This document shows positions 1 through 35,024 of a DNA stretch of 35,024 nt, piece by piece. Source of the stretch: an uncultured Clostridium sp. Lineage in GTDB: Bacteria > Bacillota > Clostridia > Clostridiales > Clostridiaceae. Location: positions 1-35,024 of the forward strand of contig CACZYK010000012.1 of NCBI GenBank assembly GCA_902785295.1. The letters run 5' to 3'. The notes under the pieces were generated by a model. That model saw nothing but the letters and a program-made list of their open reading frames with translations. It was not told the DNA's origin and searched no databases. Every line of letters starts with the position of its first letter. Within the stretch, counting starts at the first letter, position 1. A program made the translations under genes and the position numbers.

Positions 1-99
1 AAAGAGTCATAAACATTTTGTCCGATTATAGCAAGATTATTTCCTGCTGTTGCTACCAAGCCAACAGGCGATGCAATAGCACTCTTAAAAAAGTTTCCT
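1..99. repeat. Direct repeat of window ends (assembly overlap)
   Basis: These 99 bases are identical to the last 99 bases of the window (34926-35024). The repeat lies inside the coding sequence of the giant ejection protein, and the frame is continuous when the copies are merged. An exact 99-bp overlap is typical of a circular contig from a k-mer assembler. I therefore read it as proof of circularity or circular permutation, not as a biological terminal repeat. Confidence 0.95.
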
Positions 100-272
100 A
101 CCGATGATGATTCAATAGGTTTGTTTGCAAATAACCCATTATCAAGATTTACTCCTGCTTGTCTTTTTTGTTTTACATATAATGCATCGATTGAATCCGA
201 ATCATTACCATCAAAAACAACATCATCATTGTAGTAATCACATACAAAATCTTGAACAAGTTTATCAGCCAT
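1..272 (-). CDS. Giant ejected virion polyvalent protein, N-terminal part
   Basis: This is the first 90 codons of the 1913-aa protein whose remainder lies at 29456-34925. The ATG at 272-270 has an AGGGAG ribosome site eight bases upstream, just after the TAG stop of the preceding 490-aa gene. The protein begins MADKLVQDFV, continues with a short acidic, probably disordered stretch, and joins in frame to the part at the other end of the window through the 99-base overlap. Its place directly after two internal-virion-like genes is that of T7 gp16. No lytic transglycosylase signature is visible in this portion. Confidence 0.93.
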   Translation of the reverse strand, partial: MADKLVQDFVCDYYNDDVVFDGNDSDSIDALYVKQKRQAGVNLDNGLFANKPIESSSVGNFFKSAIASPVGLVATAGNNLAIIGQNVYDS

Positions 273-284
273 TATATTTACTCC

Positions 285-1757
285 CTATTTAATATAAACC
301 TTTTCACCGGTTTTAAACTTTTTATATTTCTTTCCTGTTCCTTCTTCTTCATATACTTGATATTCGTTAGATTGAACAGGTCGCATTTCATCTTTCTTCT
401 GTGCAACACTTCTTCCAACTAATATTCTTGATGCATCAGTTAGTATTGCACCAGTATCATTTTTAATCACAAAGTTATTATACACATCATTGACTATATT
501 TGCTAGTTTCTTTTTCTTTTCTTCGCCAATATATAACCAATTTGACTCATCAGGGTCTATGTTTGCACCTTTTAATCCTTTGTAAATCTGTGTATATAAT
601 CCCGCTTTTACAATACTATTATCAAGACTAACACCCGTATCTTTTTTGTATTTCTCTAATTTTTCATCAAGCATATTAAAAGCATCTTGTCTATTACTTG
701 AAATCATTTTTACAAACATATTATTTCTATGTTCTGTATCCATTTTATTCATTAAATTATCAGCAAACAATAAATTATATTTTCTAAAGGTTTTTTCATC
801 TACTGTGCCTCTAATATAATCTTCGTTTAATGTATCTATATAATTTAATGTTTCATCTATTGTTGCATTGAACTTCTTATCTTCAGTCTTTTCTTCTACA
901 AGTTGTTCAAGTTTCATCTTGCTAAGTTCATAAGCATCAGATATTTCAACTGCTTTGTTTTGTGTTTCTCCGTTCTTAACTGCCTTTTCTACATTTTCTG
1001 TATAAGTCTTTGAACTTGATTTTAATGTATCATAAGATTCTTTATCCATCAATTTATTCAAAGGAACACCGCCAAGTGTGAATTTACCATTTGCAATATT
1101 TTGATGTAGTTTATATTTTTCTTCTGCACTCAATCCTTTTGAATAGTCATTTAATGCATCTTGAAAAAGTCTATTTGTTTTGTATTGTAATGATTTCTTT
1201 TCACTTGCAGAGAGTAAATCCGAACTTTCTCCAGCCCTTCTTTGTTCCATACCTCTCATATAGTTTACAACATCATCAGGCGAATTAAATCCACCAAAAG
1301 CATTTATAAGAGTGTCTTTTGATAACTGATAACTATGTTCAAGTTCAACTTCTAATAATGCTTTGTTTTCTTTTCTCTGTGCTTGTGCAAAAGCAACATT
1401 TGATTTTCCAAGTATAGTTCTACTTTTTAATTCATAATCTGCCAAGAAGTCGCTTTTTACTTCATTATCTTCAATATTGTTTGCATAATTATCACGAATA
1501 TTGTTAAGTTCTTTTTCTAACTCTGTCGGATTGTTTCCATAGTTTTCATAAGCAAGTTGCATATCTGTTTGGCTTGCATTATTTAATTGAGTAGAATATC
1601 TTTTTCTTGCTTGCAACAATAACTCTTGAGCCTTATCTTCTTCCTGTTGTCCTTGTTTTTTTACTTGTGAACCAATTGAACCAACTTGTGATAATGTATC
1701 TTTTACATTACCCATTGCCGATTCTGTAAACATCTCTCTTTGATAAATATTTGCCAT
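285..1757 (-). CDS. Internal virion protein (T7 gp15-like position)
   Basis: This 490-aa hydrophilic, strongly helical protein is rich in Lys, Glu, Asn and Gln. It has no signal peptide or membrane segment. It lies between the 164-aa and 1913-aa genes, the slot held by the internal core protein gp15 in T7-like phages, which is ejected with the DNA and helps build the channel through the cell envelope. The N-terminal 60 residues look flexible and Gln-rich, and most of the rest has coiled-coil character. The start (MANIYQREMF) overlaps the previous stop as TAATG, with a GGGAG site upstream. I assign the role from gene order, length and composition, not from a catalytic motif. Confidence 0.7.
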   Translation of the reverse strand: MANIYQREMFTESAMGNVKDTLSQVGSIGSQVKKQGQQEEDKAQELLLQARKRYSTQLNNASQTDMQLAYENYGNNPTELEKELNNIRDNYANNIEDNEVKSDFLADYELKSRTILGKSNVAFAQAQRKENKALLEVELEHSYQLSKDTLINAFGGFNSPDDVVNYMRGMEQRRAGESSDLLSASEKKSLQYKTNRLFQDALNDYSKGLSAEEKYKLHQNIANGKFTLGGVPLNKLMDKESYDTLKSSSKTYTENVEKAVKNGETQNKAVEISDAYELSKMKLEQLVEEKTEDKKFNATIDETLNYIDTLNEDYIRGTVDEKTFRKYNLLFADNLMNKMDTEHRNNMFVKMISSNRQDAFNMLDEKLEKYKKDTGVSLDNSIVKAGLYTQIYKGLKGANIDPDESNWLYIGEEKKKKLANIVNDVYNNFVIKNDTGAILTDASRILVGRSVAQKKDEMRPVQSNEYQVYEEEGTGKKYKKFKTGEKVYIK

Positions 1758-2251
1758 TATTTATCTCCCTTAAAACCTATTTTTCCTGTGTCATATGAAT
1801 TTATACCTGAACCGATTGCACTCAAAGTTGAACTAATAAGTTCGCTTTTTGCTCTTGTCTTTTCAAGTGATGCTTTAATTCTTATAGCCTTTGCTTTCGC
1901 TTGTCCTGTTCTTTCTACATTTGCTGTATCTTCATTTAATGCTTTTGCAGACATCTCAAGATTTTTCTGTATTGAACCACTACTTGAACGACCACCCCTC
2001 ATTGTCGATGCAAAAAGCATATTTCCAGCGGAAGATAAATATCTTTCCCTAAGTGCATTTGCCTTTTCTCTTGCATTTAATTCGACTTGATTTGCTTCAA
2101 CTTCGCTTGCATAAGCATCTGTCTTTAATGTAGCATAATTTATATATCCACCCATTAAAGTTGAAAATGCCGATGCTCCGCTTTGTATTGCAGATTGTTT
2201 ATATAAATCCTGTGTTTTTGCATCTATTAAAGTCTGTGATTCGTTTGCCAT
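1757..2251 (-). CDS. Internal virion protein (T7 gp14-like)
   Basis: This 164-aa protein has a Gly/Ala/Ser-rich N-terminal half with a weakly hydrophobic stretch around residues 20-40. A long basic amphipathic helix follows (about 45-140), then a short Gly-Ser hydrophobic patch near 140-155. That layout and length fit the T7 gp14 class, the outermost ejected core protein that inserts in the outer membrane. It follows tail tube B and precedes the gp15-like gene, matching T7 order exactly. The ribosome site is GAGGGA. Its stop overlaps the next start by one base (TAATG), so translation is probably coupled. Confidence 0.7.
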   Translation of the reverse strand: MANESQTLIDAKTQDLYKQSAIQSGASAFSTLMGGYINYATLKTDAYASEVEANQVELNAREKANALRERYLSSAGNMLFASTMRGGRSSSGSIQKNLEMSAKALNEDTANVERTGQAKAKAIRIKASLEKTRAKSELISSTLSAIGSGINSYDTGKIGFKGDK

Positions 2252-2252
2252 A

Positions 2253-4784
2253 TTATCCCTCGTAATTTATATTTAATTCTATTGATAATATATCAAGGCT
2301 TTCTGTTCCTTCTATATTATATGTTATATCTTTGCCGTATAAAGTGCAAGCATAAAATTCTACTGGATGATAATTAGTCATATCATTTAATTGTTTTGTT
2401 TGTCCGCAGAAAATTATCTCTTTTCCTTTACACATTACAGTTGCTTTTGCAATTCTCTTTTTTACACTTCCTGTCTTATGATTTATAGATATTTGATTTC
2501 CTACTAATTTATATTTAACCGGATAACCAACATAAACAATTCCACTTTCTACTTCTACTCTTGCATCGCCGTTGTTATCAAATTTTCCATAGGCTCTTAA
2601 ATTTCCTACACCCTTATAGATAAATTCATCATTTTTCATAGAACTGTCGTGTATCATATAATCTGTTACTGTTAGTCTATGTCCGCTATCTCCTAAGTTT
2701 TCTGTATAATTTAATTTTTCAAGAAATGTCTTGCCTGCTATTTTTACAACCGCAAACATTACACCACCAACCGCACAAACTTGTTTATATTCTCCCTTTC
2801 TCTTGCAAACAGATGGTGCAAATATTTCATCTGATAATGATATTGTTATTGTCGATAATTGACCTGCAATATCTATTATATAAATTCTAGAAACAGGACT
2901 CTCTGATGAACCTTTTACTATATCCATATCTACAGTTTGATATTGTAGTATATTTGTTAATTTACTTAAATTTTCTGATTCGTAAGAGTTTACTGTATCA
3001 CTATAAACATAATTCATAAGTTTATGATTGCTTACATATAATACTTGTCCATCTAAAATTATAGGTCTTACTCTTTCATCTATACCGTTTTTAGTTGTAG
3101 GTATTACCTTAAATGAGTTAGGGGTAAAACTATTTTCAGGACTGCTTGCTTCATAATCGCTAGTAAATATATGTAATCCCCTATTAAATATTATATCATA
3201 AATAACCGCATTTGTATTCATTGTAAATGAGATTGAATCATTATCATAATTACCAGCATTTTTAAAATTATAATAATCGGCTATTCTTGATGCCCAAATA
3301 GTGTTTGGCTTTGTAGGTGTTCCAGCAAAGAATAATCTTTCGTTTGCTATACAACAACATCTAGGATATCCCTTTGATGCACTCCATACCGCTTCATAAC
3401 CACTCTCATAATTCCAACTTGAAAAAGAATCGGTGTTATAAAAAGGAATTATTGTATATCCGCTAACTTTTGTAGCACTTATATATTTTGTTACTCTTAA
3501 TCTTCCACCGTTTCCATCAATTACTTGTCCTTCATAATTTACATCAAAAACAGAACTTCCTGCTGTCAATGTAACAATACCTTCTGCTCTATCAGGTGTT
3601 AATGTTACTGTCTTTGGTGTTATTGTCGCATTTCCAAATAATTCTTGTGGTATGCTCTGCAATGATATTGAACTCCAAGCCCAATCATTGTCCGCTTGTC
3701 TTACTAATTGATGTGGCTCTAATTTTTCGTGTGTAAAAACTATTGTATCATCTTTATATGTCCATTTAATATTTTCTATTATTTCATCAGTTAATTCAAC
3801 CGCACTAACCGTTTCAATAAATTCAGGATTTCCATATACTAACTTGTAAATATCTATTCTACCTTTAATCAATACAAATAAATAATTTTCAATATTGTTA
3901 AACACAAAATCTACAAGTTTTACTTCTCCGACATCTTCTTCTGTTGCACTTTGTAAAATAACTATTTTATCAAGAACCAATCTTGATATTACATTACTAT
4001 CAACCGTTAATCTTATATATCTTGCACTTGCTATTGATGTTTGAAAATCTATTGCTGTTTCGCTTATTGTTGCATAATCTTCTCGTGTCCAAGTTATACC
4101 ATCAGAACTTATTTCTACATACATTCTTGTAGATATAGGCGTATGATTTGATTCTTTTAATTGAACCCTTATATCATCATATTGATATTGAGAAGAACTT
4201 GATATTTTTAATTGTCCACTTACAGAAGTCAACGAACCTGCACTATCTTTTGTATAAGTTAAAGTGTTTATCATTTGGTGTAGTGAACTATATAATACAG
4301 GAACTAATGAACCATTTACACCGACACCAGCATTTGTAAATGCTGTTGTAGTCGAATTAAAATTATAAACTCCAGCAGATTCTCTAGGTAATACAAGCCA
4401 TAAGTTAGGTTCAGTATAATCAAACTTAATTTGATTTACTTGAAATAAAAAGTCTGTTTTTTCTTCTCCCAAATCAAATTCAAGATATGTTGTTTGTCCA
4501 TCTGTTCCTGATGATATAAACCGTGTATCTGTTTTTAAATCTGCTACATTACCACCGATATTTGATGTGGCTGTATAATCTATTTCACTTGATGGACTAT
4601 ATGCTTTTATTTCTGTTATTCTATCTGTTGCTTCTCTTTTTGTTAAGCCACCAAATAAAGTAACATCAAAGTTTTTTATTTCACTTGCAGAAGAATCAAA
4701 TATTTCTAAATCGGTTCTTTCTTGCAAATCTTTTACAATCTGTCCTTTACTAAATTTTATTTTCTTCTGTAATGTGCTAGCCAT
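2253..4784 (-). CDS. Tail tubular protein B-like (T7 gp12 position)
   Basis: This 843-aa protein is rich in beta strands, Thr, Ser, Asn and aromatic residues, with little Ala or coiled coil. It is close to T7 gp12 (about 794 aa), which forms the tail nozzle below the gatekeeper ring. The opening (MASTLQKKIKFSKGQ) and the stretch about WSASKGYPRCCCIANERLFFAG in the middle (describing an arginine-cysteine turn before a blade-like repeat) are what I would expect for the beta-propeller nozzle family. It follows the 192-aa tail tube A gene with two bases between and precedes the gp14-like gene by one base. The ribosome site is AAGGG. Role is assigned from order, size and fold-like composition. Confidence 0.8.
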   Translation of the reverse strand: MASTLQKKIKFSKGQIVKDLQERTDLEIFDSSASEIKNFDVTLFGGLTKREATDRITEIKAYSPSSEIDYTATSNIGGNVADLKTDTRFISSGTDGQTTYLEFDLGEEKTDFLFQVNQIKFDYTEPNLWLVLPRESAGVYNFNSTTTAFTNAGVGVNGSLVPVLYSSLHQMINTLTYTKDSAGSLTSVSGQLKISSSSQYQYDDIRVQLKESNHTPISTRMYVEISSDGITWTREDYATISETAIDFQTSIASARYIRLTVDSNVISRLVLDKIVILQSATEEDVGEVKLVDFVFNNIENYLFVLIKGRIDIYKLVYGNPEFIETVSAVELTDEIIENIKWTYKDDTIVFTHEKLEPHQLVRQADNDWAWSSISLQSIPQELFGNATITPKTVTLTPDRAEGIVTLTAGSSVFDVNYEGQVIDGNGGRLRVTKYISATKVSGYTIIPFYNTDSFSSWNYESGYEAVWSASKGYPRCCCIANERLFFAGTPTKPNTIWASRIADYYNFKNAGNYDNDSISFTMNTNAVIYDIIFNRGLHIFTSDYEASSPENSFTPNSFKVIPTTKNGIDERVRPIILDGQVLYVSNHKLMNYVYSDTVNSYESENLSKLTNILQYQTVDMDIVKGSSESPVSRIYIIDIAGQLSTITISLSDEIFAPSVCKRKGEYKQVCAVGGVMFAVVKIAGKTFLEKLNYTENLGDSGHRLTVTDYMIHDSSMKNDEFIYKGVGNLRAYGKFDNNGDARVEVESGIVYVGYPVKYKLVGNQISINHKTGSVKKRIAKATVMCKGKEIIFCGQTKQLNDMTNYHPVEFYACTLYGKDITYNIEGTESLDILSIELNINYEG

Positions 4785-4786
4785 AG

Positions 4787-5365
4787 TTAAGCCCTTTCTT
4801 CAAGTATATTGTTCAAGTTTATGTGCTTTACTTTGCTCTGTCTAAAGTCTGTGTTCTTTGCAACTTCAAAAGCCCTTGCTCTATTCATTTCAAGTAATTG
4901 ATATAAATTATTATCTCCTGTTAAAATCGGACATAATTTAGATGATAATGTATATCTTAACAAGTCTATAAAGTATGCAGGCATTTCACTTTCAGATATT
5001 TTCTTTGTGTAATCTACCCACATCTCAGGAGAGTTTGAATATATTGATATTCCTTGTTGTTCATAATCGTGGATTTTATGTTCCATCTTTTCATCAGAAT
5101 ATCTTCCCTTTATATACAAACACTTTGCAGGCATTGTGTATTTATACTTAAATCTTCCAAATGGAACAAGTAATTCTTCAGGGTCATCTAATTTTGTTTT
5201 AAAAGTGCAAAAACTCCAATTATAACTTTGGAGAACAAGAGATACTATAAAATTATATTGATTGTTAATTGCTCTAACATCATTTTCATCCGAACTTACA
5301 AAATCAGGCATTTCTACTCTACCTAAATCTTGCAATGCTAAAAACTTTACTTCATCTATTCCCAT
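4787..5365 (-). CDS. Tail tubular protein A-like / head-tail adaptor (T7 gp11-like)
   Basis: I start this gene at the ATG at 5365 (MGIDEVKFLALQ), which has a GAGGTG ribosome site; an ATG 12 bases upstream has none. The resulting 192 aa almost equals T7 gp11 (196 aa), the dodecameric gatekeeper ring between portal and nozzle. The N-terminal helices, the segment about SYNWSFCTFKTKL near residues 45-60 and the following DPEELLVPFGRFKYKY-like strand region are typical of this family. It is the first gene after the capsid and its terminator, and it probably depends on read-through from the capsid promoter. Confidence 0.8.
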   Translation of the reverse strand: MGIDEVKFLALQDLGRVEMPDFVSSDENDVRAINNQYNFIVSLVLQSYNWSFCTFKTKLDDPEELLVPFGRFKYKYTMPAKCLYIKGRYSDEKMEHKIHDYEQQGISIYSNSPEMWVDYTKKISESEMPAYFIDLLRYTLSSKLCPILTGDNNLYQLLEMNRARAFEVAKNTDFRQSKVKHINLNNILEERA

Positions 5366-5391
5366 TATACACCTCATTGTTTTTTAAGAAA

Positions 5392-5413
5392 GGGGATATA
5401 TTTCTATACCCCC
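5392..5413 (-). terminator. Second hairpin of capsid terminator
   Basis: On the minus-strand RNA a GGGGGUAUA arm pairs with UAUAUCCCC around a GAAA tetraloop, followed by UUUCUU. One pair is G-U in the minus RNA but A-C in a plus RNA, so the structure favours the minus strand. It directly follows another hairpin after the capsid stop codon. Confidence 0.7.
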
Positions 5414-5419
5414 TGTCGT

Positions 5420-5454
5420 GCTACCCAATACGAGTAATAAGAATACTGGGTAGC
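5420..5454 (-). terminator. First hairpin after capsid gene
   Basis: An 11-bp stem (GCTACCCAGTA with TATTGGGTAGC, 13-nt loop) begins six bases after the capsid stop. It has one G-U pair in the minus RNA that would be an A-C mismatch on the other strand. With the next hairpin it forms a tandem, probably leaky, terminator or RNA-stabilising end of the capsid message. Confidence 0.65.
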
Positions 5455-5460
5455 AATCAG

Positions 5461-6297
5461 TTATTTTGCTGATAATACACCAACAACACCTTGATTGTCG
5501 ATAACTACTGCACCAGCATAGAATGAACCACCAACCATATATGAAAGTTTTTGTGGAACATATTCCATCTTTGTTGCAATATCTTTACCAAGTCCGAAAC
5601 CAACTGCTCTCTTGTGATAAATAAATCCAAGAACATCAGCATTAGAGTTTTCAAGTGGTAAACCACCTTCTGTTCTGTTTGCGATACAGATGAATTTCAT
5701 ACCCAAGAATGAACCGATTTCACCATTTACCAATGCTCTTACAGAATTATAATCTGCAGATGTAACTTGAGTTGTCTTTAATAAATCTTCAAGTTGTGTT
5801 GCACTGTGAATGAAGTATCTATCTTCTGTTGGAACACCTGCTTCGTCAAGTAATTTCTTACCAGCAAGCAATGTGTTGATTGACAATGCTGTTCCTGTTG
5901 TTCCAACTTGATGATTTGTTGAATCATAACCGCTAGACATAGCATCGATAATGATTTGGTCTTTTCTCAAACCAAGTGCATCACCTGCTACTTCTGCAAT
6001 TTCTTTGATTTCTGAGAAGTTGATTGCTGTCATTGTTACTTCATCAACATAATCGTATGCATCCCAACCTGATAATTCACACTTAACTTGTGTAAAGTTT
6101 GTATCCATAGGTGTTATATCAGCAAAAGCAGTATGAGAAGTTGCGATTCCCTTACCCTTTTTACGGAAGTAAATTTCTTTACCAACAACACCAGTTTTTG
6201 TATAAACAGTTCCTTGTAGGCTACTTACATTACCATATGCTCTTTTAACTTCAGCATCAAATGCAGATTGCCAAACATTACTTATATTTACAGACAT
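5461..6297 (-). CDS. Major capsid protein
   Basis: This 278-aa protein sits between the scaffold and tail tube genes and has its own consensus promoter and terminator. The open frame extends upstream to 6426, but the true start is the ATG at 6297 (MSVNISNVWQSAF), which has a strong AAGGAG site; the extra codons overlap the promoter and hairpins. The alternating helix and beta pattern, the central segment about ADVLGFIYHKRAVGFGLGKD and the C-terminal strand about YMVGGSFYAGAVVIDNQG are like HK97-fold capsid proteins of small podophages. It lacks the long N-terminal delta domain of siphophage capsids, in line with a separate scaffold gene. Confidence 0.85.
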   Translation of the reverse strand: MSVNISNVWQSAFDAEVKRAYGNVSSLQGTVYTKTGVVGKEIYFRKKGKGIATSHTAFADITPMDTNFTQVKCELSGWDAYDYVDEVTMTAINFSEIKEIAEVAGDALGLRKDQIIIDAMSSGYDSTNHQVGTTGTALSINTLLAGKKLLDEAGVPTEDRYFIHSATQLEDLLKTTQVTSADYNSVRALVNGEIGSFLGMKFICIANRTEGGLPLENSNADVLGFIYHKRAVGFGLGKDIATKMEYVPQKLSYMVGGSFYAGAVVIDNQGVVGVLSAK

Positions 6298-6370
6298 TTT
6301 CTTTCTCCTTTTTTGTCTTGTTAATATTATATGTAAGGTTTTTAAATAGGCTTTTTTCTGAAATTCGGGG

Positions 6371-6391
6371 ACATCAAAAGAACTTCGATGT
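6371..6391 (-). promoter_or_regulatory. Leader stem-loop of capsid mRNA
   Basis: In the minus RNA, ACAUCGAAG pairs with UUUUGAUGU around a UUC loop (two G-U pairs). It lies inside the roughly 130-nt untranslated leader of the capsid message, downstream of the nested promoter. No ribosome site is hidden in it, so mRNA stabilisation is the simplest guess. Confidence 0.35.
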
Positions 6392-6401
6392 TGAGCCCAA
6401 G

Positions 6402-6447
6402 AAAAAAGGTTCTCAAATCTTTTCACTTTCGATTATAAGAACCTTTT
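6402..6447 (-). terminator. Terminator upstream of capsid, with promoter inside
   Basis: A 10-bp stem (AAAAGGTTCT with AGAACCTTTT, 24-nt loop) ends in a run of six T on the minus strand. It would stop transcripts arriving from the terminase-portal-scaffold genes. The left arm fills part of the -35/-10 spacer of the capsid promoter and the loop starts with the -10 box, so transcripts starting at that promoter lack the left arm and cannot form the hairpin. Confidence 0.7.
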
Positions 6448-6460
6448 AACTTTCTGTCAA
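6432..6460 (-). promoter_or_regulatory. Consensus sigma70 promoter of capsid gene
   Basis: The -35 box TTGACA (6455-6460) and -10 box TATAAT (6432-6437) are separated by exactly 17 bp, a perfect consensus on the minus strand. The expected start is near 6425, giving a leader of about 130 nt before the capsid ATG. It begins 11 bases before the scaffold stop codon, reading away from it. Confidence 0.85.
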
Positions 6461-6470
6461 TTTTATTTTT

Positions 6471-7325
6471 TTATACAACTGGAAGTGGGTCTGTTCTTCC
6501 TGCATTTATTCTTTGTTGTATAATTTCCATTCTTCGTGCATCGCTTGTTTCAGGTCTATTATATTCCTTTGCAAGTTCCATATCACTAGGTAAGTTATCT
6601 GCTGATACTGATGGAATATTTGATACTTTTTCGCCAAATAATTCTCTTATCTTTGCAATTACCTTGTTTGCTACTGCAGATTGACCAGCAGACTCAAGCA
6701 AGAACTTCTTTTCTTCATTATCAAACACACCATAGTTTTTACAAAATTCGACATTCTCTTTGATAATTTCTTCTGCTTTATCTCCGAGTATTGCTTTTTG
6801 TTCTTTAATATACTGTGCTTTATCTGATGCTTTTTGTTCATCTGTTCTTGTATCAATGATAGATACTTCTTCCATAACTTGCAAGAAAGCATTTTTCATA
6901 GCATTTGCTTGTTCTTTTGTCATACCATTATCAAAGGCTATCTTGTCGATATTCTTCATTGATGCATTGATATATTTACCAGCATTGCTTTCTGTATCAC
7001 TTAAGATTGCATTATACTTTTCATCTGCTGTGTAAAGTTCTGCATATTTTTCTGCACTATCAGGTGTTTCAATTCCCTTTGATATTTTTCTTCTCATATC
7101 AAGTGCTTGTTTCTTAAAGTTTTCAATCTCTTTATCTTTTGATGATAATCTTTCAAGAACTGCATCTTGTTTTAATGCACCTTTTTCTTTATCCCATAAT
7201 TCTTCATCAATACCCTCAGGAACTTGTTGACTCATTTGTTCCATTGTCATATTTTCCATAGAATTATTTTCAGTGTTGTTATCTTGAACTTGTGCATCAA
7301 GTCCTGTTGTCAAGTTTTCTTCCAT
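6471..7325 (-). CDS. Capsid scaffolding protein
   Basis: This 284-aa protein is highly charged and helical. It has a disordered Asn/Gln/Met-rich N-terminus, a coiled-coil-like region around residues 55-90 and a polar tail. It lies between portal and capsid genes, where T7-like phages encode their scaffold (gp9), which guides procapsid assembly and then leaves. There is no cysteine-rich or catalytic motif except isolated residues. A strong AAGGAG site precedes ATG 7325. The role is inferred from position and composition; sequence recognition is weak, as is usual for scaffolds. Confidence 0.75.
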   Translation of the reverse strand: MEENLTTGLDAQVQDNNTENNSMENMTMEQMSQQVPEGIDEELWDKEKGALKQDAVLERLSSKDKEIENFKKQALDMRRKISKGIETPDSAEKYAELYTADEKYNAILSDTESNAGKYINASMKNIDKIAFDNGMTKEQANAMKNAFLQVMEEVSIIDTRTDEQKASDKAQYIKEQKAILGDKAEEIIKENVEFCKNYGVFDNEEKKFLLESAGQSAVANKVIAKIRELFGEKVSNIPSVSADNLPSDMELAKEYNRPETSDARRMEIIQQRINAGRTDPLPVV

Positions 7326-7330
7326 TTTTA

Positions 7331-7522
7331 TTACTCCTTGTTTTTGTTCATAATACGAAGAATATCTCTCACGACTTCTTCTTTTCCTAATGCAACATAC
7401 ATCGCATTCGGATTTTCTGTATTCACTGTTTTATGTGAATAATAATTTTGCATCCAAGCCAATACTTGTTTGCCATCTTCTGTGGAGAATAGGGCTCTTA
7501 TTACAGAGTCCCTATATTCCAT
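7331..7522 (-). CDS. Bbp19-like small phage protein
   Basis: The frame is open to 7570, but I place the start at ATG 7522 (MEYRDSVIRALFST), just after the portal stop, giving 63 aa; ATG 7546 is a possible alternative. The pattern of a short helix, STEDGKQVLAWM, a variable turn with NPNAMYVALGK and then EVVRDILRIM fits the Bbp19-type family found beside portal genes of podophages such as Bordetella phage BPP-1. Its exact function is unknown to me. It sits between portal and scaffold, so a morphogenetic role is likely. Confidence 0.6.
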   Translation of the reverse strand: MEYRDSVIRALFSTEDGKQVLAWMQNYYSHKTVNTENPNAMYVALGKEEVVRDILRIMNKNKE

Positions 7523-7526
7523 ATCC

Positions 7527-9113
7527 TTAAATATTCTCTCCTGCATTTGCTTTTCCCATTTCTTTTGCATTTGCTACTGCTACATCATCAATCATTGCTT
7601 GTTGTTGTTGCTGTGCCATTGCTTCTGCTTCTTGTTGTTGTAATGCAATTATTTCATCTTCTCCACGAATAAAGTCTTTTCTTACTCCCATTTTCTCTAA
7701 GAGATAAGGAACCATTTTATTCATATCTATTACTTTTGTTGTAAATTGCATTGTAGGGTCAAGTTGTGCTAGTAAACCAATAGCCTGTAAAGTCTTTTGA
7801 ACTTCTTCATTTGCTTGTTGATTTGCTAACTGTGTATTTACTTTAATTCGATAATTAAAACCGTTAAAACTCTTTACATCAAAGTTTTTTGGGTCAACAT
7901 ATCCGAATGTCTGTAATACTTCAACTATTCTTTGAATAAGTCTATACTGGAAGTCAACAAAAGCACCAAAAGTATTTGCAAGAGTATTATCTAATTCTTG
8001 TATTCTTTCTGCTACTTCGGTTGCTGTCATCTTCCTGTTAGGGTCGTTTGGGATGCTTGTTGCAAGTAAACCTCTGCGAACATTCATCTCAAGTTGAATC
8101 ATATTATATTGTTGCAAGTCTGTTTTCATATCACCTACATCAATCTTTCTTATAGGTGGATTTGAATTTTCATTTGCACGAACTGGATTTACTGCACCAC
8201 CATTGACTTCAAGATTTGCAAAATCACAATCTTCGGTTGCAGTAAAGGCTGGTATTGTAAAGGCTAAACACTCAATAGAGTATTTTTTAATCTTGTTAAG
8301 CATTTTAAAATCTGCTATAACTTTTAAACCTTGTCCTCTACCGTATGTTTCATTTGATAGTTTTCCCCATCTTAAATCAACAAAAGGACTTGTCTTTGTC
8401 TTGTTTTCATAGGCTATCTTTTCTGCATTTGAATCAAATACAACATAATTCCATACTTTCTTATCATAATCGTAATAGGTTGCTTCAATCAAATCTACAA
8501 GTTTATCTGCTTCGTTTTCTTCATAACTCCACTTTGCACCTTTCCAAGTATGCTCAATAAGTTTATTCTTTACTTTCAATGTTCTAAAGAATGTATCTGC
8601 TTTACCATCTACACCATCAACGATTGTTATATCACTAAAAGGAATACTTGTAAAACTCAAAGGATTATCAAAAGTTCCTTCCTTAACAAGCAATACTGCT
8701 GTTCCTGCTATAAGTTCATAACAAAACTTTGTTGCTTCCATATCAAAGTTAGATATGTTTTTATATGTGTTAAGCAACTGAGCCATTTTAGAAAGTTCTT
8801 TATTGACTGCATCTTTTTTGCTTTCGTTCTGTTTTGTATCAAATAAGAATCCTGCTTCAAGGTCTATCCAGTCCATATTTACAGGAAACAATAAACCTTG
8901 AGTTCTTTGAACAAAGCCTTCACAACTTTCTTGCATTGCAGATGAATAAACTTCATCCATATTTTTTTGACCGACACAACCTTCTTTATTATACTGTATA
9001 TTTGAATATCTATCAGGCATACCGTATTTATACACATCTTCATACAAAGTCTTAAATTTGTATTTTTCTGTCTGTGCTGTGTCAAACTTTCTTCTTAATT
9101 CTTTTATATCCAT
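7527..9113 (-). CDS. Portal / head-tail connector protein (T7 gp8-like)
   Basis: This 528-aa protein is close to T7 gp8 (536 aa), the dodecameric ring at the packaging vertex. The N-terminus has the family's helix followed by a Tyr/Pro-rich motif (about YEDVYKYGMPDRYSN, residues 24-38) and a segment around residues 60-85 (SCEGFVQRTQGLLFP, then MDWIDLEAG). The C-terminal 60 residues are Gln- and Ala-rich, as in other connectors. It lies after the terminases and a 90-aa protein and before the scaffold. The start has an AGGA site. Confidence 0.88.
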   Translation of the reverse strand: MDIKELRRKFDTAQTEKYKFKTLYEDVYKYGMPDRYSNIQYNKEGCVGQKNMDEVYSSAMQESCEGFVQRTQGLLFPVNMDWIDLEAGFLFDTKQNESKKDAVNKELSKMAQLLNTYKNISNFDMEATKFCYELIAGTAVLLVKEGTFDNPLSFTSIPFSDITIVDGVDGKADTFFRTLKVKNKLIEHTWKGAKWSYEENEADKLVDLIEATYYDYDKKVWNYVVFDSNAEKIAYENKTKTSPFVDLRWGKLSNETYGRGQGLKVIADFKMLNKIKKYSIECLAFTIPAFTATEDCDFANLEVNGGAVNPVRANENSNPPIRKIDVGDMKTDLQQYNMIQLEMNVRRGLLATSIPNDPNRKMTATEVAERIQELDNTLANTFGAFVDFQYRLIQRIVEVLQTFGYVDPKNFDVKSFNGFNYRIKVNTQLANQQANEEVQKTLQAIGLLAQLDPTMQFTTKVIDMNKMVPYLLEKMGVRKDFIRGEDEIIALQQQEAEAMAQQQQQAMIDDVAVANAKEMGKANAGENI

Positions 9114-9117
9114 TTTC

Positions 9118-9390
9118 TTATCCTAATTTTGATAAATTACCAACCACTAAACCTTTTGAACCACCATAATTTGATGCTTTTGCAAGTTTATTTTCACCTG
9201 TTACCAACTGGTCTCTCATTGAATCAATTTGATTTTTTCTCATTGCATCTGCTTCGGCTCTCTGTTCGTTTAATGCTTCATTCTCTTTCTTCGCAAGTTT
9301 CTTCGCTTCTTTTCTTTGTTTCTCTGCAGAATATACAGAATAACCAGTACTAAGTAATGTTGTCGCTAATAATGCTGTTTCTACTCCCAT
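9118..9390 (-). CDS. Small virion-associated protein, N-terminal hydrophobic helix
   Basis: This 90-aa protein has a hydrophobic start (about residues 3-22, rich in Leu, Thr, Ala, Ser), a long Lys/Glu/Ala-rich helix (24-65), and a Gly-Ser tail. This resembles short internal or ejection-type proteins of podophages. It lies between the GNAT-like gene and the portal. The ribosome site is GAGGTGG. Function unknown; holin activity is less likely because of its place among head genes and its single weak hydrophobic segment. Confidence 0.6.
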   Translation of the reverse strand: MGVETALLATTLLSTGYSVYSAEKQRKEAKKLAKKENEALNEQRAEADAMRKNQIDSMRDQLVTGENKLAKASNYGGSKGLVVGNLSKLG

Positions 9391-9746
9391 TATACCACCT
9401 CTTTCTTATATTCACTAGGTTCATATCCTTGTTTAGATAGCCACCTATTGAACTTGTTATTATAATGACTATATTGTTTAATATACTTGCATTTTAATTT
9501 TTTTGCAAGTTTATTTATATCTGTCTGTATCATTCTAAATCCAGTTATTGTAAAAGGCTCTAAATACCAACTTATTACTGCTAGTTCTACTCCATAAATT
9601 GAATCTCTATATTCCATTAAAACAAAACCATTATTATACTCAATATAATGAAATTCAGGATTTTCCTTAATTATTCGCTGTATATATTCAGGACTTAAAT
9701 TCAATCCTGTTGCTTTGTTTAATTTTACTACCCAATCTTCAATCAT
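9390..9746 (-). CDS. GNAT-like acetyltransferase-fold protein
   Basis: This 118-aa protein has the helix-strand-strand order of GNAT proteins: N-terminal helices, the strands about NGFVLMEYRDSIYGVELAVI (residues 40-58), a hydrophobic strand with FTITGFRM, then helices and a C-terminal YIKQYSH strand. Small GNAT-like proteins are common near terminase and portal genes in podophages, with unknown targets. The acetyl-CoA-binding Q/RxxGxG/A loop is not clear, so catalysis is doubtful. The start overlaps the preceding stop as TAATG. Confidence 0.5.
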   Translation of the reverse strand: MIEDWVVKLNKATGLNLSPEYIQRIIKENPEFHYIEYNNGFVLMEYRDSIYGVELAVISWYLEPFTITGFRMIQTDINKLAKKLKCKYIKQYSHYNNKFNRWLSKQGYEPSEYKKEVV

Positions 9747-10096
9747 TATTTCTTTGCCTCAATAAATGTAAATATAGAAGAACATACAAGAGTTCTTTCT
9801 TCAAACATAGATAGTTTAAATCTTACAATCTTTCTTTTGTCGTGCGATAATCTTTGTCTTACTTCACTAACTCCGAATCTAATATCTTTATACTTTTCTA
9901 ATTTATTATGAAATTTAGTATTATATATTGTTCCAGTTACCCAATATGTTTTAACAGGTATATTTCTCTTAATCCACTCATAAGCCTTCCTGTCCATTGT
10001 AAAAAGTTCATACCAACCAGCACCACTACCATTTTCATTATATCTGTATAAGTATGTTACTGTTTTAAATAACCATTTCAAAAACTTCTCTTTCAT
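9746..10096 (-). CDS. Unknown 116-aa protein after terminase
   Basis: The ATG at 10096 overlaps the large terminase stop as ATGA and has a GGAGGAG site, so it is preferred over the ATG at 10114. The 116-aa product is basic and rich in aromatic residues, with an amphipathic N-terminal helix (MKEKFLKWLF) and a strand-rich middle (about YWVTGTIYNTKFHNK). It is coupled to the terminase gene on one side and the GNAT-like gene on the other. I do not recognise the family. Confidence 0.75.
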   Translation of the reverse strand: MKEKFLKWLFKTVTYLYRYNENGSGAGWYELFTMDRKAYEWIKRNIPVKTYWVTGTIYNTKFHNKLEKYKDIRFGVSEVRQRLSHDKRKIVRFKLSMFEERTLVCSSIFTFIEAKK

Positions 10097-11424
10097 AGTT
10101 TTACTCCTCCCCATTTTTTTGTTTGTCTTAATCCAACCTTATTATTCCTGTTTACATCTCTCTCAATAAAAGGAATAATTCGGAAAGCATCTGCACCGTG
10201 TGAACTCCAATCGTGTTCAGGTGTGTCTTTAAATTTTCTTCTCTTTTCATCATAGTCTTTATGATAATGCTTCAAGGCTGTATATCCATCTTTTGCATCT
10301 TCATTAAATTCACACATAGGTATAATTCCCCTTGTGGCTTGTATATCTGCTATAACATCGTTTGTTCGTGGAACTCTTTCTATTCTGTTAAGTCCTAAGC
10401 CTAGCAACATACCTTCAATAGTCTGTGTTTGCTCTTGTGATGTATGCTGTCTATGATTTGCATCGTGTGGTAAATAGTGTGCTCTGTAAGAATCTCCCCA
10501 AGGTTTATTCAATACTACATTTGCATAATGTCCTAATCCGAATCCTGTATTTTCATAATAGTCTATTACACGAATTGAACCATCTATAAATTGGACAAAC
10601 CATATTGCCATTGCATCATCCAATCCTAAATCCCAAGCGGTATAAACTGGATGTCTAGGGTCATAAGGGTATTTTCCATACTTTGCTCTTTGTAATACAT
10701 CTGCATAATATGCACCGTATATAGCTCCTTGCCAAGAACAATAATATTCCTGTTGTATAATTTCCTCAGGCTTTCCTCTTTGTCTTTCTTCTTGCAAATC
10801 TTCGGGATTTACTACTCCTGTATCTTCAATAGTCAATAAACTTGTTAAATACTTCTCATTACTATTCAAGAAGTCAAACATATCTTTTGCATAGCCTTCG
10901 CCTCGTGGGGTAGAATTAAATAATACCCAGCCTTTAGTTTCCTTAAGCATCGGTTCTATTACCAAGTCATACAAATTCGGCTTTTGTAGTGCCAACTCAG
11001 ATATTACACAACCTTTAATACCAGCACCAACCAAAGCATCATAATTATCACCACCAAGAAAAGTTATTATACTTCCTGCTTTGCTAGGGTCGTTAGGGTG
11101 TCTTAAGGTTAATTTCATTTCAGAATTGTTTTTTGCATATACAAGTTCTTCAGGGAATAAGTCAATATATCTTCTTCCATCCGATGTTATACCTTCCCAA
11201 ATACTTCTGCGAACCTGATTCTGTTGTGGAAGAATATACCAATAATTACCGACTTCCATTAAAGCCCTTGCAAACATAACTTGCAAACAAAATATATCTT
11301 TTCCTGCTCTACGATGCCAAACAAGAAAAGCTTTTTTAATATTCTCTTTAAAAAGTCTTGACCAAACCTTGATTTGATAAGGTCTTAAGTCTATTGCTGG
11401 TAAGTTAATCTTCTTCGTTTCCAT
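10093..11424 (-). CDS. terL: Terminase large subunit
   Basis: This 443-aa DNA-packaging motor has an ATPase and a nuclease domain. Visible motifs are a Walker A-like VWHRRAGKD at 35-43, a Walker B-like GCVISE at 138-143 (the acidic pair is SE instead of DE, which I recall as common in this podophage branch), and an STPRG coupling motif at 171-175. The RNase H-like nuclease shows AWDLGLDDAM with D265, D321 in YLPHDA, and DWSSHGADAF near the end with D405 and D412. It overlaps the small subunit by 20 bases. Its type is headful or site-specific, which cannot be told from sequence alone; the circular contig suits headful packaging with permuted ends. Confidence 0.93.
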   Translation of the reverse strand: METKKINLPAIDLRPYQIKVWSRLFKENIKKAFLVWHRRAGKDIFCLQVMFARALMEVGNYWYILPQQNQVRRSIWEGITSDGRRYIDLFPEELVYAKNNSEMKLTLRHPNDPSKAGSIITFLGGDNYDALVGAGIKGCVISELALQKPNLYDLVIEPMLKETKGWVLFNSTPRGEGYAKDMFDFLNSNEKYLTSLLTIEDTGVVNPEDLQEERQRGKPEEIIQQEYYCSWQGAIYGAYYADVLQRAKYGKYPYDPRHPVYTAWDLGLDDAMAIWFVQFIDGSIRVIDYYENTGFGLGHYANVVLNKPWGDSYRAHYLPHDANHRQHTSQEQTQTIEGMLLGLGLNRIERVPRTNDVIADIQATRGIIPMCEFNEDAKDGYTALKHYHKDYDEKRRKFKDTPEHDWSSHGADAFRIIPFIERDVNRNNKVGLRQTKKWGGVKL

Positions 11425-11797
11425 TATCTGATATTCCTAATATGCTTATGCTAATAGGAGCATTTGTTTCTAATTGAACTTTTTTATTTTTAAGTCCAGT
11501 TGTTTCTGCTACCGAATTACTACAATATGCCATAGTCTTTGCATCTTCTTTTTTAAAAGCCAAATCTCTTGCTTGTTTCATTTCTTCAAGATATTGCTCC
11601 ATAGAATAAAGTTCTTTTTCCATAATCTTTTCTTTCATTGTTTCCATATATTCTTTTACTTCAGGTTTAGATGCTAAGTGAGATGCTAAGCAATCAAGAT
11701 TATCTGTCGTGCAATCATACACTTGTTTATAGGCTTGTCTTTGTGGGACACCCTTTAAAACTAAATTTGCAAATTTCTTTTGATTTTTATTTAACAT
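11405..11797 (-). CDS. terS: Terminase small subunit
   Basis: This 130-aa protein begins with a terminase_2-type DNA-binding helix-turn-helix: MLNKNQKKFANLVLKG, then QRQAYKQVYDC (residues 1-30), SHLASKPEVKEYM around 38-52, and a coiled-coil oligomerisation helix to about 90. It recognises the packaging site and activates the large subunit, whose gene overlaps it by 20 bases. The site AGGAGT precedes ATG 11797. It is the first gene after the 11844-11864 terminator, so it opens the late region. Confidence 0.88.
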   Translation of the reverse strand: MLNKNQKKFANLVLKGVPQRQAYKQVYDCTTDNLDCLASHLASKPEVKEYMETMKEKIMEKELYSMEQYLEEMKQARDLAFKKEDAKTMAYCSNSVAETTGLKNKKVQLETNAPISISILGISDNGNEED

Positions 11798-11818
11798 CTC
11801 TTATTACTCCTAAGAATA

Positions 11819-11847
11819 ATTATATTAAAATAATTTAAGAAAAGCAA
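11819..11847 (-). promoter_or_regulatory. Candidate late promoter before small terminase
   Basis: A perfect -10 box TATAAT (11819-11824) lies 17 bp from TTGCTT (11842-11847), which matches only three of six -35 positions and falls in the 3' arm of the preceding terminator. It is suitably placed about 15 bases ahead of the terS ribosome site. The weak -35 could mean a need for an activator. Confidence 0.4.
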
Positions 11848-11864
11848 GCATTTTATTTGCTTGC
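11844..11864 (-). terminator. Rho-independent terminator ending the early region
   Basis: On the minus strand GCAAGCA pairs with TGCTTGC (7 bp, 7-nt loop), followed by TTTTCTT. The stem overlaps the last codons and stop of the 75-aa gene. It separates the small early genes from the terminase and virion genes. Confidence 0.75.
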
Positions 11865-12080
11865 CCTCTTTTTTGATGTTGTTTTTACTTCCTTTTTAGG
11901 TTCTTCCAGCGGAATAAAACCTTTTGCTAACATAATCCTTTTAAAATCTTTATCAATATTACACATTTCAGTCAATTCTTCATCTGTAATATCAAAAGTC
12001 TTTTTAAGTTGTGCTATTCCATAATAATCTAGTTTTTCTTTTAGTCTTAAGATAAAACCTTTAATGTTATTTGTCTGCAT
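11853..12080 (-). CDS. Unknown 75-aa basic-tailed protein
   Basis: This 75-aa protein has a helical body (residues 5-55) with an ELTEMCNIDKDF segment that resembles a small helix-turn-helix, and a Lys/Thr/Ser-rich tail from about 58 typical of flexible nucleic-acid contacts. Its start overlaps the end of the upstream gene and has an AGGAGA site. It is the last gene before the early terminator. DNA binding is an inference from the tail and helices. Confidence 0.7.
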   Translation of the reverse strand: MQTNNIKGFILRLKEKLDYYGIAQLKKTFDITDEELTEMCNIDKDFKRIMLAKGFIPLEEPKKEVKTTSKKRASK

Positions 12081-12456
12081 TTATAATTTCTCCTAGTTTT
12101 TCATTGTTTGGTGTTCCAATAAGTTTAATTCTGAGTTCATCAAGTTTTTTAAAGTTTGGCTCTGTTGCTTCTTTAATCTTTTTTGAATACTCTTTTTGAA
12201 TTTCTTTTGTAATATTATCATTTTCAAGACGAAGTTTTTTCATCTCTTGAGTTATTGACTTCATTATGTCTAATCTCTTTTTAAGATTTTCTTCTGTGTC
12301 AATCAAAGATTCTTCTACATATACGGCTTTTTTTGTTTTCAAGTTGCCAACTGCATACTTATAATAACCGTTTACTGTAATTATTGCATTGATAATCACA
12401 CCTTGTTTAATTGTTTCGCTTTCTGTATCAAAATAAAATACTTCTTTTCCTAACAT
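12067..12456 (-). CDS. Unknown protein, beta N-terminus and coiled coil
   Basis: I use the ATG at 12456 (MLGKEVFYFDTES), which has a perfect AGGAGG site four bases upstream, placed right after the SSB-like stop; ATGs at 12489 lie inside that gene. The 129-aa product has an N-terminal strand-rich domain of about 50 residues (KQGVIINAIITVNGYYKYAV), like small SH3-type barrels, then a coiled coil from about 55 to 105. I do not recognise the family. It lies in the small-gene operon between the SSB-like protein and the terminator. Confidence 0.75.
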   Translation of the reverse strand: MLGKEVFYFDTESETIKQGVIINAIITVNGYYKYAVGNLKTKKAVYVEESLIDTEENLKKRLDIMKSITQEMKKLRLENDNITKEIQKEYSKKIKEATEPNFKKLDELRIKLIGTPNNEKLGEIINADK

Positions 12457-12466
12457 AATACCTCCT

Positions 12467-12697
12467 TTAGAATGGAATTTCATCATCAAGTTTATCTTCT
12501 ACTGTTTCAGCAACTGTTTCTTCTTTTTCTTTTGCTGTAAACAATGTTCCCCAAATAGATTGTCCCATAACATTTAAAACAATCTTTGGGTATTTTTCAC
12601 CTTCAAAGATAGAACCAGCATTTACATTGACCCATTTTCCATCTTTGTCTTTATGTGATACAACCACATCATAAACTTTTTTACCTAAGTTTGCCAT
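12467..12697 (-). CDS. Small SSB-like protein with acidic C-terminal tail
   Basis: This 76-aa protein has a short strand-rich body (residues 6-53, with KKVYDVVVSHKDKDG, a Trp/Asn turn, FEGEKYPKIVLN and IWGTLFT). A charged linker follows, ending in DDEIPF, almost the DDDIPF tip by which bacterial SSB recruits repair and replication proteins. The body matches, as far as I recall, the short phage proteins with KxYDVVV...FEG motifs that are annotated SSB-like or unknown. A full OB fold usually needs about 100 residues, so it may be a reduced domain. Ribosome site GGAAGG. It probably supports the Rad52-like annealing and host replication proteins. Confidence 0.6.
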   Translation of the reverse strand: MANLGKKVYDVVVSHKDKDGKWVNVNAGSIFEGEKYPKIVLNVMGQSIWGTLFTAKEKEETVAETVEDKLDDEIPF

Positions 12698-12952
12698 TTA
12701 ATTCACCTTCCTTTTTGAGTTTAAATTTATAAGAACTTCCTGTGTAGTTCCTTTTTCATCAATATAAGATACTTTTAATGCCATTCTTACTGTATATAAG
12801 TTGCATATAAAAGGTATTTCCTGTATTGATATTTTTTTCGCTCCTCTTTCAAGGTTAGTAATATAACCTACAGGGAGTTTTTCTTGCAATTCTTTCTGTT
12901 TAATCCCCCGACTTTTTCTAATTTGTTTTAATAATTTTGCTAACTTATTCAT
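12698..12952 (-). CDS. Cro/C1-type (XRE) helix-turn-helix regulator
   Basis: This 84-aa protein carries a classic XRE DNA-binding domain. LAKLLKQIRKSRG (4-16) is the first helix, KQKELQEKL (18-26) and GYITNLERGAKKIS (29-42) form the helix-turn-helix, and EIPFICNLY (45-53) is helix four. The C-terminal 30 residues form strands (ALKVSYIDEKG, VLINLN) that may dimerise it. It is a small early regulator, not a full lysogeny repressor, and no integrase is seen. Possible targets are the promoter palindrome at 19053-19073 or the divergent region at 20868-21061; that link is inference. Stop and next start are adjacent. Confidence 0.8.
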   Translation of the reverse strand: MNKLAKLLKQIRKSRGIKQKELQEKLPVGYITNLERGAKKISIQEIPFICNLYTVRMALKVSYIDEKGTTQEVLINLNSKRKVN

Positions 12953-12961
12953 TTTACCTTC

Positions 12962-13144
12962 CTATAAATACTTATAATATTTGCGAGGATTTTCACAGAT
13001 ATTCACCGGATAACACTTATCAAAAACTTGTCGATATATTTCTTGATTATGTATTTCACAATAAATTTTTGTTTTATCCACCCTTCTTGCTATATTTTGG
13101 TCTGCTATAATCAACCAAGAAAAAATTATTGCTATATATGTCAT
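12962..13144 (-). CDS. Unknown 60-aa protein with hydrophobic N-terminus
   Basis: This 60-aa protein starts with a hydrophobic run (MTYIAIIFSWLIIADQ) of about 14 residues, then a basic, Cys-containing region (C28, C44, C51). It could be a membrane-anchored or exported small protein, though the hydrophobic part is short. A GGAG site seven bases upstream of ATG 13144 supports translation, and it fits tightly between neighbours (nine bases to one, four to the other). Function unknown. Confidence 0.65.
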   Translation of the reverse strand: MTYIAIIFSWLIIADQNIARRVDKTKIYCEIHNQEIYRQVFDKCYPVNICENPRKYYKYL

Positions 13145-13148
13145 TTTA

Positions 13149-13439
13149 TTACTCCACTAAAAAATATCTTTTTACTTTAACTTCTTCGCCATAGCGATTC
13201 GTTACTATTATCCACTCATCAAGCACACAATATTTTTGTCTTAATTCATATATTGTTGCTGATAATCTTGTATCACCTAACTTTTCAATAGCTTGTAAAG
13301 CTGTAATACCGCCTTTATGCTTTTTCAAGTGGCTTAACAATCTTTGTGCTTTTGGTGTTAGGCTTAAATCAAGTTTTTCTCTTTCTTTAGTATATTTACC
13401 AAAAAATTTATTTACAATTTTATCCATTTCATCAAACAT
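13149..13439 (-). CDS. HTH_39-like helix-turn-helix protein
   Basis: This 96-aa protein has a winged-helix-like domain from about residue 28 to the end. It reads LTPKAQRLLSHLKKH, GGITALQAIEKLGDTRLSA, TIYELRQKY, then a wing with NRYGEEVKVKRYFL. This is the pattern of the phage HTH_39 family, small DNA-binding regulators of unknown targets. The N-terminal 25 residues are a charged helix. The ribosome site is AGGAGG and the gene lies in the P14667 operon. Probably a transcriptional or replication accessory factor. Confidence 0.7.
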   Translation of the reverse strand: MFDEMDKIVNKFFGKYTKEREKLDLSLTPKAQRLLSHLKKHKGGITALQAIEKLGDTRLSATIYELRQKYCVLDEWIIVTNRYGEEVKVKRYFLVE

Positions 13440-13451
13440 ATTACACCTCCT

Positions 13452-13637
13452 TTATTTTATTAATCTTCCAATAATATTTTCTCTTAAGGATTTAAATTCT
13501 TGTTTTAAATCATCAATACTGCCCTCCATAAAAGATAAATTACGAGTAATAGCAACTTCCTTTTTTAATAGTTCGTTATCCCTAAGTAAATTATCAATTC
13601 GTTCTTGTAATGCTTTAATAGTTTTTCTGTAAAACAT
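13452..13637 (-). CDS. Small coiled-coil protein
   Basis: This 61-aa protein is one nearly continuous coiled coil (about residues 7-57, heptads with Leu and Ile: TIKALQERIDNLLRDNELLKK), broken near FMEG. AGGAGG precedes ATG 13637 by six bases. No cysteine or catalytic pattern. It probably oligomerises or binds a neighbour's product. Function unknown. Confidence 0.75.
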   Translation of the reverse strand: MFYRKTIKALQERIDNLLRDNELLKKEVAITRNLSFMEGSIDDLKQEFKSLRENIIGRLIK

Positions 13638-13647
13638 ATTATACCTC

Positions 13648-13878
13648 CTATAATAAGTTTTCTATGATTGATTTCATTTGTACTGGAGTGCGTTTTCCTC
13701 TCAAGCAACCAGCAAATGTATAAATATCACCACCTTTATAAAATTTCAAATCTATGGCTGGACTATAAAAAGATATAAGTCTTTCGCCTGAGTGGTCGTT
13801 ATAATCTATAACTTTTACTCTATCATTTTTCAAACTTTCAGCCCACTCACAAAGTTCTTTCCATTCTTTATCTGTCAT
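13648..13878 (-). CDS. Unknown protein, paralogue of gene at 17372-17620
   Basis: This 76-aa protein starts MTDKEWKELCEWAESL and ends MKSIIENLL with an RTPVQ segment before it. The same start (MTDKEWKELCDW) and end (RTQTQMKAIIENLL) occur in the 82-aa gene at 17372-17620, while the middle strand regions differ. The shared ends look like two helices that pack around a variable beta core. An AAGGAG site precedes ATG 13878. Function unknown; early host-interaction roles are possible. Confidence 0.8.
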   Translation of the reverse strand: MTDKEWKELCEWAESLKNDRVKVIDYNDHSGERLISFYSPAIDLKFYKGGDIYTFAGCLRGKRTPVQMKSIIENLL

Positions 13879-14206
13879 TTTTATTCTCCTTCTTAGTAAG
13901 ATTTACAATATCTCTTGCATATTCGCCATATATATAACTATTTATACCAATATCAATATAAGTATCATTTATAACAAATACAGGTTTTAATTGATATTCT
14001 TTTGTTATCAAAATTCCCATATTTCCAAAATAAACAATAGTTACATCTTTACCTGCTTCTGTTTTTTTCCAACCATTTTTTACTGCAAATTCTGCAAAAG
14101 TTTTATTTGTTTTATCCATTTTATGCTCCTTTTGTTTGTTAATAAAATTTGTTGTTTCTTTAAAAAATTTATTTATATCTTCATTTATATTATCAAAAAT
14201 ACTCAT
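13868..14206 (-). CDS. Unknown 112-aa protein with probable internal second start
   Basis: The main start is ATG 14206 (MSIFDNINEDINKFF), with AGGAGG four bases upstream. A second ATG at 14119 (MDKTNKTFAEFAV) has its own AAGGAG site six bases upstream, so an 83-aa short form is likely. The N-terminal 35 residues form an amphipathic helix rich in Lys and Asn. The C-terminal part has GNMGILITKEY and strand-like segments. The start at 14233 lacks a good site. Function unknown. Confidence 0.7.
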   Translation of the reverse strand: MSIFDNINEDINKFFKETTNFINKQKEHKMDKTNKTFAEFAVKNGWKKTEAGKDVTIVYFGNMGILITKEYQLKPVFVINDTYIDIGINSYIYGEYARDIVNLTKKENKNDR

Positions 14207-14207
14207 T

Positions 14208-14402
14208 TTACCTCCTATTCTTGCAATAATCATCTAAATCATTAAAGTTTTCACATAAATATTTATCACTAGTCCAATATTTACGGAAACTTGTATAATT
14301 GCCATATTTATCTTTTTCAGGTGTCATCATCAATAACATAAACATAAATACAAATAATGCACCACATACACAAGAAACCATATTATTTATTATCTCTCTC
14401 AT
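14208..14402 (-). CDS. Small membrane protein
   Basis: This 64-aa protein has one hydrophobic helix (about residues 8-26, VSCVCGALFVFMFMLLMM) followed by a polar, Tyr- and Cys-containing tail (C50, C60). The site is GGAGGG before ATG 14402. The N-in or N-out topology is unclear. It is one of several small membrane proteins scattered in the early region. It could act on the host envelope during takeover; this is inference. Confidence 0.7.
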   Translation of the reverse strand: MREIINNMVSCVCGALFVFMFMLLMMTPEKDKYGNYTSFRKYWTSDKYLCENFNDLDDYCKNRR

Positions 14403-14413
14403 TTTATCCCTCC

Positions 14414-14611
14414 TTATATATCATATCCTGCATTTTTATCATAGTCATCTTTGCATTCATAACTGCAAAATTCGTATGTATCATAATATACAAGACTTTC
14501 TTGTTCTTTAAAGATTTTTCCACAGTATTCGCATACCTTGTATGTTTCACCATATCTTTCCGTTAAATCTCTTGCTATTTTTTCAAGCTGTTCTTGTGTT
14601 CTTTTTTTCAT
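14414..14611 (-). CDS. Small zinc-ribbon protein
   Basis: This 65-aa protein has two CxxC/CxxxC pairs (C27, C30 and C49, C53) in a KVCEYCGKIF ... EFCSYECKDDY arrangement, as in treble-clef or zinc-ribbon fingers, behind an N-terminal basic helix (MKKRTQEQLEKIARDL). Such mini-fingers are common in phages and bind nucleic acid or protein. It is the first gene after promoter P14667 with a GAAAGGACTAAAA leader identical in style to that of the gene at 18863-19015. The zinc ligands are an inference from cysteine spacing. Confidence 0.8.
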   Translation of the reverse strand: MKKRTQEQLEKIARDLTERYGETYKVCEYCGKIFKEQESLVYYDTYEFCSYECKDDYDKNAGYDI

Positions 14612-14640
14612 TTTTAGTCCTTTCTTTTTGTTATCACACC
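14612..14640 (-). promoter_or_regulatory. Repeated leader/RBS block of P14667 transcript
   Basis: The leader reads AACAAAAAGAAAGGACT then AAAA and ATG. Almost the same block (AACAAAACGAAAGGACT) precedes the gene at 19015, and a shorter form (GAAAGGACTTTAAA) the Rad52-like gene at 18848. The shared A-rich stretch plus AAGGAC site suggests a translation enhancer used at the first genes of early operons. Confidence 0.5.
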
Positions 14641-14644
14641 ACCT

Positions 14645-14672
14645 ATTATATCATACTAAAAACCATTGTCAA
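14645..14672 (-). promoter_or_regulatory. Consensus promoter P14667 with extended -10
   Basis: TTGACA (14667-14672), a 16-bp spacer and TATAAT (14645-14650) preceded by TGA (extended -10) on the minus strand. It lies in the gap between the HNH gene's stop and the zinc-ribbon gene. The predicted start is near 14638. Drives the 14611-11853 operon. Confidence 0.85.
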
Positions 14673-15021
14673 TAAATTTTTTAAATTTTTTTAATATTTT
14701 TTTTCCTTCATCATAATTTTCTTTGCAATTATAAAGACTTAAGGCTAATTCAACAGGTTCTTCAATACCGTTATTTTTTAAATATTTTCTTTCATTCCCG
14801 TTATTATGCAGGCTTGTATGATGATAATGACAAAGTGGAATACAGAATCTATCATCATTCTTTTTACCCATACCACGACCATATTTTTTAGGAATTAAAA
14901 ATACTTCATTATCTACTGGAAGATATTTATCTTCTACCCTTAATAAGTGATGGTGGGTTGCTGGCTTTCCACAGATGCAACAGCCCAAACTATCTATAAA
15001 ATCTAAATATCTTTTTCCCAT
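14656..15021 (-). CDS. HNH-type endonuclease (DUF968/Ref-like)
   Basis: This 121-aa protein has the histidine and cysteine layout of small phage HNH or Ref-like nucleases. CCICGK (14-19) and THHHLL (22-27) supply a cysteine pair and histidines. GRGMGKKNDDR (48-58) is a Gly-rich link, and IPLCHYHHTSLH (61-72) holds C64, H67, H68 and H72 for zinc and metal. DUF968 members, including P1 Ref, cut D-loops or ssDNA in RecA filaments. It overlaps the NUMOD-like gene by 19 bases, so they form a pair. Probably helps recombination or host DNA degradation. Confidence 0.7.
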   Translation of the reverse strand: MGKRYLDFIDSLGCCICGKPATHHHLLRVEDKYLPVDNEVFLIPKKYGRGMGKKNDDRFCIPLCHYHHTSLHNNGNERKYLKNNGIEEPVELALSLYNCKENYDEGKKILKKFKKFIDNGF

Positions 15022-15491
15022 TCTTCTTTAAATCCCCCTTTGGCTTTCTTAAGATTTTCAACAGATTCTTCTATTTTCAAGAACGGACAACCATCACAAC
15101 ATCTTTTTTGACAAGCCCAACATTTATTTTTTTCTCTCTCTTTATCAACATTTTCCAAATAATCTATTGCTTCTTGTATTGAACAACCTGTCGATGCCCT
15201 TCTTGACATAATTCTTCTAAAGTTTAATCCGTTATCTTCACACCACTTTCTTAAAGGTATTCCATTATATTCTAACTTTGCATTTGATACTTTACTATAT
15301 CTTCTTTTTATAACATCTTCTTTATCATCATTAAAAATAAACTTTTTGCCATTTACTAATTGTTTTTTTATAATCGAACTTCTTAAATACCCCGTATCAA
15401 TCATATAATACCTTGCACAAGCATTTATGCTTTCAAAGGTAATATCATCTGTAATACATTTAACTTCTCTCTTTGGCTTTCTTAATTCCAT
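15003..15491 (-). CDS. NUMOD-like DNA-binding protein with cysteine cluster
   Basis: This 162-aa protein appears to be built from three parts. Residues 8-55 (VKCITDDITFESINACARYY, then an IKK helix and KKFIFND strand) resemble the NUMOD1 module of homing endonucleases. Residues 75-112 (NGIPLRKWCEDNGLN ... CSIQEAIDYL) resemble the short helix-turn-helix repeats of phage homing nucleases. A cysteine knot follows: C124, C127, C131, C132, C135. No GIY-YIG or HNH nuclease is in it, but an HNH gene overlaps its end. It may bind DNA specifically for that partner. The ribosome site is AGGAGG. Confidence 0.6.
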   Translation of the reverse strand: MELRKPKREVKCITDDITFESINACARYYMIDTGYLRSSIIKKQLVNGKKFIFNDDKEDVIKRRYSKVSNAKLEYNGIPLRKWCEDNGLNFRRIMSRRASTGCSIQEAIDYLENVDKEREKNKCWACQKRCCDGCPFLKIEESVENLKKAKGGFKEEWEKDI

Positions 15492-15508
15492 CTCTCCACC
15501 TCCTGTTT

Positions 15509-15691
15509 TTACTTCTTTCTATTTAATTTAATTATTTTTTGCCAATAACAACATTTATTAAATTTCTTTATATCTTTAACCTTAAATTCTTTTAAAAAAT
15601 AAGGATTTATTTTTGATAAATATTTTTGTAATTCTTTAAAGGTTTTAAATTTTTTAAATTCATTAGACATTGAACAAATGTAAATATACAT
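15509..15691 (-). CDS. Unknown small basic protein (60 aa)
   Basis: The frame is open upstream to 15712, but ATG 15691 (MYIYICSMSNEFK) has an AAGGAA site overlapping the previous stop, giving 60 aa. It is very basic (many Lys) with aromatic residues and a helical FKTFKELQKYL segment. It could bind nucleic acid or membrane, but no family is recognised. Spacing to the next gene is 17 bases. Confidence 0.6.
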   Translation of the reverse strand: MYIYICSMSNEFKKFKTFKELQKYLSKINPYFLKEFKVKDIKKFNKCCYWQKIIKLNRKK

Positions 15692-15695
15692 AATC

Positions 15696-15926
15696 TTATT
15701 CCTTATTATCAATTTCTTTTAAAACTTGTTGTGCGAGTTCATTTATAGGTTGCATATCATTAAAAGGGTCTGCATACTTTTCTAAAGCCCTTTTCATCTT
15801 CCGATTGATATGTATTTCTCGGTCAAGTTGTTCTTGTAATCTTTCAATATCTTCTTTTTGTTCTTTGATAATTCTTTCTTGATTATCAATTACTTGTTGA
15901 AGTGTAAATTTTTCTATTTTATCCAT
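15696..15926 (-). CDS. Coiled-coil protein of LKKYAD-type family
   Basis: I choose ATG 15926 (MDKIEKFTLQQ), which has a GGAG site and follows the stop of the 57-aa membrane gene by one base; the frame is open further up. The 76-aa product is a coiled coil (residues 8-55) with RKMKRALEKYADPF near 45-60. A similar ENALKKYADGDF occurs in the gene at 16102-16431 and a related NERLK helix at 16433-16777. The three look like diverged copies. Function unknown. Confidence 0.75.
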   Translation of the reverse strand: MDKIEKFTLQQVIDNQERIIKEQKEDIERLQEQLDREIHINRKMKRALEKYADPFNDMQPINELAQQVLKEIDNKE

Positions 15927-15927
15927 T

Positions 15928-16101
15928 TTATTTCTCCACTTTATGTAAAAACTCTTTCCAATTTTTATCAATAATTGCTTTATCTAATATAAATTCTTTT
16001 TTTAACTTATAATAAATAGGCAAAAAAATCCAAGTTAATGGTATTAGTGATATAAAAATAATTATATTTACAAAATAAAATAAAAATTTTAATACTTTCA
16101 T
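15928..16101 (-). CDS. Small membrane protein (57 aa)
   Basis: This 57-aa gene fills an otherwise empty gap. ATG 16101 follows directly on the TAA of the upstream gene, behind a GGGG site, and its TAA is one base before the next ATG. Residues 4-30 (FLFYFVNIIIFISLIPLTWIF) form one or two membrane helices, and the rest is a Lys/Glu-rich tail (KLKKEFILDK onward). It is most likely an inner-membrane protein with a cytoplasmic tail. Function unknown. Confidence 0.7.
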   Translation of the reverse strand: MKVLKFLFYFVNIIIFISLIPLTWIFLPIYYKLKKEFILDKAIIDKNWKEFLHKVEK

Positions 16102-16431
16102 TTATTTACCCCATTTTTTAAGTGTTTCTTGTGCTTTTGTATAAATTACATTTCCTTTTTTATCTATTATATCAAGAGAATCAAATTTATTATGTTTAAA
16201 ATTTACAAATGCTTCATAAAAATCACCATCAGCATACTTTTTTAAAGCATTTTCATAGTCCTTTAATTGTTCCTTTAACCTTTCATTTTCTGCCATTAAA
16301 TCTTTATTACCTCTTTTTAAAGCCTCTACATAAATACTCTCACAATCTTGTGGATTAGTTATAAATTCATTTAGATGGTCTAACTGGATATTTCTTCCTG
16401 CTTCCATTTCTAATTTCATATTATCTTTCAT
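16102..16431 (-). CDS. Unknown coiled-coil protein
   Basis: This 109-aa protein has an N-terminal polar region, a coiled coil at about residues 42-70 (AENERLKEQLKDYENALKK), and a KYADGDFY turn followed by a compact end with YTKAQETLKKWGK. It resembles the neighbours at 15696 and 16433 in the helix. The ribosome site is GGAGG before ATG 16431. Tandem copies of such proteins are common in phages and may be anti-defence or host-interaction proteins, which is inference. Confidence 0.75.
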   Translation of the reverse strand: MKDNMKLEMEAGRNIQLDHLNEFITNPQDCESIYVEALKRGNKDLMAENERLKEQLKDYENALKKYADGDFYEAFVNFKHNKFDSLDIIDKKGNVIYTKAQETLKKWGK

Positions 16432-16432
16432 T

Positions 16433-16777
16433 TTATTCCTCCACTTTTTTCAATACTTCTTCAATCTTTTTCTTTTGTTCTTCCATAATATAATCTTTTG
16501 TTAGCACAAAACTCATTATCTCACCCTTAAAATAATTTAAGTTTAATTCTTGACCTAACCAATAATCCAAATCTTTTAATAATCGTTTCATTTTATTGTT
16601 TTTTATTTTAAGTCTTTCATTTTCTGCATATAAACCTTTTGTGTCTATAATTACAGAACCTTTTGTATCTTTTAATAAAGTTTTTATTTTATCTTCAATA
16701 CATTTTGCAAAGACTTCCTTTTCTTCCTTAATATCAGTTAAATCAAGTCTTTCTTCTTGTGTTATTTCTTTTGTCAT
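16433..16777 (-). CDS. Unknown coiled-coil protein
   Basis: This 114-aa protein has two charged helices. One (residues 20-45) contains KCIEDKIKTLLKDTKGS, and a coiled coil (48-75) contains AENERLKIKNNKMKRLLKDL. A hydrophobic segment with LDYWLGQELNLNYF follows, and a terminal coil (EEQKKKIEEVLKKVEE). The KGLYAENERLK motif links it to the gene at 16102. An AGGATATAA site precedes ATG 16777. Function unknown. Confidence 0.75.
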   Translation of the reverse strand: MTKEITQEERLDLTDIKEEKEVFAKCIEDKIKTLLKDTKGSVIIDTKGLYAENERLKIKNNKMKRLLKDLDYWLGQELNLNYFKGEIMSFVLTKDYIMEEQKKKIEEVLKKVEE

Positions 16778-16785
16778 TTTATATC

Positions 16786-17025
16786 CTATTTCTCCAACAA
16801 CAATATTAAACTTAAAATATCATCAAAAGTTTTAAATTCCTTATGAACATATTCATTGACATTTTCAAGAAATACCACTTTATCATCGTGAATAGTTATT
16901 CTTATAAGTTTAAATACTCCATTATCAGAACCATCATCTTCATCTATGTATTTATACATAATATTTGAGCCATCTGCCTCATATCCTAGTTTCTTCACAA
17001 TACTTTTAAATTTTACCCATTTCAT
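16786..17025 (-). CDS. Unknown 79-aa protein
   Basis: This 79-aa protein is mixed alpha/beta with an acidic insert (YIDEDDGSDNGV, residues 27-38) between two strand-rich halves and a helix of hydrophobic Leu at the end (DDILSLILLLEK). It overlaps the upstream gene's stop by four bases (ATGA) and has an AGGAGA site. No family is recognised. Confidence 0.7.
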   Translation of the reverse strand: MKWVKFKSIVKKLGYEADGSNIMYKYIDEDDGSDNGVFKLIRITIHDDKVVFLENVNEYVHKEFKTFDDILSLILLLEK

Positions 17026-17258
17026 TCTTCTTCTCCTACTTTTATTAAACTCTTAGTCCAATCTTTTGCTGGGGCTATGTTAAATGCTTTGCTTAAATCA
17101 GATACTAACCACCCTTTATGACAAATCCATATATTATCATCTAAATCATCTTTAAATGGCTTTTTATCAAACCATACCCAAGTTCCATCTTTATCACAAG
17201 CAACCCAGCCATCTCTCATAAAAGGTATAAGTTCTTCAATTTTAATTTGTTTAGTCAT
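17022..17258 (-). CDS. Unknown 78-aa tryptophan-rich protein
   Basis: This 78-aa protein is rich in Trp (seven) and Asp. Its core (GWVACDKDGTWVWFDKKP, residues 17-34) is a beta hairpin, followed by WICHKGWLVSDLSKAF. It may be a small beta barrel of the kind seen in phage early regions. GGAGG lies nine bases before ATG 17258. The ATGA overlap couples it to the next gene. Function unknown. Confidence 0.75.
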   Translation of the reverse strand: MTKQIKIEELIPFMRDGWVACDKDGTWVWFDKKPFKDDLDDNIWICHKGWLVSDLSKAFNIAPAKDWTKSLIKVGEEE

Positions 17259-17260
17259 TG

Positions 17261-17362
17261 TTAGCCTCCAATATTAAATCCTAATTTGTTTAAATATTCA
17301 TACCATAATTCAGTCATAGTTTTTGCTTTACTTATACCTATACACTCATACCATCTATCCAT
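17261..17362 (-). CDS. Micro-protein (33 aa)
   Basis: This 33-aa gene fits exactly between neighbours, with AGGAGG five bases before ATG 17362 and a TAA two bases before the next start. The product (MDRWYECIGISKAKTMTELW and onward to LNKLGFNIGG) is amphipathic with two Trp and two Tyr residues clustered. It is too short for homology but has as good a translation signal as any gene here. Function unknown. Confidence 0.7.
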   Translation of the reverse strand: MDRWYECIGISKAKTMTELWYEYLNKLGFNIGG

Positions 17363-17371
17363 ATTAACCTC

Positions 17372-17620
17372 CTATAATAAGTTCTCTATTATTGCTTTCA
17401 TTTGTGTTTGGGTACGATTTTCTGCTATAACAATTTCACAATCATATTCTATAACTTCACCATTTTTTGTTATCTCTAAATAACCTCCACCAAATATATA
17501 TGGAGAATTATCACCTACACCAACAAGAATTACTTCTTCATCAGAGTTATCAATAAAACAATGCTTAGTATTTAATGATTTAACCCAATCACATAATTCT
17601 TTCCATTCTTTATCTGTCAT
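17372..17620 (-). CDS. Unknown protein, paralogue of gene at 13648-13878
   Basis: The start is ATG 17620 (MTDKEWKELCDWVKSL), with GGAGG seven bases upstream; an earlier ATG at 17635 lies inside the previous gene. The 82-aa product shares both ends with the 76-aa protein at 13648: MTDKEWKELC at the start and RTQTQMKAIIENLL at the end. Between them lies a different, strand-rich core with GDNSPYIFGGGYLEI. It is a duplicated family in which the middle diverged. Function unknown. Confidence 0.8.
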   Translation of the reverse strand: MTDKEWKELCDWVKSLNTKHCFIDNSDEEVILVGVGDNSPYIFGGGYLEITKNGEVIEYDCEIVIAENRTQTQMKAIIENLL

Positions 17621-17622
17621 AA

Positions 17623-18039
17623 TTAGTCCTCCCATTTACTGATTAAATCGTTTTTGTGTGGGGATTTATCATACCAATGCATACCCTTAAGATTCCAAGT
17701 ATCTAACGATGTTTTTCCTGTTATAATTCCATAAATGTATGTTGTTGTTATCCTTGAAATATATGCTTTTTTACCCTCTCTTGTTTTATAAAACTTACCT
17801 TCCTCAAAGGTTAAAGATTCTTCTGTTTCAAAGTAATAATCAAATCCCTCATTAGAATCGGGTCTATAAACCGAACCAATTTGTGTATTTATAAATTGTA
17901 ATTCATTGTTATAAAATTCACAAATAACACCATCAATCATTTTAATATGATAATCAGGATTTACAGGATAAAGAATTTCTCCATTCTTTAATCTTTTGAT
18001 AATTTCTTCAGGTGTTAAGTTTTTTATGTATGTTTTCAT
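17623..18039 (-). CDS. Unknown 138-aa early protein
   Basis: This 138-aa protein has two parts. Residues 1-75 begin with LTPEEIIKRLKNGEILYP, then a strand pair ending near the aspartates around YRPDSNEGFDYYFE. The second part (80-138) contains EEGKFYKTREGKKAYI and then KGMHWYDKSPHKNDLISKW. I recall a similar pair of modules in phage early proteins of unknown function. An AAGGATAAATAA site precedes ATG 18039. Confidence 0.7.
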   Translation of the reverse strand: MKTYIKNLTPEEIIKRLKNGEILYPVNPDYHIKMIDGVICEFYNNELQFINTQIGSVYRPDSNEGFDYYFETEESLTFEEGKFYKTREGKKAYISRITTTYIYGIITGKTSLDTWNLKGMHWYDKSPHKNDLISKWED

Positions 18040-18040
18040 T

Positions 18041-18250
18041 TTATTTATCCTTTCCTAGTAGTTTTCTTGTTGCTTTTGCAAGTAGTGTATTTAATATTGA
18101 ATTATCGTTTGCTGGAACACCTTTTTCATTATTCATCATATATACAAGTTGTTTTGCTGTTGTTTCATTAGTGCAACTTACAATATATCTTCCAGTTACT
18201 TCATAAATATCAAATTTATTTTCGTTTTTATAATATCTATATCTTTCCAT
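18041..18250 (-). CDS. Unknown 69-aa protein
   Basis: This 69-aa basic protein starts with a strand pair (YRYYKNENKFDIYEVTGRYIVSC), then a helix (ETTAKQLVYMMNNEKG) and a Lys/Arg-rich C-terminal helix (LLAKATRKLLGKDK). AAAAGGAG lies six bases before ATG 18250. It follows the hairpin at 18271-18301. No family recognised; nucleic-acid binding is possible from the charge. Confidence 0.7.
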   Translation of the reverse strand: MERYRYYKNENKFDIYEVTGRYIVSCTNETTAKQLVYMMNNEKGVPANDNSILNTLLAKATRKLLGKDK

Positions 18251-18270
18251 TTTTTACTCCTTTTGGGTTA

Positions 18271-18301
18271 GGGTGTAGTCAGATGGTGAGCAACTACACC
18301 C
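18271..18301 (-). promoter_or_regulatory. Stem-loop after Rad52-like gene
   Basis: A perfect 9-bp stem (GGGTGTAGT with ACTACACCC, 13-nt loop) lies between the Rad52-like stop and the next ribosome site. It has no T-run after it on either strand, so it is not a standard terminator. mRNA stabilisation or protein binding are possible. Confidence 0.6.
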
Positions 18302-18308
18302 AATTCTT

Positions 18309-18848
18309 TTATTTATTTACTGTAAATCCGTTTTTCTTCCAAGTATATACTGTTTCGCCTTTACCGTTTACTATCTGTATAGCACCAATTTCATTGCCAT
18401 CATACCATATTTGTTTAACTTCAAACTTTTCATAAGAATTTTTCATCTTATATACTTTCTTTCCGTTAAATTCTTTTTCTTCTACTTCACAGTTAATAAA
18501 TATAAAAGGTGATGTATAAAGTTCAGTTCCAATTCCCCATTTAAAACCTGCTCTCTTGAAAGAATCACTTGCTTCACCTTTTTTCTCATTTCCTTCGCCA
18601 TCAGCACGAGATTCAATTCCACAGTCTTGCTTCCAAATCCATTGTCCTTTTTCTTTATCAAATACACCAATAGAACAATATAGATTTCCTTTTATTTCAT
18701 CATACTTACATTGCCAATTCATAGCACCAAATTCTTCATCAAGAATAGCCATATCTACTCTTGCAGTCTTATAAAGTAAAGCAACAACACCTTTACTTGT
18801 CACTTGTTTTACTTTTACTTCAATTTCATTTGCATTTAATTTTCTCAT
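18309..18848 (-). CDS. Rad52-like single-strand annealing protein
   Basis: This 179-aa protein shows the Rad52-type phage annealing signature at about 80-111: SRADGEGNEKKGEASDSF then KRAGFKWGIGTELY, with the preceding helix-strand core. Family members load on ssDNA and pair homologous strands, as in phage Sak- and Rad52-type recombinases. It is shorter than the 200-250 aa common in the family, with a reduced tail. It shares its operon with a SSB-like gene further down and lies close to RusA and a methyltransferase upstream, all DNA recombination functions. Leader GAAAGGACTTTAAA precedes ATG 18848. Confidence 0.78.
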   Translation of the reverse strand: MRKLNANEIEVKVKQVTSKGVVALLYKTARVDMAILDEEFGAMNWQCKYDEIKGNLYCSIGVFDKEKGQWIWKQDCGIESRADGEGNEKKGEASDSFKRAGFKWGIGTELYTSPFIFINCEVEEKEFNGKKVYKMKNSYEKFEVKQIWYDGNEIGAIQIVNGKGETVYTWKKNGFTVNK

Positions 18849-18862
18849 TTTAAAGTCCTTTC

Positions 18863-19015
18863 TTATTTGTTATTGTTTATTTCTTCTAATGCTTGAGCCA
18901 TATCTTTCCAACCGTTAATTTCATCTACAATAGCATATCCTAAACATTGTAAATGAGCCTTAACATCAGGGTGTATTGCTTCTATTTCATTCATTATGTT
19001 TACTATTTTATCCAT
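18863..19015 (-). CDS. Unknown 50-aa protein, first gene after P19071
   Basis: This 50-aa gene is the first after promoter P19071. Its ATG at 19015 has an AAGGAC site in a leader block that also precedes the zinc-ribbon gene at 14611. The protein (MDKIVNIMNEIEAIHPDVKA onward, ending AQALEEINNNK) is acidic and helical with one Cys and one Trp. Its stop lies 15 bases before the Rad52-like gene. Function unknown. Confidence 0.7.
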   Translation of the reverse strand: MDKIVNIMNEIEAIHPDVKAHLQCLGYAIVDEINGWKDMAQALEEINNNK

Positions 19016-19047
19016 TTTTTTAGTCCTTTCGTTTTGTTTACATATAC

Positions 19048-19076
19048 AATATACAATAGTTTTTTCCTATTGTCAA
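19048..19076 (-). promoter_or_regulatory. Consensus promoter P19071 with palindromic spacer
   Basis: TTGACA (19071-19076), a 17-bp spacer and TATATT (19048-19053). The spacer contains ACAATAG and CTATTGT, a palindrome of 7-bp arms and 7-nt centre (19053-19073) that would fit an operator for a dimeric repressor. Drives the 50-aa gene, the Rad52-like gene and the genes down to 14656. Confidence 0.85.
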
Positions 19077-19104
19077 CCCCAAATATTAAAATTTTTTAAT
19101 TTTT

Positions 19105-19467
19105 TTATTTTATTTTGATTATTGTATAATAAAAAGGTGCATAAATCTTTTGTGCAGATATTTTATAAATTTGAGAATCATCGTTATATGCAATACCATT
19201 TAAAGAATCTTGGGTTGTCTTGATGGTGTTGTCAAGGTCAGGCCTTGCTAAACAAGGTTCTCCCCATTTCTTTTTATCTTTTACTCCCACATATATTTTT
19301 ATTTCCATCTCAACAGCACCAGTAAAGAAAGTTTTACATTGTTTTTTATATTCCTGTGCGATTCGTTTTTCGCTTGATTTTGTTTGACTAGGTGTAAATA
19401 CTTTACCTTTCCAAAATCGTGGTCGTTGTTTAGGTTGTATCTTATCTTTAATTATCAGTATTTCCAT
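19105..19467 (-). CDS. rusA: RusA-like Holliday junction resolvase
   Basis: I start at ATG 19467 (MEILIIKDKIQPK), which makes 120 aa, exactly the length of E. coli RusA; the frame is open to 19554 but overlaps the methyltransferase gene. Motifs fit RusA: KQRPR at about 13-17, ARPDLDN at 74-80 with catalytic-type D77 and D79, and NDDSQI at 95-100 for the third acidic residue. It resolves Holliday junctions and branched packaging substrates. The ribosome site is weak (GGA at 11 bases), so translational coupling to the methyltransferase gene is possible. Confidence 0.82.
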   Translation of the reverse strand: MEILIIKDKIQPKQRPRFWKGKVFTPSQTKSSEKRIAQEYKKQCKTFFTGAVEMEIKIYVGVKDKKKWGEPCLARPDLDNTIKTTQDSLNGIAYNDDSQIYKISAQKIYAPFYYTIIKIK

Positions 19468-19492
19468 TTTAACATATATCCAATAAATCAAG

Positions 19493-20158
19493 TTATCTTT
19501 GTTCTTCTTCAAGTCTTTTAACACTTGCTTCATAATAATCTTTATCCTTTTCAATACAGATAAATCTTCTCTTTAATTTATGGCAAGCAATAGCAGTTGT
19601 TCCACTTCCTGAGAAACAATCTAAAACTAGGTCGTTTGGATTACTTGCTTTTAAAATAAGTGTTTCAAATAAGTCAATTGGTTTTTGTGTTGGGTGCAAT
19701 TCATTACTTGTTTTGGCAAAATTTAATACATTGGCTATTCTATTTCCATTTAACTTTTTATTTTCATTGCAAAAAATACACATTTCATACTTTGGGGCAA
19801 AATCACAAAATAAATCTCCACTTCCAAAATTATTTTTATTCCATATAAGTATATTTTTAACATTACGAACTTTTTGAATTTCTTGCTTAAATACATCTAC
19901 ATTATGCCAACTACAAAAAACATACCAAATAGCATTATCCTTTGAAATCCTTTTTAATTCGTTTAGAAAATCAGGAAGCCAATCAAGATTATTATCATCT
20001 TTTATTTTTTCATACTTTTGCTTTCTCCACCCTGACTGATAGTTCATTCCATACGGTGGGTCTGTTAATACTAAATCAATACATTTGTCAGGAAGTTGTT
20101 TTAATATATCCATACAATCTGCATTTATTATTTTATTTTCTAAGTCTTTAATCTCCAT
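19493..20158 (-). CDS. DNA N6-adenine or N4-cytosine methyltransferase (beta class)
   Basis: This 221-aa enzyme has LTDPPYG at 31-37 (catalytic DPPY) before the SAM-binding FSGSGTT at 182-188, with HPTQKP at 155-160 between them: the beta-class order of N6/N4 methyltransferases (PF01555). Such orphan phage enzymes protect phage DNA from host restriction or mark it. No restriction partner is nearby. The start overlaps the previous gene by 11 bases. The recognition sequence cannot be read from the protein. Confidence 0.9.
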   Translation of the reverse strand: MEIKDLENKIINADCMDILKQLPDKCIDLVLTDPPYGMNYQSGWRKQKYEKIKDDNNLDWLPDFLNELKRISKDNAIWYVFCSWHNVDVFKQEIQKVRNVKNILIWNKNNFGSGDLFCDFAPKYEMCIFCNENKKLNGNRIANVLNFAKTSNELHPTQKPIDLFETLILKASNPNDLVLDCFSGSGTTAIACHKLKRRFICIEKDKDYYEASVKRLEEEQR

Positions 20159-20339
20159 TTTTATTTTCTTTCTCGTTTGATTTATTAAATAAGTTTTGAA
20201 CTTTTTCTTCTATCATACATAATAAAACAGCCCTATCACCTTCTGTTAATTTTTTCCCATAATTTATTTTATCATATATAGCCAACCAATTTCTTATTAT
20301 TATGATTGCTTCTCTTTCTTCAAATATCTTTTTACTCAT
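20148..20339 (-). CDS. Unknown 63-aa helical protein
   Basis: This 63-aa protein is helical and charged, with a hydrophobic IIIIRNWLAIYDKINYG segment (residues 12-28) and a DRAVLLCMIEEKVQNL helix. It overlaps the small membrane gene above by eight bases and the methyltransferase below by 11, which suggests coupled translation. No family recognised. Confidence 0.65.
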   Translation of the reverse strand: MSKKIFEEREAIIIIRNWLAIYDKINYGKKLTEGDRAVLLCMIEEKVQNLFNKSNEKENKNGD

Positions 20340-20472
20340 AATATGTCCTCACTATTTTCTTTTGACTTTTATTATATGTTTCATAATATTTATATATTTC
20401 CTTTTCATAAAATTGTATTTGTGTTAATATATATACTACAAAAGCAAGAAATAATAAAAGTCCTATTTTCAT
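20332..20472 (-). CDS. Small membrane protein (46 aa)
   Basis: This 46-aa gene overlaps the stop of the upstream gene as ATGA and the next start by eight bases. It has an AGGGA site. Residues 4-20 (GLLLFLAFVVYILTQ) form a membrane helix, followed by a tyrosine-rich, basic tail (FYEKEIYKYYETY). It is another early small membrane protein. Function unknown. Confidence 0.65.
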   Translation of the reverse strand: MKIGLLLFLAFVVYILTQIQFYEKEIYKYYETYNKSQKKIVRTYYE

Positions 20473-20867
20473 TTTTCCATTCCCTTTAACACTTCTTCGT
20501 ATTCTTTACCTTTTGAACTGGATATTACTTCCGACATATCCATATCATAAAGTAACACTTCCAAAGTGTGTTTTGCTTGTTCTTTTGTTGCCGTTGCCCA
20601 CGATTCTATTATTTCATATTTTCCTTTTAATAAGTTTATTACTTTTTGTTTTTCTGTTTCTTCCAGCGGTAATATCTTAATTGCTTTCCAAAGTATATTC
20701 TTTGTTTCTGTTGTTAGACTTGATTCATACTTTACCTTAACAAGCCCAGCAATTCTTTTATAGTGTAATCTTAATTCATCATAACTTATAAATGAACTGC
20801 AACCACTTAACCAATAGATGTTAAGTAATTTATGAAATGTTTTATTTTGCGATTCTGTTTTATTCAT
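20469..20867 (-). CDS. Unknown 132-aa early protein
   Basis: This is the first full gene after promoter P20988. The 132-aa product is helical, with a Cys-containing N-terminal part (about LLNIYWLSGCSSFISYDELR, residues 14-33), a basic LHYKRIAGLVKVKYESS stretch, and an acidic C-terminus. I do not recognise it. Its ribosome site is poor (AAAAGAA), and the leader contains a micro-ORF whose TAA ends 5 bases before this ATG, so it may be translated by coupling. Confidence 0.7.
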   Translation of the reverse strand: MNKTESQNKTFHKLLNIYWLSGCSSFISYDELRLHYKRIAGLVKVKYESSLTTETKNILWKAIKILPLEETEKQKVINLLKGKYEIIESWATATKEQAKHTLEVLLYDMDMSEVISSSKGKEYEEVLKGMEK

Positions 20868-20872
20868 TTCTT

Positions 20873-20938
20873 TTAAAGTGGGGCGCTATAATAAATGGGA
20901 TTATATGAGAATAACTTATAGGAGATATAGCACCCCAT
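20873..20938 (-). CDS. Putative 21-aa leader peptide across a stem-loop
   Basis: An ORF of 21 codons (MGCYISYKLFSYNPIYYSAP and Leu) has an AAGGAAG site seven bases before ATG 20938 and stops at TAA 20875-20873, five bases before the 132-aa gene's ATG. It has five tyrosines. Its span coincides with the stem-loop at 20880-20936, so ribosomes on it would open the stem. It may be a translational or attenuation-type switch, but this is only inference from layout. Confidence 0.4.
   Translation of the reverse strand: MGCYISYKLFSYNPIYYSAPL
20880..20936 (-). promoter_or_regulatory. Leader stem-loop of P20988 transcript
   Basis: GGGGUGCUAUA pairs with UAUAGCGCCCC in the minus RNA, with one G-U pair that would be a C-A mismatch on the other strand. 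The 35-nt region between the arms can form smaller pairings. There is no U-run after it. It lies 13 bases before the first operon gene and within its leader ORF. Confidence 0.55.
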
Positions 20939-20964
20939 TCCTTTTCTTCCTTTCCTGCATCTAA

Positions 20965-20993
20965 ATCTTAAATCTTTTTTATATCATTGTCAA
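20965..20993 (-). promoter_or_regulatory. Promoter P20988
   Basis: TTGACA (20988-20993), a 17-bp spacer and TAAGAT (20965-20970, four of six matches). It lies in the divergent gap and faces the 132-aa gene. The predicted start is near 20958 and gives a leader of about 90 nt. The flanks AATTATTGACAATGAT are very like those of P14667. Confidence 0.75.
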
Positions 20994-21001
20994 TAATTTT
21001 G

Positions 21002-21029
21002 TTGAAAAATTTTTAATATTTTTTATAAT
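21002..21029 (+). promoter_or_regulatory. Plus-strand promoter of MazG-like gene
   Basis: TTGAAA (21002-21007), 16 bp, TATAAT (21024-21029). It lies back to back with the minus promoter P20988. A second minus-strand TTGACA (21037-21042) overlaps it and may give another weak divergent start. AAGGAG lies eight bases before ATG 21062. Confidence 0.7.
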
Positions 21030-21061
21030 ATATTTGTGTCAACCAATAAGGAGTAATAAAA

Positions 21062-21496
21062 ATGATGAAATTTTATAAAGGTCGTGAATACGAAATAACT
21101 AATGTTGTTGATAAATATGATGAAACATATTTTGAATATATCTGTGATGATGGTGATGTTCAATATATGCCTGATTATTTTTTCTCAGACATAAAAGAAG
21201 AATCTCTTGCAAGGTGGGAGCCTTATAAACTATCCGATATAAATAGATACCACAAAGCAAAGTTCGGTTCTCAAGATAAACTTATTCAAATTAAAAAACT
21301 TAATGAAGAAGTTACTGAACTCTTTCACGAACTTGAACATTATCTTGAAACACCTGATAATTTAGATAAAATAAAAGATGAACTGGGAGATGTTATTCAA
21401 GCAAGTGCTGGATTGTTTCTTCTTAGTGATGTTATGAATGATAACTTTAAAAAACTTGCAAGTCGTGTTTATCCTGATGGATTTAAACATAAATAA
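21062..21496 (+). CDS. MazG-like nucleotide pyrophosphohydrolase
   Basis: This 144-aa protein is the only plus-strand gene. The C-terminal half has the all-alpha NTP pyrophosphohydrolase signature: EEVTE at 82-86 (EExxE) and ELGD at 107-110 (ExxD), which bind magnesium in MazG and phosphoribosyl-ATP pyrophosphatase-like enzymes. The N-terminal 60 residues are a strand-rich, acidic domain (about YFEYICDDGDVQYMPDYFFSD) that I do not recognise and that is fused to it. Phage MazG proteins may lower (p)ppGpp or modify nucleotide pools. It has its own promoter and terminator, so it is a single-gene unit transcribed toward the spanin gene. Confidence 0.75.
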   Translation: MMKFYKGREYEITNVVDKYDETYFEYICDDGDVQYMPDYFFSDIKEESLARWEPYKLSDINRYHKAKFGSQDKLIQIKKLNEEVTELFHELEHYLETPDNLDKIKDELGDVIQASAGLFLLSDVMNDNFKKLASRVYPDGFKHK

Positions 21497-21525
21497 AAAA
21501 GCCCCTATATTTCAAGGGACTTTCC

Positions 21526-21561
21526 AAAGAGATAGGAGAATGAATAAGCCTATCTCTTTTT
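21526..21561. terminator. Terminator between convergent MazG and spanin genes
   Basis: AAAGAGATAGG pairs with CCTATCTCTTT (11-bp stem, 12-nt loop), followed by a T-run on the plus strand, so it is a standard terminator for the MazG-like gene. The stem overlaps the spanin stop codon, and an A-rich side gives a weaker terminator on the minus strand. A smaller CCCT/AGGG stem lies just before it, at about 21501-21518. Confidence 0.75.
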
Positions 21562-21867
21562 AATTATGGCTAAAATTGAAAGGACTATTATTGTTAATAA
21601 GGATGCCATAATTATCTTTAATTTACTATTCTCTTGTTTCAAAGCATCTGTCTTTAAATTACAAGCAATAGTAATATTCTTTATTTCTGCTTTTATTCCA
21701 TCAAGTCTTTCTATAAGCAAACCTTTATTTTCACAAGTTGATTTTTCAATGTCTTTTTGTAAAATTGTTATTTCTTTCTGTGTCGCCTGTGATATTGTAG
21801 CAATAGGTTCTTCTTTGGAACAACCACTTATAAACACCAACAACAATACTATAATAAACTTTTTCAT
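21550..21867 (-). CDS. Unimolecular spanin (u-spanin), lipoprotein with C-terminal TM
   Basis: I start at ATG 21867 (MKKFIIVLLLVFISGC), with AAAGGA six bases upstream, giving 105 aa; the frame is open to 21888 but without a good site. The first 15 residues are a lipoprotein signal with a lipobox ISGC, so C16 would be lipidated and sent to the outer membrane. Residues about 18-80 are a helical periplasmic span, and 83-102 (IIMASLLTIIVLSILAIIKKR) form a C-terminal inner-membrane helix. That is the plan of T1 gp11-type u-spanins, which fuse the two membranes in the last step of lysis. It implies a Gram-negative host. It follows the replication gene instead of the hydrolase. Confidence 0.75.
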   Translation of the reverse strand: MKKFIIVLLLVFISGCSKEEPIATISQATQKEITILQKDIEKSTCENKGLLIERLDGIKAEIKNITIACNLKTDALKQENSKLKIIMASLLTIIVLSILAIIKKR

Positions 21868-21887
21868 CTTGTTTCCTTTTCTTTTCA

Positions 21888-22766
21888 TTATACTTTTATT
21901 ATTTTACTTGTCAAATATTTTCTTATATATTCAACTTGAACATCTGTTAATTCAGATTCTCTCATTGTTTCCAGTATCTTTTTTGCTGTTTCTTCTTTAT
22001 TTGCAAGTCGCATAAGTTCGTTCATAATATTTACCAATACTAATGAACCTGTTTTAATTCTTGCTAAAATCATTGTATTCTTAATGAAAATATTATCCTT
22101 GATAATTTCCTTATCCTCTTCTGTTTCCCCTACTGTAGACTTATCTAAAGCGATTTTAACCTTATTTTCAGGCTTATCCCATACTGCTCTTATCTTTTGT
22201 TTCCAATTCAATACAGGTTTTCCACTTGCATCGTGCCAATCTGCAACATCATAATAATTAAATATCTTTTCTCCATCAAGACTAAGTGATTTACAATAAT
22301 CTATTACTTCTTGCTTAGCAGGAATAGTCATTTGCTTTACAGCACGAGATACAACTTTTTTCTTTTCTTTATATATTTCTTTTTCTTTTTTATTTATATT
22401 ATTATTATATATTATTATTGGGTCAAAATTTTTGACTACCCCCTGTAAAGTTTTTTGACTACCTTCTTCCATTTTTGACTGGTGGTCAAATTTTTTGACT
22501 ACCCCATATTTATTAAATGTTATATTGTTTTTTGTTTCTTGATATTTTATTATTAAATTTTGTTCTTCCAAAGATTTTAAAGTATTTATTACTGTTTGTC
22601 TTGATGATGATAACCATTCGGTAATATATGATATGCTTCCTTCAAACTTACTTTCTTCATCTTGACTAAAGCCATAAATCAAAGCATACACTAAAAGTTC
22701 ATTTCCCTTTAGATGCAATTCGTTTATCATCCAGCCTTGAATATTTATATAATTATTATTATCCAT
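21888..22766 (-). CDS. Replication initiator with winged helix (phage DnaD/O-like)
   Basis: I start at ATG 22766 (MDNNNYINIQGWMIN) behind GGGAG; the frame is open to 22814, but that part lies in the leader hairpin. The 292-aa protein has a winged-helix DNA-binding domain (about 12-76, with GSISYITEWLSSSRQTVINT as the recognition region), a linker coded by the iteron and AT-rich DNA, and a C-terminal part (about QEVIDYCKSLSLDGEKIF then NYYDVADWHD, and NWKQKIRAVW near 180-190) typical of phage replisome organisers that bind origin DNA and recruit host DnaB/DnaC-like loaders. No helicase or polymerase gene is visible, so it probably starts host-dependent replication. Confidence 0.72.
   Translation of the reverse strand: MDNNNYINIQGWMINELHLKGNELLVYALIYGFSQDEESKFEGSISYITEWLSSSRQTVINTLKSLEEQNLIIKYQETKNNITFNKYGVVKKFDHQSKMEEGSQKTLQGVVKNFDPIIIYNNNINKKEKEIYKEKKKVVSRAVKQMTIPAKQEVIDYCKSLSLDGEKIFNYYDVADWHDASGKPVLNWKQKIRAVWDKPENKVKIALDKSTVGETEEDKEIIKDNIFIKNTMILARIKTGSLVLVNIMNELMRLANKEETAKKILETMRESELTDVQVEYIRKYLTSKIIKV
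22375..22425. other. AT-rich tract, candidate DNA-unwinding element
   Basis: About 50 bases of almost pure A/T (TTATTATATATTATTATTG-like on the plus strand) lie inside the initiator gene, directly beside the iteron repeats. This pairing is how iteron origins place the unwinding element. It codes for an Asn/Ile/Lys-rich linker (YNNNINKKEKEIYK), so DNA function and flexible protein linker can share it. Confidence 0.55.
22429..22503. repeat. Four iteron-like repeats inside initiator gene (putative ori)
   Basis: TTTTTGACTACC occurs at 22429-22440, 22452-22463 and 22492-22503, with a variant TTTTTGACTGGT at 22472-22483. Spacings are 23, 20 and 20 bases, near two helical turns. GTCAAAA on the left of the first (22422) and GTCAAA before the fourth (22485) make palindromic sites. 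The repeats fall in three different codon phases, so they are not a protein-repeat by-product. With the adjacent AT-rich tract this is a likely replication origin, as in lambda O. Confidence 0.7.
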
Positions 22767-22814
22767 ATTTTCTCTCCCTATAAGAGCGGGAGAAAGTATA
22801 GGGCAATCTCCCAT
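22767..22814 (-). promoter_or_regulatory. Leader of replication transcript with small stem-loop
   Basis: Between promoter P22870 and the initiator ATG is a leader containing GGGAGA and TCTCCC arms (about 22788-22813) that form a 6-bp stem. A short frame (ATG 22824 to TAG 22779, 15 codons) also spans it, but its ribosome spacing is poor. It may control initiator translation; evidence is weak. Confidence 0.35.
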
Positions 22815-22846
22815 TTGTTTAACATCTTCCCTATAAAGACAATCTT

Positions 22847-22875
22847 ATAATATCACTTTAAAAAATAATTGTCAA
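22847..22875 (-). promoter_or_regulatory. Promoter P22870 of the replication unit
   Basis: TTGACA (22870-22875), a 17-bp spacer and TATTAT (22847-22852). The -35 box overlaps the TGA stop codon of the cell-wall hydrolase. Predicted start near 22840. It drives the initiator and spanin genes. Confidence 0.85.
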
Positions 22876-23273
22876 TCGATATTCTTATAAAATTTATGAT
22901 GACCGATTACACATAGACATTCTTTATCTTTTGCCCAAGCAGGATTACAATCTAAAGTGTGATAATGTGTTGCACCTTGTGTTATATCTTGTTGTGTTCC
23001 ATCTGTTAGATTTTTTGCTATTGTATAACAATCACCAAGTTTATCTTTTGTTATATTTTCTAATATTTTTTTATTTGGGTCGTTATCATTCCAACAACTA
23101 AACTGCATTTTTTTTAAACAAGTTCCTGCTAATGTTGAGCCAGCAAACCATTTTTTTGAATAATATCTGTTCATTATTACACAGCCAACAGCAACTTTTC
23201 CTTGAGATATTTCCCCTCTTGCTTCACCATATATTGTTTTTGCAAGTATTAAGACATCTTCTTTTGTAAACAT
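22872..23273 (-). CDS. SleB/CwlJ-like cell wall hydrolase (endolysin)
   Basis: This 133-aa enzyme fits the Hydrolase_2 (SleB/CwlJ) family. LAKTIYGEARGE is at 10-21, with E17 as the likely catalytic acid. GKVAVGCVIMNR follows at 25-36, with QFSCWND near 57-63 and the HYHTLDCNPAWAKD end motif. The family cuts peptidoglycan, mainly in alphaproteobacterial and Bacillus proteins and in many phages. There is no signal peptide, so a holin should let it reach the wall. It is the last gene of the fibre-lysis unit, right before promoter P22870. The ribosome site is GAGGGAAGAA. Confidence 0.85.
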   Translation of the reverse strand: MFTKEDVLILAKTIYGEARGEISQGKVAVGCVIMNRYYSKKWFAGSTLAGTCLKKMQFSCWNDNDPNKKILENITKDKLGDCYTIAKNLTDGTQQDITQGATHYHTLDCNPAWAKDKECLCVIGHHKFYKNID

Positions 23274-23331
23274 TTCTTCCCTCTCTTTCTTAAATATACT
23301 TAATATTAAACCTAGTATACCTTTTAATATT

Positions 23332-23646
23332 TTATCTTCCTTTATTTTTAAATTCTTTTAAAGCATCAGTTTTTTGCTTTAAGATAGCATAATCAATCAT
23401 AGCATCTCTTGTTTTCATAAGTTTATGATATAATATTTTGAATGTTTTATTATCCATATCAATACATTTCTCTGTAAAATAAGTATAAGTTTTACAAAAT
23501 GAAAGTGAAAACTCTTTAAAATTATTACGCCTTGCTTCATCAGAATCATTAACTCTTGCCACGATTCGTTGGGTAGAGGTTACTAGATTTTCCACCCTGT
23601 TTTTAACATCTTCAATCGTTAATTCTGGAATCTTTATCTGTTTCAT
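23332..23646 (-). CDS. Unknown 104-aa helical protein in lysis region
   Basis: This 104-aa helical, basic protein has no hydrophobic segment. It begins MKQIKIPELTIEDVKNRVEN and includes ARRNNFKEFSLSFCKTY and a C-terminal ALKEFKNKGR helix. It overlaps the preceding holin-like gene by 35 bases and still has AGGAGG eight bases upstream of ATG 23646. Function unknown; it may regulate or support lysis, judging only from position. Confidence 0.65.
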   Translation of the reverse strand: MKQIKIPELTIEDVKNRVENLVTSTQRIVARVNDSDEARRNNFKEFSLSFCKTYTYFTEKCIDMDNKTFKILYHKLMKTRDAMIDYAILKQKTDALKEFKNKGR

Positions 23647-23860
23647 TTTTCACGCCTCCTTTATCGAAAACGGATATACCAGCCATGCCACTAATACTAA
23701 GTAAAAGTGTTGTAAGAATATCATTGCGAATTTCAGCACCTTTATATAAGCAATAAAATATATAAAAAGCTGTTATAAATGAAAAAAACCAAGCAAGATG
23801 TAGTCTTGTCGATGGTAAATTTTTTGAATCTGATAATAATTTAATTATCCACTTTTTCAT
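23612..23860 (-). CDS. Holin-like two-helix membrane protein
   Basis: This 82-aa protein has two hydrophobic helices: residues 21-40 (LHLAWFFSFITAFYIFYCLY) and 48-63 (ILTTLLLSISGMAGISVF), with a basic start (MKKWIIKLLSDSKNLPSTR) and a charged tail. Two-TM proteins with this SxxLxSTR start are common in phages as putative holins. It lies two genes above the hydrolase and is my best holin candidate. The holin role is not proven by sequence. Confidence 0.55.
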   Translation of the reverse strand: MKKWIIKLLSDSKNLPSTRLHLAWFFSFITAFYIFYCLYKGAEIRNDILTTLLLSISGMAGISVFDKGGVKNETDKDSRIND

Positions 23861-24082
23861 TTATTCGCCAAGTAATTTTATAATTGCATCAATAAATTTT
23901 CCAAAAGCAGAACAAACACCTACAACAAAAACTCCAAAGATGTTTACAACTACTTTCACAAAGTTAGCAATCAAGCCAATGATATTATCTATCATTTCTT
24001 TAAATGCTACTTTTACTTTAGCCCAATTGTCATTAAATAATTCTTTTACAGAATCACAAAAGATTTTCCAAAGTTCTTTCAT
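23861..24082 (-). CDS. Small hydrophobic/amphipathic membrane protein
   Basis: This 73-aa protein is a mainly hydrophobic and amphipathic helical chain: FKEMIDNIIGLIANFVKVVV then NIFGVFVVGVCSAFGKFI, with a basic N-terminus. It could be a second holin, an antiholin or a pinholin-like partner of the gene at 23612, which it precedes by overlapping spacing (one base). Site GGAG before ATG 24082. Confidence 0.5.
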   Translation of the reverse strand: MKELWKIFCDSVKELFNDNWAKVKVAFKEMIDNIIGLIANFVKVVVNIFGVFVVGVCSAFGKFIDAIIKLLGE

Positions 24083-24094
24083 TGATTTACTCCT

Positions 24095-24352
24095 TTATTT
24101 TCTCTTTAATAATACTTCTTTGATAAGGCGAACATCTTCTTGTAGTGATGTTAATTTTGCAACTGTGTCGATTTTGATTTCGTTTAGGTCTTTTTCTACT
24201 TTCATTATTCTGATTTCGTGATTGTTTATTTTATCTGGAATTGTGATTATACTTGATATACATATTATAGCACTAGCAACAATCCCTATTAAATAAATTC
24301 CTATCTTAATCCAATCTACACAATTTTGCAATCTTTCTTTAGCACCACACAT
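24095..24352 (-). CDS. Membrane protein with coiled-coil tail
   Basis: I start at ATG 24352 (MCGAKERLQNCVDW), which has a perfect AGGAGG ten bases upstream; the frame is open to 24415 but without a ribosome site. The 85-aa product has one membrane helix (about 16-38, IGIYLIGIVASAIICISSII), then a coiled coil (40-85, EIRIMKVEKDLNEIKIDT and LQEDVRLIKEVL). It resembles holin-associated or lysis-regulating membrane proteins (XhlA-like in reverse order). Role uncertain. Confidence 0.55.
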   Translation of the reverse strand: MCGAKERLQNCVDWIKIGIYLIGIVASAIICISSIITIPDKINNHEIRIMKVEKDLNEIKIDTVAKLTSLQEDVRLIKEVLLKRK

Positions 24353-24436
24353 TCTAATATTGCCTCCTAATAACATTATATAACATAGACAAATAAGTAA
24401 ATCAATATTATTCATTTTTATTATCCATATTTTTTA

Positions 24437-24456
24437 GGCGAGATATTTCACTCGCC
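24437..24456 (-). promoter_or_regulatory. GC-rich intergenic stem-loop
   Basis: GGCGAG pairs with CTCGCC (8-nt loop). It begins a few bases after the stop of the 70-aa gene at 24462 and has no U-run. One of a series of stem-loops between the small virion genes. Confidence 0.55.
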
Positions 24457-24461
24457 CATAG

Positions 24462-24674
24462 TTATAACATTTTATCCGAATGTTCTGAATAATACTTTTT
24501 TACTTTTGTTATATTTTTCATAGATTCAGATATGTCTTTCATTATATCAATCATCTTTCCTAAATCGCATAAAGCCATTTCTTCATTTGACATTAAAGGT
24601 GTTTTGATACGATTGAAAGTTTTTTGTATTATTGCTTCCATTTCAATTATAGTATTATGTAATCCTTCAGGCAT
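24462..24674 (-). CDS. Unknown 70-aa helical protein
   Basis: This 70-aa protein has helices with MPEGLHNTIIEMEAIIQKTF, a linker with TPLMSNEEMALCDLGK and a last helix with MIDIMKDISESMKNI. Small proteins with the MALCDLGKMIDIMKD-like motif occur in many gut phages as hypothetical virion-region genes, as far as I recall. AAGGAG precedes ATG 24674. Function unknown. Confidence 0.7.
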   Translation of the reverse strand: MPEGLHNTIIEMEAIIQKTFNRIKTPLMSNEEMALCDLGKMIDIMKDISESMKNITKVKKYYSEHSDKML

Positions 24675-24676
24675 CT

Positions 24677-25057
24677 CTAATCTCCTTCATTTGCTGTTGT
24701 TGTTACTGGCTGAGATGTAGCATAAGCAGGACAATCAGGTGTATTCCAAAGTATTACATAAGGTGTTCCTGTTGCTGGAACTACATAAGAACCATAATAT
24801 CTTTTTCTCATTCTTAACCTATCAGAATAAATAGGAAGTGAATATTTGTTTAACAATGATACATTTGTTCCGTTTACATTTACTTGATAAGGTAAAGGCT
24901 CACCTGTTATAACCGAACTAGGATTTTGACACAATACAAGTTCAAAATAATCTAAACTTGATATGTTTGTTCCATTAGATACAGTTGCAACAAGATTAGT
25001 TGCTGTTTGTGTCAATGTTAAAGTTTTATGAAAATTTGGGTTGCAATTACAAGTCAT
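24677..25057 (-). CDS. Unknown 126-aa virion-region protein
   Basis: I use ATG 25057 (MTCNCNPNFHKTL), with AAAGGA upstream; the earlier ATG at 25072 lacks a good site. The 126-aa product starts with a CxC pair and continues as a Thr/Val/Asn-rich strand protein (LTLTQTATNLVATV), with a Pro-rich end. The beta-rich look is like decoration or fibre-associated proteins. It lies in the small virion gene cluster. Function unknown. Confidence 0.7.
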   Translation of the reverse strand: MTCNCNPNFHKTLTLTQTATNLVATVSNGTNISSLDYFELVLCQNPSSVITGEPLPYQVNVNGTNVSLLNKYSLPIYSDRLRMRKRYYGSYVVPATGTPYVILWNTPDCPAYATSQPVTTTANEGD

Positions 25058-25075
25058 CTTTATTCCTTTCATTCA

Positions 25076-25093
25076 GGGGTGGAAATCCACCCC
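25076..25093 (-). promoter_or_regulatory. GC-rich intergenic stem-loop
   Basis: GGGGTGG pairs with CCACCCC around ATTT, between the stop of the 205-aa gene and the next start. There is no U-run, so it is not a standard terminator. Confidence 0.6.
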
Positions 25094-25099
25094 GAGTTA

Positions 25100-25717
25100 T
25101 TAAAATCCACAACCACAACCATTATTGCAGAATGGAGATTGACCTGCCGAGTATGCAAATTCCGTTGGATATCTCACTACTCCTGCCATTTGTTGTGCAA
25201 GTTCAAGTTGATTGATGCGGTTCTGCATTGCTTCAACTTTGTTTTGAGTGATTGCATCTAAAATCTTTTGTGTCTGTGCTGTTGTGTTTGCATTGATAGA
25301 AGCGGTGTTTTGTGCATTTGCATAATTTACACCATCGATTGCTCTCAATGTATTGCAACAACATTGATTTTGATTTGCTATAACATTCTGTATTGATGCA
25401 GAAATGCCAAGAACATCTCTGTCAAGTTCAGAATATTTATCACCAATATAATTTACCAAATCGTGATAAACTTGATTTGTTGCACTCAAAATTTCTCTTT
25501 GATTTGCCATATTGTTTTGATTATCAAAACCTTGTTGCATTTGATTTTGGATTGCTTCAGTTCCGAAAGCACCACGAGATGCACCCCAAGAACCATTACC
25601 CATTATAAGAATCAAGAATAGTAAAGCGAACATACCGCCATTACCACCGAAAAATCCATCGCCACCACGAGTTGCAGAAACGATGTCAGATAAACTATAA
25701 CCTGTTCCTTCTGTCAT
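25100..25717 (-). CDS. Cysteine-cluster protein with hydrophobic Gly-rich N-terminus
   Basis: This 205-aa protein has a Gly-rich hydrophobic segment (about 22-46, GGMFALLFLILIMGNGSWG), a Gln/Asn-rich middle (50-112), a CCC run at 119-121 in NQCCCNTLRAIDG, a coiled-coil-like region, and a C-terminal CNNGCGCGF. I recall this arrangement (a membrane-like start, CCCNT, cysteine-rich end) from hypothetical proteins of many gut phages and prophages. It could be a virion or membrane-linked protein that uses metal or disulphide bridges. Site GGAGA before ATG 25717. Confidence 0.7.
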   Translation of the reverse strand: MTEGTGYSLSDIVSATRGGDGFFGGNGGMFALLFLILIMGNGSWGASRGAFGTEAIQNQMQQGFDNQNNMANQREILSATNQVYHDLVNYIGDKYSELDRDVLGISASIQNVIANQNQCCCNTLRAIDGVNYANAQNTASINANTTAQTQKILDAITQNKVEAMQNRINQLELAQQMAGVVRYPTEFAYSAGQSPFCNNGCGCGF

Positions 25718-25751
25718 TTTAGTTTCTCCTAAATAAAGTTTTCACCTTGCG

Positions 25752-25766
25752 GGATTATTTCAATCC
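25752..25766 (-). promoter_or_regulatory. Small intergenic stem-loop at gene end
   Basis: GGATT and AATCC arms (5 bp) pair around a 5-nt loop that includes the stop codon of the 68-aa gene. Weak alone, but it is the third stem-loop at a gene end in this cluster. Confidence 0.35.
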
Positions 25767-25961
25767 GAGCATTTTTAAATCTTGCTCAGAGAATATCTTT
25801 CTATCAGGGTCAATACCGTTTGATTTTGCAAAGTTAAGGAGAGTTTGTCTTTGTTGTTCAGGTGTTTTCCCTGCTAGCATATTATTTATTTGTTTCATTG
25901 CAGGATGATTATTAAATTGCCCTTGCATATATCTTTGTATTAAATCGCCAATATTAAACAT
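25755..25961 (-). CDS. Unknown 68-aa protein
   Basis: This 68-aa helical protein has an N-terminal MFNIGDLIQRYMQGQFN, then KQINNMLAGKTPEQQRQTLL and NFAKSNGIDPDRKIFSEQDL. It shows the small helical look of cluster proteins in gut phages. It overlaps the upstream gene by eight bases. GGAGG lies seven bases before ATG 25961. Function unknown. Confidence 0.7.
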   Translation of the reverse strand: MFNIGDLIQRYMQGQFNNHPAMKQINNMLAGKTPEQQRQTLLNFAKSNGIDPDRKIFSEQDLKMLGLK

Positions 25962-26307
25962 TATTTACCTCCGCTGGCTTAATTGATTTTTGCAATTCTT
26001 CCACTTTTTCAGATAATTTATTTAATATCTCTGTATAATCTTTTTCTGCTTTAGGTGGCTGGAAAGTTTTCTCATCCTTATAAATATCCATATCTATCAA
26101 GCCATCATTATTATATTGTTTAATATATATTTCTTTCTGTGATTTGTTTATGATTACATACATAACACCTATCTGTATAGGAATACGATTTGCTTCTTCT
26201 CTACTATTTACTGCAAAGCATTGAACTGATGCTTGTGTAGTCGGTGCCTGCATTACAGGTAGTCCATTTATGTTATTATTATTAAAATAAGGATAATTTC
26301 CAGCCAT
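25954..26307 (-). CDS. Unknown 117-aa protein, Asn-rich start
   Basis: This 117-aa protein has an Asn-rich disordered start (MAGNYPYFNNNNING), a strand-rich core (about VQCFAVNSREEANRI then IQIGVMYVIINKSQKEIYI), and a C-terminal helix (LNKLSEKVEELQKS). I recall the same order in gut phage hypothetical proteins next to the CCC-type gene. It may be a virion or assembly factor. Site GGAGG before ATG 26307. Confidence 0.7.
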   Translation of the reverse strand: MAGNYPYFNNNNINGLPVMQAPTTQASVQCFAVNSREEANRIPIQIGVMYVIINKSQKEIYIKQYNNDGLIDMDIYKDEKTFQPPKAEKDYTEILNKLSEKVEELQKSIKPAEVNNV

Positions 26308-26388
26308 AACAACCTCCGTTTGTTTACAGAGTAAATATATAATAACTTTTTAGATTTTTAAATTCTGTTTAAATATAATTTGTTTTAT
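26308..26388. other. Short AT-rich gap, weak promoter-like
   Basis: These 81 bases between the sigma-4-like gene and the Asn-rich gene are AT-rich. A TTTAAA/17 bp/TATATT pair on the minus strand is only weakly promoter-like. No other feature seen. Confidence 0.3.
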
Positions 26389-26640
26389 TTAAAATGCTAG
26401 GCTTTCAAGGGTATCAATACAACTTTTATGTAATTGCATAACACGAGATTTACTAAGATATACAATATCAGGTATATTATCCCAAGATTTATTTTCAATA
26501 TACCTCAATTTAAGAATTTGTTTTTCTTTATTTGAAAAAGGAAAACTTTCAATAAGTTCAGATAAAACTAAAGGATTTCTTCTTCCAAGTCTTTTAAGAA
26601 ATCCTTTAATCCATAGTTTGTGGAGTTCTTTACTTACCAC
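26389..26640 (-). CDS. Sigma-70 region-4-like helix-turn-helix protein
   Basis: I favour the GTG at 26640, which has AGGTGG five bases upstream, over the GTG at 26649; the product is then 83 aa. Residues about 35-80 follow sigma region 4: FSNKEKQILKLRYIENKSWD, then NIPDIVYLSKSRVMQLHKS. The N-terminal part is basic. It lacks region 2, so it is not a full sigma factor. It may bind -35-like DNA or the RNA polymerase beta flap to redirect it to late promoters. The function is inferred from the fold pattern only. Confidence 0.6.
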   Translation of the reverse strand: MVSKELHKLWIKGFLKRLGRRNPLVLSELIESFPFSNKEKQILKLRYIENKSWDNIPDIVYLSKSRVMQLHKSCIDTLESLAF

Positions 26641-26660
26641 GACCGCCACCTATTCTAACT

Positions 26661-26879
26661 CTAATTTTTATTGTTTGTCTTTTCACTTCTTACCTCCTGC
26701 ACAGAATTGTCACTATCTGTCTGTGTCGCTGTTGTTTCTATATTTATAATTTTATCACTATTATACTTAATAATGCAATAAGATAATAATCCTAATAATA
26801 GACTTAATATTACTAGAACATATAGAGTGAATTTATAACTCATTTTCATTGCTTCTTTAAATAATTCTATTTCTGTCAT
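26661..26879 (-). CDS. Small single-TM protein
   Basis: This 72-aa protein has one membrane helix (about 17-38, TLYVLVILSLLLGLLSYCII) after an amphipathic N-terminus, then a polar acidic tail (residues 40-72) with Thr, Asp, Ser. It is followed by the GTG-started sigma-4-like gene and overlaps the fibre chaperone stop by a start (ATG at 26879). A signal-anchored membrane protein; antiholin or superinfection exclusion are possible but unproven. Confidence 0.65.
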   Translation of the reverse strand: MTEIELFKEAMKMSYKFTLYVLVILSLLLGLLSYCIIKYNSDKIINIETTATQTDSDNSVQEVRSEKTNNKN

Positions 26880-27266
26880 TTATTCATCTCCTTTAAATTC
26901 ATTAAATGTTTTAGGATTTTCCTCATACCAAGTTTCGCTTGATTCAGGATAATCAAGTAAATATTGTCTGTAAGTTTTATATGTTTCTTTATCTTTTTCT
27001 GATAATGTTTCCCAAACAAGAACAAGTTGCTTTGGGTCAACATACTCTTCAAGGTAAGAATTGCGAACTTGTCGAACGTTTTCTTTTTGTTTTTCAATAG
27101 CCTTTGCATCAGTATTCAAAACAAATTCATCTCCTACCATAATATAGTCGGATATTTGATGTTCTGTATCTTCTACTGCAATAAGACTTGGATTACATAA
27201 TTTATCACCATCAGTCCATTTCTCTACAACACCTACTATTTTATTTTCTTTTAATATTTTATACAT
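26880..27266 (-). CDS. Tail fibre assembly chaperone-like protein
   Basis: This 128-aa protein has a strand-rich N-terminal half (MYKILKENKIVGVVEKWTDG) and a C-terminal helix with LSEKDKETYKTYRQYLLDYP then ETWYEENPKTF. That end fits the phage tail fibre assembly (APC-type) motif with YRxxLxDyP and a following W. It is placed after the fibre gene, as such chaperones usually are. The competing overlapping frame at 26876-27109 is not used. Site AGGAGG before ATG 27266. Confidence 0.65.
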   Translation of the reverse strand: MYKILKENKIVGVVEKWTDGDKLCNPSLIAVEDTEHQISDYIMVGDEFVLNTDAKAIEKQKENVRQVRNSYLEEYVDPKQLVLVWETLSEKDKETYKTYRQYLLDYPESSETWYEENPKTFNEFKGDE

Positions 27267-27275
27267 AATATCCTC

Positions 27276-29081
27276 CTATTTTGAACCCTCTGCATAAACA
27301 AATCTAAAATATCCCGAAGGTGTGACACTGTTATAATACAAGTAACATATATCTCCTTCTATTACTGGAATATTAAATCTTTGATTATAGCTACCTCCTG
27401 ATGATTGTCCTCCTCCTAAACCTATTTCTATACCATTTCGTTTAATAGAACATCTGAGAGCTGTTCCTATTTTATCTATTGTAAAATAACCATTTGCTGG
27501 TGCGGTATAACCTGAATCTGAAGCTAATAAATTTAAATTTACAAATTTATCACTAGGCATAGCCTGACGACCGATAAATTTTGTATCGTAATCTACTGCG
27601 TGGAATACTATTTTAAACTTTATATTTGAGCCAATTTTTCCATTCACTTGACTATAAATGTTTGTATAAGGAATTTGATAAACGATTTCGCCAGAATGAT
27701 ACATATAATTTGAAGTTTCATCGTACACTAACCCATAAGAATTATAGTTGGTAATACTGTTTACTCCAACAACACCAATTACAGATGCATCAGTACTTGC
27801 CCCTGTAGATGTTCTTACTTCTGTTATATTTAATTCAATATTTTTCAAACTTCCATCTTCGTTTCTACCATTAGGAATTAAACCTTTGACACCAGGTAAA
27901 GCAAATACTGTTGAACCAATATATCCAAAGCCATTAAATACTTGGTCTATACTGGTTATTTCTAAACTTGAAACGGTCACTAAACCTAATGGTAAACTGT
28001 TTGAATTTGCTGTCCAAGTTGAACCACTATCAGCTGTGAATTTAACAAGATTATTTGTTGTGTCATACCAGAACATATACTGATAAGCACTTGGGGCAGA
28101 ACTACCAGAAAAGCATTGTTTTATAGGCATACTACCTAAACCACCATTAAATAAAAATATAAGATTTTGTTCATTACTTGTACTTGTTGCTGTCAAATCA
28201 TTTGCAATTGTCACAACATCAAACACACCTGCACCATTTGGCACATAAACCTTTGACCCTGCTTTAAGTGTCAATACTCCATTATTTAACTCTAGTTTAA
28301 TGTTTTGTGGTATTTCTGTTATGCAGTTAGATATGTTAGTATAATCTAACTGATTTGGAGCTGTAATACCATCTAAGAAATCTTTACGACCTGAAATTTC
28401 CTCATCACCAGACCTATGAACAACATTAAGTGATTTTTCTGGGTTATTTACCCAACCTTGGGTTGCTATTTGTTTTCTTCCAATGTTAGTACTATCTGTA
28501 GCTTCATCATTTTCTTCTGCCGTCACAGAAACAGATGATTTTATATTTTTTCCGGCACTCATAGATATTTGTGCATATTTTTCTGTATTATAAGTGGAAG
28601 AAAAGTTTAAAGTTGAAAGCACATTAGAAACATACATATTTGAAATTTGAGCATGAATAGTATCATCATTTGATTTTTTAAATCTTATATATCGTGTACG
28701 TTCTCCATTTTCAAGAATTATATCACCAACTGTTGTTAATTTATCACCAATAGTTGTAGCTCCTGTAATATTTAATGTTTCTGCTGTTGTTGTTCCTGTA
28801 AAGTTTGTATTATCAAAGAATATTGTTGATTGTTTTTCTTCTACATAAGCATCAATATCTCTTTCTTTTTCTTCTTCATAAGCATCCATTATAGGTTTTA
28901 TATATTCGTTTAAATATGCTTCTGATTGTTGTTCTAACCATTCTCTTGCTGTTGCTTCTGTAATTGATACAACAACATTAGGGTCAAATAAATATAAAAT
29001 ATTTTCTTCGCACTGTATTCCTTGCTTTGGTCTAAGTGTCGCAATTATATTTTCTGTCGTTCTAACAATTACATTTGTCAT
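27276..29081 (-). CDS. Tail fibre / receptor-binding protein
   Basis: I start at ATG 29081 (MTNVIVRTTENII) with GGAG nine bases upstream; the ATG at 29096 overlaps the upstream gene and has no site. The 601-aa protein has an N-terminal attachment domain (about 1-50), an acidic coiled coil (about 60-95, EAYLNEYIKPIMDAYEEEKE), beta-rich repeats with FTGTTTAETLNITGATTIGD-like turns, and a C-terminal domain (about from 490) rich in Gly, Ser, Tyr. The plan fits a trimeric fibre whose tip recognises the host. It follows the 103-aa gene, which may be its adaptor. Confidence 0.75.
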   Translation of the reverse strand: MTNVIVRTTENIIATLRPKQGIQCEENILYLFDPNVVVSITEATAREWLEQQSEAYLNEYIKPIMDAYEEEKERDIDAYVEEKQSTIFFDNTNFTGTTTAETLNITGATTIGDKLTTVGDIILENGERTRYIRFKKSNDDTIHAQISNMYVSNVLSTLNFSSTYNTEKYAQISMSAGKNIKSSVSVTAEENDEATDSTNIGRKQIATQGWVNNPEKSLNVVHRSGDEEISGRKDFLDGITAPNQLDYTNISNCITEIPQNIKLELNNGVLTLKAGSKVYVPNGAGVFDVVTIANDLTATSTSNEQNLIFLFNGGLGSMPIKQCFSGSSAPSAYQYMFWYDTTNNLVKFTADSGSTWTANSNSLPLGLVTVSSLEITSIDQVFNGFGYIGSTVFALPGVKGLIPNGRNEDGSLKNIELNITEVRTSTGASTDASVIGVVGVNSITNYNSYGLVYDETSNYMYHSGEIVYQIPYTNIYSQVNGKIGSNIKFKIVFHAVDYDTKFIGRQAMPSDKFVNLNLLASDSGYTAPANGYFTIDKIGTALRCSIKRNGIEIGLGGGQSSGGSYNQRFNIPVIEGDICYLYYNSVTPSGYFRFVYAEGSK

Positions 29082-29082
29082 C

Positions 29083-29394
29083 TTATACAACTCCATTTAT
29101 TACATTAAATTCATCGTTCCATATTTCAGCATCCATATTATTATCACGATATATTTTAACCGCACCAATATATTTTCCAACTGGAATATTTGCTGTTTCT
29201 GTTGAGTCTAACTGAAACATTACTATATTTGATTCAGGGGTCAATATCTCTTTATCAATTATATTTGTCATTGCTCCTTTTGATTTTATAACAAATCTAA
29301 CTCTTGAAATTCCTTCTAATTCAATAGGTGTCAAATCATCTTTTGTAATTTCAAAAGTAAAGGTTTCTCCACAGTTTCTTGTTATTGTTTGCAT
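29083..29394 (-). CDS. Small beta-rich fibre-adaptor-like protein
   Basis: This 103-aa beta-strand-rich protein (about TITRNCGETFTFEITKDDLTP then SRVRFVIKSKGAMTNIIDKE) resembles the short N-terminal domains of receptor-binding or baseplate upper proteins (BppU-like). It lies between the ejection protein and the fibre and may link the fibre to the tail. Only strand pattern and position support this. Site GGAGG before ATG 29394. Confidence 0.55.
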   Translation of the reverse strand: MQTITRNCGETFTFEITKDDLTPIELEGISRVRFVIKSKGAMTNIIDKEILTPESNIVMFQLDSTETANIPVGKYIGAVKIYRDNNMDAEIWNDEFNVINGVV

Positions 29395-29414
29395 TTCTAC
29401 ACCTCCGTATTTTT

Positions 29415-29443
29415 ATTATATATTTCACACTGTATAAAATCAA
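29415..29443 (-). promoter_or_regulatory. Promoter P29415 of the fibre-lysis unit
   Basis: TTGATT (29438-29443, four of six), a 17-bp spacer and TATAAT (29415-29420, perfect) on the minus strand. It follows the giant gene's stop and precedes the 103-aa gene by about 20 bases to its leader. No terminator is seen between. Confidence 0.6.
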
Positions 29444-29455
29444 TTTTATAAATTA

Positions 29456-32400
29456 TCATCTTATTAGTGCCTTTATCTGTTTTTCTGTTCTTGATATAGG
29501 TGCTCCTGTTGTCGCCTCAATAAATGGTAACATTATTTCAGTATAATCAAAAGCATCTTTCTTCTTCTTTTGTAATTTCTTGACTGCTTGAACCATTTCC
29601 CCAAAGGCTGGTGTTTGCATATCATATACTTTATTTCCTTGCATTGTATCAACAAAAGCACTTGCAACATCACTAACACCACCAACAGGATTAAAGAATT
29701 GCATTATTAAAGCCTTGATTGTTTCATCAAGATAACTCTTGTCTTTATCATCAGGTGCTGTGATATTATACATAAGTGCCGTTACCATACCTAATAATAC
29801 AGGTTGAATTACTGCATAATTGAATAATGTTCTTGTTGCAACATCTTTGCTAATATCTCCATTCATATATCCGACAATAGTATCATTTATTTTTCTCATA
29901 TACTGTATAGGAGTATTCTTAAAGTTGCTTATCAATCTATAAGTCCTATTATGCTGGAATCTTGATTGATTAGCCATAGTCCTTGACTGCTGTGCTCTTT
30001 CTGTTTCAGTTATCCAAGTTTTAACCGCTTCTTCTTCTGACATACCACTATTGATAAGTTGTTTTAATCTAGGATAACCACCAACCATAATAGCACTTAT
30101 ATCTCCTGCTCTTGTCATCCAAGTAATACCATCTATTAAACCGTTTTTAATATTTGCAGGAATTACTTTTGGAGTATTACCAGCATCTTCTTTAACACGA
30201 CTCATTGCATCATTATAACCAGTCTTATATCTTTGTTTTAGATAATCACCAGCATATTGTTCCATAAACTTTTTTGCTTGTTTTGGATTCTTAAAGTATT
30301 CGAATATTCCTTTAGCCCAGTTTTTATAACCCATTTCTGTTGCATAGTTTGTCGCAGACAATAACTGTTTTACAAATACTGTCGGAGCAATACCACCTAT
30401 CTTTGCAGATACCCAGTTATTAAGAATCTTATCATACATACCACTTTGTAAATCTTTCTTTCTATATGCAAAGTATTCCGAATAACTTAAATTATCTACT
30501 AATTCTTTCAAGTCTTTATAAACTTTATCATCAAATTTATTTGTGATTTCGTTTTTAACTCTCATTGAATTTATTGTTTCAGACAATTCTTTATATGGAA
30601 GTGCCATTTCTGTTAAATAGAAAGAACTCTCAATATGATTTTGGAATTTGCTATATGCATCCATAGGCTTTACAATAACATTTCCCTTCTTTCTTTCTTT
30701 TAATTGACTAGGTGTTTCACTAGGCTTTTTAAATGTATCAAAAGCATCTGTTTCGTTTGTTGTTCTTTCAGATGTTCGTGGCCAGTAGTTATCTATTTTA
30801 GGTAAATCTGTTTGATATGCTTTCACAAATACTTTGTTTGTTTCTTCATATCTTTCATTTACATACTTTTGTAAACTGTCGCCAAACTCTTTTTCTTCAT
30901 CTGTCAACATATCTATAAGTTCAGTTATTTGTGCTTCACCATAGATATTATCCATAGCCTTTTTTGTATCAGCATTTTTATAATCGTTATACAAATCTAT
31001 AATATCCATTTTAGTCAAGTCATACTTGCCTTGTCCTAATTTTTCATCATAATAGGAAAGTGTAGCAACTTTCTTTCTCATTTCCTGTATTTTATTAAGC
31101 AAGTCGCCCATTTTCTTAAATCCGAATATATCCATAGATTCTTTGGCTTGTGCTTCATAAAAGTTGAAAGTCTTTATATTCTTCTGTGTTTCAAGATTTT
31201 CAAAGTTATACTTTTCTGCAACATCTTTACCGGCAACGAATCTTAACATAGAATTTAATCCGTTTACAAATCTTGCAACTCCTTTTTCAAATCCACCTGT
31301 TACTTTTCTTGTTCTAACTCCGTGAATCATTTCATCTTTGTTTTCTTTTCTATCCAAGTAATCAAGGAACTCTTTTTCATCTTTTGCTTGTTTTGATTGC
31401 AACTTTGTATATTTAATTGTATCTAATAATTCGTTCATTAAATCAACAGAAGTATCATCTTTACCGTTTGCTTTATATGATAAATAAAGTTTTTCTAATT
31501 GTTCATCATAGGTTAAATCTTCTTTACCCATAAATTTAGATAATTCGATTTCTGCTTGTTCTTGATTCATTTTTGAATAATTTCTCAAGTTGTTAAACAA
31601 TTTATTATCTTCATATAAATACTTTTGATTCTTTACATCTTTTGCTTTTGTTTTCTTAAGTTCTTTTTCAATAGCATTTGATAAGATGTCTTTTTGTTCT
31701 TTTTCATAATACTCTTTTGCTTTTTCTGTTATTTCGTTCAAAGTCTTATCAAGCATATATTCGGTGTTTGCTTGCTTTACTTTAGTTATAAGTTTTGCTT
31801 TATCTTCACTATCAATCTTTTGTGCTCTGATAAAGTCGACAACCTTATCTCTCATTTCCTGCATATTTTCTTTTGTTGACTTAATAACTTCCTTGTTAAG
31901 TTTTTTATATTCCTTTTCAAGTTCTTTTATCTTGTTATCAAGTTGCTTTACTTCGCTCTTTGATACGGCTGTTATATCAGATTTCTTTAATTCTTGTATC
32001 TGTTGCATTACTTCTTCTGCATCTACACCCAAAGAATCTAATAATTGATTTGCTTCTTCTACTGCTTGCAAAGTGTTTTCTCTCATTGCTAAGGCTTGTG
32101 CATCTTTCTCAGAATAAACATTTTCAGCATTTTCAAGTAAGTTCATTGCTCTATCAAATTCGCTACCGACTTGTGTATCTGTTTGTGCTTCTTCTGATGC
32201 CATAAATCCATTTGATTTTAAGAACTCTACAAGTTGATTCTCATCTTTTATCTTTCCTTTTTCTGTAAATAAACGACTATATTTTTTATCTTGTTCACCC
32301 ATAAGTTCTTTTAAATCAAGACTTTCTGCAAGTGTATTACTAATTCCACCAGCACTAACTAATGCTTGTCTTAAATTCTTTGGTGCTCTAGGAATACGGC

Positions 32401-35024
32401 GATTCTTTGCATCTAGCAAACGATATACTTCATCAATATTGATATTTTCTATATTGACCGCTTTACCTGCTTTAATATCTTTTACAAGTTGTCTTACTTG
32501 TTCTCTTGCCTTTGCCACACTTTCAACATCAATCTCTTTTAAAGAATAAAGACTATCAAAGAAATCAACAACATCTTGACTAAGTTCTTCTTCTTGAACT
32601 AATCCTTTTTTCTTTAAGTTTTCCCATACAGACATAGCCCATTGTCTAAATTCTTCAAAATATTTTCTAAGTCCTGTTGATGGTGCTTCGTGTTGTGCCA
32701 TATAGTTTATAGACATCTTTGCAATTTCTTCTTGATAATATTCTTCGTTCTTTAATTTTTCTGCATTTTCAACAGTAGGCTCTAAATTAAAGTGTTTGAA
32801 TAAAGGATTTAATACATCAAGTTTATTATTCTTAATTGCTAAATCTATTCTGTAAATAGAGAATAAATGATTTAATTCGTGGACAACTGTATCTCTATTA
32901 CCTGTTTTAAGTATATTTACAAGTTTATTTGCTACATCTACATAACCACGAATATCTTGCTGTTCTTTTTGGAATAAAACATTACCAAGTTCATCAAACT
33001 TCTTTCTAAGAACTTTTACATCTTCAGGATTAAAGATTACAAAACATCTTCCATCAATTCCCCCTTCATAAGTAATACCTTTAATACCGTATTCGTTTAA
33101 TAATTCTGATGCTTTCTTTTGTGGATTTTCTTCAACACCAAATTGTTTATTTATATCTTGGAAATAATGAACCAAAGAACTATATATTGCTTCTCCTGTT
33201 GAATATTGAGGTTCTTGTTCTATCATTTCTTTTATAATTGCAGTAGTATCACCAAATCCAGCATCTTCGTGTTCTTGAATCATTTTTTTCAAGGCATTTT
33301 TAACAAAATCAGATTGCTCACTATAAGGTTTTTGTTCATCAAGTAAATAAGGATTTTCAGGAATATCTACTTCGTGGACTTGTCCAACTTTTTTACTTTT
33401 ATCAAGATATTTATCTTCAATACTTCTAAACCAATCCACATCTTTCTGTGTTATCATACCTTCTGATAACATATCTTTTATATCTTCATCAGTATGTCTT
33501 ATCAATAAACTTTCTATTATACTTGCTTTACCATACTCATTTTTATCTATAAGAGATGTATATAAGTCATTTAACTTATCTTCATAATATTTATTGCTTT
33601 CACTTTCAGTAAAAGTATATCTGTATCTTTCTGCTATATTTTTATCAAGAGCATAATAAAGTCCATATCCGTGCATCATTGCACCTTCACCACTTCCTAT
33701 TGCTTCTAAACTAGGCCTATCATAATCTACCCTTGAACCAGCATAAGCACTTTGGAACAATACTTGTCCTGTTGTCTTATCTACAAGTTCGCCTGCTTCA
33801 TTTACATAAGTATTATCATTATCTTCAAAAGCCAATCTATCCATAGGTTCTGATATTGCTTCTGATTCACTGCTAATTCTTAAGTTTTCAAAATCTTTTA
33901 ACTGGTCTGATACAGACTTTCCAAATGTTTCTTCATTTGCTAACAAGAAAGCCTCCATCATAGCAACAGTTCTATCTTTATTTTCTTTATTTAAGTTTGA
34001 ATTATTTTCAACTATATCAACTATCTTGTTATGATTTTGTTCTTCTGTTTGTCTTTTACCAGCGATTATTTCTTCCATAATCTCTTTGGCTCTTGTCGTT
34101 ACATTTGAATAATTAAAATCATTACCATATTTCAATCTGTCTGATTGTTCGTTCAAGGTATCTATTATTGCTTGTCGCATTTCTTCATCATTATTTAATG
34201 AATCTGTTGCACTTTTAACAGCATCATCAAATTTTATATCTGCTCTATTTACAACCTTATCAACGGCTAGTAATTCTTGCTTATTTAATTTTCTTCCTGC
34301 TTTTTCTTGTATACCATCTATAATTTGTTTCTTAAGGTTTGTATTTGCTAATCTGTTTATAGATGAACCAGCACCACCAGTTATACCACCACTAATACCA
34401 CCATATACACCTGCTTCAAGTGCATCGGTAATTATAGAAGTCCAATCTTTCTTTGTTATATCTTTCATTATCAAATCGGTTGATAAGTTTTGGCTCATTT
34501 CTTCAATAAATTCTGTTTTAAAAGAATTTGTGATTGACTTTAAAACTGTATTATGTGTTATGTTTTTAACAAGATTTTGTAATCCCCAGTTTTCTAATTT
34601 TGCTTCAAAGTATCCCGCTAAACTACCACGACCTACCGATTCGGTTGCACTTCTTCCACTTTCTCTTGCTAGTGCCATATTTTCCCCAGCGGTATTTACA
34701 CCAAACAAGGCTATCATTAAAGGACTTGCCCCCATTGCATTAAATCCAAGTGATGACAAACTTTGTCCTACACCACTTCCGATTTTACCCGATATTCTAT
34801 CTAAATCTGCACCAAAGAATTCGCTTATATTTTCTGCTATCTCTTGATTTTGTATATTCAAGTTTTCTACAATTTGTTTATTTCTTTTAAGTTCATCTTC
34901 TGTTAAAAACTTAAATCTCTCTCCCAAAGAGTCATAAACATTTTGTCCGATTATAGCAAGATTATTTCCTGCTGTTGCTACCAAGCCAACAGGCGATGCA
35001 ATAGCACTCTTAAAAAAGTTTCCT
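29456..35024 (-). CDS. Giant ejected polyvalent protein: ART-like and zincin domains
   Basis: This part holds residues about 58-1913 of a 1913-aa protein that begins at 272 across the circular junction. Domains as I read them: a helical N-terminal region with hydrophobic stretches (about 147-171 and 262-281); an ADP-ribosyltransferase-like domain (about 481-732) with QSAYAGSRVDYDR, IGSGEGAMMHGYGLYYA and, near its end, DGRCFVIFNPEDV; a zinc-metallopeptidase-like domain (about 750-880) with HELNH at 773-777 and a downstream EEIAKMSINYMAQ; long coiled coils (about 1030-1200); and a C-terminal LPD38-like region (about 1729-1788, TERAQQSR ... LISNFKNTP) before a hydrophobic helix near 1794-1812. 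It fills the T7 gp16 slot, so it is probably ejected into the cell. No lytic transglycosylase is seen. Confidence 0.85.
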   Translation of the reverse strand, partial: GNFFKSAIASPVGLVATAGNNLAIIGQNVYDSLGERFKFLTEDELKRNKQIVENLNIQNQEIAENISEFFGADLDRISGKIGSGVGQSLSSLGFNAMGASPLMIALFGVNTAGENMALARESGRSATESVGRGSLAGYFEAKLENWGLQNLVKNITHNTVLKSITNSFKTEFIEEMSQNLSTDLIMKDITKKDWTSIITDALEAGVYGGISGGITGGAGSSINRLANTNLKKQIIDGIQEKAGRKLNKQELLAVDKVVNRADIKFDDAVKSATDSLNNDEEMRQAIIDTLNEQSDRLKYGNDFNYSNVTTRAKEIMEEIIAGKRQTEEQNHNKIVDIVENNSNLNKENKDRTVAMMEAFLLANEETFGKSVSDQLKDFENLRISSESEAISEPMDRLAFEDNDNTYVNEAGELVDKTTGQVLFQSAYAGSRVDYDRPSLEAIGSGEGAMMHGYGLYYALDKNIAERYRYTFTESESNKYYEDKLNDLYTSLIDKNEYGKASIIESLLIRHTDEDIKDMLSEGMITQKDVDWFRSIEDKYLDKSKKVGQVHEVDIPENPYLLDEQKPYSEQSDFVKNALKKMIQEHEDAGFGDTTAIIKEMIEQEPQYSTGEAIYSSLVHYFQDINKQFGVEENPQKKASELLNEYGIKGITYEGGIDGRCFVIFNPEDVKVLRKKFDELGNVLFQKEQQDIRGYVDVANKLVNILKTGNRDTVVHELNHLFSIYRIDLAIKNNKLDVLNPLFKHFNLEPTVENAEKLKNEEYYQEEIAKMSINYMAQHEAPSTGLRKYFEEFRQWAMSVWENLKKKGLVQEEELSQDVVDFFDSLYSLKEIDVESVAKAREQVRQLVKDIKAGKAVNIENINIDEVYRLLDAKNRRIPRAPKNLRQALVSAGGISNTLAESLDLKELMGEQDKKYSRLFTEKGKIKDENQLVEFLKSNGFMASEEAQTDTQVGSEFDRAMNLLENAENVYSEKDAQALAMRENTLQAVEEANQLLDSLGVDAEEVMQQIQELKKSDITAVSKSEVKQLDNKIKELEKEYKKLNKEVIKSTKENMQEMRDKVVDFIRAQKIDSEDKAKLITKVKQANTEYMLDKTLNEITEKAKEYYEKEQKDILSNAIEKELKKTKAKDVKNQKYLYEDNKLFNNLRNYSKMNQEQAEIELSKFMGKEDLTYDEQLEKLYLSYKANGKDDTSVDLMNELLDTIKYTKLQSKQAKDEKEFLDYLDRKENKDEMIHGVRTRKVTGGFEKGVARFVNGLNSMLRFVAGKDVAEKYNFENLETQKNIKTFNFYEAQAKESMDIFGFKKMGDLLNKIQEMRKKVATLSYYDEKLGQGKYDLTKMDIIDLYNDYKNADTKKAMDNIYGEAQITELIDMLTDEEKEFGDSLQKYVNERYEETNKVFVKAYQTDLPKIDNYWPRTSERTTNETDAFDTFKKPSETPSQLKERKKGNVIVKPMDAYSKFQNHIESSFYLTEMALPYKELSETINSMRVKNEITNKFDDKVYKDLKELVDNLSYSEYFAYRKKDLQSGMYDKILNNWVSAKIGGIAPTVFVKQLLSATNYATEMGYKNWAKGIFEYFKNPKQAKKFMEQYAGDYLKQRYKTGYNDAMSRVKEDAGNTPKVIPANIKNGLIDGITWMTRAGDISAIMVGGYPRLKQLINSGMSEEEAVKTWITETERAQQSRTMANQSRFQHNRTYRLISNFKNTPIQYMRKINDTIVGYMNGDISKDVATRTLFNYAVIQPVLLGMVTALMYNITAPDDKDKSYLDETIKALIMQFFNPVGGVSDVASAFVDTMQGNKVYDMQTPAFGEMVQAVKKLQKKKKDAFDYTEIMLPFIEATTGAPISRTEKQIKALIR
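34926..35024. repeat. Direct repeat of window ends, second copy
   Basis: Second copy of the 99-base end overlap, identical to 1-99. Removing one copy gives a 34,925-bp circle and restores one uninterrupted gene across the junction. Confidence 0.95.

What the first reader, a model, noticed from the sequence alone, without database searches (positions are those of the whole stretch)
32555..34925. Ejected virion protein carries an ADP-ribosyltransferase-like domain
Seen: residues 481-516 (about 33757-33650) read FQSAYAGSRVDYDR ... GSGEGAMMHGYGLYYA, and near 710-727 YEGG ... CFVIFNPEDV. Established: these are the hallmarks I know of the ART domain of phage polyvalent proteins. Inference: in a T7 gp16-like slot the protein enters the cell with DNA, so it may ADP-ribosylate host targets at the first moment of infection.
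Basis: partly seen in the sequence, partly recalled or inferred. Interest (0 to 1): 0.78.

Follow-up and report, generated by a model that had tools for sequence, protein, structure and literature searches.

The report
Injected phage protein with rewired ART domain
A phage carries, in the gene slot of a protein that is probably shot into the cell with its DNA, a domain folded like ADP-ribosyltransferase enzymes but without their usual histidine, and in its relatives this segment is swapped as a block with the ordinary histidine form.

The parts
29456..34925 (-). Most of the gp16-slot polyvalent-type protein (1913 aa in all); the gene crosses the contig end
1..272 (-). 5' end of the same gene across the 99-base terminal overlap; ATG at 272
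33002..33766 (-). ART-fold domain, residues 478-732
   Evidence: profile 149 bits, AF2 model pLDDT 87.1 pTM 0.78, fold searches
33611..33754 (-). N-half segment, residues 482-529 (QSAYAGSRVDYDRPSLEAIGSGEGAMMHGYGLYYAL...); in relatives this block is swapped with the His form
33740..33742 (-). Ala486 in place of the strand-1 His
   Evidence: H 74, A 18, T 1, R 1 of 94 rows; coordinates
33656..33658 (-). Tyr514, retained strand-2 Tyr
   Evidence: Y in 93 of 94 rows
33053..33055 (-). Asp715 in the loop before strand 5, possible catalytic acid
   Evidence: D in 18 of 18 A rows; weak AcrIF11 alignment
33029..33031 (-). Asn723, where 63 of 94 rows have Asp
32528..32980 (-). Zincin-like module next to the ART, HELNH at residues 773-777 (32867-32881)
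   Evidence: motif and conserved flank only; shared block 473-890
29780..31027 (-). Conserved C-terminal region, residues 1391-1806, function unknown
285..1757 (-). 490-aa protein in the gp15 slot (no family hit)
   Evidence: order; relatives
1757..2251 (-). gp14-like internal virion protein
   Evidence: phrog_418 E 2e-4
2253..4784 (-). tail tubular protein B
   Evidence: phrog_376 E 4e-56
4787..5377 (-). tail tubular protein A
   Evidence: phrog_394 E 3e-25
5461..6426 (-). major head protein
   Evidence: phrog_3437
7527..9113 (-). portal (head-tail adaptor)
   Evidence: phrog_332
10093..11424 (-). terminase large subunit
   Evidence: phrog_2

Best explanation
A gp16-slot ejection protein of polyvalent type carries an ART-fold effector domain joined to a zincin-like motif. 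Shown here: homology and predicted fold, gene slot, loss of the strand-1 His with a fixed replacement signature (A-x-S-R-[VT]-D-Y-x-x-P), retention of Tyr514 and loop Asp715, strong constraint on the segment, the adjoining HExxH, and repeated exchange of the His and Ala forms of the N-half on the same C-half lineages. Inferred: the protein is packaged and enters the cell with the DNA; the zincin processes the polypeptide and frees the ART; the pocket, rewired around Tyr514, Asp715 and the new Arg489, still binds NAD or a similar nucleotide and acts on a host target early in infection, with a target or chemistry that differs from the His form. Phages switch between the forms by recombination, as expected if hosts counter one of them.
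Against: The missing His binds NAD in this clade, and its replacement cut diphtheria toxin activity at least 70-fold (passages of PMC7955679); in AcrIF11 the double mutant H20A/Y46A lost ADP-ribosylation (passages of PMC12421852). N723 also departs from the commonest Asp. No Foldseek PDB match reached E 1e-3. Packaging and ejection were not observed. No similarity found between the C-terminal region or the zincin stretch and T7 gp16 or A-4L ORF27. The AcrIF11 alignment behind Asp715 is 26 columns, hhalign probability 11.6%, pairwise E 0.0026, and the global alignment failed. Some relatives have the zincin motif over 200 residues away, so the pairing is not strict.
Confidence: 0.45

Rival explanations
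1. Pseudo-ART: the domain has lost NAD chemistry and serves as a binding module, e.g. it grips a host protein, an ADP-ribosylated target or another ejection protein; the conserved signature is the binding face.
For: Loss of the strand-1 His and of the strand-5 Asp column; a His-less eukaryotic ART-like family is hypothesised to be a pseudoenzyme, with an atypical or migrated site not excluded (passages of PMC7955679); some A-type proteins hold an additional His-type ART upstream (Pfam hits in L015 and L012; weaker N-half matches in L010, L011, L113, L162, L165, L167).
Against: The pocket segment is far better conserved than the C-half, Tyr is kept in 19 of 19 distinct Ala N-halves, D715 in 18 of 18 A rows; the window protein shows only this one ART.
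Confidence: 0.35
2. Structural part only: the ART fold is a scaffold module of the ejectosome with no effector role.
For: An ART-like fold sits in a solved virion pre-ejectosome (9k3a_B).
Against: The segment was exchanged between two pocket types in the same slot, and 64 of 94 homologous rows are recognisable as ART-PolyVal; a mere scaffold would not need the pocket segment to be so conserved.
Confidence: 0.12
3. Ordinary active ADP-ribosyltransferase of the H-Y-D polyvalent type.
For: Homology and fold.
Against: His and the strand-5 Asp column both replaced, with a coordinated signature shared by 18 rows rather than one odd sequence.
Confidence: 0.06

Closest known systems
ART-PolyVal / Tox-ART-HYD2 domain of phage polyvalent proteins (PF18760; Iyer et al. 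2017, PMC5512222, passages seen)
   Same: Homologous over the domain; strand-2 Tyr; large protein beside virion genes with a zincin-like motif; podovirus example in that paper (Roseovarius Plymouth podovirus 1)
   Different: Strand-1 His is Ala with a new signature; strand-5 Asp column is Asn; the Pfam model does not match the window's domain
Cyanophage A4 pre-ejectosome protein (9k3a_B; taken as A-4L ORF27 by slot, length and residue range)
   Same: Gene slot after tube B and the internal proteins; ART-like fold in its C-terminal part; best VIA match
   Different: A-4L ORF27 keeps YHGT and has no HExxH; sequence match to the ART alignment only over 34 columns, probability 23%. The A4 paper (Hou et al. 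2025) is not held; only its reference was seen
AcrIF11, anti-CRISPR ADP-ribosyltransferase (6kyf; PMC12421852, passages)
   Same: Top Foldseek PDB match (E 0.028, prob 0.94); its QGTCYMI aligns with DGRCFVI, acids in the loop before it
   Different: Small stand-alone protein, keeps the His; its loop acids D146/E147 align beside, not on, D715
T4 Alt (as described in passages of PMC5512222)
   Same: ART injected with the DNA
   Different: R-S-E clade, not a polyvalent protein
T7 gp16
   Same: Gene order tube B - 14 - 15 - 16 - fibre
   Different: No sequence match found by hhalign with the C-terminal region or the zincin stretch; no lysozyme family hit in the window protein

Membership tests
ART-PolyVal (H-Y-D, Tox-ART-HYD2) | Sequence homology to canonical members | tested here: met
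   149 bits, E 2.4e-45, 0 of 200 shuffles; hhalign 99.9%, 6e-32
ART-PolyVal (H-Y-D, Tox-ART-HYD2) | Match to the Pfam model PF18760 | tested here: not met
   Window row 0 families; 64 of 94 rows match at E<=1e-3
ART-PolyVal (H-Y-D, Tox-ART-HYD2) | His in strand 1 | tested here: not met
   Ala486; H 74, A 18, T 1, R 1 of 94
ART-PolyVal (H-Y-D, Tox-ART-HYD2) | Tyr in strand 2 | tested here: met
   Tyr514; 93 of 94 rows
ART-PolyVal (H-Y-D, Tox-ART-HYD2) | Asp in strand 5 | tested here: inconclusive
   The D-rich column (63 of 94) is Asn723 here, but loop Asp715 is conserved in 18 of 18 A rows; which of the two is catalytic is not settled
ART-PolyVal (H-Y-D, Tox-ART-HYD2) | ADP-ribosyltransferase activity | not testable with these tools
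   needs an assay
ART superfamily (fold) | Split beta-sheet ART fold | tested here: met
Phage polyvalent proteins | Very large protein among virion genes | tested here: met
   1913 aa
Phage polyvalent proteins | Zincin-like metallopeptidase domain | tested here: inconclusive
   HELNH at 773 and conserved flank; no Pfam zincin match in the window protein; of the M78/DUF6782 hits located in relatives only L015's weak M78 one (E 0.007) lies on the ART-side HExxH
Phage polyvalent proteins | Known LPD domains | tested here: inconclusive
   None in the window protein; LPD23 in 4 and LPD3 in 3 of the 18 proteins scanned, window's included
T7 gp16 ejection protein | Gene slot | tested here: met
T7 gp16 ejection protein | Sequence similarity to T7 gp16 | tested here: inconclusive
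   Not detected with the single T7 sequence and two regions
T7 gp16 ejection protein | Packaged and ejected | not testable with these tools
   needs virion proteomics

The most novel reading that the evidence does not exclude
A naturally His-less ART lineage with its own active-site chemistry or target, whose pocket segment circulates among podoviruses as an exchangeable block and alternates with the His form in the same ejected protein: an arms race played on the active site of an injected effector.
Probability: 0.3. Interest if true: 0.78.

Novelty: new variant of a known kind. Interest (0 to 1): 0.52.

Why it matters
ARTs of polyvalent proteins are predicted to act in the first moments of infection (passages of PMC5512222). 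A natural set of His and Ala forms on matched C-halves (L140/L011, L021/L165) makes the role of that residue, and of the exchange, directly testable. It also warns that annotating such a domain as an ADP-ribosyltransferase from its motifs can overstate what is known.

Tried and rejected
First AF2 job with 13 rows failed in the ART core (mean pLDDT 60); the second with 94 rows worked. For that alignment (A8), 93 of the 102 relatives selected were used with the window row; 9 were left out (the longest, and some other long or partial ones). The selection itself had already dropped partial domains, those over 430 aa and the four phage-record loci. Searches of the PDB by sequence gave nothing believable; weak PARP14 rows fall on the right segment but at E about 0.6. 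The first column count misplaced the third motif in canonical rows because of an insertion; one search replaces it. T7 gp16, gp15 and A-4L ORF27 against the C-terminal region: nothing. PADLOC on 13 domain rows: nothing. Host link: no convincing spacer-like or prophage match of the phage elsewhere in its own bin, only short 71-88% matches; the bin gave no 16S and no PF00562 (rpoB) hit, so the host is unknown. Trees: over the whole domain the 18 A rows fall in a set of 19 with one H row (L140; FastTree support 0.98), without the signature columns in a set of 23 with five H rows; the C-half test rejects one A clade. That tree is a quick one, many forks are weak and some end branches long; starred branches force at least 3 changes of form, the tree's minimum is 6. 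Ascertainment: some A rows were found by N-half patterns, which favours N-half identity; the count was therefore repeated with the 10 rows that C-half patterns return, the window included, with the same result. pS values are uncorrected. Papers: searches listed no title or abstract start on His-less polyvalent ARTs; the library is open-licence only and I saw listings and passages, so this is no proof of absence. PMC9503650 passages say ARTs are found in only 3% of sipho- and podoviruses.

Full report
Observation. The window is the whole of one contig of a 3.2 Mb bin and begins and ends with the same 99 bases, so it is most likely a complete circular or circularly permuted phage genome of 34,925 bases. 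The ORF that seems open at the window edge continues over the junction to an ATG at window 272; the protein is 1913 aa.

Genome context. PHROG scans of 10 of the window's proteins (3 without a hit) give terminase, portal, major head protein, tail tubular proteins A and B and a gp14-like internal virion protein, the last at E 2e-4. In reading order they are followed by a 490-aa protein in the gp15 slot, the 1913-aa protein, a 103-aa ORF and a 606-aa protein in the fibre place. T7 has 12-13-14-15-16-17; the terminase lies before the portal as in A-4L, not at the far end as I recall for T7. Among 27 loci compared (some near copies, many cut short), a tube B relative is found in 11 and a gp14-like one in 6. 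The slot is gp16-like by order. By sequence no link to T7 gp16 was found.

The A4 match matters for ejection. The A-4L genome has a 1717-aa ORF27 after its tube and internal-protein genes, and it reads YHGT, GSGTYFS and DGDTTLVINPDAV within residues 1261-1640: an ART-like domain with His in the gp16 slot of another podovirus, apparently seen inside a virion. That 9k3a_B is ORF27 is inferred from slot, length and residue range; the paper is not held.

The active site. Passages of Iyer et al. 2017 define the polyvalent ARTs by His in strand 1, Tyr in strand 2 and Asp in strand 5. In the 94-row alignment the strand-1 position is H in 74, A in 18, T in 1 and R in 1; the Tyr is kept in 93; the D-rich column at the end of strand 5 is D in 63, N in 23, S in 5, A in 1, gap in 2. 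The window has A486, Y514 and N723. Each of the 18 A rows has the same context, A-[GA]-S-R-[VT]-D-Y-[DNE]-x-P-[SA]; 15 of them have N and 3 have D at the strand-5 column. In a wider count of 148 distinct N-halves, 124 have H, 19 A, 2 T, 2 R and 1 is unresolved; all 19 A forms keep the Tyr. One of the 19, in the multi-ART protein L126/L022, lacks the R-V-D-Y signature. The loop aspartate before strand 5, D715, is present in 18 of 18 A rows and 26 of 74 H rows. In AcrIF11 the acids needed for activity sit in this loop (passages; position read from the published sequence), so D715 may be the catalytic acid; the alignment is short and weak (probability 11.6%) and puts the AcrIF11 acids next to D715, not on it.

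Constraint. Over all 18 A rows (153 pairs) the 45-codon N-half has amino-acid identity 0.84 at pS 0.82, pN/pS 0.17; the C-half, from GQVHEVD on, has 0.50 at pS 0.74, pN/pS 0.49; its strand 4-5 motif alone has 0.75 and 0.22. In the 10 rows that C-half patterns return (window included) the figures are 0.86/0.18 and 0.50/0.52 (one search gave the same for 16 rows, L166 and L167 left out). Synonymous divergence is high, so the identity reflects selection rather than recent spread. A decaying site would show the opposite.

Exchange. L165 (Ala) and L021 (His) share 80% of the C-half but 46% of the N-half; L010 (Ala) and L140 (His) share 72% and 42%. For L011 (same N-half and motifs as L010) and L140 the similarity also resumes upstream, with NQIKSTSNRGTFDI.EDNIYYQ shared right before the segment, so the segment was replaced as a block there. 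In a tree of the C-halves of the 39 rows with Cys at the strand-5 column the Ala form needs 6 changes, at least 3 by starred branches, and a tree that holds the Ala rows together is rejected (AU p 0.0011). It is a quick tree with many weak forks.

Neighbouring domains. In 19 of 19 signature proteins that reach the C motif a HExxH follows, in 15 at 35-51 residues and in 4 at 204-239 (20 proteins listed, one truncated, L010/L011 and L017/L023 near copies). Of 17 relatives compared with the window protein, all match in the ART and 15 through to residue 885 or beyond; a C-terminal region, about 1391-1806, is shared by several. Iyer et al. propose that such zincins process the polypeptide (passage of the abstract). 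The relatives scanned carry further polyvalent-type domains: LPD3, LPD23, ParB, PBECR2, acetyltransferase, methyltransferase, Nudix.

Mechanism. Most likely the protein is packaged, enters with the DNA, is cut by its zincin, and the ART-fold domain acts on a host target through a pocket rewired around Tyr514, Asp715 and Arg489. Only the anatomy, constraint and exchange are shown; packaging, cleavage, ligand and target are inferred. The pseudo-ART reading is nearly as likely, because the lost His binds NAD in known members and its loss elsewhere is taken as a sign of a pseudoenzyme (passages).

Novelty. ARTs in polyvalent proteins, also in podoviruses, are published (passages), and an ART-like fold in an ejectosome is in the PDB. 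New here, as far as the searches named under Tried and rejected show, are the His-less signature form and the block exchange with the His form. I file it as an ART-fold relative of ART-PolyVal, not as a member of the H-Y-D clade.

Noticed in passing
window 1-99 and 34926-35024: Identical 99-base ends: the contig is probably a complete circular or permuted phage genome of 34,925 bases.
   Followed up: yes
L022 / L126 (IMGVR_UViG_3300028591_003015): A protein of at least 2320 aa with about seven ART-like units in tandem (six Pfam ART-PolyVal stretches, E 1e-40 for the protein, and one PARP match), one of them with Ala in place of His but another context.
   Followed up: partly
L144 and L152: Two further His-less ARTs with Thr (AYTGS), which look intermediate between the two forms.
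   Followed up: no
L010/L011 residues about 540-680, L012 1124, L015 1271, L113 853, L162 1468: A second, His-type ART-like unit lies upstream of the Ala-type one in the same protein; none was found in the window protein.
   Followed up: partly
L162-L167: The Ala form also occurs on contigs binned as uncultured Alphaproteobacteria (titles name roe deer rumen, reticulum and colon, and 'Lapin') and Elusimicrobium; whether these are prophages was not checked.
   Followed up: no
window 21888-22814: Replication-initiation / DnaD-like protein (phrog_6969, phrog_270, phrog_186).
   Followed up: no
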